Source: Metabacillus halosaccharovorans (GTDB taxonomy: Bacteria; Bacillota; Bacilli; Bacillales; Bacillaceae). From it: 64,000 bases of DNA. The stretch lies in assembly GCF_002019635.1 (NCBI RefSeq), contig NZ_KV917371.1, positions 1,116,001 to 1,180,000 of the forward strand. The letters run 5' to 3'. Both the position numbers and the translations under genes were made by a program. Shown one piece after another: positions 1 through 64,000 of this stretch; position 1 is the first letter of the stretch, and every line of letters starts with the position of its first letter. The notes beneath the pieces were generated by a model. The model had not been told where the DNA came from. It worked only from the letters and a program-made list of their open reading frames with translations, and did no database searches.

Positions 1-1321
1 CCTCATAGTTAACCTTTGCCCACAGAGCAGGCCAAGCATTATGCATGATTTTGGCATCCACCCCATTATGAAGAACAACATCTGTTGGTAAATACTCGCC
101 AAAGTCGGCCATCCAACCGTCAATCCCGAAATCAAGCATATTTTCTTTTATGACGTTTTTATACCATTCAAAGGCTTCAGGGTTTGTAAAGTCCACAACT
201 CCGCAATAAAACTCACCAAAGTCTACAAGGTATGTTTCACCTTGCTGATTTAATGCCAAGTATCCCTTTTCATTTGCGTATTGATAAAGATCACCCTCAA
301 CTGCTACATAAGGATTAATATAGCCTAGGAATCGGATACCTTTTTCTTTCCACTCATGAATTTTCTTATCAAGATTAGGGTATTCCTCCGGATTCCATTT
401 CCAGTTCCACATTAATCGTTTACCGAAGGAGGTGATCCGCTTTCCTTGCCAATCCTGACACCAAACTCCTCCAACCTTCACTCCCTTAGCAAGAGCCTTC
501 TCCAGCTTAGCTTCTACAACATCTGTTCCACCTTGAATTCCAAGCCAAATTCCATCATAGGTCCATTCTGGTAATTCCGGCTGACGTCCAAAGCGCGCTG
601 TGATCTTTTCTACTAAACTAAGAAAGGAGGATGCTCCTTCAAAGATAATTTCCTTTGGTACTTCCCAAACTTGTAATTCATGAAAATCATTTTGACGAAA
701 ATCGAAATCAGCATATGCTGTTGTTTCCACATGACAATAATATTTATTGCTTGAAACATATGTTGGCTGTGGGAAATTTGTGTTGTAATAATCTCCGCCA
801 GCTTTATCCTTCACATCAGCCTGCCATGTAACATAGGTATTCTTGTTTCTGCCAACACCTGGTTCTGATGTCCAAAGTGGAAAGTTTTTTCCTCTCATAT
901 TAAAATGAGACAGCTGTTCACCACATCCATACACTTTTTCATGTTGATCGGCTTCAACACGAATCCAAAAACGGTTAACACGTTCTTGGGTTTCGACAAC
1001 TCTTAATACCGCTTGACTATCTTCCACTTTCAACGAGAATGTTACTGTCGGATCTTCTCCTTTAAATCTACTAAGAGATAGGAAAGCTGTTCCATCCTCA
1101 TTTACAAGTGTTTTTGCATATCGAAGAGCTGTCCTCTCAATGACATAATCACGGATATCAAAATTCCCGCGATACATATCAATTTTTTCCTCTCCATATC
1201 CTACATAAACAAAAGGTTTAGTGGATGAATGCTTAACTAATGTTTCACCATTCCACACTAATTCAAAACCGTCTTCACGTACTTTTAATTCCATTCCTGT
1301 TTTTGAATGAATGTCAATCAT
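1..1321 (-). CDS. sftG: Sulfoquinovosidase (GH31), 3' part cut by window edge
   Basis: GH31 alpha-glycosidase that releases sulfoquinovose (SQ) from sulfoquinovosyl glycerol, the sulfolipid head group. The 440 visible codons match E. coli YihQ closely, including GCGEQ, WTSEPGVGRNK and GRQPELPEWTYDG. The YihQ sulfonate-binding residues are all present in the stretch encoded around 390-480: Gln of CQDW, then Arg and Trp of KRLMW, spaced as Q288/R301/W304 in E. coli. The nucleophile region MADFGEYLPTD is also kept. The acid/base Asp and the C-terminus lie beyond the left edge. The start is an ATG at 1321 after GAGAGG; the second ATG (MELKV) is possible. It is the last visible gene of a minus-strand sulfoglycolysis operon, 74 bp after the symporter. 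The family call is strong; the symbol follows Bacillus sft naming. Confidence 0.9.
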   Translation of the reverse strand, partial: MIDIHSKTGMELKVREDGFELVWNGETLVKHSSTKPFVYVGYGEEKIDMYRGNFDIRDYVIERTALRYAKTLVNEDGTAFLSLSRFKGEDPTVTFSLKVEDSQAVLRVVETQERVNRFWIRVEADQHEKVYGCGEQLSHFNMRGKNFPLWTSEPGVGRNKNTYVTWQADVKDKAGGDYYNTNFPQPTYVSSNKYYCHVETTAYADFDFRQNDFHELQVWEVPKEIIFEGASSFLSLVEKITARFGRQPELPEWTYDGIWLGIQGGTDVVEAKLEKALAKGVKVGGVWCQDWQGKRITSFGKRLMWNWKWNPEEYPNLDKKIHEWKEKGIRFLGYINPYVAVEGDLYQYANEKGYLALNQQGETYLVDFGEFYCGVVDFTNPEAFEWYKNVIKENMLDFGIDGWMADFGEYLPTDVVLHNGVDAKIMHNAWPALWAKVNYE

Positions 1322-1395
1322 GTTCAATCCTCTCGCCTTCTTTCAACCTAGTTTCATAGAAGAGAGTCTGACAATCTGGACAGACTCAATCTCTA

Positions 1396-3174
1396 TTACG
1401 CAAGTTTTTTATCTTTATTTTCACTTTCTGGTTGTTGATTCGTTAGATAGCCGGAGTATTTTTTCATCCAACTTTTCACTGAAAAAATACCTAAAACAAC
1501 GGCAACAGCTGTTACCAATATCATGACCGGCCAAAACATTGGAGAAACAATTTCATCACCATAAGCCAGCCCTATAGGTGAGAACACAACATATGTCATG
1601 ACGATTAACGTTAATAACACAACGGTAACAAGTAATGAATATTTCCAAGGAACAAGACTAACTTGAGCATTTGACTTAAAGATATATGGAACCTTCATCG
1701 GCTTCATTTTTCCAATGACCATCATAATCGCAACTTCAACACAGAATAAAATCGCATAAACATAAATAAAGTTAATTGATAACTGGAACCCAAATAATTG
1801 GTCTAATCCCCAAACAAGCATATAATAAGTGATCACGTGGAATACAATAACCACTTTTGCAGCAAGTGCCGGAATACGCTTAGAAAGCAAGCCTACTAGG
1901 ACAATTGTAATAATCGGGATGTTGAAAAATCCTGTAAAACGGCGAATTAAATCCCATAATCCGTCAGGTGCATTCATAAGTAATGGAGAGATGAAAAAAG
2001 ATACTAACGCAATAATCGTTCCAAAAATTTTACTAACACGAATTAATTCTTGATCTGTTGCATTCTCTTTTAAAGGTTTGTAAATGTCTAATGCAAACAT
2101 GGTAGCAGCTGAATTTAATAATGAGTTGAATGAGCTTAAAACAGCTCCAAGTAAGACAGCTAAAAAGAATCCTGACATATACAATGGTAATACATCTGCT
2201 ACTAGTGCCGGGTAAGCTAAATCAACCGGATTCATTCCTTCACCATAAAGTTGATAAGCAATTAAACCTGGAACCATCATAAAAAATGGAATAGCCAACT
2301 TAAAAAACCCTGAGTAAAGAACACCTTTTTGCCCCTCTGCTAAACTAGCAGCACCTAGTGTCCGCTGGATAACATATTGGTTTGTACCCCAATAGAATAG
2401 ATTCGCTAAAATCATTCCGGTAAAAATCGTTCCAAATGGTACTGAATCCGTACTGGAACCAATAGCATTTAATTTTTCCGGGTTTGCCTTTACGACTGTT
2501 TTCACACCTTCTGCAAAGCTTCCGTCTCCGAGAGTAATAAAACCTAAAACCGGAACAAGAACACCGATAATTAATAATCCAATTCCATTAATCGTATCGG
2601 ACACAGCAACCGCTTTCAACCCGCCGAAAATAGCATAAACAGCTCCAATTATTCCAACGACCCAAACGATTAACCAAATGGATTCCTCATATGAAATATT
2701 AAACATAGCTGGTACATCAAAAAGCTGTAAAATCGCTAAAGCACCGGAATATAAAACAGATGGCACTGTTACTAAAATATAACCAAGCATAAACAATAAA
2801 ACAGAAAGACGACGAACACCTTCGTCATAACGTGAACTTAAAAACCCAGGCAACGTTGTAAAAGCACCACCTAAGTACTTCGGAAGTAAATAGAGTGCCA
2901 TAATGACAACGGCAAAACCAGCTGTTACTTCCCATGCCATATTCGATAAGTTCGCTCGATACGCCTGCCCATTAAGACCAATTAACTGTTCTGCCGATAG
3001 ATTCGTCAACAATAAAGATCCGGCAATAAAGGTACCTGTTAAGCCGCGGCCAGCCAAAAAGTAACCAGTGGAATCGCTTACATCACCCTTCGTTTTTAAA
3101 TATGAGATCCAACCTACTAAGCCCATAAAGAAAATGCACGATAAAAGCGTGAACCATATATTTGACATCTCCAT
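1396..3174 (-). CDS. Sodium:solute symporter, probable sulfoquinovose/SQ-glycoside importer
   Basis: SSS-family (SLC5-like) permease of 592 residues with about 14 hydrophobic segments and a short charged C-terminus (NQQPESENKDKK). SSS hallmarks include YFLAGRGLTG near residue 40, LSAEQLIGLNGQAYR near 60, a GGLKAVAVSDTING segment near 185-200 and NLFYWGTNQYVIQRTLGA near 260. It lies between the SQ isomerase and sulfoquinovosidase genes, so its substrate is inferred to be SQ or sulfoquinovosyl glycerol taken up with Na+. The family alone does not show the substrate. The start is an ATG at 3174 preceded by GGGAG 10 nt upstream; a second ATG two codons later is possible. Confidence 0.85.
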   Translation of the reverse strand: MEMSNIWFTLLSCIFFMGLVGWISYLKTKGDVSDSTGYFLAGRGLTGTFIAGSLLLTNLSAEQLIGLNGQAYRANLSNMAWEVTAGFAVVIMALYLLPKYLGGAFTTLPGFLSSRYDEGVRRLSVLLFMLGYILVTVPSVLYSGALAILQLFDVPAMFNISYEESIWLIVWVVGIIGAVYAIFGGLKAVAVSDTINGIGLLIIGVLVPVLGFITLGDGSFAEGVKTVVKANPEKLNAIGSSTDSVPFGTIFTGMILANLFYWGTNQYVIQRTLGAASLAEGQKGVLYSGFFKLAIPFFMMVPGLIAYQLYGEGMNPVDLAYPALVADVLPLYMSGFFLAVLLGAVLSSFNSLLNSAATMFALDIYKPLKENATDQELIRVSKIFGTIIALVSFFISPLLMNAPDGLWDLIRRFTGFFNIPIITIVLVGLLSKRIPALAAKVVIVFHVITYYMLVWGLDQLFGFQLSINFIYVYAILFCVEVAIMMVIGKMKPMKVPYIFKSNAQVSLVPWKYSLLVTVVLLTLIVMTYVVFSPIGLAYGDEIVSPMFWPVMILVTAVAVVLGIFSVKSWMKKYSGYLTNQQPESENKDKKLA

Positions 3175-3218
3175 AATTTATATACTCCCTTATTTTTTTA
3201 TCAAAATTTACATTTGTC

Positions 3219-3890
3219 TTAGTAATAAATTTGAATGTTTTCTCCCTTTATTCCTGGATATGCACCACGATTAATCAGTACTTCTCGATCCGGATGTGCC
3301 AACAACCATTTATTCTTCATAAATAATAACGAATCTTCCTTTGTCCTTTTATCCATCTCTTTATTCAATGGCTGATTCGTTCCAGCAGGTAAAATCACAA
3401 CTACTTTAAACCCTTTATCACTTATTTTACATGGTGCAAAGTGAAGAGTTGTCCCGTACAGCTCTACCGCTGTTCCTTTTGGAATAAAAAAGGCTTCAAT
3501 TTCGCTTGAATCATATTGATTATTTTTAATAGATTGTAATTTCCCTAGTAAAAGGACAGTATCTGTCAAAGCGTAATTAATCTCACTGCCCTTATGATAT
3601 TCTAGACCATTTAGAGTTGAATTAACACCATTACAATAACCGATTTGTATTGGTAGTTCACCATAAAAATGACTCTGAATTTGTTCTTTAACTGCTGTCC
3701 CTTCCATTTCTGTAACAGATGGGACATACACATTTCCTTCTTCAGGAATTTCTGTATTTTCCATGTAAGGATTTAATTCTTCAAAATTGTAATTGTCTAT
3801 TATGTTTCCATATGAAGCAAAAGCAGGGTCATTCACATGATAAAAAGGGATATGATGATTTAGTGTTCTTAGGTTTTCAAATTTATTCAA
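3219..3890 (-). CDS. sftI: Sulfoquinovose isomerase, DUF4867 family
   Basis: Cupin-like protein of 223 residues matching the DUF4867 family, whose members in Bacillus sulfo-TAL clusters interconvert sulfoquinovose and 6-deoxy-6-sulfofructose. Likely metal-binding histidines are in GLEYHKGSEINYALTD (about residues 97-112) and TLHFAPC (about 148-154), a Glu/His pattern consistent with a KduI-like cupin fold. It starts with TTG at 3890 behind a perfect GGAGG nine bases upstream; no ATG gives a comparable start. It is the second gene of the operon, between transaldolase and symporter. Activity is inferred from family and neighbourhood, and the family assignment is from memory of these clusters. 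Confidence 0.75.
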   Translation of the reverse strand: MNKFENLRTLNHHIPFYHVNDPAFASYGNIIDNYNFEELNPYMENTEIPEEGNVYVPSVTEMEGTAVKEQIQSHFYGELPIQIGYCNGVNSTLNGLEYHKGSEINYALTDTVLLLGKLQSIKNNQYDSSEIEAFFIPKGTAVELYGTTLHFAPCKISDKGFKVVVILPAGTNQPLNKEMDKRTKEDSLLFMKNKWLLAHPDREVLINRGAYPGIKGENIQIYY

Positions 3891-3920
3891 TGGAATTTAC
3901 CTCCATACAACTTGTGGGTT

Positions 3921-3963
3921 AAAGGTCCCTCAAAGAATAAAGATAGGTACCTTTGAGGGATCT
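3921..3963 (-). other. Intercistronic hairpin between transaldolase and isomerase genes
   Basis: CCCTCAAAG (3927-3935) is an exact inverted repeat of CTTTGAGGG (3951-3959), with a 15-nt loop. On the minus strand it follows the transaldolase stop codon. It is not followed by a U run, so mRNA stabilisation or processing is more likely than termination, and this could raise transaldolase expression over the distal genes. Confidence 0.5.
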
Positions 3964-3974
3964 TAATAGCCTTT

Positions 3975-4655
3975 TTATTTTAAAACAATTTCTTCTTGTA
4001 CAGTATTGTCCCAAGCCTTACGGAAAACATCCAAGCCGTAATCCGTAAATGCATGATAAAAGCTGTTTTTGTATACATCAAATCCGCATGTTACAATATG
4101 TGCTCCAGCTTTCGCCGCATCAACAATTTGTTTTCCGTTACGAAGTGCCGCAACGATGATTTCTGTATCATAGTTATATCCCTTATAGATATCAACAATA
4201 TCTTTAATATATTGATTTGTATCTTCCCCGCTATTTTCCTTCCAGCCTACAAATGGCGAAACAAATTTCGCTCCAATTCTTGCCGGCTGTAAAGCCTGTG
4301 AAGGAGAAAAAACAAGCGTAATATTCGTACGAACTCCCTCTTTTTCTAGTTCTCTAGCAGCGATTAGCCCTGGCTCTGTACAAGGTATTTTAATAATAAA
4401 GTTTGATGAAAGAGCAGCAATCTTTTTCCCTTCCTGAACCATTTCTTTTGCATCATCCAAATGCGGATTGATCTCCGCTGAAATTGGAAAATTTTCTACC
4501 CCTTTAAATTCACTTCCTACTTCATCTAAAACAGTTAAGAATGACTTTCCGCTCGTCATAATATGACGCGGGTTTGTTGTAACGCCATCAATACCCCAAT
4601 TTTCATATGCGTATTTAATTTCCTCAATTTTGGCACTGTCTAAAAAATATTTCAT
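3975..4655 (-). CDS. sftT: 6-deoxy-6-sulfofructose transaldolase
   Basis: TalC/FSA-type class I aldolase of 226 residues, typical family length. It begins MKYFLDSAKIEEI, keeps GVTTNPRHI near residue 24, and has the Schiff-base lysine in FIIKIPCTEPGL near residue 89. Late motifs are NITLVFSPSQA and SPFVGW. In a sulfo-TAL operon this enzyme transfers the dihydroxyacetone unit of sulfofructose to glyceraldehyde-3-phosphate or erythrose-4-phosphate, giving sulfolactaldehyde plus fructose-6-phosphate or sedoheptulose-7-phosphate. First gene of the operon, directly behind a CcpA-type promoter, with GGAGGG eight bases before the ATG. A general fructose-6-phosphate aldolase would be the alternative; the sulfoquinovosidase and DUF4867 neighbours argue for the sulfo-sugar. 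Confidence 0.85.
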   Translation of the reverse strand: MKYFLDSAKIEEIKYAYENWGIDGVTTNPRHIMTSGKSFLTVLDEVGSEFKGVENFPISAEINPHLDDAKEMVQEGKKIAALSSNFIIKIPCTEPGLIAARELEKEGVRTNITLVFSPSQALQPARIGAKFVSPFVGWKENSGEDTNQYIKDIVDIYKGYNYDTEIIVAALRNGKQIVDAAKAGAHIVTCGFDVYKNSFYHAFTDYGLDVFRKAWDNTVQEEIVLK

Positions 4656-4725
4656 TTTATTTCCCTCCGTAATAAATAATTATATTCATAATGACCTTTT
4701 ATAAAAAGTAGTTACCTTTGTTATT

Positions 4726-4754
4726 ATCATATGAAAACGCATTCTGAATTTCAA
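4726..4754 (-). promoter_or_regulatory. Sigma-A promoter with cre site in the spacer (sulfoglycolysis operon)
   Basis: On the minus strand a -35 TTGAAA (4749-4754) and a -10 TATGAT (4726-4731) are separated by exactly 17 bp. The spacer carries AGAATGCGTTTTCAT (4731-4745), a catabolite-responsive element matching the CcpA consensus at all but one position. A CcpA dimer bound there would exclude RNA polymerase. The transaldolase ATG is about 70 bp downstream. Confidence 0.75.
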
Positions 4755-4852
4755 GTGTTTTTTTATTATTTATTTTTTCTTTGAATGAGCTTGCCTTACT
4801 GAAATGGACTAATATGTTGATGCAATTGGGTTATAGCGTTTAGTAAAAAACT

Positions 4853-4885
4853 AAAAAGAGAAGTGCACTCAACACTTCTCTTTTT
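4853..4885 (-). terminator. Rho-independent terminator, bidirectional
   Basis: A perfect 13-bp stem (AAAAAGAGAAGTG with CACTTCTCTTTTT) and a 7-nt loop. A/T runs on both sides let it work in either direction. It lies just downstream of the unknown minus-strand gene 4919-5335 and upstream of the sulfoquinovose promoter, insulating the two. Confidence 0.85.
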
Positions 4886-4918
4886 ACTTTAGGTTATTAA
4901 GTTAACATTTAGTTATGT

Positions 4919-5335
4919 TTAAAACGGTTGATCCTTTAATCGTTGTATAGGGTTAACAAGGTATGAAAAATGATTTTTGCCTGAGAAGTTAATACTTTGA
5001 AGAATACGTTGAAAGGCCTTTGATTGAATGAGTTCATCATTAAGAGGTGTGTCTATGTAGTGTTGTCCGTCTTTATCCCGTGTAAAGTACTGAATAGACA
5101 GGTTACGTTGATCTTGCTGAAAGATTAATCTAAGGATGCTTTTTTGGTCAGTGGCTTCATACCGAATATCGACTGTCGCATGAACTGGTACCCGGAAATG
5201 ATGATAGTTATTTGTTCCTACTTTATGATCTCCTACTCTAAGGACGACAAGGTCCTGTGTATCACTTTCTTTTACTTGTAGTGGATTGTTTGCATTTTGT
5301 TTTAGATAGATTGACTTCAGCTTATACTTTTTCAT
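4919..5335 (-). CDS. Hypothetical protein, 138 aa
   Basis: I do not recognise this protein. It has no signal peptide, no membrane segment and no obvious catalytic motif. The first half alternates short strands (LVVLRVGDHKV, HHFRVPVHATVDIRYE), suggesting a small beta-rich fold, and the rest is polar. The start ATG has GAGGG six bases upstream. It is monocistronic, followed by a strong terminator and divergent from the XRE regulator gene, with about 300 bp between them. Confidence 0.6.
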   Translation of the reverse strand: MKKYKLKSIYLKQNANNPLQVKESDTQDLVVLRVGDHKVGTNNYHHFRVPVHATVDIRYEATDQKSILRLIFQQDQRNLSIQYFTRDKDGQHYIDTPLNDELIQSKAFQRILQSINFSGKNHFSYLVNPIQRLKDQPF

Positions 5336-5631
5336 CTTTTACCCTCATTTCTCTTATTTTTATCTGTAAGTCCCACTGTAAGTATATTCCATATGAGCTA
5401 ATTGCTACATTTCATTTGTGTTGATATATTACGAAAAATAACGATATCCGCGGAAAAAGTATGGCTTGTCTCCATCTTTCTTCATATTTTTTGAGTTTCC
5501 TTAAAATAGGTCTAAATATCTATATTTGTCCGTAATATGAACATTTTACATATTGTCTTAGATTCGAACATCCCCTCTATCTATTCTACTTTACGATAAC
5601 AGTAAGCTTGGAGAAGGGAATTGTTGGTTCA

Positions 5632-6042
5632 ATGAGAGAGTTAGAAAAATTCCAAATGAATCTTAAATTTTATCGAGAGCAAAACGGATGGTCACAGGAG
5701 CAATTGGCAGAAAAAATCAATGTTTCCAGACCAGTTATCACAAGACTTGAAACAGGTGAGCAGGAACCGGATTTGTCCTATTTATTAGCATTAAGCGATG
5801 CTTTTCATGTAAGCATTGATCACTTAATTGGCCGAGATGAGCAAACAAATGACTATTTATATGAGGTTTACGGGAAGTATCAAGCTGATGGCTCTGTCTC
5901 TCATGTTGTTGACTATTTAATTAAAAATCCAAAAATGACGCAAAGCTTACAACAGCTCTTACAGGTAAAAACAAAGCACCGTAAGCTTATTGAAGATACA
6001 ATTTTTCGGGTAGTTGAGAATTCATCAAGGATTTCCGAATAA
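5632..6042 (+). CDS. XRE-family transcriptional regulator
   Basis: DNA-binding regulator of 136 residues. An HTH_3 domain covers about residues 8-62 (LKFYREQNGWSQEQLAEKINVSRPVITRLETGEQEPDLSYLL split across the motif), ending in FHVSIDHLIGRDEQ. The C-terminal half is a short helical region that could dimerise or sense a ligand; no known sensory domain is visible. I place the start at ATG 5632, with AAGGGA upstream, rather than at the in-frame TTG at 5608, which lacks a Shine-Dalgarno sequence. It stands alone between the divergent unknown gene and ywpF. Its target is unknown. Confidence 0.8.
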   Translation: MRELEKFQMNLKFYREQNGWSQEQLAEKINVSRPVITRLETGEQEPDLSYLLALSDAFHVSIDHLIGRDEQTNDYLYEVYGKYQADGSVSHVVDYLIKNPKMTQSLQQLLQVKTKHRKLIEDTIFRVVENSSRISE

Positions 6043-6117
6043 TCCCATCCCCCTATTCCGGATTCTTAGTGACCTTGTGGTATACTAGAGTAAAATAAGC
6101 TAGCGGGGATGATAATG

Positions 6118-6549
6118 ATGAAAACGTTCAAGCTTGTCGGATTAAAAATTGACGATCAATCAGCTGAAGCAAAAAACATTCCTTTACTTGACGGTCTTGT
6201 CATTAACAAAGAAGATGGCGAAAATTCATGGTTAATTGAGGCGTTAATATCAAAGGAGTATTTACCTTTTTTCGAGGAACATAAAGAAGCTGACCGTACA
6301 TTTAAAATGTTTGTGACGATATCAAAAGTAAGCAATGCCCCAGCGAAGATCTCAGCAAGCGTTAACACGATTACAGTGCTCGATGAATCTGTCTCCGTTC
6401 TTTTTGACGGTCGATTATTAACATCAAGACCTCAGTATCGACCTGAAGAACTTTTGGAGTCATTAATAGATCAGGGATTGTCCGGCAATGCTTTAATGAA
6501 TGCTTTTAAGGAAACCATTCAGCAACGTGAATATTCAACAAAGATGTAA
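6118..6549 (+). CDS. ywpF: YwpF family protein
   Basis: Cytoplasmic protein of 143 residues resembling B. subtilis YwpF in its opening MKTFKL, the conserved DGLVINKED.ENSWLIEA segment near residues 25-40, and VLFDGRLLTSRPQY near 100. Its molecular role is unknown. Position supports the call: in B. subtilis ywpF is also close to fabZ, flhP, flhO and mbl. Three ATGs are possible (6109, 6115, 6118); I chose 6118 because homologues begin MKTFK and GCGGGG ends nine bases upstream. A hairpin terminator follows the stop codon directly. Confidence 0.75.
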   Translation: MKTFKLVGLKIDDQSAEAKNIPLLDGLVINKEDGENSWLIEALISKEYLPFFEEHKEADRTFKMFVTISKVSNAPAKISASVNTITVLDESVSVLFDGRLLTSRPQYRPEELLESLIDQGLSGNALMNAFKETIQQREYSTKM

Positions 6550-6550
6550 G

Positions 6551-6579
6551 GGCTGCACGTTTGGTGGAGCCTTTTTTTT
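6551..6579 (+). terminator. Terminator after ywpF
   Basis: GGCTGCAC and GTGGAGCC form an 8-bp stem with one G-G mismatch, followed by a run of eight T. It begins two bases after the ywpF stop codon. Confidence 0.75.
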
Positions 6580-6601
6580 ATGGACATAAAGAGGATAAAC
6601 A

Positions 6602-6640
6602 AAAAAGCTAACCCTAGCAACTTATTGGGTTAGCCTTTTT
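6602..6640 (-). terminator. Terminator of the acidic lipoprotein gene, bidirectional
   Basis: GCTAACCC (6607-6614) pairs with GGGTTAGC (6627-6634). It has A6 on the left and T5 on the right, so it can stop transcripts from both sides. It is 22 bp past the stop codon of the minus-strand lipoprotein gene. Confidence 0.8.
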
Positions 6641-6661
6641 GCAGAAAGACATGATTAACGA

Positions 6662-6973
6662 TTATTCGTTTTTGTCCTTGTTGTTATCGTCAACGTTGCC
6701 TTCTTCCATCATTTGATCCGTTTCTTCAGCGCCCTCTTCCAGCATGTTTTCGCCTTCTTCAGCGCCTTCCTCTACTGCATCTTTTCCTTCATTCATGCCT
6801 TCTTCTACTGCATCTCCGCCTTCATTCACGCCTTCTTCCACATTCTCTTCTACTGTATCGTTTTCAGTTGTATCCTCTGGAGGTGCTGGATCTTCGTCAT
6901 CAGCCGCACAACCTGTCACAAGCATTGCTGCAAGAAGAGAACCTGATAAAGTTAATAGCCAATTTTTTTTCAT
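6662..6973 (-). CDS. Small acidic repeat lipoprotein
   Basis: Predicted lipoprotein of 103 residues with signal sequence MKKNWLLTLSGSLLAAML and lipobox VTGC (Cys about 22). The mature part is almost only Glu, Asp, Asn and Gly, with tandem 11-residue units each ending in EEG (VNEGGDAVEEG, MNEGKDAVEEG, AEEGENMLEEG, AEETDQMMEEG) and a tail NVDDNNKDKNE. An 11-residue period fits a slightly twisted amphipathic helix. It would sit on the outer face of the membrane. The ATG has AAGGGGA six bases upstream. Function unknown; such low-complexity proteins vary quickly. Confidence 0.75.
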   Translation of the reverse strand: MKKNWLLTLSGSLLAAMLVTGCAADDEDPAPPEDTTENDTVEENVEEGVNEGGDAVEEGMNEGKDAVEEGAEEGENMLEEGAEETDQMMEEGNVDDNNKDKNE

Positions 6974-7134
6974 ACTGAATCCCCTTTCATCTTAACCAAA
7001 TTTTTAACCCGGTCTTTGATTATGTTTCCCGCCACCATGATTTTCATTCTAATTTTTTCAATATTTTCGGTCGTTATGCTTTATTTAGACAGGTTTTCTA
7101 TTAGTGAAACCTTTTTGAGGGAAAAAGGGGCAAA

Positions 7135-7365
7135 TGGCCTAGGTGGGTTGTGGATGGAGGACTTTTCTTTTGGGTTTGTGGGTGGGTTTGTCTTTCATCG
7201 AGGGGATGAAGAAGCTTTCTTCTCTTTTGCTATTTGGTTTTGTCTTTCATCAGAGCTATGAAAGACTTTTTCAATCCACATTCCTCTTGGTTTGACCCTC
7301 ATCCATCAGTGCTATGAGAGACTTTTCTTCCCCCTTACAGCTTAATTTGTCCCTCATATCTTCTA
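7135..7365. repeat. Degenerate tandem repeat, period about 52 bp
   Basis: The motif TTTGTCTTTCATC or close variants (TTTGACCCTCATCC, TTTGTCCCTCAT) starts at 7187, 7239, 7291 and 7346, a spacing of 52, 52 and 55 bp. Units 2 and 3 contain an inverted repeat of the type GTCTTTCAT ... ATGAAAGAC and end in ACTTTT. A weaker unit may begin near 7135. It occupies the gap 6974-7416 between the lipoprotein and fabZ genes. No convincing gene is present; the plus-strand frame at 7016-7261 lacks a recognisable product. Confidence 0.65.
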
Positions 7366-7370
7366 AAAAC

Positions 7371-7403
7371 CTAAAAAGCCCTTCATGGAAACCCATGAAG
7401 GAC
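7371..7403 (-). terminator. fabZ terminator
   Basis: CCTTCATGG (7380-7388) pairs with CCATGAAGG (7393-7401). On the minus strand it is followed by CTTTTTAGGTTTTT. It lies just past the fabZ stop codon. Confidence 0.8.
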
Positions 7404-7416
7404 AATCTTAAAGATC

Positions 7417-7854
7417 TTACGCTTCTTTTTTCTCACCTAGTGCAAACATGATTTCTGTTTCACATGCGACTTCGCCGTCAACGGTTGCGATGGCTTTTCC
7501 TTTTCCGAGTGAGCCTCTTAGGCGAATGATTTCAACCTCAAGGCGTAGTTGGTCACCTGGTTTTACTTGTCTCTTGAAGCGGCAGTTATCAATTCCGGCG
7601 AAGAATGCTAGTCTTCCGCGGTTTTCTTCTTTTTTCAAGATGGCAACTGCGCCAACTTGTGCTAGTGCTTCAACGATTAGTACGCCCGGCATAACCGGGT
7701 AGTCCGGGAAATGTCCATTGAAAAACTCTTCGTTGGCAGAGACGTTTTTGATGCCGATTGCTTTTAGTCCTTCCTCTACTTCCAAGATGCGATCTACTAA
7801 TAAAAATGGATAACGGTGTGGGATAATGTCTTTGATTTCGTTAATATCTAACAT
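7417..7854 (-). CDS. fabZ: 3-hydroxyacyl-ACP dehydratase FabZ
   Basis: Dehydrates (3R)-hydroxyacyl-ACP to trans-2-enoyl-ACP in type II fatty-acid synthesis. It has 145 residues, the usual length. The catalytic His is in [14 protein letters not shown] (about residues 47-60) and the catalytic Glu in [11 protein letters not shown]. The start [23 protein letters not shown] is classical, with GGAG upstream of the ATG. In B. subtilis fabZ (ywpB) occupies the same place near flhP-flhO. A terminator between it and the upstream epuA-like gene shows that it has its own promoter. Confidence 0.97.
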
Positions 7855-7906
7855 ATGTAGGAATCTCCTTTAAACTTATTTTCACGCTTCTTTACTATGT
7901 ACGACA

Positions 7907-7930
7907 AAAGGAAGGTTTTCACCTTCCTTT
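7907..7930 (-). terminator. Terminator of the flhO-flhP-epuA transcript
   Basis: AAAGGAAGGT (7907-7916) and ACCTTCCTTT (7921-7930) form a perfect 10-bp stem with a 4-nt loop. It lies between the epuA-like stop codon and fabZ. The minus-strand tail is only moderately U-rich. Confidence 0.6.
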
Positions 7931-7950
7931 AGCAAAGTATATATGGAATA

Positions 7951-8232
7951 TTACTCTTTTTCAACCAAGTCAATAATATGCTGCCAGGTCGATTTATTAA
8001 GGGCATCCTCTGGATTTCCGTTGCCGATTACACCATATCCGACTATTAGTCCAACGATTAAGCTGATGGCCATAAATAGGATCACGAGGATGACTCGCAG
8101 CCAAATTGGGATAAGTCGGATGCGTAATTTTACTTTTGAGGCTTCTTGTTTATTGCTTTTTTCTTCTTGTTTTTTCTTAGCTTTTTTTATTTCTTCTCGA
8201 CTGACCGCTTTTGTCGTTTCTTTTGCTACCAA
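7951..8232 (-). CDS. EpuA-like membrane protein (DNA-directed RNA polymerase subunit beta family)
   Basis: Small protein of 93 residues. A highly charged cytoplasmic N-terminus (KKAKKKQEEKSNKQEASKVK) is followed by RLIPIWLRVILVILFMAIS, one membrane helix (about 45-67), GYGVIGNGNPEDAL, and the extracytoplasmic tail STWQHIIDLVEKE. This is the EpuA/PF11772 pattern, often mislabelled an RNA polymerase subunit. Its real function is not established. It starts 12 bp after flhP ends, so it is probably co-transcribed with the flagellar genes, an arrangement common in Bacillaceae. Confidence 0.8.
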   Translation of the reverse strand: MVAKETTKAVSREEIKKAKKKQEEKSNKQEASKVKLRIRLIPIWLRVILVILFMAISLIVGLIVGYGVIGNGNPEDALNKSTWQHIIDLVEKE

Positions 8233-8244
8233 TAGACTAAACTC

Positions 8245-9075
8245 CTATCTTACGCCGTTAATTAATCCCAGCATTTGGTCGCCAAGTGTGATGGACTTTG
8301 CGTTCATTTGGTATGAGCGCTGTGAGATCATTAAATCGGTCATTTCCTTTGTTAAATCAACATTGGACATTTCAAGTGCACCTTGCTGTAAAGAGACACC
8401 TGCACCATCTAAGTAGGTTAATACGTCTTCGATTTGCATGTCACCGAGATCTTTTAATCCGTACAGATTATTTCCTAACTGACTCAGCATTTGCTGACGA
8501 TCTACTTGAACAACACCCAACTGAAATTCCTGTGGTTGCTCATTTTCATTTCTCGGCACAGCTGTGATCGTACCATCTTTTGAAATCACAAGCTCTTTAA
8601 AAGAATCATTTAACCTGATTGGATTTTGATTTTCATCCAAAACAAGGTTACCCGATGCTGTTGATAGTAAGAGCTGATTGCTGCCGTCCGTTGCAGGTGA
8701 TAAATATAAAGCACCATCTCTTGTATAATTAATTTGCCCATTTACATCAATTTGTAAAAACTGATCTGGTGAGGTAAAAGCAATATCAAGTGACCTGCCT
8801 GTTTGTTTGATGCTGCCTTGTGTAAACACAACACTTTTATTTAGTTTAGCGCCTGTTCCCTGTCTAATTCCTAGCTCTGTACCAAATCGTTCTTCTTCTC
8901 TTTCTTCTAGTGCATTTCCTTGATTATTAAATTGCTGACGTACTAATTCTGAAAAGGATGTTTCCGTTCTTTTATAGCTTTGTGTATCAATATTTGCTAA
9001 GTTGTGGCCAATTTGATCAAGCTGCTTTTGGAGCTGACCCATTGTATTAGTCGCTGTAATCATTGAGCGTAACAT
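8245..9075 (-). CDS. flhP: Flagellar hook-basal body protein FlhP
   Basis: Distal-rod protein of the FlgG/FlgF class, 276 residues. The N-terminal rod signature MLRSMITATNTMGQLQKQLDQIGHN continues to NLANIDTQSYKR. A FlaE-like central region follows, and the C-terminal motif is VDLTKEMTDLMISQRSYQMNAKSI. In B. subtilis FlhP and FlhO form the distal rod together. Here the pair is separated by a 153-bp palindromic repeat in the 178-bp flhP-flhO gap, which may weaken their coupling. Upstream SD is GGGGGAAATAAC-like. Confidence 0.93.
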   Translation of the reverse strand: MLRSMITATNTMGQLQKQLDQIGHNLANIDTQSYKRTETSFSELVRQQFNNQGNALEEREEERFGTELGIRQGTGAKLNKSVVFTQGSIKQTGRSLDIAFTSPDQFLQIDVNGQINYTRDGALYLSPATDGSNQLLLSTASGNLVLDENQNPIRLNDSFKELVISKDGTITAVPRNENEQPQEFQLGVVQVDRQQMLSQLGNNLYGLKDLGDMQIEDVLTYLDGAGVSLQQGALEMSNVDLTKEMTDLMISQRSYQMNAKSITLGDQMLGLINGVR

Positions 9076-9096
9076 CTGTTATTTCCCCCTATTATT

Positions 9097-9249
9097 AGAA
9101 AAGCGCAAGCGCCTTGGTCAGCCTCAGGCAAATAAGACGATTTGGAATAGGAGGCGTTCTTTGCCTTCAATTCCAAATTGGCTTATGACCTCGAGGGGCT
9201 AGGCGCTGTAGCTAGACACCTAAACTAAGTACAAGAGCTTAAGTTTTCT
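9097..9249. repeat. Palindromic intergenic element, copy 1 (type GCGC...GAGCTAGACAC)
   Basis: The element is bounded by AGAAAA and TTTTCT, contains the inverted core ATTTGGAAT ... ATTCCAAAT and ends near GCTGTAGCTAGACAC. A second copy at 41949-42130 shares the core GGAATAGRAGGYGTTCTTTR (27 of 31 bases across the full core) and the GAGCTAGACAC end. It lies between flhO and flhP. It encodes no protein and looks like a MITE- or bcr-type repeat. Confidence 0.75.
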
Positions 9250-9253
9250 AATC

Positions 9254-10090
9254 CTATGATAAGCGGCCAATTTCATTAGCGGCCTTTTCCATACTTTTAT
9301 CATATGCTTGCAACACCTTTTGATTTGCTTCAAATGAGCGATAAGCTGTCATCATATCTGTATATGTTCGTCCGATATCAACGGTTGAGTTTTCTAAATA
9401 TTTTTGTTTTAAATTGTATTGAATGTCACCATTGTCAATTGCTGTTGGAAGTGCTTGTCCGTCTGATGTGCGGTAAATGCCGTTTCCTTCTTTGACAAGA
9501 TTACGTACGTCTGCTGAGAAGCGAACGTCGATTTGAGCGATAGTTTGTCCGTTTACTAGTACGTCACCAGCTTCTGTTACGCTGAATTCTCCGGATTGAA
9601 TGGAAATTGGTTGTCCTGTTGTTGAAAGTACTGGATTACCGTCAGAAAGTAAAAGACCATTATCATCAAGTGTAAAGTGGCCATTGCGCGTATAACGTTC
9701 TTCACCAGCTTGGTTTTGGACAGCGAAGAATAATGAACCTTTTACATTTGTTTCAGGATTTAGCGGGACATTTTCTTCTACTAATGCAACATCAGTTACC
9801 AACCCTGTTTCTTTTAAACCACCTTGTAGAAAAGGACTCTTAATTTCCTGTACATAAGACCCTGTGTTAAGAGAGCCGATTGTTTGCATTCCTGGTACAT
9901 TCATTCCATTACCAGTTGGAAGTGTCTTATTTTCCATTCGCTGCAATAGCATTTCAGGAAAAGCGCGGATTGTTGATTGATCTGCTTTATATCCTGCTGT
10001 ATTGGCATTTGCCATATTATTTGATAACATTTCAGTTCGGCGCTGCTGTGTTAGCATGCCGGCAGTTGCTGTATATAAACCTCTTAACAA
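9254..10090 (-). CDS. flhO: Flagellar hook-basal body protein FlhO
   Basis: Distal-rod protein, 279 residues. I start it at TTG 10090, giving MLRGLYTATAGMLTQQRRTEML, the standard opening, with AAGGTGGGGG five bases upstream; an in-frame GTG at 10102 lies inside that SD and is less likely. NNMANANTAGYKADQ near residue 30 and TYTDMMTAYRSFEANQKVLQAYDKS near the C-terminus are the rod-family signatures. It is the first gene of the flhO-flhP-epuA unit. Confidence 0.93.
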   Translation of the reverse strand: MLRGLYTATAGMLTQQRRTEMLSNNMANANTAGYKADQSTIRAFPEMLLQRMENKTLPTGNGMNVPGMQTIGSLNTGSYVQEIKSPFLQGGLKETGLVTDVALVEENVPLNPETNVKGSLFFAVQNQAGEERYTRNGHFTLDDNGLLLSDGNPVLSTTGQPISIQSGEFSVTEAGDVLVNGQTIAQIDVRFSADVRNLVKEGNGIYRTSDGQALPTAIDNGDIQYNLKQKYLENSTVDIGRTYTDMMTAYRSFEANQKVLQAYDKSMEKAANEIGRLS

Positions 10091-10262
10091 GAGTTCCCCC
10101 ACCTTAAACGTGTTTTTTTCCGATCATATGAATTCTTTTCGACAGAATTCCCTATTTTCCATTATAAAGGAGAACGACTGTTTTCTCATCACATTTTTTC
10201 ATATTTCCTTTGTTAGTTTTTAGGGAAAAAATATTTTTATTTCTTTTTAATAAGCTTGTCTA

Positions 10263-10268
10263 TATAAT
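10263..10268 (+). promoter_or_regulatory. -10 box for the riboswitch transcript
   Basis: TATAAT at 10263-10268 lies about ten bases before the start of the aptamer. The -35 is weak (TTTCTT at 10240-10245, spacer 17). Confidence 0.5.
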
Positions 10269-10276
10269 AAAGAAAA

Positions 10277-10368
10277 TCTGATAAGGGCAAACTTGTCGAA
10301 AGGCAAGGACGCAAAGCTATGGGCCTACCCAATGTTTACATTGCACGGTCGCCAAGTTGCCAGGCTCC
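10277..10368 (+). ncRNA. Cyclic di-GMP-I riboswitch (GEMM aptamer)
   Basis: Matches the GEMM-I consensus in order: GGGCAAAC at the 5' end, a first hairpin closed by a GAAA tetraloop (10298-10301), the joining motif GACGCAAAGC (10308-10317), GGGCCTACC, and a second hairpin ending ATTGCACGGTCGCC, with GCC pairing at the 3' end. It overlaps an expression hairpin that pairs the downstream SD, so c-di-GMP probably controls translation of the secreted protein at 10406. I cannot decide on/off polarity by eye. Confidence 0.88.
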
Positions 10369-10396
10369 TTTTTGAGCCATGGGCTTAAAAAAGGAG
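10365..10396 (+). promoter_or_regulatory. SD-sequestering hairpin of the c-di-GMP riboswitch
   Basis: CTCCTTTTTGAGCC (10365-10378) pairs almost perfectly with GGCTTAAAAAAGGAG (10382-10396), with an ATG loop. The right arm contains the AAGGAG Shine-Dalgarno of the gene at 10406. The left arm starts inside the 3' edge of the aptamer, which fits a translational expression platform. No U run follows, so it is not an intrinsic terminator. Confidence 0.7.
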
Positions 10397-10405
10397 AAGA
10401 GTGAG

Positions 10406-11284
10406 ATGAAAAAACTTATTATGATGTTTGCTTTTATTTTGTTTGTGGCAGGAGTAGCAGGTGTGAACAACAAAGCAAGTGCCAGCACGAATACAGAGTA
10501 CTCTACTTGGCTCTGGGATACGAATCAAATCGTGACAAATCGTGCAGTAACATTACAATTTCTAGAAGAAAAACAAGTTTCTCACGTGTATTTACAAATT
10601 AATCGATCGATTAAGGTTGACCAATATAAGCAATTTATTAAAGAAGCTACAACCCGCGGAATAAAGGTTTATGCGCTTGACGGTGCACCTGAGTGGGGGC
10701 CTTCATCAAAACCTTTTCTTAATTTTTTGAACTGGGTGACTACATACCAAGCAGATGCAGCAGAGGATGAAAATTTCTCCGGCATCCATCTTGACGTTGA
10801 GCCATACCTCACTTCACAGTGGACAACAAATTACAACGGAGCTGTACTTAAATACCAAGGTGTCATTTTAGCTGCTTCAGACACTGCGAAATCACTCGGC
10901 ATTCCATTTGCTGCTGATATTCCTTTCTGGTTTGATGAAATGAATGTGAAAAACAAATACGGTAAAGGCAATCTCGCTCAATGGGTAATCAACAATACAA
11001 GTGAAGTCACGATTATGGCGTATCGGGATAAGGCTGTTGGACCTAACGGCATAATAGAATTGACTAACTATGAAATGAGCCTCGCAGCATCACTTAATAA
11101 GGATGTTACGATTGCAGTTGAAACGATGAACTTGGGCAGCAATGACGGCTTTCTAACGTTTTATGAAGAAGGCCAAAACGTAATGAACCAAGAACTTACG
11201 CTTGTTTCTGAAGCTTATAAGGAGTATTCGAGTTTTAAAGGAATTGCCGTTCATCATGTGGGAAGTTGGATGGAGTTGGAGTAA
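10406..11284 (+). CDS. Secreted putative TIM-barrel protein under c-di-GMP control
   Basis: Secreted protein of 292 residues with signal peptide MKKLIMMFAFILFVAGVAGV and cleavage after NNKASA. The rest reads like a glycoside-hydrolase-type barrel: SHVYLQINRSIKV, RGIKVYALDGAPEW, FSGIHLDVEPYLTSQW (candidate acidic pair Asp-x-Glu near residue 138), FAADIPFWFDEM, VTIMAYRDKAVG, VTIAVETMNL. I cannot assign a family. The true start is ATG 10406 after AAGGAG; an upstream in-frame ATG at 10379 is the loop of the regulatory hairpin. The c-di-GMP riboswitch and the position between flhO and mbl suggest a role in the motile-sessile switch, perhaps matrix or wall polysaccharide turnover. Confidence 0.8.
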   Translation: MKKLIMMFAFILFVAGVAGVNNKASASTNTEYSTWLWDTNQIVTNRAVTLQFLEEKQVSHVYLQINRSIKVDQYKQFIKEATTRGIKVYALDGAPEWGPSSKPFLNFLNWVTTYQADAAEDENFSGIHLDVEPYLTSQWTTNYNGAVLKYQGVILAASDTAKSLGIPFAADIPFWFDEMNVKNKYGKGNLAQWVINNTSEVTIMAYRDKAVGPNGIIELTNYEMSLAASLNKDVTIAVETMNLGSNDGFLTFYEEGQNVMNQELTLVSEAYKEYSSFKGIAVHHVGSWMELE

Positions 11285-11297
11285 AGAAGAGTGAGTG

Positions 11298-11325
11298 AGT
11301 CGGGGGGACAGGTCCCTTGACCCAC
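11298..11325. repeat. REP-like element, left member of an outer pair
   Basis: The core GGGGGGACAGGTCCCTTGAC starts 14 bp after the stop codon of the secreted-protein gene. It is inverted relative to the copy at 11468-11497; the two flank a 20-bp-period repeat array. Confidence 0.75.
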
Positions 11326-11431
11326 TTTATTTTCGATTTTGGGATTATATTTATCTTTTTTGAATATTTATTTACGTTTTTCACAAGTTTATTTTCGATT
11401 ATTCGATTTTATTTACTATTAGACAAATTTC
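11325..11431. repeat. Degenerate array of about 20-bp units (TTTATTTnCGATT type)
   Basis: Units start with TTTATTTTCGATT, TATTTATCTTTT, TTTATTTACGTTT, TTTATTTTCGATT and TTTATTTACTATT, about 19-22 bp apart, and end in AGACAAAT. The same kind of array occurs at 52653-52722 and 59267-59379. Non-coding. Confidence 0.55.
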
Positions 11432-11467
11432 GTTATGAATCGACACTGTTAGTATACCCTACACAAC

Positions 11468-11497
11468 TTGGGACAAGGAACCTGTCCCCCTGGACCA
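11468..11497. repeat. REP-like element, right member of an outer pair
   Basis: GGGACAAGGAACCTGTCCCC, a hairpin with a one-base bulge, lies just outside the mbl terminator and inverted relative to 11298-11325. Confidence 0.75.
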
Positions 11498-11514
11498 CCC
11501 TCAGACCACCAAAA

Positions 11515-11539
11515 AAGAACCTGCCCCAGGCAGGTTCTT
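11515..11539 (-). terminator. mbl terminator
   Basis: AAGAACCTGCC and GGCAGGTTCTT form an 11-bp stem with a 3-nt loop. On the minus strand it is followed by TTTTTTGG. It lies nine bases past the mbl stop codon. Confidence 0.85.
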
Positions 11540-11547
11540 ACCATGTA

Positions 11548-12549
11548 TTATCCAAATTTTTTGCGTGGTAGTTTGTCCATGTTGTCCAGCATGATTCCTG
11601 TTCCGATTGCGACGCAGTCCATTGGTGCTTCGGCTACTAGTACAGGTACTTTTAGTTCTTCGGCTAAAAGTTGGTCTAAGCCGTTGAGTAGAGCTCCGCC
11701 GCCTGTTAGGATGACGCCGCGGTCAATGATGTCTGCTGAAAGTTCTGGAGGAGTTCTTTCTAGGACACTTTTAGCAGCTTGTACAATGGCAGCAATTGGT
11801 TCGCGAAGTGCTAATTCAACTTCTGTTGAGTTGACTGTAATTGTGCGAGGTAATCCTGTTACCATGTCACGACCACGAATACTAATTTCTTCATTACGTG
11901 CGCCTGGGAATACCGTTGCTACATTGACTTTAATGTCTTCTGCAGTACGCTCACCAATCAAGAGCTTGTACTCTTTTTTGATGTAATTTAAAATTTCCGC
12001 GTCAAACTTGTCCCCAGCCATTTTAATGGAAGAGGCGGTGACAATATCGCCCATTGATAGCACAGCGACATCTGTAGTTCCACCGCCAATATCAACAACC
12101 ATGTTTCCGTAAGGTTGGAAGATGTCCATGCCGGCACCAATCGCTGCTACCTTCGGCTCTTCCTCAAGGAATACGTTTTTTCCGCCGCTTTTTTCAGCAG
12201 CTTCTTTAATTGCTTTTTGCTCAACAGATGTAATATTCGTTGGGCAGCAAATCAGCATACGCGGTTTTGAAAGTAATCCTTTTACATTCAACTTATTTAT
12301 AAAGTGTTTTAACATTGCCTCTGTTACTTCAAAGTCTGCAATAACACCGTCTTTTAATGGGCGAATCGCAACAATATTCCCAGGAGTACGTCCTACCATA
12401 CGTCTTGCTTCTTCACCAACGGCAAGTACCTTACCAGTATTTTTGTCCAGGGCAACAACGGAAGGCTCGTTTAACACAATTCCCTTCCCTTTCACATGAA
12501 TAAGTACGTTAGCCGTACCAAGATCTATACCAATATCCCTCGCAAACAT
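11548..12549 (-). CDS. mbl: Rod-shape cytoskeletal protein Mbl
   Basis: Actin-like MreB paralogue that organises lateral-wall synthesis. It has 334 residues from ATG 12549 (MFARDIGIDLGTANVLIHVK), with AAGGAGG 11 bases upstream; a longer frame to 12579 has no support. Nucleotide-binding motifs are IDLGTAN near residue 8, VVDIGGGTTDVAV near 160 and GVILTGGGALL near 285. Its placement beside spoIIID and flhO identifies it as Mbl rather than MreB or MreBH. Confidence 0.96.
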   Translation of the reverse strand: MFARDIGIDLGTANVLIHVKGKGIVLNEPSVVALDKNTGKVLAVGEEARRMVGRTPGNIVAIRPLKDGVIADFEVTEAMLKHFINKLNVKGLLSKPRMLICCPTNITSVEQKAIKEAAEKSGGKNVFLEEEPKVAAIGAGMDIFQPYGNMVVDIGGGTTDVAVLSMGDIVTASSIKMAGDKFDAEILNYIKKEYKLLIGERTAEDIKVNVATVFPGARNEEISIRGRDMVTGLPRTITVNSTEVELALREPIAAIVQAAKSVLERTPPELSADIIDRGVILTGGGALLNGLDQLLAEELKVPVLVAEAPMDCVAIGTGIMLDNMDKLPRKKFG

Positions 12550-12703
12550 TCTATCTATATCCTCCTTGCAAATCTTCATATCCGAAATACTGACCTAATT
12601 ACCTATTTTATCACAAATTCGCAAAAATAGTATGATTTTGTAAAAAATTTTCAGGTAAGTATGTAGGGAATTGTCGATTTACTTAAAGCTGATAGAATTT
12701 CCT

Positions 12704-12979
12704 TTATTTCACTGGTTCTTCTTCTAAAATCTCGTCCTTCTTGTACTTTAGCTTTGTTGCTTCTCCCCCCCGCAAATGTCTGATTGATTTATGGTAATCA
12801 AGTATTTCCTTTACTTCATTCGCAAGATCAGGGTTAATTTCAGGTAACCTTTCCGTTAAATCCTTATGAACGGTACTTTTGGAAACACCAAACTCCTTCG
12901 CAATAACGCGAACTGTTTTCTTTGTCTCCACGATATACTTCCCAATCTTGATTGTGCGTTCTTTGATGTAATCGTGCAC
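12704..12979 (-). CDS. spoIIID: Sporulation transcription factor SpoIIID
   Basis: Mother-cell DNA-binding regulator that activates or represses sigma-E genes and helps switch to sigma-K. It has 91 residues from a GTG start at 12979 (MHDYIKERTIKIGKYIVETKKTVR split by the start residue), with GGGAGG nine bases upstream. The longer frame to 13036 is spurious. The HTH is RVIAKEFGVSKSTVHKDL. The sequence is nearly identical to B. subtilis SpoIIID up to KKDEILE. Confidence 0.96.
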   Translation of the reverse strand: MHDYIKERTIKIGKYIVETKKTVRVIAKEFGVSKSTVHKDLTERLPEINPDLANEVKEILDYHKSIRHLRGGEATKLKYKKDEILEEEPVK

Positions 12980-13420
12980 ACCACTCGACCTCCCTAATAT
13001 GGATGTGAGAAGTGTGAAATGAGACTCGCATACCAAGACACTTTGGCTGAATTTCTCTTAGATGATCGTATGTTGCCTCTTTTACAGCGATTAAAAATTA
13101 CACTCACGATCCCTCACCTCAAACACTCTCTTTGATAGGTTTGTAACATTTTATTAGCTTGGATTAAGATATATGCTAGAAAAGTCAGGAGGGACAAGGG
13201 TTTTATTTATTTTTTTTCATTTTCATATGGTTTGAGCAAGGAAATCGGGGTTTTTTTATTTTTTTCAGCACTTTATTTTCAATTCATTGTGAGATTTATT
13301 TCCCGAGAAATTTGTCGACGGGTGGAGTGATGAGTTGGAGGCATACCTTTTATTATATTTTGGAAGATGGACGATATGACTAAGTCTCAAAGTTTTTTTA
13401 GCGAGGAGGTAATATATGTA
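12980..13420. other. Intergenic region without a supported gene
   Basis: It contains the spoIIID upstream region and T-rich degenerate repeats at about 13255-13318 (TTTATTTTCAATTC, TTTATTTCCCGAG, AATTTGTCGAC) that resemble the 20-bp-period arrays elsewhere. At 13403-13421 there is an isolated GAGGAGGT followed by ATG and immediately TAA. No ORF with coding character was found. Confidence 0.5.
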
Positions 13421-13460
13421 AAAATAAAAAAGAGTAGTCAGACCACTCCTTTTTATTTTT
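13421..13460 (-). terminator. Terminator of the LysE-family gene
   Basis: AAAAATAAAAAAGAGTAGT pairs with ACCACTCCTTTTTATTTTT around a short CAG loop, overlapping the stop codon region of the minus-strand gene. It is rich in A/T on both flanks. Confidence 0.65.
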
Positions 13461-14076
13461 GGCTAAAGGCAATTTTCAACCCTATAAGTGTGAACAGGGC
13501 ACCTTGAATTAAATTAATCTTCTTTGATAAAGATGCATCTTTACGTAGAAAATAACCGACTTTTCCAGCAAACAAACTTATTAACGTGAAAATGACTAAA
13601 GCTTGGATTAAAAATAGAATGCCGTAGATCAGCATTTGCATGGATACATTTCCATTCTCATATTGAATAAACTGCGGGAAAAATGCCAGGAAAAATAAAG
13701 AGACCTTTGGGTTTAAAAGATTCATGATGACACCTTTTTTGTATAAAGCTTTGTAGTCTAAAGAGTCCTCATTGTTCAGATTAAAGCTTGAACTTTTTTC
13801 TCTAAAGGACTTATATGCCAAGAACAACAAATATGCTGCTCCTGCATATTTTACGACAGTGAAAGCCAGGGCTGATTGATAAATAACAGCTGATATTCCG
13901 ATGGTCGCAGCAGCAATATGAACTAATAATCCTGTGCAAAGACCAAGTGTCGTGAAGATCCCTGCATTTTTTCCTTTTGCTATTGCTTGTGCCAAAGTGA
14001 ACAAGTTATCTGGTCCCGGCATAAGAGTCAGAACGATTGCAGCACCTAAAAAAGAAAGTATTGATAGAAAGTCCAT
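13453..14076 (-). CDS. LysE/RhtB-family amino-acid exporter
   Basis: Membrane exporter of 207 residues with about six helices. It has the family signature LTLMPGPDNLFTLAQAIAKGKNAGI near residue 15, split by GLCTGLLVHIAAATIGISA, then the hydrophilic loop EKSSSFNLNNEDSLDY, then MNLLNPKVSLFFLAFFPQF. Members export lysine, threonine, homoserine lactones or other small amino compounds; the substrate here cannot be told. The start is ATG 14076 with GGGGG six bases upstream; the longer frame to 14112 is unlikely. It is separated from the type VII cluster upstream by a terminator. Confidence 0.85.
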   Translation of the reverse strand: MDFLSILSFLGAAIVLTLMPGPDNLFTLAQAIAKGKNAGIFTTLGLCTGLLVHIAAATIGISAVIYQSALAFTVVKYAGAAYLLFLAYKSFREKSSSFNLNNEDSLDYKALYKKGVIMNLLNPKVSLFFLAFFPQFIQYENGNVSMQMLIYGILFLIQALVIFTLISLFAGKVGYFLRKDASLSKKINLIQGALFTLIGLKIAFSQK

Positions 14077-14123
14077 GTTTATCCCCCGCTTTCTTAATGT
14101 GAATTTTACCATAACAACGTAAA

Positions 14124-14152
14124 AAAGCTCAAAATCAAAAGATCTGAGCTTT
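14124..14152 (-). terminator. Terminator of the type VII cargo operon
   Basis: AAAGCTCA and TGAGCTTT form an 8-bp stem. The minus-strand tail after the second arm is TTTTTTACG. It lies just past the lipoprotein stop codon. Confidence 0.7.
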
Positions 14153-14161
14153 AATCATGTT

Positions 14162-14704
14162 TTATTGTGTTCTCTCATAGTCAATTTCGTATTCTGTAGC
14201 CAGTTTTTCCATTTTTTCATGATATTCATTGAGAGCCTTCATATATTCTTCACCTTTTGCATTTGACTGCTCAATCAATTCCTGATCTGTTTTTTCTAAT
14301 GCCTCTTTCTCGAGCAACAGAGCATCATAATAAATACCTAATGCTTCTTCCAATTTGTCTTTAATTGGCTCAAGTTCATCGACGTTTACTTCCAGAGATT
14401 CTGCTGTTTCAATGGCTTTTTCGAATTCAGGAATAACTTCACTTGTTAAAACGCTATGTAGCTCTTCATCGTTTTTGAAATTTTCACCGGATACGGTTGC
14501 CAACGCTTCATTTGCTTTTGTTTCATAGCTTGCTATTTCGTTCATGTCTTCGTTGATAAAATCAACAATTTCTTTTTGTTTTTCTTCGTATGATAGCTCA
14601 TTTTCTGTAGAATTTTCTGCATCAGGTTGTTTTTCTGAAGTAGTGTCATTACTACAGGCTATGAGCATGAACATCATCGCGAGGATGATACTAAGTTTTT
14701 TCAC
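14162..14704 (-). CDS. Lipoprotein, helical, end of type VII cargo operon
   Basis: Predicted lipoprotein of 180 residues: signal MKKLSIILAMMFM, lipobox LIAC, an acidic linker, then long helical segments rich in Glu and Lys (about residues 40-175). It probably forms an extended helical bundle outside the membrane. The start is GTG at 14704 with AAGGATAGG upstream. It lies 22 bp after the membrane protein gene, so it seems co-transcribed with the LXG toxin group. It may be an immunity or cell-surface helper, but I recognise no family with confidence. Confidence 0.7.
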   Translation of the reverse strand: MKKLSIILAMMFMLIACSNDTTSEKQPDAENSTENELSYEEKQKEIVDFINEDMNEIASYETKANEALATVSGENFKNDEELHSVLTSEVIPEFEKAIETAESLEVNVDELEPIKDKLEEALGIYYDALLLEKEALEKTDQELIEQSNAKGEEYMKALNEYHEKMEKLATEYEIDYERTQ

Positions 14705-14726
14705 CTGAACCTATCCTTTCTACTGC

Positions 14727-15068
14727 TTAAGATTTGATGATTGTCGGGTCATTTTTAATAAACGCATCACGACGTTTCAAATACCTTTTCTCTTGTGTTA
14801 ATTTGATTAAACTCATCATAATCAGACCAACGATGATGCCTGAGAGAGCATACCAACCCACTACAAAAAGTAGGCCGATATACACAAAAAAGGCACCGAA
14901 AAACAATGTGTAAACCGCTAGTAAAAGAATGTTAAACAGTTGCAGCTGGAAAATTCTCATCTTTTCTTCATTTGAAGTTGTGTCTTGATTTTTTAAATTT
15001 GAAAAAAGGTGTAATTCTGACCGTACTGTTTTATATGGGGCAATAAACCAATTAATGATCGCCTTCAT
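14727..15068 (-). CDS. Small membrane protein, candidate toxin immunity protein
   Basis: Protein of 113 residues with two or three membrane helices (about 42-85: LFNILLLAVYTLFFGAFFVYIGLLFVVGWYALSGIIVGL read as consecutive segments) and charged ends. Its ATG overlaps the end of the DUF4176 gene by 17 bp, implying translational coupling. A membrane protein coded directly after an LXG toxin group fits an immunity protein against a membrane-acting toxin, as known for TspA-type effectors. That function is inference from position only. Confidence 0.65.
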   Translation of the reverse strand: MKAIINWFIAPYKTVRSELHLFSNLKNQDTTSNEEKMRIFQLQLFNILLLAVYTLFFGAFFVYIGLLFVVGWYALSGIIVGLIMMSLIKLTQEKRYLKRRDAFIKNDPTIIKS

Positions 15069-15375
15069 GATGTGTACCTTTTTTTAATGAAAGTAGTTTT
15101 TCCTTCATGAGTTTTTCACCTTCAGATTCGAATCCCTTGAAAATGACTTGTTTAATTTGTTCATGATTAAAAAACACATTTGTTTCATCTGAAATATGTC
15201 CTTGCGGGTAAGGGCATGCGACATACTCCCACACTTTTTCCTCTTGATCTGCCTGCTGCTGCATTCTTCCATATATCATAATTGGTTGAACAATTGCTTC
15301 TATTAACACAACCGTACCAATTGGTAGTAACTCTGTTCCTTTGTCGATGTTAATCGAATTTATTTCATTTCTCAT
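15052..15375 (-). CDS. DUF4176 domain protein
   Basis: Protein of 107 residues matching DUF4176, a family almost confined to type VII secretion cargo loci of Firmicutes. Typical features are LLPIGTVVLIEAIVQPIMIYGR split near residues 16-37, VWEYVACPYPQGHI near 48-61 and NEINSI-type opening. It has no signal peptide. Its role is not established; a chaperone or immunity function is proposed for family members. It starts 29 bp after the LXG gene and overlaps the membrane protein gene. Confidence 0.8.
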   Translation of the reverse strand: MRNEINSINIDKGTELLPIGTVVLIEAIVQPIMIYGRMQQQADQEEKVWEYVACPYPQGHISDETNVFFNHEQIKQVIFKGFESEGEKLMKEKLLSLKKGTHHEGDH

Positions 15376-15404
15376 ATGATTGTTGCTCCTTTCGTTAAGA
15401 AGGA

Positions 15405-16829
15405 TTATTCTGCTTTTTCGACACTGAATCCTAGTTTAATTCCAAGTATAAACCGGAGATCAAGCATTGTTTCTTTTCCGATTTTTGCTTCGCCTCCAAC
15501 ACCAAATGCTGAACCGCCGATTGTACCCTTGATGTTGTAATCAATAAAAGGAATCGGCAATATTCCTGAAACCTCTCCCTCTGCTACTGACGCCTTAGCA
15601 GCGATACCGACTGAAGCATTGTCAACTCCTGCGTAGGCATTCGCCTTTAGGACCTCTCCTTTGGCTTGTAAGCCTGTACGACCGACATAGTCTATTTCTT
15701 TATCAAGCTGTGTTTTTACTTCTGCTGCATAGACTGTCCCTCCAGCTTTTACTAATGGAAAAACACTTTGTCCCCCTACACTTGCTTGAGCTTCTGCTGC
15801 CCCAATTTGCAGGTCAAAGCTAGAATCCATTACACCTGTATCATGCTTAACTCCCGTATGAATACCAGTTAACTTACTGCTGCCACCGACCTGTCCATCT
15901 CCATCACCATATCCCGACCAATCATTCTCTACTTTTCCTGCGCCGGCTTCAAAGGTGAAATCACCATTTTCAACTGTGTCTCCCACTAAGTATGGGGATG
16001 TTTTCTCCACTTCTTTCTCAGATGTTTTGCTTGTAGTCGGGGTGAAATTTAACCCTAGCCATTGATAAGGTGTCATTGAATAAGAGTTATAGGCATAAAT
16101 AGATTGTGTCGAACGATTTGCTGCGAGTGATCCATTTGTCATGAGATGCATTGGTGTTGAACGAATGCTTCCCATTAACAGGGCATGTGTCGGATTCAAA
16201 AGTGCCTGTAATGGATGGAAGTTTTCGAGACTTCGAGGGTTCACAGCTGCCTTTGTGCCCATTTCTTCCAAGTAAGCTGTTAATATCGCTAAATCAGCAG
16301 ATAATTCCTCTAATGAAGATGTGCTCTCTCCATCAAAGTCTTCTAAATCTGTTATTGTGTTATCGATTGATTTTTTTGCTTGTTCCACCTGCTGATTGAC
16401 TTCACCGTCGTCCAACAGATCGACTGATACAATATCTGATATATTCGAGATGTATTGGTTCGCATCGGCTGTTACATCATTTGTATAGTTTTGAACAGCT
16501 GTAAGCTTATTTGTTAGCTCACCTTGTAAAAAATCCTGGTTGATATGTCCCGTTTGATCAGATTCAAAGCCATTCATTTGGCTTTTGCAGTTTGTTAGTT
16601 TTGTTTTATAGGAAGTTAGCATTTGTTTCAGCTTGAATAAAAAGGGCTGATGACAAGATTGGTAGTAGCTTTTAATCGCTGTTGCCCCTTTTCCTGTAAA
16701 CGAACCCTCCAAATTAATCAGCTCAGCAATCGATTTTTCGATGGCTTCCAATCCTTCTATTTTTTCATTAACTGCCTGGATTGTTTCATCAAGTGATGCA
16801 TGTAAGTCAGATACATCTAATACTTTCAT
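15405..16829 (-). CDS. LXG-domain polymorphic toxin, type VII secretion effector
   Basis: Protein of 474 residues. The N-terminal LXG module (about 1-210) opens MKVLDVSDLHASLDETIQAV and keeps FTGKGATAIKSYYQSCHQPF near residue 48. A hinge with HALLMGSIRSTPMHL follows near 215-230. The C-terminal region (about 265-474) is Gly/Ala-rich and beta-like, with repeated G-x-A-x-A patterns, ILPIPFIDYNIKGTIGGSAFG and a final ILGIKLGFSVEKAE. No nuclease, ADP-ribosyltransferase or NADase motif is visible, so a membrane-acting toxin is possible. The start overlaps the preceding gene by ATGA, showing coupling with its YwqI-like partner. The type VII core genes are not in the window. Confidence 0.85.
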   Translation of the reverse strand: MKVLDVSDLHASLDETIQAVNEKIEGLEAIEKSIAELINLEGSFTGKGATAIKSYYQSCHQPFLFKLKQMLTSYKTKLTNCKSQMNGFESDQTGHINQDFLQGELTNKLTAVQNYTNDVTADANQYISNISDIVSVDLLDDGEVNQQVEQAKKSIDNTITDLEDFDGESTSSLEELSADLAILTAYLEEMGTKAAVNPRSLENFHPLQALLNPTHALLMGSIRSTPMHLMTNGSLAANRSTQSIYAYNSYSMTPYQWLGLNFTPTTSKTSEKEVEKTSPYLVGDTVENGDFTFEAGAGKVENDWSGYGDGDGQVGGSSKLTGIHTGVKHDTGVMDSSFDLQIGAAEAQASVGGQSVFPLVKAGGTVYAAEVKTQLDKEIDYVGRTGLQAKGEVLKANAYAGVDNASVGIAAKASVAEGEVSGILPIPFIDYNIKGTIGGSAFGVGGEAKIGKETMLDLRFILGIKLGFSVEKAE

Positions 16830-17122
16830 TTCTCTACCTCCGCAACACCTTGTAGCAGCATGGATGTTTTTAACGATTCGTCCGTTGCTTTCATCGCCTC
16901 AACAGAGGATGTGACCATTGCTTCATTTTGCGCTAAAAGCTGTTGATAATTGGTCATGATCTGTTCTAGTGACTTATTAATCTCTTCTATTTTCTTGGTG
17001 ATATCCAATTGATTATTTTTCACAACATCTTTTGGGAATGAGGGATCCAGAGAAGTTGAAGCCCCTGTCATTCCCTTTACTACACGCTCTATATCATGAT
17101 ATTGAAATTTGATTTCTCCCAT
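16826..17122 (-). CDS. YwqI-like (DUF5344/WXG-like) LXG partner
   Basis: Helical protein of 98 residues resembling B. subtilis YwqI: FQYHDIERVVKGM, a central ITKKIEEINKSLEQIMTNYQQLL helix (about 40-62), then AMKATDESLKTS. Such small proteins bind the LXG helical domain and help form the secretion-competent complex. Its stop overlaps the LXG gene start by four bases. It lies 32 bp after the YwqH-like gene. Confidence 0.8.
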   Translation of the reverse strand: MGEIKFQYHDIERVVKGMTGASTSLDPSFPKDVVKNNQLDITKKIEEINKSLEQIMTNYQQLLAQNEAMVTSSVEAMKATDESLKTSMLLQGVAEVEK

Positions 17123-17154
17123 TATGATCTCTACCTTACTTTTTATTTTGGTTA

Positions 17155-17502
17155 TTATTCATCTTCCAGCATCTCTAATTCAAGAGAATGAATGGTTTGC
17201 TTTAGTGATAGGATTTCGCTTTTTAAACTACTCATTTTGCTGTTAATGGTTGAAAAAGCATTGGAGAGTTGAGTAGATTCAAGATCCTGGTAGGAAACAA
17301 GAATTCCTTCCGTTCGAATATCCTCAAATTTGTCGGCAAGTGATCCTTGCCATGTAGTAGATGTTAGCTCAGGGGTGGTAACCGATTGGTTATAATTCAA
17401 ATACTCCTGCTTAATGCCTTGCAGCTGACTTTGGCAGTCTTGCAGTCGTTGTAGCTGTTCTTGTTTCTTCCTTAAAAGCCCATAATAATAAAATAAAGAC
17501 AA
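17155..17502 (-). CDS. YwqH-like (DUF5082) LXG partner
   Basis: Coiled-coil protein of 115 residues, DUF5082-like: YYGLLRKKQEQLQRLQDCQSQL at the start, a central TTWQGSLADKF (WXG-like turn, about residues 49-59), and a second long helix SSLKSEILSLKQTIHSLELE. In B. subtilis, ywqH and ywqI precede the LXG toxin gene ywqJ in the same order. It is the first gene of the cargo operon after the REP element at 17720-17787. Confidence 0.8.
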   Translation of the reverse strand: MSLFYYYGLLRKKQEQLQRLQDCQSQLQGIKQEYLNYNQSVTTPELTSTTWQGSLADKFEDIRTEGILVSYQDLESTQLSNAFSTINSKMSSLKSEILSLKQTIHSLELEMLEDE

Positions 17503-17719
17503 TGTAATCTCCCTCTTTACTTTTACTGACTTATCTATGTATTGTTCATTTCAAATCGTTAAAACACTTTTATATACCCTAACCGGGATCAATTAAACCC
17601 AATTACATTCAAAATTTCCCAATCTTTTCAACTATAACATAGTTAAAAACTGTAAGAATGGTGAGAATGATGGATTTTTCGGAGGAGGTGATGTAGGCGG
17701 TTTTTCCTAGGTTGGGTGT

Positions 17720-17787
17720 GGGTCGGGGGGACAGGTACCTTGTCCCCCCATACGGAAAGGGACAAGGTACCTGTCCCCTTGTCCCTC
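17720..17787. repeat. REP-like double palindrome next to the WXG100 stop codon
   Basis: Two inverted hairpins of the GGGGACAGGTACCTTGTCCC type face each other. The right edge touches the TAA of the minus-strand WXG100 gene. The core has a one-base bulge as in REP elements. Confidence 0.85.
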
Positions 17788-18081
17788 TTATCCTCTGATT
17801 TGGCCGGCGATTTGTTGGTCGGCGTCTTCGAGTGCTTTTGATGTGCTGTTAAGTTGAGTTGAAATGTCTTCAAGTAGTTGTTGCATTTGGATGAATGATG
17901 GTCTTAATGATTGGTATTGTTCGCTGAATGCTCTGCTTGATTCACCTTCCCACATACCTTCAAGCTCACGAATCATCGTATCTAAGCGGGAGACTTGTTC
18001 TCCAACTTGACTGCTTTCACTTGAATAACGATTGGCCATACTGATCAGTTCAGCCGGGGTTACACGGATAATACCTGACAT
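17788..18081 (-). CDS. WXG100-family protein (EsxA/YukE-like)
   Basis: Helical hairpin protein of 97 residues, the size of secreted WXG100 proteins. It starts MSGIIRVTPAELISMANRY and has the turn WEGESSRAF at about residues 44-52, then LEDISTQLNSTSKALEDAD. WXG100 dimers are exported by type VII systems and aid cargo export. The start is ATG 18081 with GGAG eight bases upstream, not the GTG at 18090. It is separated from the LXG helpers by 285 bp containing a REP pair, so it may have its own transcript. Confidence 0.88.
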   Translation of the reverse strand: MSGIIRVTPAELISMANRYSSESSQVGEQVSRLDTMIRELEGMWEGESSRAFSEQYQSLRPSFIQMQQLLEDISTQLNSTSKALEDADQQIAGQIRG

Positions 18082-18270
18082 GCTATTCACTCCTTATGGA
18101 TTATGTAGTTATTTTTCATACATACTACAAATACCATATTCATCCAGATAAACAAATGAATATTTCCATTTGTAAAGAAAAACGAATCTATTGAATTAGG
18201 TATCTATATTTCTATATGATTTTTGACTTAACTTTCTTTGCTGCTCAAGCATGACAATGGTCTTAGCTGC

Positions 18271-18337
18271 GGGACGGGGGGACAGGTACCTTGACCCGCC
18301 ATGACAAAAGGGACAAGGTACCTGTCCCCCTGTCCCT
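18271..18337. repeat. REP-like double palindrome at the SBP stop codon
   Basis: GGGACGGGGGGACAGGTACC on the left and its inverted partner GGGACAAGGTACCTGTCCCC on the right, 13 bp apart. The right edge overlaps the TAG of the substrate-binding protein gene. Confidence 0.85.
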
Positions 18338-19631
18338 ACTCGATGTCTTCGAGTTTTTTGGCTAGTTCGTCTAGTGCTTCTTTTGGTGTTAGTTCTCCTG
18401 ATAGTGCTTGGTGGATGGATGATTGTGCTATGTCTGACATTTTGGAGTATTGTGGATGACTTGGTCTGACGGATGCGTCTTCGAATGCTTTTGTGTATTC
18501 TTCTAAGTATGGTGCTGCTTTGATTACATCTGCGTCTTCGTAGAGAGCCAGTTGTGTTCCGGCGTATCCTCCACCTATGAGCATTTCTTTTTGGTTATCG
18601 AATGATGTGAACCACTCGATGACTTTCCACGCTTCGTCAGGGTGTTTTGAGCTGCTTGAGATCGCAAAGTTCCAGCCGCCGACGGAGTTTGCTTTTTGTC
18701 CGCCTTCAAACATGAAGTTGCTTGCTACCCATGTTTTATCTTTAACAGCTGAGTCGTCTGCTTGGTTAATGGAATAGACATATCCCCAGTTCGGGTTAAA
18801 TAGTGCCTGGCCTTGCGTGAACGGTATTCTGGAGTCCTCCGGAGTTGAATGTCCGATTGCAGAGGAGGAAACAACTTCATATTTGTCAATCATATCGACC
18901 ATGAATTGTAGAGCTTCGACAGCTTCCGGACTATTAATGATGACATTGCCTTCTTCGTCAAAGAAGTCCCCGCCTTTCGCATGGAGGAATTCTGTAAAGC
19001 TTACAATCAATTGCTCTGAACGTCCCCAGTGCATAGTGAACCCTTGAATTCCTTCTTTTTCTGAAATTTCTTGAGCAACTTCCACTGCCTCTTCATACGT
19101 TTCAGGTACTTCTTTATTATACTTTTCTAATAAGTCTGTACGGTACCATAATGGGTGTAAATCATTGAACCAAGGTACTGCCCATGTTTTGTCATTGTAT
19201 TTGACAGAGTCAACTTGACGGCCAATATAATTGGATTGAAGGTCTTCCGTAAATCGGTCATCAAGAGGTAATAACCAGCCTGATTCAGCAAATTCCGCTG
19301 TCCACACAACGTCCATGTTTACGATATCCAAGTTTTCAGAGCCTGCAGAAAGCTGTGTAACGGTTTGATCATGCATTTGTGAGGCATCATTGGACATTGG
19401 CGTAAATTCAAGTGTGATATCGTCATGTTCTTCATTAAACTTTTGTCTGGCTTTTTCCATCATTCCGTTTGGATCGTTTTCAAAGACAGCCATGCGAATA
19501 GTGACAGAGTTTTTGTTTTCAGATGCATTGCCATCACCGCTTGATTTTTCTCCCCCATTGCTACAAGCAGTTACAAGTAGAAGTGAAAATAATAACATAA
19601 ACATGGATAGTTTCTTTAATGTCTTAGCCAT
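18336..19631 (-). CDS. ABC transporter sugar-binding lipoprotein
   Basis: Family 1 extracellular solute-binding protein of 431 residues. Signal MAKTLKKLSMFMLLFSLLL is followed by lipobox VTAC and a Ser/Asn-rich linker, then a MalE-like fold with YNDKTWAVPWFNDLHPLWYRTDLLEKY split near residues 125-150 and VGGWNFAISSSSKHPDEAWK near 320. It is the last gene of the arabinooligosaccharide operon, after the two permeases and the giant hydrolase. It likely captures oligosaccharides released by that enzyme. No ATPase is encoded nearby, so a shared MsmX-type ATPase is expected. An intercistronic hairpin precedes the gene. Confidence 0.88.
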   Translation of the reverse strand: MAKTLKKLSMFMLLFSLLLVTACSNGGEKSSGDGNASENKNSVTIRMAVFENDPNGMMEKARQKFNEEHDDITLEFTPMSNDASQMHDQTVTQLSAGSENLDIVNMDVVWTAEFAESGWLLPLDDRFTEDLQSNYIGRQVDSVKYNDKTWAVPWFNDLHPLWYRTDLLEKYNKEVPETYEEAVEVAQEISEKEGIQGFTMHWGRSEQLIVSFTEFLHAKGGDFFDEEGNVIINSPEAVEALQFMVDMIDKYEVVSSSAIGHSTPEDSRIPFTQGQALFNPNWGYVYSINQADDSAVKDKTWVASNFMFEGGQKANSVGGWNFAISSSSKHPDEAWKVIEWFTSFDNQKEMLIGGGYAGTQLALYEDADVIKAAPYLEEYTKAFEDASVRPSHPQYSKMSDIAQSSIHQALSGELTPKEALDELAKKLEDIE

Positions 19632-19662
19632 TCGAACTCCCCCTTAATGTTTTTAAACAAAG

Positions 19663-19692
19663 CTTCCGGGCAGAATTTCTTCTGCACGGAAG
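19663..19692 (-). other. Intercistronic hairpin before the binding-protein gene
   Basis: CTTCCGGGCAGAA (19663-19675) pairs with TTCTGCACGGAAG (19680-19692) with one mismatch. It lies between the GH121-like stop codon and the SBP start and lacks a strong U run, so it may stabilise the downstream SBP mRNA or partly terminate. Confidence 0.5.
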
Positions 19693-19699
19693 AGAATCA

Positions 19700-22600
19700 T
19701 TAGTCAGTTAGCAATTTTTCAGCCCACTTCATTAATTCCTCGGCATGCTCTTTTGATACCTTTTTCCCGCTATGAGTGAAAACTGCATCAATATAGTCTT
19801 GCAGCAATTCGTTCGCTTCCTCAACTTTTCCACGATCACTTGCTTTCTTAGCATTCTCCAGTTTTTTCACTAAAGAATTTGTGATTCCATGTGATCCTGG
19901 TGCTCCATATTCAGATACATATGTTTTGGTGAGTTCTGCCAGCTTTTCATATGTCATGGTGATTTTAACTAAATCTTTGATTGCTTTTTGAAGGGCTGTA
20001 ATGGCAGCAGTTAGTTCTTTTTCTGATTCGATTGTGCCCAGAGATTCAGCAGCCTTAATAGATTCCTGTAAAGCTTGGTACGATTCTTCGGTATATTCGC
20101 CATTTTCATTTGAAATCGATTTGGCCTGTTCAATTAATTTATGAAAATAGTCATTTGTTGGCTTTACAGTGACCCTCACAACTGCTTTTTTGTCAGTACC
20201 TTCGACAGTTCCATTCACCGTAAACGTGCCTATTTTTGAATATTGTTCTGAATCGATTGGATCCCATTTGACGCTAACATTCATATTGTCCCATGAGCCA
20301 TCATTGTATTGAACTTCGACTACCTTTGGTAATGTTGGTTCGACTCCTGCGTAGGTTGTGACTGTTTCTTCAGTGATTGTGTTAATCGTCACACTTTCTT
20401 CTGTTCTTACATACACAGTTGCCGGAATCATGTGGTATGAGGATTCCAAAGCGCCCCAGATGTTTATTTCGGTATCACCTTGTTGTAATTGTTCATCACT
20501 AATTGCATCCCATGTCACATTGACTTCCTGTGTATATTCGTCAAAGACTTTCTGAACGGTTTCAGGTAGTTCCGGACGTTCCCCTTTAAGAACACGCACC
20601 TTCACATCGTTAGGATTAATCGCTGTGACAGGAGGCTCTAATACCTTCCATTCCAAAATTCCTGTCCATTGCGTTCCGCGTGTAATTGTCATACGGAGTG
20701 CTTTTGTTTCAACTGGTTTGAATGCTGTTGTATTGTATTTATCAGGTTCAACTTTCAAACCTGAGATGACTTCTACATCCTTCCATGTTGCATCATCTTT
20801 ATCCAAGTATTGAAGTGTATATCCTTCTGGCATTTGAATTCCTCCGCCGTCCGTCCACCAATATACGGATGACTGATTGATGACGACCGGATAATCCCAT
20901 GTATATTGAACCCACTGTGTTTTTGAAGAGTTATTCCAGTTTCCATATGCACCACCGGTTTTATCTCTTGAGTTTTTTGGATCGATCCCATTATTAATGG
21001 CATTGATATCCTCCCATGAAGAGATATATGATGTGGATGGTGTTGCATCTAATCCTAAATTAACATCTTGTTTCTCAATTATTACTTCATAGTCAGCCGT
21101 TGTAGACAATTCTCCATCATCCGCTGTTAGTGTGATGACATAGGTTCCTTCCTCTGAAAAGCTTGCTACAGTGCTGACAGAGTGGAGATCAGAAAATACA
21201 ACAGATCCAGGGCCAGACTTTTTACTCCAAGTTAATTCAGGAAAATCAAGTGGTTGACTATCATCGGAAACTGTCGCTACCAATCGTTCCTTCATGACTT
21301 GGTTATAGCTGTCATCATGCTGAATGTCCACATTTGGTGCCTTGTTTGGTTCTACAGGAACTTCAATTCCGGTTTCAAATACTTGAATTTCCTTCAATCC
21401 CATATCGAATTCCGGATATGGAGTCATAAGAACTCTCATTTTTTGCGCTGTTACCTTGTTAAACCTGACTTCATTTAAGTTTGCTTGAAGTGGACTTTTC
21501 TTTTGCATCGGAATGCTCTTCCACTCGGTTCCTTCAAGATATTGAATTGTATAATGAAGCGGTTCTTTGTAATTTTTCCGCTCTTTGTCACTATAGAAAT
21601 ACAATTTCACATTATCGAATGATGTTGGTTCACCAAAGTCTACTTCGTACCAATCCTTTTCATTTGGAGAGTCTTTTGTCCCCCAGATTGGATTTGGTGC
21701 TGCATAATGGTTTCCACGAGTTGTTGGCAGTCCGCTTACGGTGAATCCGTCAACAGCGTTTTCCACTTTTGTCAGATCTTCAGACTTGGTACCTTTTGAT
21801 GTATAGGAAGCTGACACTGATTTTCCTTTTGCAAGGTTTTGCGCATCACCTGTTTCTGTTGTTAAATCAACACCTGCTTTTTGGAACATATCTACTGCTC
21901 TAGCATTCTCTGAAAGTGTGACATCAGTTGCTTTCTTCATTCCTTTTGCCTGATTGTAGGTAACTTTTGCATTGCTTGTGTCATCTTCGATTGTGACGGT
22001 TCCGGATTTGGAGTCGTATGTTAGGTGAACAAGGTCGTCAACCGTTAATACACGTTGTCCGTCAAGGTAAACTGAATATCCTTCTGGTGTTTCTCCATAG
22101 TGTTTTGTTCCATCCGGCTTATCCCAGACAATCGTTAAATCACTGTCATGATATCGTAAGTTATTAACCGTGAAGTATTCATATCCCATATCGATTGGCC
22201 ACAATTCCAGGATTTCATCCTCACGCGGCTGCATTCCTGCGATATCCTCAATAATTGAGAAGTTGTAGGCACCAAGGATATTATGATGAATCCATGATCT
22301 GTAGTTTAGTTTCTTTGTTTCTTCATCATAGCTATTCCAGAATTCATTGTTATCCGGAAATCTGTTGTCACCATCAACATATTGTGTCCATGTCAGCCAT
22401 TCGATTAGTTTTCGATACATGTCAGGAGTGATGTATTCCGACGGATACTTACGGATTGCTGTCGCATACAGCCTCGCTTGAAGGGTTGAGTTGATATTTG
22501 AAAAGTTATTACTTCCGCCAACTCCAGCCTCTTCCGCCAGCTTTTTATCGAATTGGTTGGCTGTGAAAAACGGCATAATCGGGAATTGCCCCTTATCCGC

Positions 22601-24325
22601 ATAAAAACGTAATGCCTGTTTATACTCATCTGTATTTGGAACAACTTCATGAGTAAATGGTGAGAAGTTTTGTTGATCTTTCCAAGGGACCAATTCACCT
22701 GATTCGATGTCCTTTTGTTTAAAGACTTTACCATTTTCTCCTTCTGAATCATCCCAAAGGATTGTTAATATGGACTCTTTCATGTTTTCTGATAACTGCT
22801 TCATTTCTTCTGCTTTCGTATCGTTTCCGAGGATCGTATAAATTTCTGCTGCTGCTAAAGCGCCTGAATAGTTGAATGCACTTTGATCTGTTCGGTCTTG
22901 ATCTCTGTCCTTCCAATTCAAGGCGACAGCATCTGCATCATTTCCGGTCAAGGAACCCCAATCATATTGGACAAGATAGTTACCATTTGTATCATATTTA
23001 TCTAATTGACCTTTCACATCGCCTTCCGCGTAACGGGCAAGATTGTTAAGGATTTTTTTATCTCCTCCATGGACTTTATATGATTCCCACGCTTCATCTG
23101 CGATCCATTGCTCATATGTATTATTCCAATGAGCAGGATCTCCCGGGTTATCCTGAAATGCGGAGTATTTTGAGCTTTCGCCTGATGATACCCAGTTACC
23201 ATATGAATAAATAGGATTTCGGAAATATTTTAAGTCCTGCATATGCATAGGCTGTGTTAGTTGTATGGCATTGTTGTAACCTAACACACCTTCAATCGAT
23301 ACCGGAAATTGAAAATCATTGCCGGGAATATTGGCATCTACGTAATTGAATCTGTTTAAAAATGTACGATAGTATGACATCTTCTTAATATTTTGATCTG
23401 GAATATCAATATAAGGCACATTCTCAGACCACCATTTGTTGTATTCATCAAGTTGAGTTGAAAAAGCCTTGTTTGCATCATACTCAGCGAATTTCTCATA
23501 ATCAGTTAATGACGCTGGTATTTCTTTTGTTGTTACCCCCATTTGAACTTTTACCGTTGCTGATTCACCGGGTTTTAGTGTGATCGACTTTGTCAGCTTT
23601 GTTCCATCAACTGTCATGCCTTCTCCACTTAACCTCAGATACATCGTTGTTAAATCATATCTTGCCTTTTGGACTCCTGTTAATTCCTTCCCATCCTTTG
23701 AAGGTTTATTTACGATTGGAGATGATACGTTCACTGTTTTGGTTACGTCTGAGTCACCAGTATTTTCAATATCCAAAATGGTCACAGCGACATTGTTATA
23801 CGTAATGAATTTTTTCTGCTGAACGGTAAGTCCGTCCGCATTGTGTACACTTAGCCAATGACTTGGATATTGTTTTCGTTTCGAAGCATCCTCTGATAAT
23901 GAAGTGTCAGTTAATGCGATGGTATACATATTTTGAGCACTTCCTGTTGGCATTTCTCTATACGCATAGCCGCCACCGAAGCCAAGTACATTTGGCTGGT
24001 GTGTAAACATGTATAATGCTCTTCCCCGTGTAAATAAATCATTTCCCCCTTGTGAACCCGGTCTCTCAAGAATTTGGTCCATCCAGTACGATTCTCCGCC
24101 TGCTGCTTTATCCGCCTTATAAATTTCTTCCAGCATGCTTTTTGAGGGATCATACTTCACAGGCTCTGCAGGAACCGGTTGTTCAAGCCCCTTGTATTCA
24201 GGAGTTCCCGGATCCACTGCTTCCGGTATTCCCGGTTGATAGTCTGCGAATGCCGTTGGAATTGATCCAAATAAAACCCCAAGACTCATTACTGTTACTA
24301 ACGCTTTCTTTTTTGGACTCTTCAA
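19700..24325 (-). CDS. Secreted multidomain glycoside hydrolase, GH121-like beta-L-arabinobiosidase
   Basis: Giant secreted enzyme of 1541 residues. The start is TTG 24325 with GGGGAGG nine bases upstream, giving a clean signal peptide (KSPKKKALVTVMSLGVLFG, cleavage after AFA). Domains in order: alpha/alpha-barrel catalytic region (about 30-740; NWKDRDQDRTDQSAFNYSG and WIHHNILGAYNFSIIED are landmarks), F5/8-type sugar-binding domain (about 815-960), Ig/PKD-like domain (975-1060), second F5/8-type domain (1065-1195), two Big_4-like Ig domains (1205-1380), a FIVAR helical domain (1390-1450) and a C-terminal FIMAH-like helical domain. This architecture resembles Bifidobacterium HypBA2 (GH121), and the GH127 gene nearby supports beta-linked arabinan of hydroxyproline-rich proteins as substrate. 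Another (alpha/alpha)6 family such as GH63 or GH142 remains possible. Confidence 0.7.
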   Translation of the reverse strand: MKSPKKKALVTVMSLGVLFGSIPTAFADYQPGIPEAVDPGTPEYKGLEQPVPAEPVKYDPSKSMLEEIYKADKAAGGESYWMDQILERPGSQGGNDLFTRGRALYMFTHQPNVLGFGGGYAYREMPTGSAQNMYTIALTDTSLSEDASKRKQYPSHWLSVHNADGLTVQQKKFITYNNVAVTILDIENTGDSDVTKTVNVSSPIVNKPSKDGKELTGVQKARYDLTTMYLRLSGEGMTVDGTKLTKSITLKPGESATVKVQMGVTTKEIPASLTDYEKFAEYDANKAFSTQLDEYNKWWSENVPYIDIPDQNIKKMSYYRTFLNRFNYVDANIPGNDFQFPVSIEGVLGYNNAIQLTQPMHMQDLKYFRNPIYSYGNWVSSGESSKYSAFQDNPGDPAHWNNTYEQWIADEAWESYKVHGGDKKILNNLARYAEGDVKGQLDKYDTNGNYLVQYDWGSLTGNDADAVALNWKDRDQDRTDQSAFNYSGALAAAEIYTILGNDTKAEEMKQLSENMKESILTILWDDSEGENGKVFKQKDIESGELVPWKDQQNFSPFTHEVVPNTDEYKQALRFYADKGQFPIMPFFTANQFDKKLAEEAGVGGSNNFSNINSTLQARLYATAIRKYPSEYITPDMYRKLIEWLTWTQYVDGDNRFPDNNEFWNSYDEETKKLNYRSWIHHNILGAYNFSIIEDIAGMQPREDEILELWPIDMGYEYFTVNNLRYHDSDLTIVWDKPDGTKHYGETPEGYSVYLDGQRVLTVDDLVHLTYDSKSGTVTIEDDTSNAKVTYNQAKGMKKATDVTLSENARAVDMFQKAGVDLTTETGDAQNLAKGKSVSASYTSKGTKSEDLTKVENAVDGFTVSGLPTTRGNHYAAPNPIWGTKDSPNEKDWYEVDFGEPTSFDNVKLYFYSDKERKNYKEPLHYTIQYLEGTEWKSIPMQKKSPLQANLNEVRFNKVTAQKMRVLMTPYPEFDMGLKEIQVFETGIEVPVEPNKAPNVDIQHDDSYNQVMKERLVATVSDDSQPLDFPELTWSKKSGPGSVVFSDLHSVSTVASFSEEGTYVITLTADDGELSTTADYEVIIEKQDVNLGLDATPSTSYISSWEDINAINNGIDPKNSRDKTGGAYGNWNNSSKTQWVQYTWDYPVVINQSSVYWWTDGGGIQMPEGYTLQYLDKDDATWKDVEVISGLKVEPDKYNTTAFKPVETKALRMTITRGTQWTGILEWKVLEPPVTAINPNDVKVRVLKGERPELPETVQKVFDEYTQEVNVTWDAISDEQLQQGDTEINIWGALESSYHMIPATVYVRTEESVTINTITEETVTTYAGVEPTLPKVVEVQYNDGSWDNMNVSVKWDPIDSEQYSKIGTFTVNGTVEGTDKKAVVRVTVKPTNDYFHKLIEQAKSISNENGEYTEESYQALQESIKAAESLGTIESEKELTAAITALQKAIKDLVKITMTYEKLAELTKTYVSEYGAPGSHGITNSLVKKLENAKKASDRGKVEEANELLQDYIDAVFTHSGKKVSKEHAEELMKWAEKLLTD

Positions 24326-24404
24326 GCTTACTGTCCTCCCCTTTATTGCCGTTATTATCGTTAGAACCATTTACACTTAATTTACTCTATTGCTAGTTGT
24401 AACT

Positions 24405-24423
24405 GGGACAAGGTACCTGTCCC
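24405..24423. repeat. Single REP-like hairpin
   Basis: GGGACAAGGTACCTGTCCC stands alone between the second permease stop codon and the GH121-like start, about 40 bp downstream of the permease gene. Confidence 0.85.
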
Positions 24424-24463
24424 TGCGTTCCATCATCACCCCCTTACATGACATTGATACAAA

Positions 24464-25282
24464 TTATCCTTTTACAGCACCTGCTGTTAAACCGCTGATA
24501 ATATATTTTTGTAATGCAATGGAGATTAACACAATCGGAATGGTAGCTGTTATGGCAGCTGCAGTCATTTGGCCCCAGTTTAATGAATGAACTCCCTGGA
24601 ATTGTGAGATCGCTACAGGAACGGTTCTCGCACTATCAGAAGAGGTGAAAATTAACGCGAACAAGAATTCATTCCAAGATAACGTGAAGGCGATAATTCC
24701 TACCGTTAAGATTCCCGGTAAAGAAAGCGGCAGGATAATTTTTGTAATGACCTTAAATACCCCGCATCCATCCATAATCGCTACCTCTTCCAATGCATCC
24801 GGAATCGTTCTAAAAAACCCTGTTAAGATCCAAACGACCAAAGGAGTGAAATAGGCAACATAAGGTAAAATAAGGGCAAAATACGTATCAATTGCACCTA
24901 TTTCCTTCAAAAAACTAAATAATGGACTGATAATAAAAATTCCCGGAAAAATCGTTATGAACAGTACCAACATAAATAATAGATTTTGAAATTTAAATTT
25001 TAACCGGGCAAAGGCATATGCAGCCGGAACACCGATCAGGATACAAATTAACGCAGTTGACCCGGAAACAACTAAGCTATTAAAAATATTTCCTAAAAAT
25101 CCACTTTCAGTTATAACCTGGATATAGTTATCCAAATACAGTTTCTCGGGAAATATTTTGACATTATAAATTTCATTCTGCTGCTTCAATGACGTTAAAA
25201 TGGTCCAAAAATACGGTATGACATTGATGAGCACAATAACGATTAAGGCTATCCAGAATAAAAGACCTTGCCTTTTTTTCAT
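24464..25282 (-). CDS. ABC sugar permease, MalG type
   Basis: Inner-membrane subunit of a CUT1 carbohydrate importer, 272 residues with six helices. It has the EAA loop EEVAIMDGCGVFKVITKIILPLSLPG (split around residue 185), which docks the ATPase. N-terminus MKKRQGLLFWIALIVIVL; GGAG upstream. It follows the MalF-type permease by 22 bp and precedes the GH121-like gene. Confidence 0.92.
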   Translation of the reverse strand: MKKRQGLLFWIALIVIVLINVIPYFWTILTSLKQQNEIYNVKIFPEKLYLDNYIQVITESGFLGNIFNSLVVSGSTALICILIGVPAAYAFARLKFKFQNLLFMLVLFITIFPGIFIISPLFSFLKEIGAIDTYFALILPYVAYFTPLVVWILTGFFRTIPDALEEVAIMDGCGVFKVITKIILPLSLPGILTVGIIAFTLSWNEFLFALIFTSSDSARTVPVAISQFQGVHSLNWGQMTAAAITATIPIVLISIALQKYIISGLTAGAVKG

Positions 25283-25304
25283 TCCCTTTCCTCCTGACCA
25301 TTTT

Positions 25305-26255
25305 TTAATGATTTACTTGTTTATTCATGTTTCGACCATAAATAAAGATTAAAATACCGATGATTGTTACTCCGATAACTGCCATTGCTCCACCTAAACC
25401 AAAGTCAAGATATTGGAAAAATACTTTATAGTTATATAAGGTGAAAATTTCTGTCGCTTCACCAGGTCCACCGCCTGTCATGACATAGATAATATCAATC
25501 ACATTGATTGTCTGTAGAGTTGTAAAAATGAGTCCCATTAATATAAAAGGTTTTATTAAAGGCAGAGTGATATAATAATATTTTTTAAATGGACTTGCTC
25601 CATCCATATCAGCACTTTCATAGAGATCCTTGGAAATCGTCTGTAATCCAGAGATAATAATTAATGTTAGTAATGGCGTTGTTTTCCAAACATTTGTTAA
25701 AATGACACTCCCCATCGCATAATCACCTGTGACAAGCCACGGAATATTACGTTCAATCGCACCTATTGACGTTAAGATGTGATTAATGATTCCAAAGTCT
25801 GTTTCAAACATAAATTTCCATGCTTGTGCTGCCACAACCGGGGCAACAGCCCAAGGCAAAAGAATGGTCGAGCGAAAAATGGATCTTCCTTTAAAAGCCT
25901 GGTTCGCTATTTGAGCCGTAATCAAAGCTAAAATCAACATTCCGAGTACACTTCCAGCGATATAAATCAGACTTGTCATAAGAGATGAGATAAATCGTTC
26001 ATCTTGAAATAATGTGAGATAGTTATCGAACCCGATAAACGTCGCTTTTTCTTCTTGATTTGTTAACCGGTAGGATTGGAAGCTATAGATGATTGTTGTT
26101 AACAAGGGGATAAACACAACAACAATAATCATCGTAAAGACGGGTGCTAATAATAAATACGGCAAATATTTATTCTTTAATGAAGACCTTCCTTTGATCC
26201 TTTTTGTTTTGGCATTTGTTAAGCCGGATCTCCTCGATACATTAGGCACATTCAC
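25305..26255 (-). CDS. ABC sugar permease, MalF type
   Basis: CUT1 importer subunit of 316 residues with six helices after a charged N-terminus (RSGLTNAKTKRIKGRSSLK). The EAA loop is ESADMDGASPFKKYYYITLPLIKP, split near residue 230. It starts with GTG 26255 behind GGAGGG eight bases upstream. First transporter gene after lacI; a REP pair lies in the gap. It works with the MalG-type permease and the lipoprotein at 18336. Confidence 0.92.
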   Translation of the reverse strand: MNVPNVSRRSGLTNAKTKRIKGRSSLKNKYLPYLLLAPVFTMIIVVVFIPLLTTIIYSFQSYRLTNQEEKATFIGFDNYLTLFQDERFISSLMTSLIYIAGSVLGMLILALITAQIANQAFKGRSIFRSTILLPWAVAPVVAAQAWKFMFETDFGIINHILTSIGAIERNIPWLVTGDYAMGSVILTNVWKTTPLLTLIIISGLQTISKDLYESADMDGASPFKKYYYITLPLIKPFILMGLIFTTLQTINVIDIIYVMTGGGPGEATEIFTLYNYKVFFQYLDFGLGGAMAVIGVTIIGILIFIYGRNMNKQVNH

Positions 26256-26280
26256 TTTTGTTACCCTCCTTTTAACATTT

Positions 26281-26346
26281 GGGACAGGGGGACAGGTTCC
26301 TTGTCCCGTAATTTATCAGGGACAAGGAACCTGTCCCCTTTGTCCC
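26281..26346. repeat. REP-like double palindrome overlapping the lacI 3' end
   Basis: GGGGGACAGGTTCCTTGTCCC-type left hairpin and its inverted partner, 9 bp apart. The right hairpin supplies the last codons and the stop codon of the LacI-family gene (C-terminus GQRGQVPCP). Confidence 0.85.
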
Positions 26347-27377
26347 ACGGACTCTCTTTCAACAAGATGGCAATCCAACAGGTATTTTTTTTGAACGACG
26401 TTTTGATTATTTTTCAGCTGGTGTAAAATGTTCATGGCCACCTTCCCCATTTCTTCAAGGGGTAAAGACATTGTGGTTAATTTCGGTGAATGGTAGCCGC
26501 TTAATTCCCGGTTATCAAATCCTATAACAGATACATCATCAGGTACTTGAAGCTTTTGTTCTTTAATTGCCTGAATGGCCCCTGCTGCCATTAAATCATT
26601 CATGGCAATGATCGCAGTAGGCTTTGTTTCCTGATGTATCAGATCTATCGCCATCCGATAGCCTGATTCATATTCCCAATCTCCTGTTTTGACAAATTGG
26701 GGATGAAACATGAGCAGATGCTCGCTTAATGCTTTTTGGTAGCCACGAAAGCGTGCATGTGATGACTTTGAATTTATTAATCCGCTAATTAATCCGATTT
26801 GACTGTGTCCCTTGTTGATTAAATATTTCGTTATTTGATAGGAACCACCTTCATCATCATAATTCACGGTATAATCATGTTCGTTTCTCGTATAACAGTA
26901 GGTATATACAATCGGAATTTTCGAATCAGATATAATACCAGTGATATCCCTTGGATGCACGCCGATATAAATGATCCCCTCCACTTGGCCTTTTACTAAT
27001 TGTCTGTACAAAGGCATTGCCAGTTCCTTACATTGATCTACACTCGGGAATTCATTCCCGCACTTTGAGAACAGCCCCATGTTTGTCAATAAAATGGATA
27101 ACTGCTTTTCTTCCGCTGCTGCATGAATGCCCTTTATGATTTCAGGGGCATTGAAAACGGAAATATCCTCTACAATAACTCCGATAGAATCTGTTTTATT
27201 TAATTTAAGATTTTTAGCCAGCTCATTTGGCAGATAATTATATTCCTCGATGATATTCATGATCTTTTTACGCGTTTCTTCCCCGACACGGCCTCTATTA
27301 TTGATAACATTAGATACTGTAGCGATTGAAACATCCGCTTTTTCTGCTATGTCTTTTATATTTATCTTTGATCTCAC
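26316..27377 (-). CDS. LacI-family regulator of arabinooligosaccharide genes
   Basis: Repressor of 353 residues. The HTH INIKDIAEKADVSIATVSNV is at residues 5-24 with hinge NELAKNLKLNKTDSIGVIV, then a periplasmic-binding-protein-like sensor domain to about 345. The C-terminus ends VERESV followed by GQRGQVPCP, encoded by an inserted REP element, so the natural tail is probably shorter. Two near-identical operator-like sites lie upstream of its start. It is the first gene of the import operon and likely autoregulated, released by an arabinose-containing sugar. Confidence 0.88.
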   Translation of the reverse strand: MRSKINIKDIAEKADVSIATVSNVINNRGRVGEETRKKIMNIIEEYNYLPNELAKNLKLNKTDSIGVIVEDISVFNAPEIIKGIHAAAEEKQLSILLTNMGLFSKCGNEFPSVDQCKELAMPLYRQLVKGQVEGIIYIGVHPRDITGIISDSKIPIVYTYCYTRNEHDYTVNYDDEGGSYQITKYLINKGHSQIGLISGLINSKSSHARFRGYQKALSEHLLMFHPQFVKTGDWEYESGYRMAIDLIHQETKPTAIIAMNDLMAAGAIQAIKEQKLQVPDDVSVIGFDNRELSGYHSPKLTTMSLPLEEMGKVAMNILHQLKNNQNVVQKKYLLDCHLVERESVGQRGQVPCP

Positions 27378-27390
27378 CTTTCGTTTTAGG

Positions 27391-27404
27391 TTAAACGATT
27401 AATC
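27391..27404. promoter_or_regulatory. Candidate LacI-type operator O1
   Basis: TTAAACGATTAATC, a near-palindrome around a central CG, the usual shape of LacI/CcpA-family operators. It lies 14 bp upstream of the lacI start. Confidence 0.5.
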
Positions 27405-27490
27405 AGTATGGATGTTTTTTTAGTGAAGCGGGTGGTGAGCTTCCTTGTGGGATCTCACCTCTCCCTCACATTTTGCTTAAAGCATTTGAT

Positions 27491-27505
27491 AAAACGATTA
27501 ATCAA
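27491..27505. promoter_or_regulatory. Candidate LacI-type operator O2
   Basis: AAAACGATTAATCAA shares an 11-base core, AAACGATTAAT plus CA, with O1. The centres are 99 bp apart, close to a whole number of helical turns, which would allow looping. It lies next to the GH127 stop codon. Confidence 0.5.
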
Positions 27506-27517
27506 ACGCCAAGATGT

Positions 27518-29479
27518 TTACATTTCATAAATCCAGACTCTCATTTCACCTTTTTTACGATTACACCATGCGTAATAAGGGATCGCTGTTATTGTTTGTG
27601 GATGCATTTCCAACGGTTCTGAATGATAAAGCTCACTGGTCGGTTCGATTCGATATCCTTCCGCTTTCAGTGTAACAACTCCGTTTAATAGATTTGGTTC
27701 ATATTGGCTAGTGATGTTACTTTGTTTTGAAAGGCGTATTCCGGCAAGATTTGCTCCGTTATCAACTTCTTCAATACAATACACAATCGGACCGCGCTGT
27801 AAGGCTGTTTGACCTTGATTCATTGATACAAGTGGATTACTGCGCATTTTCAACACCGCCATGTCGAGCTCGAGTGTGACTGTATCACCTTTTTGCCAGA
27901 TCCGGTCTATGATTAAGTAGCCTTTTTCTAATTCGTTAACTGCCACTGTTTCTCCATTTACTTTCGCTGATGCTGCTTTACACCAGCCTGGAATTCGTAA
28001 GGCAAGTTTGAATTCCGCCAAATTCTCTACATTTACTGTTAAGGCTATATTGCCTTCCCAAGGGTAATTATGTGTTTGTGTCAGCTCCACTTTTTGCTCC
28101 GACAAAACGGTTTGAACGTTTCCGGCAATATATAAATGTGTATATAAGGTATCATCTGTTTGTGTATAAACATTGTCTTCAACAGAAGCAATCATTCGCG
28201 CTAAATTAGGTGGACAGCAGGCACAGAAAAACCATTTTTGACGTTCAGTCTTTACATGCTCCTGATCCTTCCTGTTTTTTTGAAATGAATTTACTTCAAG
28301 AGGATTCACATAGAAAAACCGCTTGCCGTCTAAGTCCATCCCACTTAATGTTCCGTTGTAAAGCGCCTGCTCAAGTACATCCGCATATTTTCGGTTCGGG
28401 TCAAGACGCAGCATCCTGTTTGCCCAAAAAGCAAGCCCGACTGATGCACATGTTTCACAATACATAGAATCGTTCGGCAGATCATGATTGCATGTAAAGG
28501 CTTCGCCGTTTACTGCAGATCCAATTCCTGCTGTAATATACATTTTATGTTTGATCACATCATCCCAAAGAATGTCACATGTTTCCTTTAATGAATGATC
28601 ACCTGTTTTCGCTGCTAAATCCGCCATGGCGATATATAGATACATTGCTCTTACCGCATGACCAACTGCCTCTTTTTGTTGTCTTACCGGCTTATGTGCC
28701 TGCTGATATTCATATCCTAAGCCGAAGTTTATATGGGTATCATCATTCCAGGTCTGGGCTGTTTCAATTGTTTTTCTTTTTTCCATTTCCTCTGAGAAAT
28801 AATTCGGCCGCTGACCGCGTTGTTCAATAAAATATTGGGCAAGTTTTAAGTGTCTTGAATTAGTTGTTACATCGAAAAGCCTTACTAAGGCCAATTCAAT
28901 TTCCTCGTGACCGGGATAGCCCTTGATTTTTCCATCCTCAAGCCCGAATACGGAATCAATCAATTCAACATACTTTTCCATAATGTGCAAAAATTCCTTT
29001 TTCCCTGTTGATTCATAGTAAGCTACAGCAGCTTCGATGAAATGGCCGGCACAATATAATTCATGATTGTCTCTTAAATTAGTCCAGCGGTTATTCGGTT
29101 CTTTTAACATATAGTAGGTATTTAAATAGCCATCCTTCCTTTGAGCTCTTCCTAATAACGCAATGACTTCATCCGCATTTTCTTCTAATTCCTTATTCGG
29201 GAAGTCACGTAAGCTGTATGCTACGGTTTCCAGCCATTTAGCTACATCACTGTCCTGAAAAACCATTCCATAATACTCACCGCTTGATTCGCCTGCTGCA
29301 ATCCGGAAATTTTCAATCGCATGACTAGGTTCAGTATCTGGTAGTTCATCATTTAATGCTTTCCACTGATAAGGAATAACTTCTTTTGCCACAATATGTT
29401 TATATGTTTTCCAAAATTGATCTTCAACTACTACCCTTTTAACTGGATTTGTGATATTTACCAGTGATTTCATTGCCAT
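27518..29479 (-). CDS. GH127 beta-L-arabinofuranosidase
   Basis: Cytoplasmic enzyme of 653 residues that removes non-reducing beta-L-arabinofuranose, for example from Ara-beta-1,2-Ara. It matches HypBA1 (GH127, old DUF1680): opening VNITNPVKRVVVEDQFW, DNHELYCAGHFIEAAVAY near residue 135, and the Zn-thiolate active site made of the Glu and Cys of MYCETCASVG (about residue 325) plus the paired Cys of CACCPPNLARM (about 405). No signal peptide. I start it at ATG 29479 (MAMKSL) with GAGG six bases upstream, not the TTG at 29491. It lies behind a cre-like site and divergent from the AraC regulator. Confidence 0.92.
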   Translation of the reverse strand: MAMKSLVNITNPVKRVVVEDQFWKTYKHIVAKEVIPYQWKALNDELPDTEPSHAIENFRIAAGESSGEYYGMVFQDSDVAKWLETVAYSLRDFPNKELEENADEVIALLGRAQRKDGYLNTYYMLKEPNNRWTNLRDNHELYCAGHFIEAAVAYYESTGKKEFLHIMEKYVELIDSVFGLEDGKIKGYPGHEEIELALVRLFDVTTNSRHLKLAQYFIEQRGQRPNYFSEEMEKRKTIETAQTWNDDTHINFGLGYEYQQAHKPVRQQKEAVGHAVRAMYLYIAMADLAAKTGDHSLKETCDILWDDVIKHKMYITAGIGSAVNGEAFTCNHDLPNDSMYCETCASVGLAFWANRMLRLDPNRKYADVLEQALYNGTLSGMDLDGKRFFYVNPLEVNSFQKNRKDQEHVKTERQKWFFCACCPPNLARMIASVEDNVYTQTDDTLYTHLYIAGNVQTVLSEQKVELTQTHNYPWEGNIALTVNVENLAEFKLALRIPGWCKAASAKVNGETVAVNELEKGYLIIDRIWQKGDTVTLELDMAVLKMRSNPLVSMNQGQTALQRGPIVYCIEEVDNGANLAGIRLSKQSNITSQYEPNLLNGVVTLKAEGYRIEPTSELYHSEPLEMHPQTITAIPYYAWCNRKKGEMRVWIYEM

Positions 29480-29579
29480 GAAGCACCTCAATCCTTTCTA
29501 AATTACATCCATTCTATTTATTTAGGAAACTACCTTTCATCCTAATAGGAAAAGCTTTATCATATAGTTAAACCTGGCA

Positions 29580-29594
29580 TTAAAACGCTTACAA
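29580..29594 (-). promoter_or_regulatory. cre-like site upstream of GH127
   Basis: On the minus strand TTGTAAGCGTTTTAA matches the CcpA-binding consensus at all but one position. It lies about 100 bp before the GH127 start in the divergent GH127/AraC promoter region, suggesting catabolite repression. Confidence 0.55.
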
Positions 29595-29682
29595 CACTTA
29601 TTTTAGCACCGGGATTTAGGCAGAGAAATATCGATTTCGAACGTAAATTTACACTATTTCACACTAAAGGAGGGAGACCAAC

Positions 29683-30591
29683 TTGACAGAAACTACCTTT
29701 CTATCGTTTCTTGCACCCCCATTTCCTTACTTTATCGAGGGAAACCTTACAACTTATAAAAAAGGACAAAGACACCCTAACCGCTATAACTTGGGATTTT
29801 TTGATGTGATTATTATGAAGGAAGGAAGCCTTTATTTAGGAGAGGAAAATAAGCAGTGGAAGCTGCTGCCACATGACGTTCTTATTTTGGAACCTAATAA
29901 GCACCATTTTCCGGTGGAGCCCTGTACTGAGGACACTGTGTTTTATTGGTTTCACTTTCAGACAAAAGATAAATGGTGTGTCCAAAAGGAGCAAAAACCA
30001 TTGGAGCCGGACCAGCCTGTTCCAACTTTACATTATTACTCTGATAACAACACGGTTCATCTGCCAAAACATCAAAAACTGGGAAACCCAAATGAACTAT
30101 TCAATCGGTTAGATTTACTTTTAAAATCAACCGTCAAAATCCGCTCATTGGCTTTTTGGGAAACACAGCAAATTTTCATGCAGGTGCTGCAATGCCTCGA
30201 AAATGATCAACATAATCAAAGCAGCAATGTGAAGCTTGCTGAGCAAATTGAAATCTACATAAAACAAAACTATAAAGAACCGATTACAAATAAAAGCTTG
30301 GCAGCCCAATTCCATGTTCACGAAAACTATTTAGCACGATGCATGAAGGTAGCGTTTAACTGTACACCACTTGAATACTTGTCTAACTATCGAATCGAAC
30401 AAGCCCGCCTTCATCTATTGAAAACTGACCTGCCCCTACACCTCATCTCAGAAGAAATCGGCTTCACACGCCTAAGCTACTTCTCCCAATGCTTCAAAAA
30501 CAAATACGGCGTATCACCAGCTAACTACCGCAAGCAGTACAGGAGGGACAGAAGTGGCGTTGGTAGCGGGACGGGGGGACAGGTACCTTGA
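29683..30591 (+). CDS. AraC-family regulator, divergent from GH127
   Basis: Regulator of 302 residues with an N-terminal cupin sugar-sensing domain (about 10-150; LLPHDVLILEPNKHHFPVEP) and a C-terminal AraC double HTH (about 190-290; ITNKSLAAQFHVHENYLARC, then LISEEIGFTRLSYFSQCFKN and FKNKYGVSPANYRKQY). TTG start at 29683 with AAAGGAGG nine bases upstream. The last residues (GVGSGTGGQVP) are encoded by a REP element that replaced the original end. Likely an activator of the divergent GH127 gene or the whole locus. Confidence 0.88.
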   Translation: MTETTFLSFLAPPFPYFIEGNLTTYKKGQRHPNRYNLGFFDVIIMKEGSLYLGEENKQWKLLPHDVLILEPNKHHFPVEPCTEDTVFYWFHFQTKDKWCVQKEQKPLEPDQPVPTLHYYSDNNTVHLPKHQKLGNPNELFNRLDLLLKSTVKIRSLAFWETQQIFMQVLQCLENDQHNQSSNVKLAEQIEIYIKQNYKEPITNKSLAAQFHVHENYLARCMKVAFNCTPLEYLSNYRIEQARLHLLKTDLPLHLISEEIGFTRLSYFSQCFKNKYGVSPANYRKQYRRDRSGVGSGTGGQVP

Positions 30592-30632
30592 CCCACACAA
30601 AAAAGGGACAAGGGACCTGTCCCCCTGACCCA
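30567..30632. repeat. REP-like double palindrome between convergent genes
   Basis: GCGGGACGGGGGGACAGGTA on the left and inverted GGGACAAGGGACCTGTCCCC on the right. The left arm contains the AraC-gene stop codon; the right edge abuts the TAA of the symporter gene. Confidence 0.85.
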
Positions 30633-32285
30633 TTATTTGTCCATCCACACTTCTCCGTCTTTGTATGTCATTTGTTCTGGGTAGCGTAGGTTTAGGACTT
30701 CTTCTTGTGTTTGGATGGATGGTGCTTTTGTTGAGAGTGAGACGATTATATTGGTTAGGATGGCTGCGGCTGCTCCGAATACACCTGCGCCTGTGTCGAT
30801 AATGCCGGCGATGGTGAAACCGCCGTATTTAGAGGCAAAGATGTAGATGAGTGTTACCGCTAAACCGACTAGCATTCCAGAGATGACGCCTTGAGTGTTT
30901 GAACGCTTCCACCATACTCCGATGAGTAGTGCCGGGAAGAATGTCCCTGATGCCAGCGCAAAAGCCCAAGCGACGATTTGTGTGATCGCTCCCGGTGGAT
31001 TTAGTGCGATTAACCCCGCTAATACAGTCGCAATGACAATTGACCAGCGAGCAACGGCTAAGCGGTTCTTTTCAGATGCATTTGGCTTCATCACTCGATA
31101 GTAAATATCATGTGCAAAGGATGAAGATATGGCGATCATTAAGCCGCCGGCTGTTGATAGAGCTGCTGCCATTGCCCCTGCGGCAACAAGTCCGATGACG
31201 AACATTCCAAGATTGGCAATTTCAGGTGTTGCCATTACGACAATATCATTGGAAATCATCAATTCGCTCCATTGTAAAATGCCATCACCGTTTCCATCAG
31301 CAATTTGCAGTTTTCCTGTGTTTACCCATGATTCAGTCCATGCAGGCAGCTCAGATAGCTTTTGTCCGGCAACCTGTGTCATTAAAATAAAACGCGAAAA
31401 CGCAGCATATGCTGGTGCAGATAAATATAAAAGTCCGATAAACAGAATCGCCCAAGCCCCAGACCATCTTGCCGCTTTCATTGTTGACACCGTGTAAAAA
31501 CGAACAATTACGTGTGGAAGACCAGCTGTTCCTGCCATTAACGTAAACATAAGTGCAAGGAACTGCCATTTCGTTCCGTTAGTAAATGGAGCAAAATATT
31601 CAGAGATCCCGAGTTGACGATCAAGCTCCCCCATTTCCTCGACAATTTTTCCATACGAAAGCCATGGAGCTGGATTTCCTGTAATTTGCAGTGACATGAA
31701 AATAACCGGAATTAAATAAGCGATGATGAGGATAATGTATTGCGCAACCTGTGTCCACGTTATCCCTTTCATTCCCCCAAATGCTGCGTAAAAGGCAATG
31801 AGCACCACGCCAATCATTGTTCCAAGCTTTGCATCAATCTCAAAAAGGCGGCCGATCACAACTCCCGACCCGGATAATTGCCCAATTGAGTAGGTAAAGC
31901 TGATAATAATGGTACATAAAGCCGCAATGACACGGGCTGTGTGACTGTTATAGCGATCTCCAATGAATTCCGGTACAGTATAACGACCATACTTACGAAG
32001 CTGTGGTGCGAGCAGGAAGGTTAATAGAAGATATCCACCTGTCCATCCCATAATATAAGCAAGTCCATCATATCCAAGCAGCATAATCGTACCAGCCATC
32101 CCAATGAATGAGGCTGCACTCATCCAATCCGCTCCGATGGCCATTCCATTAAAAATCGGTGGTACTCCGCGGCCTGCTACATAAAAGTCAGATGTTTGCT
32201 TCGCTGTATTGTAAACCGCAATTCCAATATACAAGGCAAAGGTAAGTAAAATAATAGCAAGTGAAACAAGAAATTGAGCGTCCAA
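30633..32285 (-). CDS. Sodium/solute symporter, acetate-type (VC_2705 subfamily)
   Basis: SSS-family permease of 550 residues with about 13 helices, encoded after its DUF4212 partner as is usual for the VC_2705 subfamily related to acetate permease ActP. Landmarks: SDFYVAGRGVPPIFNGMAIGADWMSAASF (split, about residues 32-60), a GQLSGSGVVIGRL segment near 130, GGMKGITWTQVAQY near 170, GLPHVIVRFYTV near 265. A soluble loop (about 325-345) contains a full EF-hand-like loop, DGNGDGILQWSE, suggesting Ca2+ binding. Substrate inferred as acetate or another short carboxylate. Confidence 0.85.
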   Translation of the reverse strand: MDAQFLVSLAIILLTFALYIGIAVYNTAKQTSDFYVAGRGVPPIFNGMAIGADWMSAASFIGMAGTIMLLGYDGLAYIMGWTGGYLLLTFLLAPQLRKYGRYTVPEFIGDRYNSHTARVIAALCTIIISFTYSIGQLSGSGVVIGRLFEIDAKLGTMIGVVLIAFYAAFGGMKGITWTQVAQYIILIIAYLIPVIFMSLQITGNPAPWLSYGKIVEEMGELDRQLGISEYFAPFTNGTKWQFLALMFTLMAGTAGLPHVIVRFYTVSTMKAARWSGAWAILFIGLLYLSAPAYAAFSRFILMTQVAGQKLSELPAWTESWVNTGKLQIADGNGDGILQWSELMISNDIVVMATPEIANLGMFVIGLVAAGAMAAALSTAGGLMIAISSSFAHDIYYRVMKPNASEKNRLAVARWSIVIATVLAGLIALNPPGAITQIVAWAFALASGTFFPALLIGVWWKRSNTQGVISGMLVGLAVTLIYIFASKYGGFTIAGIIDTGAGVFGAAAAILTNIIVSLSTKAPSIQTQEEVLNLRYPEQMTYKDGEVWMDK

Positions 32286-32396
32286 TAAAAATCCCCCTTA
32301 TTAACTTGAGCACTCCCCTATGTACTCAATAGCTAGTGAATGCTTTATCTGATCCCCTTTTAATCAATGTAATATCCATTCTATATTTTTTGTTTT

Positions 32397-32699
32397 TTAA
32401 TGATCCAACGTTTTTCCGGCGCTAAGCTGTTCATTTTTTGATTCATCAATGCCATATTTTTTATCAATTGAATCACTGACTTTTGCGTTAATAAATAATA
32501 AAAGAATAAAGACCACAACAGCCCCCTGCGCCCCCATAAAATAGTGAAAAGGAAAGCCATTAATCGTAAAACCGCTGAAAAACTCCGCAAATAAGACAAT
32601 ACCGAACGATGATAATGCCCCAATGATTAAGTAAATGACAATGTTTCTTGTTCGTTCTCTAAAATAAGCATCCGCTACGTTTTTATCAATTTTTTTCAT
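32397..32699 (-). CDS. DUF4212 membrane protein, symporter partner
   Basis: Protein of 100 residues with two membrane helices (about 20-41 and 53-71). It matches DUF4212: AYFRERTRNIVIYLIIGALSS near the start and FHYFMGAQGAVVVFILLLFINA, ending in a charged tail. Members are encoded immediately upstream of VC_2705-type symporters and are thought to form part of the transporter. 112 bp separate the two genes. GGAGGTG upstream of ATG. Confidence 0.85.
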   Translation of the reverse strand: MKKIDKNVADAYFRERTRNIVIYLIIGALSSFGIVLFAEFFSGFTINGFPFHYFMGAQGAVVVFILLLFINAKVSDSIDKKYGIDESKNEQLSAGKTLDH

Positions 32700-32735
32700 A
32701 AAGCACCTCCTGAAAATGAATGATCACTCGGAACC

Positions 32736-32918
32736 TTAAGACAGACTGAAGATGAATTTTATTGTTTCTAAAAATGGTGCAGGTACTAATGCAATTTGGA
32801 CAACGAAGTAAATAAGCAGTGTTACTACCGGGATGAGTAAAAACTGAGGTTTTTTCTTTCTTAAGCAAAAGATAAGACTAAAAAGAGTTAAAGCAAGCAT
32901 CAAGAATAATGTCATCAT
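32736..32918 (-). CDS. Small membrane protein, 60 aa
   Basis: Short protein with two hydrophobic segments (LFLMLALTLFSLIFCL and FLLIPVVTLLIYFVVQIAL) separated by RKKKPQ. A strong GGAGGAG eight bases before the ATG and its place between a cre-regulated promoter and the DUF4212 gene support a real gene, probably a third part of the transporter operon. No family recognised. Confidence 0.6.
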   Translation of the reverse strand: MMTLFLMLALTLFSLIFCLRKKKPQFLLIPVVTLLIYFVVQIALVPAPFLETIKFIFSLS

Positions 32919-32942
32919 ATTTGACTCTCCTCCTTCATATAA

Positions 32943-32958
32943 TTGTAAGCGTTATCAT
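32943..32958 (-). promoter_or_regulatory. cre site upstream of the symporter operon
   Basis: TTGTAAGCGTTATCAT is a full match to the CcpA consensus. It lies 25 bp upstream of the small membrane protein gene and downstream of a plausible -10 (CATAAT), so it could act as a transcriptional roadblock. Confidence 0.7.
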
Positions 32959-33076
32959 ATTATGATATACTGAATACACCTCCTGACAGCTTTAACATGT
33001 CTTATTATGTATGGAAAAGATATAGCTGGTCAATAAAAAATTGAAAATTAAGGATATTTTTCCTTCGACAACTTTT

Positions 33077-33106
33077 TTGGCGGTCTATCGCCATCCGTCG
33101 TAAAAT
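33077..33106 (+). promoter_or_regulatory. Promoter of the first vanZ-like gene
   Basis: TTGGCG (33077-33082) and TAAAAT (33101-33106) with 18-bp spacing. The expected transcript start is only about 12 bases before the ATG, leaving no room for a normal leader. Confidence 0.5.
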
Positions 33107-33125
33107 TTGGTATATTTACCCTATT

Positions 33126-33557
33126 ATGAAGATAAAAACATTGCTACTCTATATTTGCTCTCTAAGTTATTTTTCACTGCTTTTATATTTATTGTTTTTC
33201 TCTGCGTACCGGCAGTCTGTTGAGGGTGAGATTGCTTATAACCTTGTTCCCTTTAGGACAATTGGCGCCTATTTTCGCAGCTTTGACGGCTTTTTACTAA
33301 CTGACCCGTTTATCGGAAATATATTGGCTTTTCTTCCGTTCGGCTTTTTTCTGCCGACTTTTTGGAAGATGGTCGACTCAATTTACAAGGCAGTTCTTTG
33401 GACTTTTGTCTTGTCGTTGTCTGTTGAAGGATCTCAATTTCTGTTTCGGGTAGGAGCTTTTGATGTGGATGATTTGCTCTTAAATACATGTGGTGGGGGA
33501 TTGGGGTTTGGCTTGTTTTGGTTCGTTAGAAAAACGTGGCTTATCGTCAAGTTCTAA
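33126..33557 (+). CDS. VanZ-family membrane protein (copy 1)
   Basis: Membrane protein of 143 residues with four helices. VanZ family features: NLVPFRTIGAYF near residue 39, NILAFLPFGFFLPTFW near 65, SLSVEGSQFLFRVGAFDVDDLLLNTCGGGLGF split near 100-128. VanZ proteins are linked to low-level teicoplanin resistance, but most chromosomal ones have unknown roles. There is no visible Shine-Dalgarno before the ATG. A second VanZ-family gene lies on the other side of spoIIQ. Confidence 0.8.
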   Translation: MKIKTLLLYICSLSYFSLLLYLLFFSAYRQSVEGEIAYNLVPFRTIGAYFRSFDGFLLTDPFIGNILAFLPFGFFLPTFWKMVDSIYKAVLWTFVLSLSVEGSQFLFRVGAFDVDDLLLNTCGGGLGFGLFWFVRKTWLIVKF

Positions 33558-33585
33558 TGGTGAAGGTCGTGCCTACTGATTACAT

Positions 33586-33628
33586 AAAAAATCGAGGTTG
33601 ATCTCTGAGTCATTTGAGTTCAACCTCG
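33586..33628 (-). terminator. spoIIQ terminator
   Basis: CGAGGTTGA (33593-33601) pairs with TCAACCTCG (33620-33628). On the minus strand it is followed by ATTTTTTATG. A REP hairpin lies between it and the spoIIQ stop codon. Confidence 0.7.
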
Positions 33629-33637
33629 TATCGTTGG

Positions 33638-33665
33638 AGGGACAAGGAACCTGTCCCTGTGTCCC
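33638..33665. repeat. Single REP-like hairpin at the spoIIQ stop codon
   Basis: GGGACAAGGAACCTGTCCC followed by TGTGTCCC, three bases past the spoIIQ stop codon. It is the rightmost member of this family in the window. Confidence 0.85.
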
Positions 33666-33668
33666 GGC

Positions 33669-34556
33669 TTATTCTGCGCCTTTGTCAGCGTCTTTTTCTT
33701 TGTCTGATTCAGGGGCTTTTTCTGATTTGTCAGCGTCTTCTTTTGGTGTTTCAGTGTCTTTTGCTGGAGCTTCTTCAGCTGGTTTTTCTTCTTCAGCTGG
33801 TGCTTCTTCAGTTTCACCTGCAGGAGCTGGAGCTTCTTCACTTACTTCTTCTTCTGTTGCTTCTTCTTCAGCAGCTTCTTCAATGGATGTTACCGGCTTA
33901 CCCATGAAGCTTTCTGGATTTAAAGCTGTACCCGCTTGGCGGATTTCAAAGTGAACATGGTTGCCATCTTCTTCATTGTAAAGATTTTCACCAGATTTAC
34001 CGATTACTTCGTTTTGCTCAACTTTGTCACCAGCTTGTACACTAGCTTCTGCTAATGATTGGTAAACTGTTACGACTTCGTTTTCGTGCTCAATTTCTAC
34101 AACAAATCCTAAGATTGGATCTTTTTCAGCTTTTGTTACAGTACCACTAAGTGATGCTACAACATCGAATTGCTTTTGATCTTCTCTTGCGATGTCGATT
34201 CCTTTGTTCATTCTATACGTATTGTTATAGAATACAAGTGCTGCTTCTTGCTCTTCTGTTGTTGCATTCGGGTCATAAAACTTTTTCACAACGTTTACTG
34301 CTTCAGCATCTACTGCAGGCATTGCGAAGTTTTCTTTTGTTGCATTTACTTCAACTGCTTCCTGCTCATCTAATGCGATTTCATCTTGGTTATTTTGCAA
34401 ATCCTCTGCAACATTGTTGCTGATGTTTTGGTACCATAATACTGCTGTAAGGATAACTGCTGCACTCATTAGGTAAATTGCCGGAAATACCCAACGTTTT
34501 CTGAAAAATTGTTGAACTTTGGTTTGAGAAGTACGTTTCTTTTCTTCCTCTCTCAT
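33669..34556 (-). CDS. spoIIQ: Stage II sporulation protein Q
   Basis: Forespore membrane protein of 295 residues that pairs with SpoIIIAH to form the zipper and channel needed for engulfment and sigma-G activity. One membrane helix (about 22-42) is followed by a degenerate M23 (LytM) domain (about 110-225). YRMNKGIDIA shows Asn replacing the first zinc His, while NHVHFEIRQAG keeps the second His motif, as in inactive SpoIIQ. The C-terminal 70 residues are a low-complexity Glu/Ala/Pro/Lys tail. Confidence 0.95.
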   Translation of the reverse strand: MREEEKKRTSQTKVQQFFRKRWVFPAIYLMSAAVILTAVLWYQNISNNVAEDLQNNQDEIALDEQEAVEVNATKENFAMPAVDAEAVNVVKKFYDPNATTEEQEAALVFYNNTYRMNKGIDIAREDQKQFDVVASLSGTVTKAEKDPILGFVVEIEHENEVVTVYQSLAEASVQAGDKVEQNEVIGKSGENLYNEEDGNHVHFEIRQAGTALNPESFMGKPVTSIEEAAEEEATEEEVSEEAPAPAGETEEAPAEEEKPAEEAPAKDTETPKEDADKSEKAPESDKEKDADKGAE

Positions 34557-34712
34557 TCTATCATCACCTCAGAAATCAGTCTGAACAGATTATCTGAATT
34601 ATATACACATCCAGTAAAAAAAATTTTTTAAAATTAGTTTGCGCAATGTTTATAATAATATGTAGGCATTTTAAAAAAATTTTTTAGAACGTTGAGATAG
34701 GAGTATTTATAG

Positions 34713-35081
34713 ATGAAAAAAATTGCATTTACGCTGTTGCCTGTTCTATATATGGCCTTTATTTGGACATTATCAAGCTTTCCGGCAGATGCGATTGTGG
34801 ATACACAGCTTTCGTTTGATGCATTATTGAAGGAATCCCTGCATCTTATTGAATTTGCGATTCTTTATTGGTTCATAGCCTTTGCTTTTATGGCACATGG
34901 CAAATGGACAGAAAAAGCGAGTATCATTGCGGCTGTTATTTCGATTGCATACGGGCTAACAGATGAAATCCATCAATCCTTTGTTCCGGCACGCTCTGCG
35001 ACTGTGATTGATTTTGTTAAAGATACGATCGGTGTGGCCGTTTCTTATTGGATTGCGAAACGGAAGTTTTTTTCGAATTGA
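34713..35081 (+). CDS. VanZ-family membrane protein (copy 2)
   Basis: Membrane protein of 122 residues with four helices: LPVLYMAFIWTLSSFPADA, HLIEFAILYWFIAFAFMAHG, ASIIAAVISIAYGLTDEIHQSFVP and a last short helix. The DEIHQSFVPARSATVIDFVKDTIG stretch (split near residue 88) is the VanZ/YoaI-like signature. GGAG nine bases before ATG. It is divergent from spoIIQ. The stop codon is immediately followed by a 20-bp tandem repeat array. Confidence 0.8.
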   Translation: MKKIAFTLLPVLYMAFIWTLSSFPADAIVDTQLSFDALLKESLHLIEFAILYWFIAFAFMAHGKWTEKASIIAAVISIAYGLTDEIHQSFVPARSATVIDFVKDTIGVAVSYWIAKRKFFSN

Positions 35082-35181
35082 TTTATCAGCGGGTTTCGGG
35101 GATTTATCAGCGAAAAGCATAATTTATCGGCGAATACAGCGATATTTCAGCGAAATCAAGAATTTATCAGCGAAACCGAAA
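35081..35181. repeat. Tandem repeat, five units of 20-21 bp (ATTTATCAGCGAAA)
   Basis: Units start at 35081, 35102, 35122, 35142 and 35162 and begin ATTTATCAGCG, ATTTATCAGCG, ATTTATCGGCG, ATATTTCAGCG and ATTTATCAGCG. The array fills the space from the vanZ stop codon exactly to the terminator at 35180. Related in period and in the TTTAT..CG core to the T-rich arrays elsewhere. Confidence 0.8.
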
Positions 35182-35201
35182 AGGAGCCCTCGGGCTCCTT
35201 T
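35180..35201. terminator. Bidirectional terminator between vanZ copy 2 and spoIID
   Basis: AAAGGAGCCC and GGGCTCCTTT form a perfect 10-bp stem with a 2-nt loop. The plus strand continues AATTTTT. It overlaps the spoIID stop codon. Confidence 0.85.
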
Positions 35202-36219
35202 AATTTTTGGCTGTATATTTAGATAAGAATGGTTCTGCTTCAGATACCTTTGTTCCATTATAATAATGAGCAATGATTTCTTCATATGTTTTACCATCCT
35301 CCGCCATAAAGTTTGCCCCGTATTGGCTCATTCCAACTCCATGGCCAAACCCTTTTGTTTCAATAACAACTGAGTCACCTTTGATTTCCCATGTGAAATC
35401 ACTTGATTTTAGACCTAGTTCTTCTCTTATTTGCCTTCCAGTAAACTGCTTTCCATTTATATCAACCTTAGCGACGCGTTTTCCTGGTGTTAGTTCGGTT
35501 ATTTTTCCAACTGTCCCGCTTGATGTATCGAGTTTTACTCCTAATGTGCTTTCAAAGTCCTTAATCGAGATCACTTTTTTATCATAAAATTTAGGAGAAT
35601 TTTTGTCCCATGAGCTTTTTACACTTTTTAAATAAGGAATTGCTTCTGTCCAATAGGCCTCAGAGTTTTCTGTATATCCATTGCTTGTTGAGAAAAACGA
35701 TGCATCAATTGGCTGGTCTTGATATGTAAGGATTTTTCCTTGAGTCGCTGCAACAGCTGCTGTGATTTTTTGCAGCTTTGATTCATATTCGTCTCCCCAA
35801 ATGGCTTTTAACTCTTCCGGATTTTTATATACCTGATGCATTTGAGTATCTGTTACAGCTGCACCATCAGGAGTACTTATTGGTCCATTCATAAGTTGTT
35901 TTGTAATATATGTTCTTGCTGCTAGTGCCTGTGCCTTTAATGCTTCTGTTTCAAACTCCGCAGGCATTTCAGATGCAACAACACCTATCACGTACTCTTC
36001 CAGAGGAATGGATTCGATTTGTTTTGTTTGGCTTCGGTATACAGGTACATCTAATGGTGACTCAGCAAGCACTGGAACCTCCGATTTTGCGACGGTTAAT
36101 TCTTCCCCCAATTTTCCCTTTGACTGCTCCATAAATGGTGTAACGAGTAGTGTCGGAATGAGGAGTATAATGATAAATAATCCTCCAAATGCGAAGAGAA
36201 TTGGTTTAACTGGTTTCAT
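35200..36219 (-). CDS. spoIID: Stage II sporulation protein D
   Basis: Lytic transglycosylase of 339 residues that works with SpoIIM/SpoIIP in peptidoglycan-driven engulfment. An N-terminal membrane anchor (about 7-28) is followed by the SpoIID domain: EEYVIGVVASEMPAEFETEALKAQALAARTYI (split, about residues 74-105), whose Glu in VASEMPAEF is the known catalytic residue, and KGFGHGVGMSQYGANFMAE near 290. The mature length and position next to spoIIQ and murA match B. subtilis. Confidence 0.96.
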   Translation of the reverse strand: MKPVKPILFAFGGLFIIILLIPTLLVTPFMEQSKGKLGEELTVAKSEVPVLAESPLDVPVYRSQTKQIESIPLEEYVIGVVASEMPAEFETEALKAQALAARTYITKQLMNGPISTPDGAAVTDTQMHQVYKNPEELKAIWGDEYESKLQKITAAVAATQGKILTYQDQPIDASFFSTSNGYTENSEAYWTEAIPYLKSVKSSWDKNSPKFYDKKVISIKDFESTLGVKLDTSSGTVGKITELTPGKRVAKVDINGKQFTGRQIREELGLKSSDFTWEIKGDSVVIETKGFGHGVGMSQYGANFMAEDGKTYEEIIAHYYNGTKVSEAEPFLSKYTAKN

Positions 36220-36568
36220 GTTCGGCCTCCAATTGGTTTAGGATGAGTAGTATGTCTATAGTTCATCTTATGGCCGTGGACAAGCAATTATGACTGAAAA
36301 AAATGTGGACAATGTACTATTTTAGTGGGGATGGACAAGGGTTGGTAGAATCTTTTCTATTGTAAGCGTATTCAATTAGAAGATTGGTCGAATTCCTTTG
36401 TATTGTGGTTGAAAAACTTAAATTGTTAGCGTAATCATCCAAAAAGTTGGTCGAATCATCGAATGATTCTTAAAATCGCCCTAATTCCAGTGCTGTAATG
36501 GAAAAAACCACCTAATCTATGTATAAACTTCTTCAAAAATAGGCACTATAGTAAAGTCGTAAAAAAAT
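36220..36568. other. Intergenic region with a 63-bp-spaced direct repeat
   Basis: No gene seen. The blocks 36359-36395 and 36422-36458 share ATTGTWAGCGTAWTCA and TTGGTCGAATC at the same 63-bp offset, and TTGGTAGAATC at 36342 is a further partial copy. The region also carries the spoIID promoter on its left side. Confidence 0.5.
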
Positions 36569-36607
36569 AAAAGAAGCAGATCGCCATTTTAGACTTCTGC
36601 TTCTTTT
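36569..36607 (-). terminator. murA terminator
   Basis: AAAAGAAGCAGA (36569-36580) pairs with TCTGCTTCTTTT (36596-36607). The minus-strand tail is ATTTTTTT. It lies 12 bp past the murA stop codon. Confidence 0.85.
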
Positions 36608-36618
36608 ATAAAGGCATA

Positions 36619-37926
36619 TTAATCTGATACGGCAGCTTGCTGCTGATCAGACGTAAATGTTGTAATTTCTTCTTTTACACGTTCGATGTCTGCGCCGATG
36701 CCTGCAAGTTTTTCATGGAATGCTACATAACCACGGTCTAAATGCTTAAGTTCAGTAACACGAGTGTGGCCTTCTGCACATAGTCCTGCCAGGATGAGTG
36801 CTGCGCCTGCACGTAGGTCTGTTGCTGCTACTTCTGCACCTTGCAGCTTGACAGGTCCGTTGATGATAACAGATCGTCCTTCAATTTTAATATCTCCATT
36901 CATGCGACGGAATTCTTCAACATGCATGAAGCGGTTTTCGAAAACTGTTTCTGTGATCATACTTGTTCCGTTTGCACATAATAGCAATGCCATCATTTGT
37001 GATTGCATGTCTGTTGGGAATCCTGGGTGTGGCATTGTTTTGATGTCGACAGACTTCAGTTTTTCCGGTCCGATGACACGTAAACCATCTTTTTCTTCGA
37101 CGATTTTTACGCCCATTTCTTCCATTTTTGCTACTAATGATGTTAAATGCTCAGGAACGGCTCCTTTGACAAGGACATTTCCACCAGTTATCGCTGCAGC
37201 GACCATAAATGTACCTGCTTCAATGCGGTCAGGAATGATTGTGTGGTGTGCACCTGTTAATTTTTCCACACCTTCAATACGGATTGTTCCTGTACCAGCT
37301 CCACGGATTTTTCCACCCATGGCATTGATATAATTAGCCAGATCCACAATTTCAGGTTCTTTCGCTACATTTTCAAGGACAGTTGTTCCGTCAGCAAGAG
37401 CTGCTGCCATAATAATGTTTTCTGTTGCGCCAACGCTTGGGAAGTCTAAATATACTTTTGCTCCCTTTAGTCTTCCATTAACTTCTGCTTCAATAAAGCC
37501 GTTACCAACTTTAATAGAAGCTCCCATTGCTTCAAAACCTTTTAAGTGTTGGTCAATTGGACGTGAGCCAATTGCACAGCCACCTGGTAATGCAACACGT
37601 GCATGACCATTACGAGCTAATAAAGCTCCCATAACTAAAACAGATGCGCGCATTTTTCTTACATATTCAAATGGTGCTTCTGTTTTTAGCTCTTTTGATG
37701 CATCTACAATCACTTGATTATTTTCAAAATGTACATCCGCGCCTAGATGGCGAAGAACTTCATTAATTGTATACACATCGGAGAGCGTAGGTACATCACT
37801 GATTATACTTTTTTCTTCACTTGCTAATAAAGATGCAGCGATAACTGGTAGAACGGCATTTTTTGCTCCTTCAACTTTTACAGTGCCGTTTAACCTACGA
37901 CCGCCGCGGACGATGATTTTTTCCAA
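36619..37926 (-). CDS. murA: UDP-N-acetylglucosamine 1-carboxyvinyltransferase MurA
   Basis: First committed enzyme of peptidoglycan synthesis; transfers enolpyruvate from PEP to UDP-GlcNAc and is the fosfomycin target. It has 435 residues, standard length. Landmarks: [23 protein letters not shown] split at the start, the PEP-binding catalytic Cys in [18 protein letters not shown] near residue 117, and [17 protein letters not shown] near 370. Its place between spoIID and ywmB identifies it as the MurAA-type copy. Downstream terminator present. Confidence 0.97.
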
Positions 37927-37958
37927 ATTATTCCCCTCCGCGTCCCAATTTCTCTATA

Positions 37959-38687
37959 TTAATATTCAGACGTAATGATTGGTGTTCCTATAACGACCGT
38001 AGTTTTATCGCCCATTCCGTCAGATCTTAATGCAATTTGAATGTTCATCTTATCTTCTTTTGTTGGAATATAATCTTCCCAAAGTGAGGTCTTAGCTGAT
38101 ACCGAAAGAAAATCTTGTTCCGTGAGCTCTTCAATCGGTTTTGCGTTGAATACTGTTAGTAATTCAACCATTGTCTCATTCAAAACTTCTTCCATCTTAT
38201 CACCTACTATGCCTTCGATACAAGCATATATTGTAGGATTTTCATGGAAAATGTCGAATGATCTTTGAGTAAAGAATTTATCCATATCATTCCAATTGCG
38301 ATTAGTACCTACACCTAAGACCTCATAAAGGATATACGATTGTTCTTGATCATTTGTGTGGGTGGCGAGAAACTGGAGTTTTTCCGTTATATTTTTTTCT
38401 TTATTTTCATAAACACCGATCGCTTTAAACACGTCGTCTTCATGTTTATACGTCCAAGTATATTGACGATATTGCTTCGTCATTTGTTTCAATTCTTGTA
38501 TAGATTTATTTTCGACAAACTTTTTTGAATATAAAGACCATTTTGAAATCTCTACATCTTCGTTTTCCATTCGTTCTGCAATTGTTGATAATTTTGACTG
38601 ATTCTCTAGCGCTACTATATGATTGGCTACCAAACTGAAGATAATTGATAACGTTAGAACCATAATTCCTATCCCTTTATTTCTCAT
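37959..38687 (-). CDS. ywmB: YwmB family protein
   Basis: Protein of 242 residues with an N-terminal signal or anchor (IGIMVLTLSIIFSLVANHIVA split near residue 5-25) followed by a TATA-binding-like YwmB/DUF1779 domain; SKWSLYSKKFV and a closing TTVVIGTPIITSEY are typical. Function unknown. It precedes murA by 32 bp and is likely co-transcribed with it, as in B. subtilis. Confidence 0.85.
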   Translation of the reverse strand: MRNKGIGIMVLTLSIIFSLVANHIVALENQSKLSTIAERMENEDVEISKWSLYSKKFVENKSIQELKQMTKQYRQYTWTYKHEDDVFKAIGVYENKEKNITEKLQFLATHTNDQEQSYILYEVLGVGTNRNWNDMDKFFTQRSFDIFHENPTIYACIEGIVGDKMEEVLNETMVELLTVFNAKPIEELTEQDFLSVSAKTSLWEDYIPTKEDKMNIQIALRSDGMGDKTTVVIGTPIITSEY

Positions 38688-38862
38688 ATACGGTCACTTC
38701 CTCTCCTTAGTAACATTGTTACCGGATTATCAGTGTCCATACGTGGAAAAACTCGTCAATATTAGACAAGATGGAAATCATTCTTTGTTATCCCAAACAT
38801 ACATGTACATCTACGCATATGTAACCATACATTCCCTATTTTAAAAAGTGGTAAACCCCTTG

Positions 38863-39093
38863 TTAGAATAGTGTTGGAAGTTGTTGTGACCATAATAAAT
38901 AATCCAGGAAAAAATTACTTACAATAGATCCAATAGCGATAGTTAACAATATGAGAAGTACTCTTGCTTGAATCACTTTGCCCGCTTTTATCCATTTATC
39001 AATATTTAGTGCTTGTAAGGCCCACCACGTTACACTGATGAAGGCTAGGTGCACGATCATACTGATTAAGGCCAGTTGTCCATAATCGGGCAT
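38863..39093 (-). CDS. ywzB: YwzB-like membrane protein (DUF1146)
   Basis: Membrane protein of 76 residues with two helices (LALISMIVHLAFISVTWWALQAL and ARVLLILLTIAIGSIVSNFFLDYL, each split by polar residues). It matches DUF1146, always short. It lies between ywmA and ywmB, as in B. subtilis. Function unknown. A downstream gap to ywmB of 175 bp shows no clear terminator. Confidence 0.85.
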   Translation of the reverse strand: MPDYGQLALISMIVHLAFISVTWWALQALNIDKWIKAGKVIQARVLLILLTIAIGSIVSNFFLDYLLWSQQLPTLF

Positions 39094-39561
39094 ACTTCAC
39101 CCCTCCACTTATCCTCATAATCCTCTGAGAATAATGCTTATTTTAAAGACACACAGCAATCTCAATCTTACCTGATTTAAGCCAAAAAACAACCTCATAT
39201 TTTCCTATTTGAGAATGAAAATATTTCCGTGTCTTTTTGACTTAGTTTCTTCGGTATATACCCTTGACTATTATATAGGGAAATTCCTGTTACATGATTG
39301 ATTTTTGTTTTTAACAAAAATTTAATGAATGGTGCCTTTGTTTTTTACAAAGGACACACAATATTTATTTTACTACGGGAAGATACCCACTATATTCCTC
39401 ATTTATGAAATAATTGTTACAGATTTTCATTTGTGATTTGTGTGGTATACTTTCAAGGTGAAATTTGTTCGTTTTATTGCGCTCCATTCCACTATAGAGT
39501 CAAAATAGTATTCATGAGCAACAACTTTTACGAGAACAACCTATGAAAAAGGGGGAGTTAG
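39094..39561. other. Divergent intergenic region of ywzB and ywmA
   Basis: It holds an extended -10 promoter for ywmA (TGGTATACT, TATACT at 39446-39451) and a leader of about 100 nt. Near 39300 two small inverted repeats occur (TTTTTGTTTTTAACAAAAA and TTTGTTTTTTACAAA types). A nine-codon frame beginning ATG 39543 overlaps the ywmA start. No larger gene. Confidence 0.45.
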
Positions 39562-40059
39562 ATGCAACTTAATTTTGATCATCAATATGATGCAATATTG
39601 GAATATGCAAAACAATTACCTTCTTTTGATAATATTTACGCAGCGCAAGCATTTTATTATGAATTTCGTCAAGAACATCTTCACCTATTAATGGAAATTG
39701 CGAGTGAATACCAAGTCACACTAGATTATTCAAAGAACAGTCTTTTTGCATTGGAACATTTGTATTTTTCATTATTCCAGAATAATAGTTTCTTTGATTT
39801 ACAGGTGACGATTGAAGAGTTCGAGACAAGCATGGGTATCTATATGTGTGATGTATTAGTTAAACAGCATCCTAACAAAGCAGAATGGCTTGTAGAGGCT
39901 TATGCTTATGGTGATGATAAATATGTTATGGGAATCCGTTACGGCCGTTATAATCAATATTTTCAGAACTTATTTCATCAGTTTTATTTAATGAATAAAG
40001 ATGCAGGGAAGCAGGAATTATTAAGACGTTATGAGCGGATGAAAAAACGATGTATATAA
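39562..40059 (+). CDS. ywmA: YwmA-like hypothetical protein
   Basis: Soluble helical protein of 165 residues, rich in Tyr, Phe and His (QAFYYEFRQEHLHLLMEIASEYQVTL near residues 29-54, split; RYGRYNQYFQNLFHQFYLMN near 128). No known domain. I call it YwmA from its position next to atpC and ywzB, where B. subtilis has ywmA; sequence identity could not be tested. GGGGGAG lies four bases before the ATG. It converges on atpC, with a shared terminator. Confidence 0.6.
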   Translation: MQLNFDHQYDAILEYAKQLPSFDNIYAAQAFYYEFRQEHLHLLMEIASEYQVTLDYSKNSLFALEHLYFSLFQNNSFFDLQVTIEEFETSMGIYMCDVLVKQHPNKAEWLVEAYAYGDDKYVMGIRYGRYNQYFQNLFHQFYLMNKDAGKQELLRRYERMKKRCI

Positions 40060-40090
40060 AAAGGATGGTGCTAAGGGCACCATCCTTTTT
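40058..40090. terminator. Bidirectional terminator of ywmA and the atp operon
   Basis: AAAAAGGATGGTGC (40058-40071) and GCACCATCCTTTTT (40077-40090) form a perfect 14-bp stem with a 5-nt loop, located between the convergent ywmA and atpC genes. Confidence 0.92.
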
Positions 40091-40092
40091 TG

Positions 40093-40500
<408 letters not shown>

Positions 40501-40513
40501 CTAGGTCCCAAGA

Positions 40514-42130
<1,617 letters not shown>

Positions 42131-42162
42131 ACACTATTTTTCAAGCATCTGATTATACGTTA

Positions 42163-43026
<864 letters not shown>

Positions 43027-43070
43027 TCACCACCTTTATATATACTATCGCAAGGAATAAAATTTTCATG

Positions 43071-43182
43071 GATGATAGTATAAGAAAAACTAAGGCTTTC
43101 GCCATTAGCTTGGCGACAAGCCAAGTTTTTCTAAAAAATCATCTATAACATGCTGAGTGAAAGCTCAGAGAGCCTTCACTCA
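43071..43182. repeat. Palindromic element between atpA and atpG
   Basis: AGAAAAACTAAGGC (43083 onward) pairs with GCCAAGTTTTTCT (near 43118-43131), with outer arms GATGAT and ATCATC. A second small hairpin with AGTGAA and TTCACT arms follows at 43154-43181. No ORF. Confidence 0.65.
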
Positions 43183-43188
43183 TATAAA

Positions 43189-45788
<2,600 letters not shown>

Positions 45789-45818
45789 TCACTCCCTTCA
45801 AGAGTTCCATGATGGGTA

Positions 45819-45974
45819 AGTAGTTCACGGCTTCCGATGAACTTCGTATTTCTGCGTCAGCTCCTTCGTCAGCATCCTCACGTACACACAATAAGGTTCT
45901 TAGGCTGTGCGAAACGCCTAAGTCACCACATCCTGTGGTAGTCGGTGCTTCCTCAGTCGCTTCCTTGAACTACT
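45819..45974. repeat. Large palindromic element between atpE and atpF
   Basis: Outer arms AGTAGTTCA (45819-45827) and TGAACTACT (45966-45974) bound 156 bp with further inner arms (TTAGGC with GCCTAA, ACCACA with TGTGGT). It fills most of the 338-bp gap 45780-46117, which shows no gene. Confidence 0.65.
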
Positions 45975-46117
45975 CGTTCCTCGAAACCCTATTATTCTTT
46001 ACATAGTAATAAAGCAAACCATTTTCATCAATTTGTGTAAATATCTTTGCATAAAGCAATGGCGAAGGTTCGGTTTGAATGATCTTCGCCATATGAAAAC
46101 ATGTTTATTTTATCGAA

Positions 46118-46378
<261 letters not shown>

Positions 46379-46407
46379 TTAGTTCAAGTGAACTGAACAT
46401 ATATTGA

Positions 46408-47533
<1,126 letters not shown>

Positions 47534-47540
47534 GAAATAG

Positions 47541-47762
47541 TTAATCTCCTGAGAAATAGTGGTGGACTAATTTCAGCATGGCGTAAACTCCAGCAGCTAG
47601 TCCTAGCAGAAGGCCTAAGATCAAAAACAGAGGCTCTGTTTTTAAATAATTGTCAATCCATTTCCCAGTAAATACACCTATTAAAATAGAGCCAACTAAT
47701 TGGGAAAGGATAGCTGACATGAGGCCCATCGCATGAAGTGGATGGCGTTTTTTTTGTCGCAT
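47541..47762 (-). CDS. atpZ: AtpZ/AtpI family protein
   Basis: Protein of 73 residues with two helices and the AtpZ pattern GLMSAILSQLVGSILIGVF, then GKWIDNYLKTEPLFLILGLL. First gene of the atp operon. AtpZ with AtpI can form a Ca2+/Mg2+ transporter in some alkaliphilic Bacillus; whether that holds here is unknown. Confidence 0.85.
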   Translation of the reverse strand: MRQKKRHPLHAMGLMSAILSQLVGSILIGVFTGKWIDNYLKTEPLFLILGLLLGLAAGVYAMLKLVHHYFSGD

Positions 47763-47841
47763 TTTATAAATCCTCTATCTTGATTTATTAACGGATTTAG
47801 GGGGTAAAACATGGGATTTGAATGATATTGTAAACCTTATC

Positions 47842-47847
47842 ATTATA
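47842..47847 (-). promoter_or_regulatory. -10 box of the atp operon
   Basis: On the minus strand TATAAT lies 80 bp upstream of the atpZ start. The -35 at 17 bp (CCCTAT, 47865-47870) is poor. Confidence 0.45.
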
Positions 47848-47981
47848 CCCTCGTATAGCATACAATAGGGAAAATATGATGTCAATTGGTTTAAAGTTAA
47901 AATGTTCACAATCCAATCAAATCCTCACAATTCGTTCACATTTAAACGCTTACTGGTACTTGACTTGTTTTATTGGATTAA

Positions 47982-50207
47982 TTATTCACCTAGTAAAATA
48001 TCTGTTTCCAAGTAATTTTCCTGTCCATTTTTCTTCGCAAATATAATGGCTTTATAATCTCCTTTAGGCACCTTCATTTCTTCTGCATTTATCTCTCCTC
48101 CGATCAACCCTCTAGGCGCCTTTTGCAACCAATCTAAATACCCGACAAACGTCAGTGAATCCGGATCATACAACGCAATCCCGGCTTCATCTGCCCCACC
48201 TGGTAAGTACATTTGATATTTAAACACATTAGGTTTATCACCGTAAGTGAACTCAAACCCCATAATTCTAGGATAGTTGGGCTCATCAATGACATACGCA
48301 TATGGAATTCCGACTGTTTTTCCATCTTGTTGGATTGATAACCACCCTTCATAAATTCCCTGTTTCATTTGACTCGGTGTAAGATCAACGCCCACTTCTA
48401 CCTGTTTCTTTTCTCCCGGCTCCATCTCAATTTTTCCAGGAAGTATCCATCTGATGCCAGGCTTATTTTTTGGCGTTTGAAATGTGATTGTTTTCTTCAT
48501 GTTTGATTGATTATCGATGGTTACTTTTTCTGTTTTTTTCGTTCTTGGATGGTTTGTATCAAACTGTCCGAATGATAGAGCACCCGGATAGATGAGCACT
48601 TCTGCTTCAATTGCTTGTTTTACATTAATTCTCCCTGCACCTTGCTGATTTGGGGCTAATTTTTTCCCCTTTTCATCTAATAGGGTAACGGCATTGTTCA
48701 TAAGTGAAGCTTTTATTTGTTCAGGTGTCCACTTTGGATGTGCTTGTTTTATAAGTGCGCATGCTCCTGCAACATGTGGTGCCGCCATGCTCGTTCCATG
48801 TAAGGATAAATAACCGTCAGGCACTGTGCTATCAATCGCCACCCCTGGTGCAACAATATCAGGCTTTATCGCCCATGTCGTTGTGACGGGACCTCTTGAA
48901 CTAAAATCCGCCAGCTTATCTTCTTCTTTTTTATAAATAGTTCGGATAGACGGATTTTGTTCAATTTGCTTTTTTATTACCAAACCATCTTTCTTGGAAA
49001 TGGAAGCAGCTGCTATATCTAAAGGAACTTCAAGTGAGCCCGCAAAGTTTCCTTTTACATTATTAAAAATAATAACTGCTTTTGCACCGCGTTTTTTGGC
49101 GTTTAACACTTTTTCGATAAATGGAATCTTGCCTCGTTCAATAAGGGCTATTTTTCCTTTAATTGAGTCTTTCAAGTCAACTTCACGGCCAAGACCGACA
49201 TACTCGATTCCATCTAATGATTTTAGATCCCATGGCTTTGCCCCCTGTAATGTATGGATCGGAATTTCTTTCTCCACTCCAGCCACAGATAGGTATGGCA
49301 GATATATCGGCGGAGATGATGCTCCTACTGTGATAGCCTTGGAGGATGTACCCGGAGATCCGACTGTCCAAAGATCAGGACCTGAATTTCCACTAGAGGT
49401 AACAGCCACAATCCCAGCTTCAACTGCTCGGTCAAGCGCCAGGCTTGTTGGCCAATCCGGACCGTTCACATTATTTCCTAGTGATAAATTAATAATGTCC
49501 ACTTTATCTTTAATCGCCCGGTCAATTGCTGCGATTACTTGATCTGACGTGCCCATACCACCTGGACCTAATGCCCGGTACGCAATAATTTCCGCTTCTG
49601 GAGCCATTCCTCTTAGCTTGCCGTTTGCCGCAATTATGCCTGCCACATGTGTTCCATGGATGGTACCTTCCCCTTTTACATTTGAGGTTTCCATTGGATC
49701 TCCATCACCGTCAATCACATCGTAGCCTCCGGCATAATTCCGGTGTAAATCCGGATGCTCATAATCAATGCCCGTGTCAATGACAGCCACCTTTACTCCT
49801 TTGCCTGTTAAGCGATGATCACCCGTGTCAAATAAACCCCTTACTTCTTCACCTCCAATGAACGGAACACTTTCATTAATTTGTGATGCATAGGAAATGA
49901 TCGGACTCGCATGCAGCACAGCTTTATTTTCTTTTATTTTGTTTAGTTCATTTACTGGGCCTTCTATTGAAAAACCGTAAAACACATGTTGATAGGTTTG
50001 ATGAATGACAACTTTCGGTTCCTTAGATAATAATTCATTTATCTTTTCCAACTCTTGTTTTTTAACAATCACCATGTATTTTTGATTTTGTTGTTCATCC
50101 ACTTCCGGAAGTGGCGGTCGATTCGGAAACGTAATAGCTAATACAGGCTGACTAAAAATGAAACTAAAAAATAGAAGAATACAGACAGAGATTTTATTTC
50201 CCATCAT
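47982..50207 (-). CDS. Secreted subtilisin-like serine protease (Vpr-like)
   Basis: S8 protease of 741 residues: signal peptide (about 1-25), I9 inhibitor propeptide (about 40-105, KYMVIVKKQELEKINELL), peptidase domain with catalytic Asp in VAVIDTGIDYEHPDL near residue 143, His in GTIHGTHVAGIIAANG near 186 and Ser in HGTSMAAPHVAGACALI near 476. A PA-type insertion (about 300-420) sits in the catalytic domain, as in Vpr. A C-terminal Ig-like region follows (about 545-741). It is not found at this site in B. subtilis, where upp follows the atp operon directly, so it was inserted or moved here. Likely nutrient protease. Confidence 0.93.
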   Translation of the reverse strand: MMGNKISVCILLFFSFIFSQPVLAITFPNRPPLPEVDEQQNQKYMVIVKKQELEKINELLSKEPKVVIHQTYQHVFYGFSIEGPVNELNKIKENKAVLHASPIISYASQINESVPFIGGEEVRGLFDTGDHRLTGKGVKVAVIDTGIDYEHPDLHRNYAGGYDVIDGDGDPMETSNVKGEGTIHGTHVAGIIAANGKLRGMAPEAEIIAYRALGPGGMGTSDQVIAAIDRAIKDKVDIINLSLGNNVNGPDWPTSLALDRAVEAGIVAVTSSGNSGPDLWTVGSPGTSSKAITVGASSPPIYLPYLSVAGVEKEIPIHTLQGAKPWDLKSLDGIEYVGLGREVDLKDSIKGKIALIERGKIPFIEKVLNAKKRGAKAVIIFNNVKGNFAGSLEVPLDIAAASISKKDGLVIKKQIEQNPSIRTIYKKEEDKLADFSSRGPVTTTWAIKPDIVAPGVAIDSTVPDGYLSLHGTSMAAPHVAGACALIKQAHPKWTPEQIKASLMNNAVTLLDEKGKKLAPNQQGAGRINVKQAIEAEVLIYPGALSFGQFDTNHPRTKKTEKVTIDNQSNMKKTITFQTPKNKPGIRWILPGKIEMEPGEKKQVEVGVDLTPSQMKQGIYEGWLSIQQDGKTVGIPYAYVIDEPNYPRIMGFEFTYGDKPNVFKYQMYLPGGADEAGIALYDPDSLTFVGYLDWLQKAPRGLIGGEINAEEMKVPKGDYKAIIFAKKNGQENYLETDILLGE

Positions 50208-50253
50208 GTTCCACCTCCATTTTTAGTTTGTTCCTTCTTAGCTGCAAACATGC

Positions 50254-50291
50254 AAAAAGAGGATCGCTCCATAAATGAGCGATCCTCTTTT
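50254..50291 (-). terminator. upp terminator
   Basis: AAAAAGAGGATCGCTC pairs with GAGCGATCCTCTTTT around CATAAAT. A perfect stem of at least 15 bp, just past the upp stop codon; bidirectional by its flanks. Confidence 0.92.
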
Positions 50292-50295
50292 ACTA

Positions 50296-50925
50296 TTATT
50301 TTGTTCCGTACAATCTGTCACCAGCGTCACCTAATCCAGGGACAATATAGCCGTGATCATTTAGTTTTTCATCAAGTGCTGCGATGTAAATATCCACATC
50401 CGGATGTGCTTCTTTAACTACATCAACACCTTCTGGAGCGGCAATTAAACACATAAATTTAATATTTTTTGCTCCGCGTTTTTTCAAGCTGTTAATCGCC
50501 TCAACTGCTGATCCCCCAGTTGCTAACATTGGATCTACTACAATTAATTCACGCTCTTCTATATCAGAAGGAAGTTTTACATAGTACTCAACCGGTTGTA
50601 ATGTTTCCGGATCACGATACAACCCAACATGTCCAACTTTAGCAGCTGGGATTAATTTTAAAATTCCATCTACCATTCCAAGTCCTGCACGAAGAATCGG
50701 GATGATCCCCAGTTTTTTACCAGAAAGAACTTTCGATTTTGCTGTTGTAACCGGAGTTTCAACATCTACTTCTGTTAATGGTAAATCTCTTGTAATTTCA
50801 AACGCCATTAAACTTGCTACTTCATCAACAAGTTCACGAAATTCTTTTGTTCCTGTTTTGCTATCACGAATATATGTAAGTTTATGCTGAATTAATGGAT
50901 GATCAAACACGTATACTTTCCCCAT
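50296..50925 (-). CDS. upp: Uracil phosphoribosyltransferase
   Basis: Salvage enzyme making UMP from uracil and PRPP, 209 residues. The start is ATG 50925 ([21 protein letters not shown] split) with GGAG eight bases upstream. PRPP-binding loop [15 protein letters not shown] near residue 128; uracil site [18 protein letters not shown] at the C-terminus. Next to glyA as in B. subtilis. Confidence 0.97.
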
Positions 50926-51020
50926 CAAATCATCTCCTTTTCTTTGACACTTCAATAGATTTTACAGAAAAACAAACACAGTTTCAAGTTTACGGTGAGG
51001 TATTTCGCAGGAAATTATAT

Positions 51021-51066
51021 AAAAAAAGATCAGACCTATCATTTTAGATTGGCCTGATCTTCTTAC
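51021..51066 (-). terminator. glyA terminator
   Basis: AAGATCAGACC pairs with GGCCTGATCTT, one mismatch, with a 14-nt loop. The minus-strand tail is TTTTTTTATA. It lies between glyA and upp. Confidence 0.8.
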
Positions 51067-51069
51067 TTT

Positions 51070-52311
51070 TTATAAATTGCGGTATAAAGGGAATTTGCTT
51101 GTTAAGTCCTCAACGCGTTGTTTTGCTTCAGCAAGTTTTGCTTCGTCTTCATGGTTTTTAAGAGCGAAGGCAATGATGCTTCCGATTTCGTCCATTTCAC
51201 CAAGACCGAAGCCGCGGCTAGTTACAGCTGCTGTTCCGATACGGATACCACTTGTTACGAATGGGCTTTCTGTTTCAAATGGGATTGTATTTTTATTTAC
51301 TGTAATACCGATCTCATCTAATACGTGCTCAGCTACTTTACCAGTTAACTGAAGAGAACGAACATCTACTAATAATAAGTGGTTGTCTGTTCCACCGGAA
51401 ACAAGTGTTAAGCCTTCAGATTGAAGCTTTTCAGCTAGACGTCTTGCATTATCAATGATGTTTTGTGCATATGTTTTGAAGTTGTCTTGTAATGCTTCAC
51501 CAAAAGATACAGCTTTTGCTGCGATTACGTGCATAAGTGGTCCACCTTGGATACCAGGGAAGATCGACTTGTCGATTTTCTTACCGAATTCTTCTTTACA
51601 AAGAATCATCCCGCCACGTGGACCGCGAAGTGTTTTGTGAGTTGTTGTTGTCACGAAATCTGCATATGGTACTGGATTTTCATGAAGTCCCGCTGCAACT
51701 AAGCCTGCGATGTGAGCCATATCAACCATGAAATAAGCTCCTACTTCATCAGCGATTTCACGGAATTTTTTGAAGTCGATTGCTCTTGGATATGCACTTG
51801 CGCCTGCTACGATTAATTTCGGTTTGTGTGCTAATGCTTTTTCACGTACATCTTCATAATTAATGCGGTGAGTTTCTTCGTCAACACCGTATTCTACGAA
51901 GTTGTATTGCACACCACTGAAGTTAACAGGGCTACCGTGTGTTAAGTGACCACCATGAGATAAGTTCATTCCAAGAACTGTGTCACCTTGCTCAAGGATT
52001 GTGAAGTAAACTCCCATGTTCGCCTGTGCACCTGAGTGAGGCTGAACGTTCACATACTCAGCACCGAAAATTTCTTTTGCACGGTCTCTTGCAATGTCTT
52101 CTACAACATCAACATGCTCACAACCACCATAGTAGCGACGACCAGGATAACCTTCAGCATATTTGTTTGTTAATACAGAACCTTGAGCTTCCATAACTGC
52201 TTCACTAACAAAGTTTTCTGAAGCAATAAGCTCAATTTTTGATTCTTGACGAGTACGTTCTAACTGAATGGCTTCAAATACTTTCACATCTTGTTCTGGT
52301 AAATGTTTCAT
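51070..52311 (-). CDS. glyA: Serine hydroxymethyltransferase
   Basis: PLP enzyme interconverting serine and glycine with tetrahydrofolate, 413 residues. PLP lysine in [14 protein letters not shown] near residue 226; [24 protein letters not shown] near 50-65 and [12 protein letters not shown] near 200. A possible PurR box lies about 140 bp upstream. Own promoter and terminator. Confidence 0.98.
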
Positions 52312-52450
52312 CGTTCGTATCTCCCTTCATATTAACCACATTTTATCTTCGTTTATTTCCATCTTTATTTTACACGCTAAACAGATAGAATGTAAAAGAT
52401 TTTCTGAAATAATTATGTTTTTTTTAACGTTTTGTGTCGTTTGTCTATTA

Positions 52451-52463
52451 AAAACCGAATGAT
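52451..52463. promoter_or_regulatory. Possible PurR box upstream of glyA
   Basis: AAAACCGAATGAT resembles the PurBox core (CCGAA flanked by A/T). glyA belongs to the PurR regulon in B. subtilis. A second, weaker AAACGACAC-type half lies nearby at 52433-52442. Weak evidence. Confidence 0.3.
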
Positions 52464-52652
52464 GGTGTGAGTTTTAGTTGTTAATATTCGTTTTGGTATG
52501 TTGTTCCTTTTTAAATATATACAACCTATTGTCGTTACTTTTTCTAACAATGTCAACTGTAAAGATAGAATATTTTGAGAGTTTTTTAGTTGAGGTCCAA
52601 AATTAATATCCCAAGTTAAGAAATTCTTATTCAAGCTGCTCGTGGGAGAGCA

Positions 52653-52722
52653 CTTATTTGCTATTTCCGGGATTTATTCGCGATTTTGGAGTTATATTTG
52701 CTATTTGTCATTTTTCGACAAA
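52653..52722. repeat. Degenerate array of about 20-bp units
   Basis: Units start TTATTTGCTATTT, TTTATTCGCGATT and TATTTGCTATTTGTC, ending in TTCGACAAA. The rest of the gap 52312-52784 has no convincing gene; the 73-residue minus frame at 52413-52634 is AT-rich and lacks an SD-supported product. Confidence 0.55.
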
Positions 52723-52749
52723 TTCCACAAATTACTTTCCCTTCTCAAT

Positions 52750-52776
52750 AAAAAAAGAGCCAACCTAAGTTGACCC
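52750..52776 (-). terminator. ywlG terminator
   Basis: On the minus strand GTCAAC TTAG GTTGGC forms a short stem followed by TCTTTTTTT. It lies eight bases past the ywlG stop codon. Confidence 0.6.
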
Positions 52777-52784
52777 CACTCACT

Positions 52785-53357
52785 TTACCGACATGATTGA
52801 TTTTCTTTCGTTTGCTCATATACAGCTCTTACGCCGCCGATTAATTTCGGGCGGGTTTTCGCCATGGTTACATGGGCAGAGCCAATTTGTTTTACTTTGC
52901 TTCTTAATGGAACAGCGACATGCTTTAAGTGCATGCCTATAAATGTATCGCCAATGTCAATGCCTGCGTCAGCTTTGATAAACTCAACGACGGTTGGGTT
53001 ATTCATATGCTGGTAGGCATAGGTTGCCATGGCTCCTCCGGCTTTTCTAACCGGAATAACGGAGACCTCTTCAAAACCTTTTGCTTTGGCTACTTTTCTT
53101 TCAATGACAAGAGCGCGATTCAGGTGCTCGCAGCATTGAAAAGCTAGTTCCACTCCTGTTTGCTTCTGAAATTGATTCAATGTTTCAAAAATCATTTCTG
53201 CTACTTCTTCTGTTCCAGCTGTACCGATCTTTTCACCGATGACCTCGCTTGTACTACAGCCAACTACGAGAATGTCCCCTTCTTGAAGATCGCTTTGAGC
53301 CTTAAGATCTGATAAAAGACAAGAGAGATCCTGCATCCAGTCTTGAAGTTTTGTCAT
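52785..53357 (-). CDS. ywlG: YwlG family protein (UPF0340)
   Basis: Protein of 190 residues matching the TIGR01440/UPF0340 family: [21 protein letters not shown] (split near residue 43), [16 protein letters not shown] near 97 and [22 protein letters not shown] near 150. Function unknown. It follows rpiB by 15 bp, as in B. subtilis, so they share a transcript. Confidence 0.92.
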
Positions 53358-53372
53358 GATTTTAACATCCTT

Positions 53373-53819
53373 TTAGTTGTGTTCTTCTTCATACTTCGAA
53401 ATTTTTCCAACACGTGTTGCGTGACGGCCGCCTTGGTATTCTGTTGTTAACCAGATTTTTGCAATATCTCTTGCAAGTCCGGGACCGATAACACGTTCAC
53501 CCATTGATAAAATATTTGTATCATTGTGTTCACGTGTTGCTTGGGCACTAAATGTATCATGGACAAGTGCACAGCGTATGCCTTTTACTTTGTTGGCAGC
53601 AATGCTCATGCCGATGCCTGTTCCGCAAATTAAAATTCCTCGATCAAATTCGCCATTTGCTACCTTTTCCGCTACAGGTAGGGCATAGTCCGGATAATCG
53701 ACAGATGTTTCACATTCACAGCCCATATCAACGTACTCAATGTTTAACTCTTCTAATAAATGAATGATTTCTTTTCTTATATTAACTCCACCGTGGTCTG
53801 ATGCGATCGCTACTTTCAT
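53373..53819 (-). CDS. rpiB: Ribose-5-phosphate isomerase B
   Basis: RpiB/LacAB family isomerase of 148 residues (B. subtilis ywlF). It opens MKVAIASDHGGVNIRKEI, with catalytic Cys in GILICGTGIGMSIAANKV near residue 66 and SMGERVIGP near 112. It interconverts ribose-5-P and ribulose-5-P in the pentose phosphate pathway. GGAGGAT precedes the ATG. Confidence 0.95.
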   Translation of the reverse strand: MKVAIASDHGGVNIRKEIIHLLEELNIEYVDMGCECETSVDYPDYALPVAEKVANGEFDRGILICGTGIGMSIAANKVKGIRCALVHDTFSAQATREHNDTNILSMGERVIGPGLARDIAKIWLTTEYQGGRHATRVGKISKYEEEHN

Positions 53820-53855
53820 AATATCCTCCTAAAGGTTTTACCTTTATTCTATCGC

Positions 53856-55142
53856 TTAAATGACAAAACGATCAATTGTTTTCCTTAATTCTTCTGAACT
53901 TTCAGCCAGCTTCTTGCCTAATTCGTTCATACTTTGGATATGATCTGATTGTTCTGTGATCGCTGAAGCAACTTCATGTGCTCCTGCTGATGTTTGTTCA
54001 GCAATAGCCGCCACTTCTTCTGATTGTGCTCCAGTTTTTTGAAGTGAATTCATTTGCTGGTGAATGAGGTCGCTAATTTGTTTAACCGCTTCAGCAACAT
54101 CTAGAATCGATTGACCTGATTGATCAAGTAATTCGGCAGATACTTGTCCGTTTTTCGCTTGATTTTTTGCTGTTTCTACTTGATCAGCTATTTGAGTAAC
54201 CACATTTTGAACTTCTTGTTGAATATTTCCGATAAGCCCTGTGATGCCTTGTACAGCTTTTGCACTTTCATCAGCAAGCTTCCTAACCTCATCTGCAACG
54301 ACCGCAAAGCCCTTACCATGTTCCCCAGCCCGCGCTGCTTCAATCGAAGCATTTAAGGCAAGAAGATTTGTTTGGTTGGCAATATCTCCTACCAGAGAAA
54401 CGATACTTGAAACCTCATTGGCATGCTGCTCTAGGCGACGTACAGCTGTCATGGATTTTTCGTTTTCAATCGCTAATGTTTGGATTCCCTCAATCAATCC
54501 TTCATAAACTTCTTTACTTTCATTTAATGATGTCACCATTTCTTTTGACATTTGTTCAGATGAAGCTGCTTTTCCTTCTACTTGTGAAGCGAATTCAATG
54601 ATGTCTTCAACTGAAGTAGCAGTTTCTTGAATGGCTACTGCGGATTGATCTGCTCCACGCGAGATTTCCTGGACGGTGATTAAAATTTCATCCGCCTGCT
54701 TTGATGCGTTGCTTGATGAATTGGTTATTTGACTAACTTGATCATTTGTTGTTTGAAAATTAGCCTCGATACTGTGCACCATATTACGCATATTATGAAG
54801 CATTTCGTTAAACGCAATGCTTAATCCTCTAATTTCATCATCACTATTTGTAACAGGAACATCTTCTTTAATATCGCCTTTTGCTGCTTTATATGCGGCT
54901 GTTTCAAGTTTTTTTAGAGCTCTTGTAATAAATCCTGATCCAAAATAGGCCAAAACCCCTGACCAAAAGATCCCCATCAACAGTGTAATAAGAGTAAAGA
55001 TAGCGGGTGATACGATATGATCAACAAATCCCACTATAAAAGATAAGAATATAGCACTTGTTGAGTACGTAATCACAGCAAGTATTGTGACTAATAAAAC
55101 AAGCTTCATGCGCAAGCTAAACTTGTACTTTTTGTCTTCCAT
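53856..55142 (-). CDS. Methyl-accepting chemotaxis protein without extracellular sensor domain
   Basis: Chemoreceptor of 428 residues. The start is ATG 55142 ([17 protein letters not shown]) with GGAGGAG eight bases upstream; the longer frame to 55172 is spurious. Two membrane helices (about 12-38 and 45-68) are joined by a very short loop, then HAMP (about 68-125), then the MCP signalling coiled coil with tip [20 protein letters not shown] near residue 260. Signals must be sensed at the membrane or inside the cell, or via a partner. It sits between rpiB and ywlE, where B. subtilis has no chemoreceptor. Confidence 0.92.
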
Positions 55143-55168
55143 GACGATTTCTCCTCCAAAGGGTTGAG

Positions 55169-55621
55169 TCATTTCTCTAGTTTTAAAATAAGCTTTTCAA
55201 TTAATTTTTCTAAATCGGTTAAGGTTTGGCGATACATTGGCAGCGGACCACCGAATGGATCTGAGATATCTTGTGTGACTCCTTCTTCATGATCTGAAAC
55301 ATATTCTGTAAGTGTATAGGTTTTTCGACCTACATGAGGATAAAGGTCAATGACCGATTGCTTGTGCTGATTTGTCATCGTTAAAATAATCGTTGCCCAA
55401 TCAGCGAGCTCCGCTGTTAAACCAGAGGACTGATGATTACTTGAAATTCCTTTTTCCCTCAAGGCTTCAACAGCATTCGAAGAGGCCTGATACCCATCAA
55501 CAGCAAAAACCCCCGCCGACTTCACCTGAATATGATCAGAGCTTTTCCCATGCTTCAATAACGCCTCCGCCATCGGACTTCTACACGTATTTCCCGTACA
55601 AACAAATAGTACGTTCGTCAT
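55169..55621 (-). CDS. ywlE: Protein-arginine phosphatase YwlE
   Basis: Low-molecular-weight phosphatase fold, 150 residues from ATG 55621 with GGAGTG upstream; the longer frame to 55696 is spurious. The loop [14 protein letters not shown] at residues 7-20 holds the catalytic Cys, and the Thr of GNTC is the residue that favours phosphoarginine in YwlE. The general acid is in [13 protein letters not shown] near residue 118. It reverses McsB phosphorylation that marks proteins for ClpCP. Confidence 0.92.
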
Positions 55622-55834
55622 ATAAAAACACTCCTTTTTTCTATTATAATCAAAAATTGTGTCAGAAAGTAGTTTTATGAAATGTGAAAATGACAAATAT
55701 GTGTGAAGGGTCTAAAGAAGCGTTGTTGTAAAGGTTTTGTGAACATTTCTGTTATTTGTTGATGAATGTCTATGAATCACATATGATGATAGTTAATAAA
55801 TCGTAACGTTTCTTATTTAAAGCGAGGGATAAAG

Positions 55835-56773
55835 ATGAACAAGCCTATAAAAGTCTATCTATTAAGCGGATTTTTAGGAAGTGGAAAAACAACCGTCTTA
55901 AAAAGAATGATAAAGGAATTCAAAAACAGGAATATGAAGCTGGGAATTATTCTTAACGAACTTGGTGATACGAATGTGGAGCAGTACTTATTTGAAGATG
56001 AAAGAGCCTATGAATTGTTAAATGGATGTATTTGCTGTTCCATTCAGGATGATCTAAAGACAACACTTAATCAGTTTGTCCAAAGTCCTGTTGATGTGCT
56101 TTTAATTGAAGGAACCGGTGTTGCCAATCCACAGGAAATTATTGATGCCCTTTCAAGCCCCGATTATATCGATCACTTTTCCCTTACGTCTTTGATTAGC
56201 CTTGTGGATGCCAGTCATTTTCTTGATTATCATAGTATTTTTTCAAGCTCGAAGGAAATTCGTCAGTTACTTAAAGAGCAAATTTCCCATGCTTCATTAC
56301 TTATTGTTAATAAAACAGATCTTGTTTCATCTAAAAAGCTGGAAAAAGTAATGAAAAAGATAAACGAAATGGCTAGTGATCAGGCAAAAATTACTTTGTC
56401 GGAGTATGGGGAGGTTTCGTTCGACGAATTGCTGGAAGCCAGAGTCAAAACGATCGATTTATTCAGTTCGAACAGTTCGAATCATCTGCCACACCACACG
56501 ATAAAAGCAATTAAAATAGAGGACATTCCTTCTATTGATAGAAAGGCGTTTGTCTCTTGGTTAAAAGAATTACCTAATGACGTTATTCGCGGAAAAGGTT
56601 TTGTGCGTTTTCATGATGACCCTTTCCTTTATTCATTTCAATTCGCATCTAAGAAGGTTTATTTTGAGAAAGTGGATGGCTCAACAACAGAAACGCCCAT
56701 TATTATTTTAATTGGAAACCACCTGGATCCGAGTACAATTCGTTCTTCTTTTGACTATGCATTTTACGTATAA
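55835..56773 (+). CDS. COG0523 (CobW/ZNG-like) GTPase metallochaperone
   Basis: G3E-family GTPase of 312 residues. P-loop LLSGFLGSGKTTVLKR at 9-24, the metal motif NGCICCSI near residue 64 (CxCC), IEGTGVANPQEI near 92 and NKTD near 152. The C-terminal CobW_C domain is reduced and lacks a His-rich tail, though HLPHH occurs near residue 223. Such proteins deliver Zn2+ or other metals to client enzymes. An AAATCGTAACG half-site upstream (55798) only partly resembles a Zur box. It is convergent with mntP. Confidence 0.85.
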   Translation: MNKPIKVYLLSGFLGSGKTTVLKRMIKEFKNRNMKLGIILNELGDTNVEQYLFEDERAYELLNGCICCSIQDDLKTTLNQFVQSPVDVLLIEGTGVANPQEIIDALSSPDYIDHFSLTSLISLVDASHFLDYHSIFSSSKEIRQLLKEQISHASLLIVNKTDLVSSKKLEKVMKKINEMASDQAKITLSEYGEVSFDELLEARVKTIDLFSSNSSNHLPHHTIKAIKIEDIPSIDRKAFVSWLKELPNDVIRGKGFVRFHDDPFLYSFQFASKKVYFEKVDGSTTETPIIILIGNHLDPSTIRSSFDYAFYV

Positions 56774-56778
56774 ATGAA

Positions 56779-56808
56779 AGAAGAGACTGCCCCCAAACAG
56801 TCTCTTCT
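56779..56808. terminator. Hairpin between the COG0523 GTPase and mntP genes
   Basis: AGAAGAGACTG and CAGTCTCTTCT form a perfect 11-bp stem with an 8-nt loop between convergent genes. U runs are weak on both sides. Confidence 0.6.
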
Positions 56809-56815
56809 AAATCTA

Positions 56816-57376
56816 TTAAAATGGCAAAAGGAGTTTAATTCCGAATGCCAGTAGAATACTGCCACCTAATGCTTCACTATAAGACCCTAGCCAATTTTGA
56901 ACCCGCTTTCCAACTAACAGTCCCAGCCATGTCAGCACCATACTAACTAGTCCAAAGATCGCAACAGTCAGGAATGTTTTCGCTCCATAGATTCCTAAGC
57001 TTAATCCGACTGAAAAACTATCTAAACTGACACTTAATGCAAACACAATGAGACCGAAGCCTACCGGTGTAATAAATGGATCTTCATCTTTTTTAAAAGA
57101 GGCTACTACCATTTGAATGCCTAATAAAATGAGAAGTGTTCCACCTAATAGTGTTGCAATTGTTCCAAAGGTGTCACTTAACAACCTACCGATTAACATT
57201 CCCACTAATGGCATCCAGATGTGGAAAACGCCAATTGTGATTCCTATGTAAAAAATCTGTCTAATTCTTAACCTAATTAAGCCCATTCCAAGGCCAACCG
57301 AAAATGCGTCCATTCCTAGAGCTAGTGCCATAATTAGTAATGTTAGCAGTTCTCCCACCATTGATTCTATACTCAT
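56816..57376 (-). CDS. mntP: Manganese efflux pump MntP
   Basis: Mn2+ exporter of 186 residues with six helices. The two conserved Asp-containing repeats are [15 protein letters not shown] near residue 21 and [15 protein letters not shown] near 117. B. subtilis ywlD is the positional counterpart. The ATG is preceded by GGAGGGGG; a strong hairpin sits directly upstream of it. Confidence 0.9.
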
Positions 57377-57387
57377 GTTCCCCCTCC

Positions 57388-57421
57388 TCGGACACGCCTA
57401 ATTCACTTTATGCGTGTCCGA
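57388..57421 (-). promoter_or_regulatory. Hairpin directly upstream of the mntP ribosome site
   Basis: TCGGACACGC (57388-57397) pairs with GCGTGTCCGA (57412-57421), 14-nt loop. On the mRNA it ends at the base before GGAGGGGG. There is no U run, so a ywlC terminator is unlikely; it may shield or stabilise the mntP leader. Confidence 0.45.
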
Positions 57422-57439
57422 AGACGAATAGAACATTGA

Positions 57440-58486
57440 TTATTTTTCTACGATCACCTGGTTACCCGCCGCCTTTAAAAGCCTATTCATAATTGCTGTG
57501 CCAACTCCAACCTGGGAAAAACTTTCACTTACGATAAGATCTACATCTTCCTGATCAAACTGTCTAAGCACGTCATACAACTTAGCTGCAACCGTTTGAA
57601 GGTTCGAACGATTTCCACATGAAACTACTTTTGTTGCACGATAATCATTTAAGGCTTCTTCTGTTGTAAGAACGCCAACCTTTTTGCCCTCTTTTTCATA
57701 CTGATCAATCTGTTGTTGAATAAAGCGTTGACTACCTTCCACAATGATGACAGGCGCATTCGGCGCATAATGGGTATACTTCATTCCCGGTGATTTAGGT
57801 GCATGACCTTCCTCAACTAATGCCCGATCTACATGAACCTCTCCAACAATCCCCTCCATTTGTTCCTTTGTCACTCCACCCGGACGAAGAATCGTTGGGA
57901 TCTTTGTTGTACAATCGATAACGGTTGATTCCACCCCGACTCCTGTTGAGCCTCCATCGATAATGCCACTGATACGCCCATGAAGGTCATGGTACACATG
58001 TGAAGCCTGTGTTGGACTTGGTTTTCCAGAGCGATTTGCACTAGGTGCCGCTACTGGTACATTCGCTTCTTTTAAAAGGGCGAGGGCAATCGGATGATCC
58101 GGCATTCGAACACCAACAGTATCAAGCCCAGCTGTCACTAAGTCTGATAGCTGTTCACCTTTTTTCTTTAAAACAAGTGTTAAAGGACCCGGCCAAAAAT
58201 GATTGATTAATGCTATTGCATACTCTGGGATATCTTCAACAAATTCATCAAGCTGCTCTTGTGAAGCAATGTGGACAATCAGTGGATTATCACTTGGGCG
58301 TCCCTTTGCCTCAAAGATTTTACGTACAGCTTCATCTGAAAAAGCATTTGCTCCCAGGCCATAAACCGTTTCTGTTGGAAACGCGACAACTTCATTATCT
58401 TTTAGTTTAGCCGCTGCCTGTGTAATATGTGGATAACTGGTGGATAAGTTGGTAAGATCATCCACAGTCCAAAGTGTTGTTTTCAT
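57440..58486 (-). CDS. ywlC: Threonylcarbamoyl-AMP synthase (Sua5/YwlC type)
   Basis: Makes threonylcarbamoyl-AMP for t6A37 of ANN-decoding tRNAs. It has 348 residues: TsaC/YrdC domain (about 22-210) with FPTETVYGLGANA, KGRPSDNPLIVHI and PSANRSGKPSPTQ, then the Sua5 C-terminal domain (about 240-348) that marks Sua5 over short TsaC. A DnaA box lies inside its first 20 codons, and three more lie upstream. Confidence 0.96.
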   Translation of the reverse strand: MKTTLWTVDDLTNLSTSYPHITQAAAKLKDNEVVAFPTETVYGLGANAFSDEAVRKIFEAKGRPSDNPLIVHIASQEQLDEFVEDIPEYAIALINHFWPGPLTLVLKKKGEQLSDLVTAGLDTVGVRMPDHPIALALLKEANVPVAAPSANRSGKPSPTQASHVYHDLHGRISGIIDGGSTGVGVESTVIDCTTKIPTILRPGGVTKEQMEGIVGEVHVDRALVEEGHAPKSPGMKYTHYAPNAPVIIVEGSQRFIQQQIDQYEKEGKKVGVLTTEEALNDYRATKVVSCGNRSNLQTVAAKLYDVLRQFDQEDVDLIVSESFSQVGVGTAIMNRLLKAAGNQVIVEK

Positions 58487-58622
58487 ACCTTCAAAACTCC
58501 TTATATTCCGTTCAATTCAACTAATATACTAGATGGTTAACTCTTGAAAGTATAAAAGAAGAAGCTACAGAAAACAAGCCTTATCCACATTTTGTGGATA
58601 AGGCTTTTATTTTTGTGGATAA
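58428..58622. promoter_or_regulatory. DnaA-box cluster at ywlC
   Basis: Four perfect DnaA boxes (TTATCCACA or complement TGTGGATAA) occur at 58428-58436, 58581-58589, 58593-58601 and 58614-58622, plus one with a single mismatch at 58439-58447. Two of them form the arms of the hairpin at 58578-58604. B. subtilis also has a DnaA-binding cluster at ywlC, so it appears conserved. Confidence 0.85.
58578..58604 (-). terminator. Hairpin/terminator after ywlB, made of DnaA boxes
   Basis: GCCTTATCCACA and TGTGGATAAGGC form a perfect 12-bp stem with a 3-nt loop. The minus-strand tail is TTGTTTTCTG, giving a fair terminator for ywlB about 105 bp past its stop codon. Confidence 0.6.
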
Positions 58623-58708
58623 CTTTGTTAATAAGTGAAACTTCTAACAATGGTGATTTACGGAAGCTTTGCGGGGAGGTTGCCACTTAAGTTTGGGATA
58701 TGTGAATT

Positions 58709-59152
58709 TTATGATGATTTAATCATTACTTTTGCATTCGGATCCTCTAGTGAATCTTTCATGTGGTCAATTGTCAGCATTTCAGCAGGTACTAAATCCG
58801 AGTTTAGCTTTTGAAAACCCATCAAAGATAAAAACTGTACAGACGCTTCTTTATTCGTAACTAAAAATAAATTTGTAATTCCCCGTTTGTCAGCCAACGT
58901 TTGAATGCTTTGAAATAGTGTCACGATATGTGCCTGTTTAAGCTTGTCCGACACCACAAGGGAACGCAACAGCCCTGTGTTTTTCACAGGTTCCACTCCA
59001 ATGCATGCAACAATTTCTTTCTCTCCATTCTCCATTAACACGAAATAATCTATTAAATCAGCAATTCCTTCTGAACTGATCCCCGCTTTTTCCACAAACA
59101 ATGTTAATCGTTCAATATCTTGATTTTCTGCTATTTTTAATTGATAAAACAT
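58709..59152 (-). CDS. ywlB: GNAT-family N-acetyltransferase YwlB
   Basis: Protein of 147 residues with a GNAT fold: ENGEKEIVACIGVEPVKNTGLLRSLVVSDKLK split near residues 46-76 gives the acetyl-CoA region, and FLVTNKEASVQFLSLMGFQKLN near 97. The substrate is unknown. Position between spoIIR and ywlC matches B. subtilis ywlB. Confidence 0.8.
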   Translation of the reverse strand: MFYQLKIAENQDIERLTLFVEKAGISSEGIADLIDYFVLMENGEKEIVACIGVEPVKNTGLLRSLVVSDKLKQAHIVTLFQSIQTLADKRGITNLFLVTNKEASVQFLSLMGFQKLNSDLVPAEMLTIDHMKDSLEDPNAKVMIKSS

Positions 59153-59266
59153 GTTTTCACCTCATTTTGTTTTTCCTATTTCAACTCTATGAGGTGAATG
59201 GTAGATTTATGCTCTAAATTTCTCGAAAATCCGGTGCGAACTAGTTTAATGGTATTTGTGATGAGG

Positions 59267-59379
59267 GTTTATTCACGATTTTTCTGCTTTATTGATGGTT
59301 TTTGGGAATTTATTTACTATTCTTCTAATATATTTTCGATTCTCAAGATTTATTTCCTATTTGTCAATTTCCGACAAAC
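59267..59379. repeat. Degenerate array of about 20-bp units
   Basis: Units start TTTATTCACGATT, TTTATTGATGGTT, TTTATTTACTATT, TATTTTCGATT and TTTATTTCCTATTTGTC, 18-22 bp apart, ending in a TTTGTC ... GACAAA palindrome. It fills the gap between ywlB and spoIIR. Confidence 0.6.
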
Positions 59380-59408
59380 ATCGACTTGATGAGATTCCTC
59401 AAAACAAT

Positions 59409-59437
59409 AAAAGGCGAGGGCATCCCCTCACCTTTTT
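59409..59437 (-). terminator. spoIIR terminator
   Basis: AAAAGGCGAGGG and CCCTCACCTTTTT pair around CATC with one C-A mismatch. The minus-strand tail is TATTGTTTT. It overlaps the spoIIR stop codon. Confidence 0.75.
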
Positions 59438-60098
59438 AAGAAAACAATCCTTCAAACCATTCAACTAAGAAGAATTTCACTTCTACTTCTTCCTTCTCTT
59501 CTTCTTCGTCCACTACTAGAGATGTTAGTTTTTCATTTGTTTTTTCTTGATCATTTGTTGTTTTTGTTTCTTCTGCTTGGACAGCTTCCCCGTTTGAAAA
59601 GTCTAAGAAGCAAAGCGGCGGGAATAGGACACACCACCAGTTGGCACCTTTTGCTTCGCCAAGACTGATTAAGATCGCATTATATTCACCAGCAGGATAG
59701 ATATAGCTGCCATAAAGCTTTGTTGGAAAGTTAACATTTTGATCAAATTCAACAGAATAGGATTGTTGTATGTCTTCTTGTTCTAGCACATCTTCAACAA
59801 TGGCTTCAATTTCTGGTAGTCTTGATTGAATCAGTTCTTCCGCTGCTTCAACTGACGTTAATTTTTCTACCCATGTTGTGATTTCTTTATTAACTTCATC
59901 ACGTACTTTTCGTTTTAATGCTTGGTCTTCATCAGAATCACTGTTTGCTAGAATTCGTAAGCGGATGGCTTCATCTGGTATAACAACCGGTTCCTGTGAG
60001 CTTGCTGTTGTTGTGACAGGCTCCTTGTAAACACTAGTGATTGCTCCTACGAATAAGATAAATATATATATGAGTACTAATTGATTTTGTTTTTTCAT
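59436..60098 (-). CDS. spoIIR: Stage II sporulation protein R
   Basis: Signal made in the forespore under sigma-F and exported to trigger SpoIIGA cleavage of pro-sigma-E. 220 residues from ATG 60098 with GGGAG upstream. N-terminal signal/anchor (QLVLIYIFILFVGAITSV), IRLRILANSDSDEDQALKRKVRDEV split near residue 45, and ANWWCVLFPPLCFLDFSNGEAV near 155, the family signature. The C-terminal Glu-rich tail is longer than usual. Confidence 0.95.
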   Translation of the reverse strand: MKKQNQLVLIYIFILFVGAITSVYKEPVTTTASSQEPVVIPDEAIRLRILANSDSDEDQALKRKVRDEVNKEITTWVEKLTSVEAAEELIQSRLPEIEAIVEDVLEQEDIQQSYSVEFDQNVNFPTKLYGSYIYPAGEYNAILISLGEAKGANWWCVLFPPLCFLDFSNGEAVQAEETKTTNDQEKTNEKLTSLVVDEEEEKEEVEVKFFLVEWFEGLFS

Positions 60099-60256
60099 GT
60101 CTCTCACGCTCCCTTGGTAGACAGTATGGACAGCGTGAGAGATTCTTAAACTATATTTTTTAAAAAATAGTTTGGTAGATTAGAAAGTTTCCTCAATTTA
60201 GTATGGTGCTCGTTGACTTCCGCTCCAGGTAAAGACCTAGTTATTAATCTAAATAA

Positions 60257-60292
60257 TACAAAAAAGAGCAGGAAATCCCCACTCTTATTTTG
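60257..60292 (-). terminator. Weak terminator after prmC
   Basis: AAGAG ... CTCTT with an inner GG/CC pair forms a weak stem, followed on the minus strand by GTATTATTTA. A vestige of a GACTTCCGCTCCAGG-type repeat lies nearby at 60210-60230. Confidence 0.35.
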
Positions 60293-61130
60293 CAGCAAAA
60301 ACCATTCGATCCTTACCATTTATATCATAAACAACTTCTACCTTCGCATCAGGTAAAGCTTGTTCTAAGAGAACTTTCACATCTTCCCCTTGACCTGCAC
60401 CGATTTCAAAAGCGATGAGTGCTTTTTCATTAAGTAAATCCTTCATATCACGGATCAGTCTCCGATAAAAATCCAGACCATCTTCTCCACCTGCGAGTGC
60501 CCGCATTGGTTCATGATCTTTTACCACTGGTGAAAGTGTTTCGATTTCCCAGTCTGGAATATATGGTGGATTTGACACTAAGATATCGATTTTCTGTGTA
60601 ACAGGTTCAAGGAGATCACCATGCAGCCATTGTACGCTTGCCCCTAAGTTCTCAGCATTCTCTTTTGCCACTGCGATTGATTCCGCGGCAATATCAACAG
60701 CCGACACTTTAAACCTGGAGTTTTCTAACGCCAATGTAATCGCGATTGCCCCGCTTCCTGTTCCAATATCGACCACATGCAATGTATTAGCACCTGGAAA
60801 ATGGAAAGATGCTCTGTCTAAAATTCCTTCCACAAGCTCCTCTGTTTCCGGCCTTGGAATGAGCACTTCCTTATTCACATTAAACCGTCTTCCATAAAAC
60901 TCTTCGTATCCAATCAAATATTGGACAGGCTGACCTTCTGCATGTTTTTTCACATCGGATGAAAATGCCTCGATTTGCTCATCTGAGAGGACCAATCTCA
61001 AATTAGACAACATTATTGCTCTCTCCATCTGTAAATGATGGCGCAGCAACAATTCTCCAGCATTTTCATCTCTGCCTGCTTCCTTTAAAAAAGAAGAAGC
61101 CCAGTTGAGGGCTTCGTATACAAATTTCAT
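60285..61130 (-). CDS. prmC: Peptide chain release factor N5-glutamine methyltransferase
   Basis: Methylates the Gln of the GGQ motif in RF1/RF2. It has 281 residues: N-terminal helical domain, IPRPETEELVEGIL near residue 93, SAM-binding VVDIGTGSGAIAITLAL near 118, and the catalytic VSNPPYIPDWEIE near 188. It follows its substrate gene prfA by six bases. Confidence 0.96.
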   Translation of the reverse strand: MKFVYEALNWASSFLKEAGRDENAGELLLRHHLQMERAIMLSNLRLVLSDEQIEAFSSDVKKHAEGQPVQYLIGYEEFYGRRFNVNKEVLIPRPETEELVEGILDRASFHFPGANTLHVVDIGTGSGAIAITLALENSRFKVSAVDIAAESIAVAKENAENLGASVQWLHGDLLEPVTQKIDILVSNPPYIPDWEIETLSPVVKDHEPMRALAGGEDGLDFYRRLIRDMKDLLNEKALIAFEIGAGQGEDVKVLLEQALPDAKVEVVYDINGKDRMVFAAK

Positions 61131-61136
61131 TTGGTT

Positions 61137-62207
61137 TTAGTCTTCCGCTGCTTGAAGGCGGCTTGATTGGTCCTCAACAATTAGTGCATCCACTACTTCA
61201 TCAAGCTTACCTTCTAAAATTTGATCAAGCTTTTGAATCGTTAACCCGATTCGGTGATCTGTAACACGGTTTTGCGGGAAGTTATATGTTCTGATACGCT
61301 CTGAACGGTCACCTGTACCAACCGCAAGCTTACGGTTTTGATCGTATTCAGCTTGTGCTTCTTGTTGGAATTTATCATAGACACGTGCGCGAAGAACCTT
61401 CATCGCTTTTTCTTTGTTTTTGATTTGGGACTTTTCATCCTGACACGATACTACTGTATTAGTCGGTAAATGTGTTAAACGAACAGCTGACATGGTTGTA
61501 TTAACACTTTGTCCCCCCGGACCGCTTGAAGCAAATGTATCAACACGAATATCTTTTTCATGGATTTCTACTTCTACTTCTTCTGCTTCAGGTAAAACAG
61601 CTACTGTTGCGGTTGATGTATGGATACGGCCGCCGGATTCTGTTTCCGGAACACGTTGTACGCGGTGGGCGCCATTTTCAAACTTTAATTTTGAGTATGC
61701 ACCTTTCCCGTTGATCATAAAGATGATTTCTTTATAACCGCCAGTACCTGTTGCGTTTGCTTCCATAACTTCTGTTTTCCAGCCTTGCATTTCAGCAAAA
61801 CGGCTGTACATACGATATAAATCAGACGCAAACAACGCAGCTTCATCTCCGCCTGCTGCACCGCGAATCTCCATAATAACGTTTTTGTCATCGTTCGGGT
61901 CTTTTGGTACGAGTAAAATCTTAAGACGAGCTATTAATTCTTCTTCACGTTCTTCTAACTCGGAAAGCTCTTCCTTTGCCATTTCACGCATTTCAGCATC
62001 AAGCTTCTCTTCAAGCATTGATTTTGTATCTGAAATTTGTTCGCGGACTTCTTTATATTCACGGTAAGCTTCCACGGTTTCTTGAAGGTCTGATTGTTCT
62101 TTTGAATATTCACGCAGCTTTTTTGAATCGCTAATGATATCCGGATCCATTAAAAGCTGATTTAACTTTTCATAACGGTCTTCTACCGATTGTAAACGAT
62201 CTAACAT
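61137..62207 (-). CDS. prfA: Peptide chain release factor 1
   Basis: Terminates translation at UAA and UAG, 356 residues. GGQ motif in [20 protein letters not shown] near residue 230, conserved [18 protein letters not shown] near 305 and [19 protein letters not shown] near 115. First gene of the prfA-prmC pair. Confidence 0.97.
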
Positions 62208-62313
62208 ACATGTTCACCTCAATTTTCATGCATAACGTTATAATTATAGTATAGGTCAGATGAAGCGTCAAAAGCAAATTGATCAAACATTGTTGCTATG
62301 TAATTAGTATCAG

Positions 62314-62444
62314 CTGGTTGATTGCCGCTCCAGGATGCTCGCTTTCCGTGGGGCGGGCGGTGAGCCTCCTCGGCGTAAACGCCTGCGGGATCTCACCTAC
62401 CCACAGTTCCCGCAGGAGTCTCGCACCTTTCGCACCAATCAGCC
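62314..62444. repeat. Bacillaceae palindromic repeat with CCTGCGGGATCTCACC core
   Basis: Outer arms GGTTGATTG and CAATCAGCC bound about 130 bp with GC-rich inner arms (CCTGCGGGA, TCCCGCAGGAGTC). GC content is far above its neighbours. It occupies most of the gap 62208-62543. A short remnant may exist at 27427-27462. Confidence 0.75.
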
Positions 62445-62543
62445 TAAATAGTTTTCTTTAAAGAACAACAATCTTATTAAAAAAATCATATAATATATTT
62501 TAAAGAAAAAAACTCCATTATTACCGAAAGAGGGATCTCACTT

Positions 62544-62930
62544 ATGAAACTCAACAAAATCCATCATGTCGCTATCATAAGCTCTAACTATGAAATGTCC
62601 AAAAAATTTTATACTGAGGTACTTGGTCTTAAGATTCTTTCTGAGGTTTATCGAGAGAAGCGTCAGTCGTACAAGCTTGATTTAATGGTCAATGATCTTT
62701 ACCAAATTGAACTTTTTTCATTTCCTAATCCTCCCGGCCGTCCAACACAGCCTGAAGCTGCCGGATTGCGACATCTTGCTTTTGAGGTAGACAATATTTA
62801 TGAAGCTGTTCAAGAGCTGACTGAAAAAGGAATAGTTGTCGAAGAAATTCGAGTTGATCCGATTACAGATAAAAAGTTTACTTTTTTTCAAGATCCGGAC
62901 GGCTTGCCATTGGAATTGTATGAAGCCTGA
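62544..62930 (+). CDS. ywkD: VOC-family (glyoxalase-like) protein YwkD
   Basis: Protein of 128 residues with paired beta-alpha-beta-beta-beta modules: INKIHHVAIISSNYEMSKKFY-type opening (His near 8), LDLMVNDLYQIELFSFP (Glu near 56), GLRHLAFEVDNIYEAV (His near 75) and LPLELYEA (Glu near 124), the metal ligands of the VOC fold. Substrate unknown. B. subtilis ywkD lies next to racA, as here. Confidence 0.85.
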   Translation: MKLNKIHHVAIISSNYEMSKKFYTEVLGLKILSEVYREKRQSYKLDLMVNDLYQIELFSFPNPPGRPTQPEAAGLRHLAFEVDNIYEAVQELTEKGIVVEEIRVDPITDKKFTFFQDPDGLPLELYEA

Positions 62931-63070
62931 TTCGTCGACAAACTTATTACATAATATGTAAAACTCCCACTTTCTTTGCCGAATTCGTTCTTGTTTTGTC
63001 TAACGTGAAGGGAACTGGCACAAAACGTAGAAATTCTAGTTTTGTACGTAAAATCAAGGGAGGAATGCAA

Positions 63071-63574
63071 ATGAGTACAGCTGCTGTTGCTAAGTCACTT
63101 GGTGTTTCCAGAAGAACGTTAATGAGATGGGTCGATCAGTTAGATTTACAACTCACAAAAAATGAACTTGGACACTATCAATTTTCGGATGAAGATATAG
63201 AGAAAATAAAGCAAATGCAGGAAAATCCAGAATCAGCTTCACCACAACCGAAAGAGCAAACTCGAAAAGGGATTGTCATGTCTGTATCAGTCGATGAGGA
63301 TAAAACAGTAGAGCTAACAAATCGAATTGAGGAATTAGAGCGAAAACTTCAAACAAAAGCAGATGATGTTGTCTCCTATCAACTTCTTCAACATCGAAAA
63401 GAAATGGAAGAGTTAATCGGAACGATCAACAAGCTTGAACATAGAATTGAAGAGCTAGAAAGTGCACAAAATAGACCAGAATTCTCTAAGGATCCTGCAC
63501 TTGTTTTTGATCATGGACAAGCATCCAAAAAACCTCGCAGAAAAGGTCTCATCAGCTCCATTTTAGGCTTTTAG
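63071..63574 (+). CDS. racA: Chromosome-anchoring protein RacA
   Basis: Anchors the origin region to the cell pole at sporulation. 167 residues from ATG 63071 with GGGAGG seven bases upstream; the longer frame from 62996 is spurious. MerR-like HTH STAAVAKSLGVSRRTLMRWV with NELGHYQFSDEDIE, coiled coil (about 80-135), and a basic C-terminus KKPRRKGLISSILGF that suits membrane binding. A TTTGTCGAC site upstream (62938-62946, minus strand) resembles a Spo0A box. Confidence 0.9.
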   Translation: MSTAAVAKSLGVSRRTLMRWVDQLDLQLTKNELGHYQFSDEDIEKIKQMQENPESASPQPKEQTRKGIVMSVSVDEDKTVELTNRIEELERKLQTKADDVVSYQLLQHRKEMEELIGTINKLEHRIEELESAQNRPEFSKDPALVFDHGQASKKPRRKGLISSILGF

Positions 63575-63581
63575 GGGCATC

Positions 63582-64000
63582 TTAACGCCCCTCACTGTTT
63601 TTTTCCTTTATATTTACATCAATTCGATATCTCGGTAATGCCGTAATCATATTATCATGAACTTCTTTTTCTTTTTTCTTCATTTCGTCTGCATTAAGCT
63701 TTTCTGTTGTAAAGACATTTACATGGATGGTATCACCATTAATTATCACTCGTCCTAATGATAATGTCTTATCATTCCGAATTGCTTCTTCTAATTTATT
63801 CTGATCATTCCCTTGGTCTGGTCTTGATTCTGTTAAATCTAAAAAATTAGGTCCCGGATTTTCCGTAAATTGTTCATCCTCATCAGACCCAATTTCATCA
63901 TAATCACCATACCCTGTTTTCATTAATCTCGTGCCGTTTTTATCCTCTTCCTGTGGCTCATACCCGTCACGAGCTTGAAGTTGGCAACCTGATAAACATA
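63582..64000 (-). CDS. YhcN/YlaJ-type sporulation lipoprotein, N-terminus outside window
   Basis: The visible frame extends upstream of the ATG at 63923 without a stop to the right edge and reads CLSGCQLQARDGYEPQEED, a lipobox LSGC. The gene is therefore a lipoprotein whose signal start lies beyond the window, and the internal ATG is not the start. ILINGDTIHVNVFT-like and ALPRYRIDVNIKEK segments fit the YhcN/YlaJ family of sporulation or germination lipoproteins. Function not known in detail. Confidence 0.7.
   Translation of the reverse strand, partial: CLSGCQLQARDGYEPQEEDKNGTRLMKTGYGDYDEIGSDEDEQFTENPGPNFLDLTESRPDQGNDQNKLEEAIRNDKTLSLGRVIINGDTIHVNVFTTEKLNADEMKKKEKEVHDNMITALPRYRIDVNIKEKNSEGR

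Follow-up and report, generated by a model that had tools for sequence, protein, structure and literature searches.

A complete sulfo-TAL cluster in Metabacillus halosaccharovorans with an SSS symporter gene and a doubled control region

Gene content at the left edge of the window

The window, a 64,000-base stretch of Metabacillus halosaccharovorans DNA (bases 1,116,001-1,180,000 of contig 1 in a 5.4-Mb genome), begins inside a nine-gene sulfo-TAL (sulfo-SFT) cluster that is cut by its left edge and in which all genes lie on the minus strand (Table 1). The cluster was read in L002, an 18-kb stretch spanning that edge, in which window position p equals p+12000, an offset confirmed letter by letter across the first 6 kb of the window. 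All four genes within the window, those for the transaldolase, the DUF4867 protein, the SSS symporter and the sulfoquinovosidase, were confirmed on the minus strand, and chance is excluded. In transcription order, the intergenic gaps of the cluster are 84, 44, 68, 178, 265, 23, 8, and 40 bases. An earlier note on this DNA had placed the sulfoquinovosidase next to the DUF4867 gene; the four genes do stand together, but the SSS gene lies between those two. The same note expected a sulfolactaldehyde-handling gene and an exporter to the left of the window, and reading of the left flank recovered both an aldehyde dehydrogenase gene with SlaB residues and a gene for a Mem_trans (AEC-type) permease, likely the exporter, as well as the isomerase gene. 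The next gene to the left of the cluster encodes a patatin-like phospholipase. At the other end, the right border of the feature as first drawn (4754) coincides with the start of the P1 -35 box.

Table 1 Features of the cluster, given in window positions or in positions of the 18-kb stretch L002
Feature	Position	Strand	Remark
P1, promoter-like site TTGAAA-17-TATGAT	window 4726..4754	-	before transaldolase gene
cre-like (CcpA) site in P1 spacer	window 4731..4745	+	one mismatch; weak
Operator-like repeat AAAGGT-N14-AAAGGT	window 4694..4719	-	just downstream of P1; presumed GntR/UTRA site
SF transaldolase	window 4655-3975	-	1st in transcription order
DUF4867 cupin (SqvB/SftX), 223 aa	window 3890-3219	-	2nd
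SSS-family Na+/solute symporter, 592 aa	window 3174-1396	-	3rd
GH31 sulfoquinovosidase (SqvC/SftG), 681 aa	L002 13327-11282	-	4th; 442 aa in window (1..1327)
GntR/UTRA regulator 1 (GntR1)	L002 11103-10360	-	5th
P2, promoter-like site	L002 10290-10262	-	before isomerase gene
Sulfoquinovose isomerase (SftI/SqvD)	L002 10094-8751	-	6th; outside window
GntR/UTRA regulator 2 (GntR2)	L002 8727-7978	-	7th
Aldehyde dehydrogenase (probable sulfolactaldehyde dehydrogenase)	L002 7969-6530	-	8th
Mem_trans (AEC-type) permease	L002 6489-5587	-	9th

Enzymes for sulfoquinovose

The full-length sulfoquinovosidase aligns end to end with PDB 8r56 (E=0), an entry described just as a family 31 glycosyl hydrolase, with 6pnr (E=4.9e-296), the structure of E. 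rectale SftG (PMC11968277), and with E. coli YihQ 5aed (E=3.6e-277); the part inside the window matches 8r56 at E=1.7e-226. Its residues Q291, R304, and W307 align with 5aed 288, 301, and 304, bearing out the earlier claim that this GH31 enzyme keeps the sulfonate-binding Q/R/W of YihQ, a mark of the sulfo-TAL pathway. The highest 15-residue mean hydropathy within its first 60 residues is 0.13, and the enzyme, having no hydrophobic leader, is therefore probably cytosolic. The sulfo-TAL isomerase, SftI/SqvD, is also present, as the product of the sixth gene scores 822.6 bits against the NF048012 'sulfoquinovose isomerase' model (cut-off 700) and matches PF02952; a PDB search returned no relative of it.

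The DUF4867 protein (PF16161, 277.5 bits; PDB 9gyy, E=1.6e-101) keeps all of the metal ligands E97, H99, E103, and H150. In the structure described in PMC11968277 the metal is bound by two His and two Glu residues, mutarotase and kinase activity were both undetectable in the assays, and the role of the protein is left undetermined; PMC9594981 lists it as SqvB, a putative mutarotase, beside the isomerase SqvD. The DUF4867 protein had been labeled the isomerase in the earlier note. This label is corrected here, as the isomerase is the separate left-flank gene that passes NF048012, and the account of DUF4867 in PMC11968277 also speaks against it. We regard the cupin as a putative SQ/SF mutarotase or ring-opening protein.

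The aldehyde dehydrogenase exceeds the cut-off of none of the 25 NCBIfam models listed among its 45 matches, the best of those listed being lactaldehyde dehydrogenase (551.6 vs 650 bits). PDB 8c54, which we take to be RlGabD, a sulfolactaldehyde dehydrogenase of solved structure, ranks 30th among its 45 PDB matches, several other aldehyde dehydrogenases scoring nearer. The protein keeps F157-N158-V159, H166, N282, and C288, the first five of which correspond, shifted by two, to F155-N156-V157, H164, and N280 of B. megaterium SlaB, the enzyme for which the Phe-Asn-Val tripeptide and the His/Asn pair have been described (PMC10599462). It is 81% identical to the dehydrogenase of a Priestia-type cluster, L134. 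A probable SLA dehydrogenase gene, as expected of a sulfo-TAL cluster, thus lies within this one, and its SlaB type indicates the oxidative, sulfolactate-making form described for aerobic bacilli (PMC9594981, PMC12890257).

The transaldolase carries both marks of the sulfo-TAL enzyme, the D/E/K catalytic set (D6, E61, and K89 in the alignment, together with the sugar-orienting N111 and S133) and the W-A-R sulfonate motif (W138/A170/R172). The residue roles follow PMC11659671, which numbers W138 of the motif; positions 170 and 172 for A and R were assigned in this analysis. The protein is 84.5% identical to BmSF-TAL, the B. megaterium SF transaldolase of solved structure (191/226 residues; PDB 8bc3, E=1.8e-129), which, with SftI and the dehydrogenase in the cluster, upholds the sulfo-TAL assignment made in the earlier note. 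That it is instead an ordinary FSA/transaldolase in a cluster degrading some other sugar we consider very improbable. TIGR00875 (FSA/TalC) does match the protein at 199 bits, but this is below the cut-off of 245.95 and residue 138 is W, not R, and membership in that family was rejected; the 433 bits to BmSF-TAL stand against at most 162.7 for the best PDB chain outside entries 8bc2, 8bc3, 8bc4, and 8c4i. It is also the single PF00923 protein found in this genome and might serve the pentose phosphate pathway as well, although PF00923 proteins are absent altogether from the results for 7 of the 21 genus genomes, which makes the missing second transaldolase nothing special here. The genes for the sulfoquinovosidase and sulfoquinovose isomerase surround the transaldolase gene, which also argues against another sugar.

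A grouping with FSA enzymes, which the earlier note had named as the outcome that would speak against its reading, did not appear. In a tree of 46 rows, a 100/100 branch parts 35 SF-TAL-like rows, all of which had been found as relatives of the query transaldolase, from 11 Metabacillus FSA/transaldolase rows, and W138-A170-R172 is present in 35/35 of the former where the latter have R-S-R or R-S-K (11/11). The 35 rows are L002, 24 of 80 related loci (two Lokiarchaeota), and 10 of 12 further loci; the 11 come from 20 PF00923 places in the genus, the remaining nine of which are SF-TAL. Rated lower still is the reading in which the transaldolase is a mere accessory to a sulfo-EMP2 or sulfo-TK pathway. 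In the Pfam results none of the nine cluster products is a transketolase, a PFK-type kinase, or a class II aldolase, and the PF00365 kinase and PF01116 aldolase that mark sulfo-EMP2 are thus absent.

The locus is a complete, ordinary member of the known sulfo-TAL pathway, with modest variations in importer type and in its doubled control region, and we are confident in reading it as an aerobic-type (sulfo-SFT) cluster. Gene content, gene order, residues, and the conserved promoter layout are shown by the sequence, whereas the substrates of the two transporters, the pairing of regulators with operators, and the flow described next are inferred. The SSS symporter would import sulfoquinovosyl glycerol and/or sulfoquinovose, the GH31 enzyme, probably in the cytosol, would release sulfoquinovose, and SftI would convert this to sulfofructose, with the DUF4867 cupin perhaps accelerating ring opening or anomerisation. 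The transaldolase would pass the three sulfur-free carbons to glyceraldehyde-3-phosphate to give fructose-6-phosphate, and the remaining sulfolactaldehyde would be oxidised by the aldehyde dehydrogenase to sulfolactate, for export by the AEC-type permease. The GntR/UTRA regulators, and possibly CcpA, would act at the similar promoters P1, upstream of the transaldolase gene, and P2, upstream of the isomerase gene. Among the sulfur compounds of plants sulfoquinovose is very abundant (PMC12890257), and the organisms that degrade it shape the cycling of sulfur. With this locus, a complete cluster of the aerobic type is added for Metabacillus, a genus for which no paper on sulfoquinovose degradation was found in the literature searched. 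Its SSS protein and its operator-like motif are specific candidates open to direct testing.

Related clusters and the putative importer gene

Among named genomes, Bacillus sp. J37 (L003) and Metabacillus niabensis EaN21-8 (L004) are closest, their transaldolases being 99.6-100% identical. Both agree with the window cluster in genes, order, doubled GntR, and doubled promoter, the AEC gene running past the end of the compared stretch in each; the SQase-GntR1 gap is 178 bases in this genome and in L004 and 400 in L003, and some other intergenic lengths differ. Comparison with Priestia megaterium DSM 1804 (sqv) and P. aryabhattai SOS1 (sft) was made through L134, the transaldolase of which is 99.1% identical to BmSF-TAL. 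Its order, TAL-DUF4867-SQase-SftI-GntR-ALDH-AEC, holds the same enzymes in the same relative order as the window cluster, at 66-85% identity gene by gene. In the window cluster an SSS gene separates the DUF4867 gene from the SQase gene, whereas L134 has none there and a GPH (MFS_2) gene before the transaldolase gene, and the window cluster has in addition an extra GntR gene and an extra promoter-operator before the isomerase gene. The anaerobic-type clusters L014 (Clostridia) and L015 (Fusobacteriaceae) share the transaldolase (72-75%), SSS protein (49-68%), and SQase (65-67%) but, unlike the window cluster, show no ALDH or AEC match within the compared stretches, and their SftI proteins are distant (26% and 38%); in L015 there are, besides, a TauE-type exporter and a reductase-type protein (PF03446/PF14833). 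L003-L010 all show the enzyme set again. The transaldolase was found at E<=1e-80 in 15 of 397 genomes drawn from the order, and in the genus it occurs in 9 of 21, this one included each time. A kinase and an aldolase of the sulfo-EMP2 families occur in a single relative, L012. Plasmids were searched for a transaldolase of this kind and the idea was rejected, as all 201 matching plasmid records fall below 60% identity (43.8% is the best among those listed), and fructose-6-phosphate aldolase is the annotation of 15 among the 20 listed.

The SSS protein belongs to its family by both PF00474 (152.2 bits) and NF007790 (719.4 bits vs a cut-off of 401), and in one alignment its residues 15-477 match vSGLT, including vSGLT A361/S364/S365, which we take to be Na2-site residues. 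Its position and family make it a plausible SQ or sulfoquinovosyl-glycerol importer. The AEC-type permease lies under the TIGR00946 cut-off (87.4 vs 246.05 bits), and for both proteins it is position that provides the tie to sulfonates. No SSS carrier for SQ was evident in the literature searched, although Frommeyer 2020 or Liu 2020 may describe one.

Importers were surveyed in 22 other Bacilli clusters with an SF transaldolase (L003-L012, L127-L138), in which a species may at times be counted twice, from separate collections; the contig of L131 ends within the cluster, and only some of the enzymes appear in L135 and L137. The carrier genes were SSS in 13 clusters, GPH (MFS_2) in 4, and ABC alone in 4, with none seen in the compared stretch of 1 (L137). 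Within a wider set of related loci, many of them short contigs, an SSS gene lies in the cluster in 10/80, a count that leaves out a 24% SSS match in L049. It is unlikely, in our judgment, that the SSS protein carries another solute while SQ enters through a carrier encoded elsewhere. The SSS gene is missing from the compared stretch in 9 of the 22 clusters, the Priestia-type L134 has none, and an ABC system lies near the cluster in L129 and L138 in addition to a GPH or SSS gene, all of which would fit a separate carrier. Against this, 13 of the 22 have the SSS gene inside the operon with pathway genes on both sides, a GPH sugar carrier replaces it in the very same slot in L128 and L129, and the anaerobic-type L014 also has an SSS protein, 68% identical.

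Two promoter-operator regions and two GntR genes

The region has 43 promoter-like sites, a number near the shuffle mean of 37.2, so that the score of P1 by itself, 10/12 and among the four best, means little. Over 103 bases the P1 and P2 regions share 76.7% identity (E=3.5e-16), and both have a layout of TTGAAA, 17 bases, and TATGAT or TATCAT, with a cre-like site in the spacer and, downstream, AAAGRT repeated about 20 bases on. The cre-like sites are weak: the cre consensus has four matches in 18 kb vs 1.35 expected (8/200 shuffles reach four), two of the four being the single P2 site read on both strands. The operator core, AAAGRTANCTACTTTT, occurs with zero mismatches at two places in the 5.4-Mb genome, at P1 and before the isomerase gene, and only these exact matches, both at the cluster, are suggestive; with one mismatch allowed there are 5 places vs 13 for the reversed control, and a looser pattern, with 40 vs 79 for its control, is uninformative.

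Of 23 clusters, the window's included, 19 have the promoter-operator layout upstream of the transaldolase gene. It is missed in L012 and L137, and also in L132 and L136, although these two do have the operator pair. The promoter-then-operator-pair pattern, fitted by eye to the inspected sequences and scored over rows of which many are close relatives, arose in 1 of 11,500 letter shuffles. Before the isomerase gene, the layout is present in all seven clusters with two GntR genes (the window's, L003, L004, L127, L128, L129, and L130) and in 0/14 others, six of which have an operator-like pair without that promoter. These seven are among the nine genus genomes with the transaldolase; of the remaining two, L132 has a single GntR gene and L131 is cut by its contig.

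GntR1 shares 59.8% identity with GntR2. The GntR2 of the L129 genome lies on a neighbouring stretch, L139, and was left out of the GntR tree of 26 rows. In this tree a branch sets off the GntR1 proteins (97/98) and another the GntR2 proteins (100/99), while the 13 single-copy rows are set off weakly (65/83), with the details unsure owing to long branches at L133, L127, L136, and L012. The picture is consistent with duplication within the Metabacillus lineage and a faster-changing GntR2. A promoter-operator copy in front of the isomerase gene would divide the cluster into two units, each with its own start. We put forward only tentatively, at somewhat less than an even chance, the combined proposal that SSS is a sodium-driven SQ/SQGro importer, a third carrier kind beside GPH and ABC and exchangeable at one operon slot, and that the Metabacillus operon was split by a copied promoter-operator and GntR gene into halves answering two diverged sulfosugar sensors. 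If the split is true, a release and cleavage half would be controlled separately from an isomerisation, oxidation, and export half.

Had the entire operon been duplicated in tandem, with different genes then lost from each copy, the order P1-TAL-X-SSS-G-R1-P2-I-R2-D-E would be accounted for. The gene remnants that this model predicts were not found in the gaps; in the SQase-GntR1 and GntR1-SftI gaps of the seven clusters, the best protein match was E=0.19. What the gap searches do establish is a copied promoter and a copied GntR gene, and nothing more. In the DNA comparison, each of the seven GntR1-SftI gaps matches the P1 region of its own cluster (E 3.9e-10 to 1.8e-20). The other gap matches are short within-gap repeats, a 29-base match elsewhere in L003 (E=0.004), and, for L129, repeats inside a 5.5-kb gap.

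Sulfofructose transaldolase relatives in other settings

The Paenibacillus alkaliterrae cluster may be a hybrid of two sulfoglycolysis routes. Its kinase belongs to the PFK family (PF00365) and scored above the cut-off for NF010675, its aldolase is of class II (PF01116), and these are the kinase and aldolase families used by the sulfo-EMP2 pathway.

In the stretches around the two Lokiarchaeota transaldolase genes, sulfoquinovose isomerase (SftI), the DUF4867 cupin and sulfoquinovosidase were not matched in 20 kb. In L051 the genes adjoining the transaldolase are those for an FAD amine-oxidase/UDP-galactopyranose-mutase-like protein and for a GtrA-like protein, together with a series for alike large proteins, apparently membrane proteins; the single one of these large proteins searched was without a match in Pfam. 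Judged by eye, the L056 neighbourhood resembles this one. A sulfotransferase and a sulfatase are also present in L051. A part for these transaldolase genes in sulfonated glycan synthesis is conceivable. In the 46-row tree, the Lokiarchaeota proteins and those of two Clostridia assemblies formed one group (99/92 support), a grouping that suggests transfer.

Features in and around sulfofructose transaldolase (SF-TAL) clusters
Feature	Coordinates	Description
Hairpin-like element CCCTCAAAG...CTTTGAGGG	window 3960-3927	gap between transaldolase and DUF4867 genes; read by eye
Paenibacillus alkaliterrae cluster	L012:6122-15293	SF transaldolase, PFK-family kinase and class II aldolase together
SF-TAL-like transaldolase, Lokiarchaeota assembly	L051:10001-10669	one of two proteins 61-62% identical; sulfonate motif W-A-R present
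SF-TAL-like transaldolase, Lokiarchaeota assembly	L056:9995-10666	the other of the two proteins 61-62% identical; W-A-R present
ABC transporter cassette and GFO/IDH/MocA oxidoreductase	L129:1349-5792	opposite strand; between GntR1 and SftI, in another genome of the genus

Transaldolases of the genus

The operon transaldolase was the sole PF00923 protein detected in the genome holding the window. Since no PF00923 protein was detected in 7 of the 21 genus genomes, Metabacillus may often dispense with a household transaldolase.

Intergenic regions of the cluster

The hairpin-like element, in which GGTACCTATC resembles the operator core, is absent from the terminators listed for the region; it is possibly an attenuator or an additional regulator site. 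The ABC cassette and oxidoreductase genes in L129 lie at the GntR1-SftI junction, the same one that holds the copied promoter in the cluster of the window genome.
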